A stretch of 6,025 bases of DNA, taken from NCBI GenBank assembly GCA_030619985.1, contig JAUXAI010000065.1, forward strand, positions 1-6,025, given 5' to 3'. This DNA is from a bacterium (GTDB lineage: Bacteria > UBP18 > UBA7526). A program made the position numbers and the translations under genes. Of this stretch, positions 1 through 6,025 are shown in pieces; positions within the stretch are counted from its first letter, which is position 1; every line of letters starts with the position of its first letter. The notes beneath the pieces were generated by a model that was not told where the DNA came from, made no database searches, and saw only the letters and a list, made by a program, of their open reading frames with translations.

Positions 1-394
1 GGATCTGGGCCAGCCGCTCACCCATCTCCCTCTCAGGGAAGATGACTTTATCTGCCCCGATCTTCTGCAGTATCCTCCCATGGCGCGCATTCAAGGCCTT
101 GGCCACTACCTCCTTTACCCCAATCTCTTTTAAGAGAAGGGTGATCAGGATACTCGCCTGGATATCTCCACCAATGGCCACTATGGCAACATCCACATCC
201 TCGATCCCCACCGCCCTCAGGGCTTTCTCATCCGTAGCATCGAGTTGGACCGCCTGGCCAACCAAATCGCCCATCTCAGCCACCTTTTCTTCGTTCTCAT
301 CAATGGCCAGCACCTCATGCCCCTGGTCAATCAGGGTTCGAGCAACGCTTGAACCAAACCTTCCCAGACCAATTACCGCAAACTGCCTCGCCAT
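1..394 (-). CDS. ktrA: Potassium uptake regulatory subunit KtrA (TrkA/RCK family), N-terminal part
   Basis: This is the cytosolic nucleotide-binding RCK subunit that assembles on KtrB and gates K+ uptake in response to nucleotides. 131 residues are visible before the window edge, so the C-terminal RCK_C part is missing from view. The Rossmann fold starts at once: the glycine motif is GLGRFG at residues 9-14 (G9, G11, G14), followed by an acidic residue, D32, at the end of the second strand, the usual ribose-binding position. Further on, the segments VAIGGDIQAS and LQKIGADKVIFPE match the KtrA pattern closely. The ATG at 394 has a GGAGG site five bases upstream. It follows ktrB after a repeat-filled spacer, the usual pairing of channel and regulator. 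The choice of KtrA over full-length TrkA (two RCK modules) rests on similarity and the KtrB partner; length cannot be checked here. Confidence 0.92.
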   Translation of the reverse strand, partial: MARQFAVIGLGRFGSSVARTLIDQGHEVLAIDENEEKVAEMGDLVGQAVQLDATDEKALRAVGIEDVDVAIVAIGGDIQASILITLLLKEIGVKEVVAKALNARHGRILQKIGADKVIFPEREMGERLAQI

Positions 395-409
395 CTTTCC
401 CTCCTTAAA

Positions 410-490
410 CGCTGATTGCCGCTGATATAGTGCACTGATTATCGCTGATTATCTGCGGTCATCTGCATTTTGATCTGCGCTAATCTGCGT
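410..490. repeat. Degenerate short-period repeat filling the ktrB-ktrA spacer
   Basis: Nearly the whole spacer consists of imperfect units of about 10-13 bases. On the plus strand these are variants of CGCTGATT in the left half and ATCTGCG in the right half; on the minus strand they read as CGCAGAT and AATCAGCG. The two halves are therefore related but not a clean palindrome. Similar low-complexity units occur as dispersed intergenic repeats in many environmental bacterial genomes, but that is recollection, not a search. No open frame or clear promoter is seen. A GTGCAC palindrome at 431-436 is also found in the 71-bp repeats at 2175-2245 and 2448-2518. Confidence 0.65.
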
Positions 491-491
491 A

Positions 492-1811
492 TTAGCCGAT
501 CATTACTCTCTCTTCTGGATACTTATATAATGGAGCGCGCTCCCTCTGGCCCATGGCCACAGCAATGGTTAAGGGACCGATCCTTCCCACAAACATAGTA
601 ATGGTGATTATGATCCGCCCCAGATTAGAGAGAGTATCGGTTATCCCCATTGATAACCCAACCGTGCCAAAGGCGCTGAAGACCTCAAAGAGTACCTTGA
701 TAAAAGCCTTCTTCTCAATAATCAAGAGAAGGAAACTCGACAGTATCACCAGGCCAACAGAGAGACCAACAATGGTCAAGACCTTCCTGATGGTCACCCA
801 GGGTATGGTTCTTCTGAAGAGATTGACTTCCCTCTTTCCCCGAAACATGGCAAATAAACTGGTTAAAAAGACGCAGAAGGTGCTGGTCTTTACCCCTCCT
901 CCTGTGGAGCCGGGTGAAGCGCCAATAAACATCAAGATCATTAATAAGAAGAGGCTTGCTCCTTTCATCTGGCCAACAGGTAAGGTATTGAAGCCCGCTG
1001 TCCGGGGAGTAATGGCCTGGAAGGCAGCCCCCAGTATCTTTCCTCCTACAGGGAGAGTACTTAGAGTATTATTCCCCTCCAGGAGGAAGATGAGAGGAAT
1101 AGCTATGATAATGAGAAAGAAGGTGGTGGCTAAGACTACCTTAGTATGAAGGCTCAAGGCCCCCTTTCCTTTGGGACGATATCTCTTCAGATTGGATAGA
1201 ACAGTAAACCCCAATCCACCGAGAATGATCAAGGAAAGCATTATGATATTTATTGCGGGATCGCTTCTATAACCCACCAGGCTATCTCTAAAGAGGGAGA
1301 ACCCAGCGTTGCAGAAGCCAGAGATGGCATGAAATATAGCGCAGTATCCAGGATAACTAATACCTGTCCCTCTCCACCTCAGATAGAAGAATATGGCTCC
1401 CAATCCCTCGATGCTCAGGGTCAGGATAATGACATACTTTAAGAGAACCCTTATTCCCCCTAATGTGGAGTGCTTCAATGCCTCCTGAACGACCATCCTC
1501 TCCCGCAGAGAAATCCTCTTCCCGATCATGAGGCCAAATAATGTGGCCATGGTCATGATCCCCAATCCGCCAAGCTGAATGAGCACCAGGATGACCAGTT
1601 GGCCAAATAGAGAGAAGTAAGTTCCCGTATCGACCACTTTCAGACCCGTGACACAGGTGGCACTGGTTGCAGTAAATAGGGCATCGACAAAGGGAAGCCT
1701 CTGGCCATTGGCCGTGCTTAGAGGTAGGGAGAGGAGAATGGTCCCTATGGTAATAGCGAATAGAAAGCCCAGGGCAAGGATCTGGGCAGGATTCAGTCTG
1801 GCCTTCGCCAT
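492..1811 (-). CDS. ktrB: Potassium transporter integral membrane subunit KtrB (TrkH/Ktr family)
   Basis: This is the K+-translocating subunit of a Ktr-type uptake system in the inner membrane. Its 439 residues match the KtrB size (about 445) better than TrkH (about 480). All four membrane-pore-membrane repeats are visible through their filter segments: TATSATCVTGL around residues 48-57 (G56), ISGFCNAGF at 163-171 (G170), TPRTAGFN at 268-275 (G273) and SAFGTVGLS at 379-387 (G385). The glycine-rich intramembrane gate loop of the third repeat is at 297-306 (GASPGSTGGG). Hydrophobic helices alternate with these from residue 10 to about 420. The ATG directly abuts the rplT stop (TGAATG), and its GGAGAG ribosome site lies in the last two sense codons of rplT, so translation is probably coupled. 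ktrA follows downstream. The placement after a ribosomal protein gene is unusual; the family assignment is firm. Confidence 0.95.
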   Translation of the reverse strand: MAKARLNPAQILALGFLFAITIGTILLSLPLSTANGQRLPFVDALFTATSATCVTGLKVVDTGTYFSLFGQLVILVLIQLGGLGIMTMATLFGLMIGKRISLRERMVVQEALKHSTLGGIRVLLKYVIILTLSIEGLGAIFFYLRWRGTGISYPGYCAIFHAISGFCNAGFSLFRDSLVGYRSDPAINIIMLSLIILGGLGFTVLSNLKRYRPKGKGALSLHTKVVLATTFFLIIIAIPLIFLLEGNNTLSTLPVGGKILGAAFQAITPRTAGFNTLPVGQMKGASLFLLMILMFIGASPGSTGGGVKTSTFCVFLTSLFAMFRGKREVNLFRRTIPWVTIRKVLTIVGLSVGLVILSSFLLLIIEKKAFIKVLFEVFSAFGTVGLSMGITDTLSNLGRIIITITMFVGRIGPLTIAVAMGQRERAPLYKYPEERVMIG

Positions 1812-2171
1812 TCACTCTCCTTGGTTCTTCTTAGCAATATCTACCAGTTGGGTGAAGGTCTCTGGGTCATTTATGGCTAAATCGGATAGGATCTTACGGT
1901 CGATGGCAATCTCTGCCTTTTTTAGTCCATTAATAAATCTATTATAACTTATTTCCTGGCTGCGGCAGGCAGCATTTATTCTTGAGATCCACAAGCGTCT
2001 GAAGTCCCTCTTTCTTCTCTTTCGATCTCGATAAGCATAGACCAGAGATCTGGTCACCGCCTCTTTTGCCGTTCTATAGAGTCTACTCTTTGCTCCGTAA
2101 TACCCCTTTGCAGCCTTTAATATTCTCTTCTTCTTTCTCTTTCTTGCCGGGGCATACTTTGTCCTTACCAT
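1812..2171 (-). CDS. rplT: 50S ribosomal protein L20
   Basis: Early-assembly large-subunit protein that binds 23S rRNA; in several bacteria it also represses its own operon. The 119 residues equal the family norm (118 in E. coli). The strongly basic N-terminal tail (residues 1-20), the [17 protein letters not shown] segment (23-39) and the signature [20 protein letters not shown] (51-70) are all typical, followed by the compact C-terminal helical domain. The start ATG has GAGG five bases upstream, and that ribosome site is part of the 71-bp repeat at 2175-2245. It is the third gene of the infC-rpmI-rplT cluster. Its last two sense codons, GGA GAG, double as the ribosome site of ktrB, and its TGA stop touches the ktrB ATG. 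L20 would be the natural effector of the attenuator upstream of infC, by analogy with Bacillus subtilis; nothing here proves it. Confidence 0.98.
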
Positions 2172-2174
2172 GAA

Positions 2175-2245
2175 AACCTCACTTTGTTCGGTTCGTTTAC
2201 CGTTAACCGTTCACCGTGAACCGTAAACCAAAAGTGCACATTGCA
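2175..2245 (-). repeat. 71-bp direct repeat, copy A, in the rpmI-rplT spacer
   Basis: It is identical base for base to 2448-2518 (offset 273) and fills 71 of the 75 bases between rpmI and rplT. Read in the gene direction it starts with TGCAATGTGCACTTTT. Then come five tandem heptamers of the form GGTNNAC (2195-2229) and finally GTGAGGTT, which is the Shine-Dalgarno of rplT. Heptamers two and three form a perfect 6-bp hairpin (GTTCAC, G, GTGAAC; 2209-2221), and heptamers one and five are also complementary (GTTTAC with GTAAAC). Confidence 0.95.
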
Positions 2246-2246
2246 T

Positions 2247-2444
2247 TCATCCGTAGGGAATTAATCTCCTGATATTTTTCACATCGGTCTTATGAATGAG
2301 ACCCGATTTCTTAAGGCCTCTCTTTCTCTTGGCGCTCTTCTTTGTCAGGATGTGGCTTTTATAGGCCTTTTTTCTCTTGATCTTTCCCTTCTTCGTTAAT
2401 CTAAACCTTTTAGCTGCTCCCCGCTTGGTCTTTATCTTAGGCAT
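2247..2444 (-). CDS. rpmI: 50S ribosomal protein L35
   Basis: Small, very basic large-subunit protein. The 65 residues match the family (64-66). The N-terminal [20 protein letters not shown], the central [16 protein letters not shown] region (29-44) and the C-terminal RRLIPYG ending are all standard for L35. The ATG at 2444 has GAGG five bases upstream, supplied by repeat copy B (2448-2518). The gene is flanked on both sides by the same 71-bp sequence, so homologous exchange between the copies would remove the rpmI coding region while leaving rplT with an intact ribosome site. It sits between infC and rplT in the conserved order. The identification is secure. Confidence 0.98.
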
Positions 2445-2447
2445 TCT

Positions 2448-2518
2448 AACCTCACTTTGTTCGGTTCGTTTACCGTTAACCGTTCACCGTGAACCGTAAA
2501 CCAAAAGTGCACATTGCA
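2448..2518 (-). repeat. 71-bp direct repeat, copy B, in the infC-rpmI spacer
   Basis: Perfect second copy of the sequence at 2175-2245. It fills 71 of the 79 bases between the infC stop and the rpmI start. The five GGTNNAC heptamers lie at 2468-2502, and the central perfect hairpin (GTTCAC, G, GTGAAC) at 2482-2494. The 3' end of the unit again provides GTGAGG as the ribosome site, here five bases before the rpmI ATG. The flanking bases outside the 71 differ between the two copies, so the duplication ends are sharp. Confidence 0.95.
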
Positions 2519-2523
2519 CTTCC

Positions 2524-3030
2524 CTATTTTGATTTAAGAACCATGGTCATGTTGTAGCCTGCTAATCTTGGGCTTATCTCCACTTCGGCAATCTCTTTTG
2601 TCTCTTCAATCAATCTATCTAAAAGGCGCCGGCCCAGCTCAGGATGGGATCTCTGTCTCCCTAGAAACATGATGGTTACTTTGACTTTATCTCCTCTTTC
2701 TAAGAATTTCACGGCAAGGCGTTTCTTTACCTGGTAATCATGTTCCCCGATCTTGATGCGCATCTTCACTTGTTTAATTTCATAGGTCTTCTGCCTCTTC
2801 CTCGCTTCTCGCAATTTTCGCTCTCGTTGGTATTTAAACTTCCCATAATCCATTACCCGACAGACAGGGGGAGAGGCCTGGGGAGCGATTTCTATTAAGT
2901 CTAAAGCCTCTCTTCGGGCAATCTCCAGGGCCTTTCCTATATCCATAATTCCCAGCTGCTTACCCTCTTTACCAATCACCCTTACCTCTTTGGCCGAGAT
3001 GGCCTCATTTACCCTCAACTCTTTTTTAAT
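2524..3030 (-). CDS. infC: Translation initiation factor IF-3, probable ATT start
   Basis: IF-3 binds the 30S subunit, blocks premature 50S joining and proofreads the start codon and initiator tRNA. From the ATT at 3030 it has 168 residues. The N-terminal domain contains the RVNEAI start, LIEIAPQ and the signature PPVCRVMDYGKF (residues 54-65). A lysine/arginine-rich linker helix follows, and the C-terminal 30S-binding domain starts near residue 87 (KQVKMRIKIGEHDYQVK), with RQRSHPELG and the LAGYNMTMVL ending. The frame is closed by TAA at 3043-3045 and has no ATG or GTG before the conserved start. The only candidates are TTG at 3018, 17 bases from the ribosome site, and ATT at 3030, four bases after AGGAGGAGG. 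ATT starts are known for infC in E. coli, where IF-3 discriminates against them and so represses itself. Confidence 0.96.
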   Translation of the reverse strand: MKKELRVNEAISAKEVRVIGKEGKQLGIMDIGKALEIARREALDLIEIAPQASPPVCRVMDYGKFKYQRERKLREARKRQKTYEIKQVKMRIKIGEHDYQVKKRLAVKFLERGDKVKVTIMFLGRQRSHPELGRRLLDRLIEETKEIAEVEISPRLAGYNMTMVLKSK

Positions 3031-3043
3031 CTTTCCTCCTCCT
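3028..3043 (-). promoter_or_regulatory. Strong Shine-Dalgarno with ATT start codon of infC
   Basis: Read on the minus strand the site is AGGAGGAGGAAAGATT. The extended purine tract is highly complementary to the 16S rRNA 3' end and places ATT (3030-3028) at ideal spacing, giving the N-terminus M-K-K-E-L-R-V-N-E. The next possible start, TTG at 3018-3016, is too far away. This decides the start in favour of ATT and points to IF-3 autoregulation at initiation. Confidence 0.85.
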
Positions 3044-3049
3044 TACATT

Positions 3050-3076
3050 AAAAAATTTGGATGGCAGAAGCCATCC
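3050..3076 (-). terminator. Intrinsic terminator inside the infC leader (attenuator)
   Basis: A perfect 7-bp GC-rich hairpin (GGATGGC, loop TTCT, GCCATCC; 3059-3076) is followed by AAA and six T (3050-3055) on the minus strand. It stands between thrS and infC, a few bases before the infC ribosome site, so it would stop transcripts before infC. Its 5' arm is also complementary to the start of the leader (3135-3147), so it can be prevented from forming. Confidence 0.85.
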
Positions 3077-3152
3077 TTTTCATATCTAAACCCTACGCGC
3101 AGTCCTTTCATGAGGACGCGGTAAGGTGAGAAGCGGATAGCTTCTACTTTAT
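3077..3152 (-). promoter_or_regulatory. Structured 5' leader of infC-rpmI-rplT with antiterminator arm
   Basis: The leader carries a first hairpin at 3129-3145 (AGAAGC, loop TATCC, GCTTCT). A longer bulged stem follows at 3091-3126: CCTTAC pairs with GTAGGG, CGC with GCG, and GTCCT with AGGAC around a CATGAA loop. The 13 bases at 3135-3147 (GTAGAAGCTATCC) can instead pair along their full length, with two G-U pairs, with the terminator 5' arm at 3064-3076 (GGATGGCTTCTGC). Hairpin one, the antiterminator and the terminator are therefore mutually exclusive. This matches the logic of the L20-controlled infC leader known in Bacillus. L20 as ligand, and membership of that RNA family, are inferences. 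Confidence 0.78.
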
Positions 3153-3157
3153 CTAAA

Positions 3158-3186
3158 ATTTTAACACTCTTTCTTTTTAATTGCAA
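3158..3186 (-). promoter_or_regulatory. Candidate sigma70-type promoter for the infC operon
   Basis: On the minus strand, TTGCAA (3181-3186, 4 of 6 to the -35 consensus) and TAAAAT (3158-3163, 5 of 6 to the -10 consensus) are separated by exactly 17 bases. The -10 box overlaps the thrS TAA stop. Initiation would fall near 3150-3152, three to five bases before the antiterminator arm, which is what an attenuator leader needs. This agreement raises confidence above that of the hexamers alone. Confidence 0.65.
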
Positions 3187-4882
3187 GATAAATTCTTCTG
3201 ATGAATTTATCTATCTTTATCTCTCCCAAATCCTCTTCGTTTCTCAACCTCAAGGAGAGGGTATTATTCTTTACTTCTTTATCTCCCATAATGAGCATAT
3301 AGGGGACCTTCTCTATCTGGGCCTCTCGGATCTTTTTGCCGATCTTCTCGTTCCGGCTGTCTAACTCCACCCTCAGATTCTCTTTTTCCAACCTCTCCTT
3401 TACCTTTGAAGCATACTTAAGATGGCGGTCTGCTATAGGGAGTATCCTCACCTGAACTGGAGAAAGCCAGACAGGGAAGGCTCCTCCATAATGCTCAATC
3501 AAGACTCCTAAGAACCTCTCTACGCTTCCCAATAAGGCCCGATGAATCATGACGCATCTGTGCTTCTTGCCGTCTCTTCCCGTATAGGTGAGGTCGAATT
3601 TCTCCGGGAAGTTGAAGTCTACCTGAATGGTAGAACACTGCCAGAGTCTCCCTAAGGCATCCGAGATCTGAATATCTATCTTCGGCCCGTAGAAGGCCCC
3701 CTCGCCAGGAGCAATCTCATATTCTAACTTACTTTCTTTTAGCGCTTCTTTTAATGCCCTTGTAGCATGCTCCCAGTTTTTCTTACTTCCAATATAATCC
3801 TCTGGTCGGGTAGATAGAATGAGCTTATAACCAAAGCCAAAGGGCTGCAAGATATCTAAGGCAAAGGAGACCGCATCCTCTATTTCTTCTTTAAGTTGAG
3901 TCGGGGTACAGAAGATGTGGCCATCATCCTGGGTAAAGCCTCGGGCTCTCATTAGGCCATGCATTACTCCCGATCTTTCATGTCTGTAGACTGTTCCCAA
4001 TTCAAAGTATCTTATAGGCAGGTCTTTATAACTTCTGGTCTTGCTCTTATAGATCAGGACATGGCCCGGACAGTTCATGGGCCTTATGGCATACTCCTGC
4101 TTTTCTATCTTGAAGAAATACATTAATTCCCGATAGAAGTCATAGTGGCCGGATCTCTTCCATAAGTCGATCTTATATATGTGAGGAGTAATGACCGATT
4201 GATAGCCTCTCTTTTTATGCTCCTCTTCTATAAAGTCCTCAATTATTCTTCTTAAGATAGCTCCCTTGGGATGGTAGATGATCAACCCTGCCCCAGCCTC
4301 ATTATGGATGCTGAAGAGATCTAAAAATTTTCCTAATTTTCTGTGGTCCCTCTTCTTCGCCTCCTCAATATTCCGTAGATGTCTATCTAACTCTTCCTTA
4401 CTAAAGAAAGCCGTGCCATATATCCTCTGGAGCATGGGGTTGGTCTCTTTCCCTCTCCAGTAGGCGCCAGCAATAGAGGTGAGTTTAAAGACTTTTACTT
4501 CCCCGCTACTCTTCATATGGGGCCCTTTGCAGAGATCGACGAATTCTCCTGTAGCATAGAAACTTATTTTCTTTCCTTTGAGCCCTTTAAGAAGTTCTAA
4601 CTTGAACCGCTCTTTATCCTTCTTTAATAACTTCTCTGCCTGACTTCCGGAAAGCATCCTCTTTTCGAAAGAAAGATCTTTATTTATTATCTCTCCCATC
4701 CTTTTCTCTATTCTCTTTAAATCCCCCGGAGTAAAGGGCTCTTTTTTTTCAAAGTCATAGTAGAAGCCGTCAGCAATTGCCGGGCCAATCCCCAACTTTA
4801 CCTTGGGAAATAATTCTTTCACTGCTGCGGCCAAAATATGAGAAGTGGAATGTCTCAGAGTATCAAGGTCTTTCTTCGCCAT
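3161..4882 (-). CDS. thrS: Threonyl-tRNA synthetase lacking the N-terminal TGS domain
   Basis: Class II synthetase that charges tRNA-Thr and edits mischarged Ser-tRNA in the cytosol. The 573 residues begin directly in the editing domain: HSTSH at 11-15 gives the HxxxH zinc-type site, and CKGPH at 118-122 the matching C and H. The catalytic core follows, with zinc ligands C271 (MNCPGH), H322 (DDGHIF) and H447 (MIHRALLG). Motif 2 lies around YRHERSG (299-305) and motif 3 at HRALLGSVERF (447-457). The anticodon-binding domain runs from about 474 to the end. E. coli ThrRS has 642 residues; the missing 69 are the TGS domain. The ATG has AGGAG five bases upstream and follows tRNA-Val by 22 bases, so no room exists for a TGS domain. 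The editing and catalytic residues look intact. TGS-less bacterial enzymes occur, I believe, in mycoplasmas and Borrelia. Confidence 0.97.
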   Translation of the reverse strand: MAKKDLDTLRHSTSHILAAAVKELFPKVKLGIGPAIADGFYYDFEKKEPFTPGDLKRIEKRMGEIINKDLSFEKRMLSGSQAEKLLKKDKERFKLELLKGLKGKKISFYATGEFVDLCKGPHMKSSGEVKVFKLTSIAGAYWRGKETNPMLQRIYGTAFFSKEELDRHLRNIEEAKKRDHRKLGKFLDLFSIHNEAGAGLIIYHPKGAILRRIIEDFIEEEHKKRGYQSVITPHIYKIDLWKRSGHYDFYRELMYFFKIEKQEYAIRPMNCPGHVLIYKSKTRSYKDLPIRYFELGTVYRHERSGVMHGLMRARGFTQDDGHIFCTPTQLKEEIEDAVSFALDILQPFGFGYKLILSTRPEDYIGSKKNWEHATRALKEALKESKLEYEIAPGEGAFYGPKIDIQISDALGRLWQCSTIQVDFNFPEKFDLTYTGRDGKKHRCVMIHRALLGSVERFLGVLIEHYGGAFPVWLSPVQVRILPIADRHLKYASKVKERLEKENLRVELDSRNEKIGKKIREAQIEKVPYMLIMGDKEVKNNTLSLRLRNEEDLGEIKIDKFIRRIYLAIKKKEC

Positions 4883-4904
4883 TATTGCTCCTATACAAGT
4901 TGAG

Positions 4905-4981
4905 TGGTGGGCTCGCCCAGGATCGAACTGGGGACCTCCACGATGTCAACGTGGCACTCTAACCATCTGAGCTACGAGCCC
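4905..4981 (-). tRNA. tRNA-Val (anticodon GAC)
   Basis: This is a 77-nt gene including an encoded CCA. The acceptor arms GGGCTCG and CGAGCCC pair fully. The D stem is GCTC/GAGT. The anticodon stem CCACG/CGTGG encloses loop TTGACAT with anticodon GAC, reading GUC and GUU valine codons. The T arm is CCCAG, TTCGATC, CTGGG. It is the last of five tRNA genes and lies 22 bases before thrS, probably cut out of a shared transcript. The 56-base gap on its upstream side (4982-5037) is AT-rich and holds no feature I can support. Confidence 0.97.
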
Positions 4982-5037
4982 AAGTTTTGAAAAAATTATG
5001 GTTGATCATAAGAGTTGAATCCCTGAAGAAAATTTAG

Positions 5038-5126
5038 TGGTGGGCGAGGAGGGAGTCGAACCCTCATGCTCACTAATGGAGCAATGGATTTTAAGTCCAT
5101 TGTGTATGCCATTCCACCACTCGCCC
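5038..5126 (-). tRNA. tRNA-Leu (anticodon UAA)
   Basis: This is an 89-nt class II tRNA gene including encoded CCA. Acceptor arms GGGCGAG and CTCGCCC pair fully. The anticodon stem ATGGA/TCCAT encloses CTTAAAA, anticodon TAA, reading UUA and UUG. The long variable arm (GCTC, loop, GAGC) is the leucine hallmark, and the T arm is GAGGG, TTCGACT, CCCTC. It follows tRNA-Cys after only two bases, so both must come from one precursor. Confidence 0.97.
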
Positions 5127-5128
5127 AT

Positions 5129-5204
5129 TGGAGGTGCGGGTGGGAATTGCACCCACGAATAACGGTTTTGCAGACCGTCCCCTTAGCTACTTGGGTACCG
5201 CACC
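5129..5204 (-). tRNA. tRNA-Cys (anticodon GCA)
   Basis: This is a 76-nt gene including encoded CCA. Acceptor arms GGTGCGG and CCGCACC pair fully, and the discriminator base is U, the key identity element of tRNA-Cys. The anticodon stem ACGGT/ACCGT encloses CTGCAAA with anticodon GCA. The T arm is GTGGG, TGCAATT, CCCAC, where the usual TTC of the T loop reads TGC. Confidence 0.96.
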
Positions 5205-5215
5205 GTCGTCGCTTT

Positions 5216-5291
5216 TGGAGCGGGCGATGGGTTTCGAACCCACGACCTCAACCTTGGCAAGGTTGCGTTCTACCAACTGAACTACGCCCGC
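5216..5291 (-). tRNA. tRNA-Gly (anticodon GCC)
   Basis: This is a 76-nt gene including encoded CCA. Acceptor arms GCGGGCG and CGCCCGC pair fully, and the discriminator is U as is usual for bacterial tRNA-Gly. The D stem is GTTC/GAAC. The anticodon stem CAACC/GGTTG encloses TTGCCAA with anticodon GCC, reading GGC and GGU. The T arm is GTGGG, TTCGAAA, CCCAT with one G-U pair. tRNA-Cys follows 11 bases downstream. Confidence 0.97.
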
Positions 5292-5314
5292 GTCGTTCAC
5301 TTCCGTTCGCTCCT

Positions 5315-5375
5315 CAGTGGGAGAATCTAAGGTTCTCCTCCCTGGCGTTCCCTCCGATTCCATCGGAGGTCACTG
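5315..5375 (-). other. Potential three-way-junction RNA element between tRNA-Leu and tRNA-Gly
   Basis: In the 135-base gap between these tRNA genes, an outer stem CAGTG/CACTG (5371-5375 with 5315-5319) closes over two hairpins. One has a perfect 8-bp stem, CCTCCGAT, loop GGA, ATCGGAGG (5351-5369). The other is GGAGAA, loop CCTTAGA, TTCTCC (5320-5338). There is no open frame and no T tract, so it is not an ordinary terminator. It may be a dispersed repeat, a processing signal or chance. The fold was drawn by eye. Confidence 0.45.
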
Positions 5376-5379
5376 TTAT

Positions 5380-5404
5380 CCCCCTCTCCTCTAAAAAAGG
5401 GGGG
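5380..5404. repeat. C5/G6 inverted repeat in the tRNA spacer
   Basis: On the plus strand CCCCC (5380-5384) and GGGGGG (5399-5404) flank a purine/pyrimidine-biased core that includes six A. The hairpin stem would be five G-C pairs with a 14-base loop. This kind of C-rich/A-tract/G-rich unit is a frequent degenerate intergenic repeat in environmental genomes, by recollection. On the minus strand the T tract lies inside the loop, not after the stem, so it would not act as an intrinsic terminator. Confidence 0.4.
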
Positions 5405-5426
5405 CTGGTTGGTGGACTGGATGTTT

Positions 5427-5513
5427 TGGTGCGGACGAGAGGATTCGAACCTCCACGAGATAACTCCCACTAGCCCCTCAAGCTAGCGCGTCTACCAATT
5501 CCGCCACGTCCGC
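5427..5513 (-). tRNA. tRNA-Leu (anticodon GAG)
   Basis: This is an 87-nt class II tRNA gene including encoded CCA. Acceptor arms GCGGACG and CGTCCGC pair fully, and the D stem is GCG/CGC. The anticodon stem CTAGC/GCTAG encloses TTGAGGG with anticodon GAG, reading CUC and CUU. A long variable arm is present, and the T arm is GGAGG, TTCGAAT, CCTCT. It starts 22 bases after the secG stop, which leaves little space for a separate promoter, so readthrough from pgk-secG is likely. Confidence 0.97.
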
Positions 5514-5535
5514 ACACCTTGTTGTCAGCCCAAAA

Positions 5536-5829
5536 TTATTTGCCCGCTGGAACCTCTTCTGGGATAGTCCCTACTGCCGGTTCCTTCTCCATGACAGAGA
5601 CTCTCTTCTTGGAGGAGAGAACGGCTAAGGTCAGAGAGGTAATCATAAAGAGGATGGCCATGGTAGTGGTAAACCTAGTTAGAAAGGTTCCTGCTCGGCT
5701 GCCAAAGGCGGTCTCAGTTACTCCCCCAAAGGCTCCTCCCAGACCTCCCCCTTTGGCCGACTGCATGAGGACAATGAGAATTAATAAGAGACTTGCTACG
5801 ATATGGATTCCCAGAATTAGATTGGTCAT
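5536..5829 (-). CDS. secG: Protein translocase subunit SecG
   Basis: Small inner-membrane partner of SecY and SecE that stimulates SecA-driven protein export. The 97 residues are within the normal range (75-115). Two membrane helices are visible, at about residues 3-22 ([20 protein letters not shown]) and 52-71. Between them is the family's conserved cytosolic loop, [14 protein letters not shown] at 23-36. The C-terminal tail from residue 73 is charged, then proline-rich. The ATG overlaps the pgk stop codon as ATGA and is preceded by a G6 tract (5832-5837) that serves as ribosome site. The gene follows pgk directly; many bacteria have tpiA in between, and it is absent at this position. tRNA-Leu(GAG) follows 22 bases downstream. 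Confidence 0.95.
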
Positions 5830-6025
5830 CTTCCCCCCTTATTACTTAAAGCTACTACACCAGGGAGTTCCTTCCCCTCTAAAAATTCTAAAGAGGCTCC
5901 TCCACCAGTGGAGACGTGACTCATTCTATTGGTAAGACCTATCTTTGCAATGGCGGCTGCAGAATCCCCTCCTCCAACAACCGTGGTAGCCTTTGATTCT
6001 GCCAAGAGTTTAGCGATGGTAAACG
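5826..6025 (-). CDS. pgk: Phosphoglycerate kinase, C-terminal fragment
   Basis: Cytosolic glycolytic enzyme transferring phosphate between 1,3-bisphosphoglycerate and ADP. Only the last 65 residues are inside the window; the rest lies beyond the right edge. They contain the nucleotide-domain loop GGGDSAAA (fragment residues 17-24) and the strongly conserved STGGGAS (38-44) followed by [15 protein letters not shown], which closes the fold. The frame runs unbroken to a TGA that overlaps the secG ATG by four bases (ATGA), a sign of translational coupling. The ending GGR* is a normal PGK C-terminus in length, so this is not a PGK-TIM fusion as in Thermotoga. The identification is secure; nothing can be said about the N-terminal domain. 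Confidence 0.95.

Follow-up and report, generated by a model that had tools for sequence, protein, structure and literature searches.

Two identical spacers flanking rpmI: a probable recent local duplication of a dispersed mosaic intergenic repeat

REP/BIME repeats and REPINs of Escherichia coli and Pseudomonas are short, extragenic, imperfectly palindromic and dispersed, and occur in mosaics (PMC3116915). TAACTGA heptamers form arrays upstream of start codons in marine Beggiatoaceae, also within ribosomal-protein operons (PMC4679880). GGGNATC heptamers of Xanthomonas and Nostoc are located between aligned genes, about four units being preferred (PMC4692102). In small variable segments, or dimorphic intergenic loci, of E. 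coli the gap contents are swapped between close relatives and the flanking genes are nearly identical (PMC2884548). In Bacillus subtilis the L20 regulation site is reported upstream of infC, and the L20_leader RNA is described as confined to Firmicutes (PMC6097659). The repeat described here occupies both gaps around rpmI in the window (the whole 6,025-bp stretch of DNA that was analysed), where infC, rpmI and rplT follow in this order on the minus strand.

Structure of the spacers

The preliminary description claimed identity at all 71 bases, nearly complete filling of both gaps and a Shine-Dalgarno sequence in each copy; all three claims are borne out. The two stretches match at 71/71 positions with a spacing of 273. 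They occupy 71 of the 79 bases between infC and rpmI and 71 of the 75 bases between rpmI and rplT, and in both cases GAGG lies 5 nt ahead of the start codon (ATG) of the downstream gene, rpmI or rplT. A 71-base exact repeat is by far too long to arise by chance in 6 kb; after it, the longest direct repeats of the window measure 25–27 nt, at 76–78% identity.

Table 1. Features of the infC–rpmI–rplT region, in window coordinates
Feature	Position	Strand	Remark
sub-threshold L20_leader (RF00558)	3043..3155	-	41.9 bits, cut-off 58.7
infC (IF3)	2524..3018	-	putative start
71-bp spacer copy 1, infC–rpmI gap	2448..2518	-	71/71 match; unchanged in G002
5' mini-hairpin GTGCA-ATG-TGCAC, copy 1	2507..2519	-	compensatory pair change in G004: GTGCC-ATA-GGCAC
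34-bp heptamer array (GTNNACG)4-GTAAAC, copy 1	2468..2501	-	inverted ends GTTTAC/GTAAAC
tail hairpin AACC-GAACAAAGTGA-GGTT with GAGG ribosome-binding site of rpmI	2448..2466	-	
rpmI (L35)	2247..2444	-	
71-bp spacer copy 2, rpmI–rplT gap	2175..2245	-	71/71 match; orthologues in G004, G003
5' mini-hairpin TGCA-ATG-TGCA(C), copy 2	2234..2245	-	
34-bp heptamer array, copy 2	2195..2228	-	
tail hairpin AACC-GAACAAAGTGA-GGTT with GAGG ribosome-binding site of rplT	2175..2193	-	
rplT (L20)	1812..2171	-	

Each copy consists, on the coding strand, of three parts: a mini-hairpin, a 34-bp heptamer array and a tail hairpin. The array, with the successive units GTTTACG, GTTCACG, GTGAACG, GTTAACG and GTAAAC, is a tandem array of 7-base period and at the same time a quasi-palindrome. 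The units follow GTNNACG, the centre being variable, and the general form of the core is (GTNNACG)4-GTNNAC. The arrays of both copies stop 22–23 nt before rpmI or rplT, and many other arrays lie farther from the start. In the tail, the predicted pairing comprises AACC/GGTT, two G.A mismatches, two pairs and a three-base loop, with the ribosome-binding site in the 3' side. Compensatory double changes are present once in each of the three hairpins among the orthologous spacers (five sequences only). A strong single RNA fold was rejected, the whole 75-nt spacer being no more stable than its shuffles (z -0.63). No match to either spacer was found in an Rfam search.

Dispersal and relatives

The element is a mosaic of dispersed hairpin modules. 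A dispersed element and a local one were posed as alternatives in the preliminary description, and each holds for a different part: the core and tail are dispersed, and the full 71-mer is limited to these two gaps. In the genome that contains the window (G000), the full 71-mer is present at two sites only, both in this operon, and the 34-base core matches at about 20 other places. The element can thus be taken neither for a unique operator nor for a simple insertion element, because its modules are dispersed and the whole was found only twice; on account of the dispersal of core and tail, a unique local operator was rejected.

The four-unit heptamer pattern is present in 6/6 genomes of the family vs 8/380 other genomes. 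Among 54 arrays, four and five units are commonest; 37 start with GTTTAC and 26 finish with GTAAAC. Arrays in gaps mostly have 3–6 units, and at some loci they are seen in pairs. In 406 kb of sampled contigs, with gene calls made by a simple script, 12 of 13 arrays are in gaps, mostly between genes of the same direction. The remaining array, of 5 units, is inside an open reading frame (L010 1501–1535; G002:C30:55568–55601). At L124 and L125, too, arrays seem to be within coding sequence; such placement recalls the Rickettsia palindromic elements in genes.

In the stretches sampled for repeat counts (785 kb, two genomes, G000 and G002; gaps and coding DNA separated by the same script), the strict form of the tail hairpin has 28 copies in 107 kb of gaps vs 6 copies in 677 kb of coding sequence; 496 kb from three unrelated genomes contain none. 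Most gap copies have a start codon 2–11 nt downstream, and paired changes occur at both inner pairs. Gaps in this family hold many types of short-period quasi-palindromic repeats. Another dispersed type (CTGATT/ATCTGCG), with 28 further matches in G000, is located in the trkA–trkH gap (window 405–505). Plasmid or phage origin was rejected, as neither collection gave a match to the element; a 5-unit array is present in seven viral contigs, by pattern only. A literature search with the exact repeat sequences gave apparent chance hits only, among the matches listed.

In G002, of the same genus as G000, the 71-mer is unchanged (71/71) in the infC–rpmI gap, and a different 106-bp repeat spacer precedes rplT. 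In G004, which belongs to another genus, the gap upstream of rplT contains a copy at 93% identity, and the one upstream of rpmI a different repeat (CACGGATTA...). Part of the copy (86% over 50 bases) is present upstream of rplT in G003 as well, and in G001 the rplT spacer agrees at its 5' end, over 14 bases (ATGCAATGTGCACT). The infC–rpmI gap is without the 71-bp copy in G001, G003 and G004. The rpmI–rplT site is probably the older and the infC–rpmI copy derived, because G004 and G003 have the copy there and G001 shares its beginning; this direction is read from five genomes of one family. The G000 rpmI–rplT gap is one base short (GAATGC for GAAGTGC). Since the base is common to copy 1 and G004, the donor of copy 1 may be a lineage other than G000.

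Between G000 and G002, infC and rplT are ~97–98% identical overall, and 50-base windows of thrS, infC and rplT mostly 98–100%; in the 5' half of rpmI identity falls to 86%, and the gap before rplT is wholly different. This looks like a recombination tract over rpmI and the rplT-side gap in one of the two genomes. The perfect identity of the 71-mer needs neither ongoing conversion nor selection, because the flanking genes are so little diverged (~0–3%). Of the explanations in the preliminary description, ongoing gene conversion is therefore superfluous; recent duplication is supported in the form of recent local copying. At the far end of rplT, this gene and trkH overlap or abut in G000 (window about 1808–1818), and in G002 (L147) an insert of ~250 bp comes between the two; on either side of the insert the genomes are nearly identical. 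Between tRNA genes, a hairpin-rich stretch (window 5291–5430) is strongly unlike G002.

Likeness of neighbouring gaps

Likeness between gaps was scored in 16 contigs of G000 and G002, without the contigs of the rpmI spacers themselves. Sense-orientation likeness is seen in 17/215 pairs of gaps that flank a single gene, vs 75/5096 pairs separated by more than six genes (odds ratio 5.7, p 1e-7). At intermediate distances the counts are 7/195 (two genes apart) and 23/722 (3–6 apart). Under a different sampling of distant gaps, 22/2770 are alike. The effect is clear in G000 alone (adjacent 14/110, distant 48/1626) and weak in G002 alone (3/105 vs 27/3470, p 0.06). In a control set of E. coli K-12 plus two unrelated genomes, the counts are 1/56 for adjacent gaps, of which there were only 56 pairs, and 0/1699 for distant ones. 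Inverted likeness at the same cut-off is found in 4/215 neighbouring vs 25/5096 distant pairs, counts too small to carry a claim of inverted copying.

Clear examples of matching gaps are located around groES, the N-half of transketolase and a 146-aa gene. Both groES gaps belong to the CACGGAT type in G002 and at one of the two loci of G000, and to the TTTGCG type in G001; at the other locus of G000 the two gaps are unlike each other. Because groES gaps match with different repeat types per genome, neighbouring gaps came to match more than once. The two groES loci of G000, G000:C70 (L223) and G000:C32 (L227), have different surrounding spacer types. The rpmI spacers are an ordinary case for G000, and the pattern of neighbour likeness is the interesting part. 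It is conceivable, though doubtful, that the family has an undescribed process by which a whole spacer, including the ribosome-binding site, is copied to the next gap in the operon. Neighbouring genes (L35/L20, GroES/GroEL, the transketolase halves) would then repeatedly share a ribosome-entry cassette, the repeat type differing by lineage.

Interpretation and comparison with described systems

Both 71-bp spacers are probably a recent local duplication of a dispersed mosaic intergenic repeat, without a dedicated regulatory role. The element would first have been present in the rpmI–rplT gap and then have been copied, in sense orientation, into the infC–rpmI gap on the branch that led to G000 and G002, so recently that the copies have not diverged. 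The mechanism would most likely be duplication of a gene-plus-spacer unit with later loss of the extra gene and the old spacer, or, alternatively, conversion or template switching between the gaps. Duplication and loss would give sense-oriented copies, keep the gene order and work without homology between the two spacers. The element would serve between the cistrons as an ordinary spacer, equipped with a ribosome-binding site of its own, and not as a dedicated sensor.

An artefact of assembly or binning, by which one spacer copy was pasted in from another strain, is very improbable. The source contig is as short as the window and belongs to a draft genome 84% complete, and rpmI between the copies diverges from G002 far more than the flanks do; against this, for both copies, independent orthologues occupy the corresponding gap in separate genomes (G002 for copy 1; G004 and G003 for copy 2), and a false join via the 71-base repeat would lose rpmI, not double the spacer. 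The duplicated translational control element put forward in the preliminary description, the same RNA structure before rpmI and rplT binding a regulator such as L20 and thus equalizing L35 and L20 translation, is not favoured either, and we regard it as improbable. The ribosome-binding site within a hairpin in each copy and the one compensatory change per hairpin agree with it, as do two other same-spacer cases that flank partner genes (groES–groEL and split transketolase). However, unrelated repeats occupy the first gap of G001, G003 and G004 and the second gap of G002, the modules precede many unrelated genes, the fold of the spacer does not exceed its shuffles, and other alike gap pairs are without obvious partner genes. 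In addition, a below-cut-off L20_leader match (E 6.8e-6) is located upstream of infC. An L20 operator at the rpmI and rplT spacers was rejected, as Rfam gave no match at the spacers; L20 autoregulation most likely sits at the match upstream of infC, the place reported in B. subtilis.

A repeat that is dispersed, extragenic and quasi-palindromic, with inverted ends GTTTAC/GTAAAC, would also fit a mobile REP/REPIN- or MITE-like miniature element that, mobilized in trans by a transposase, had entered this operon twice; such an origin is nevertheless unlikely. The full 71-mer including its flanks is restricted to this operon, no target duplications were noticed, and many unrelated repeat types behave likewise. 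The Y1 (RAYT-type) transposase, PF01797, was found in none of six family genomes (drafts, 53–93% complete), and the control search was positive in 5/14 known genomes; REPs driven by a Y1 transposase were rejected on this ground.

Bacterial intergenic DNA is usually read as regulatory or decaying. Here the gaps seem to be interchangeable repeat cassettes with ribosome-binding sites, which pass to adjoining gaps and do so even in an operon of core ribosomal genes. Should this copying prove real and frequent, operon spacers would be a case of local concerted evolution and a warning against taking identical spacers for shared regulation.

Like REP/BIME repeats and REPINs, the rpmI spacer repeat is short, extragenic, imperfectly palindromic, dispersed and mosaic (PMC3116915); with a 34-bp core and nearly all arrays in gaps (12/13), it is a dispersed extragenic imperfect palindrome in the 20–60 bp range. 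It differs in several ways: no REPIN transposase (Y1, RAYT) was found in the draft genomes of the family, the next gene's ribosome-binding site is part of the repeat, the core consists of heptamers in an array, and a single genome contains many unrelated types of repeat. Like the TAACTGA arrays of Beggiatoaceae, its arrays repeat every 7 bases and lie in gaps ahead of start codons. The unit here is GTNNACG, not exact TAACTGA, with a variable centre and a palindromic layout, and a ribosome-binding site follows the array, whereas canonical sites are reported to be rare in Beggiatoaceae (PMC4679880). Like GGGNATC heptamers, those of the rpmI type lie between aligned genes and favour about four units; the former are G-rich and quadruplex-forming (PMC4692102), whereas the arrays here are predicted hairpins. 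Replacement of gaps between relatives of G000 with near-identical flanks resembles the small variable segments of E. coli, but the replacing segments here are dispersed repeats, and the same one is often present in the neighbouring gap.
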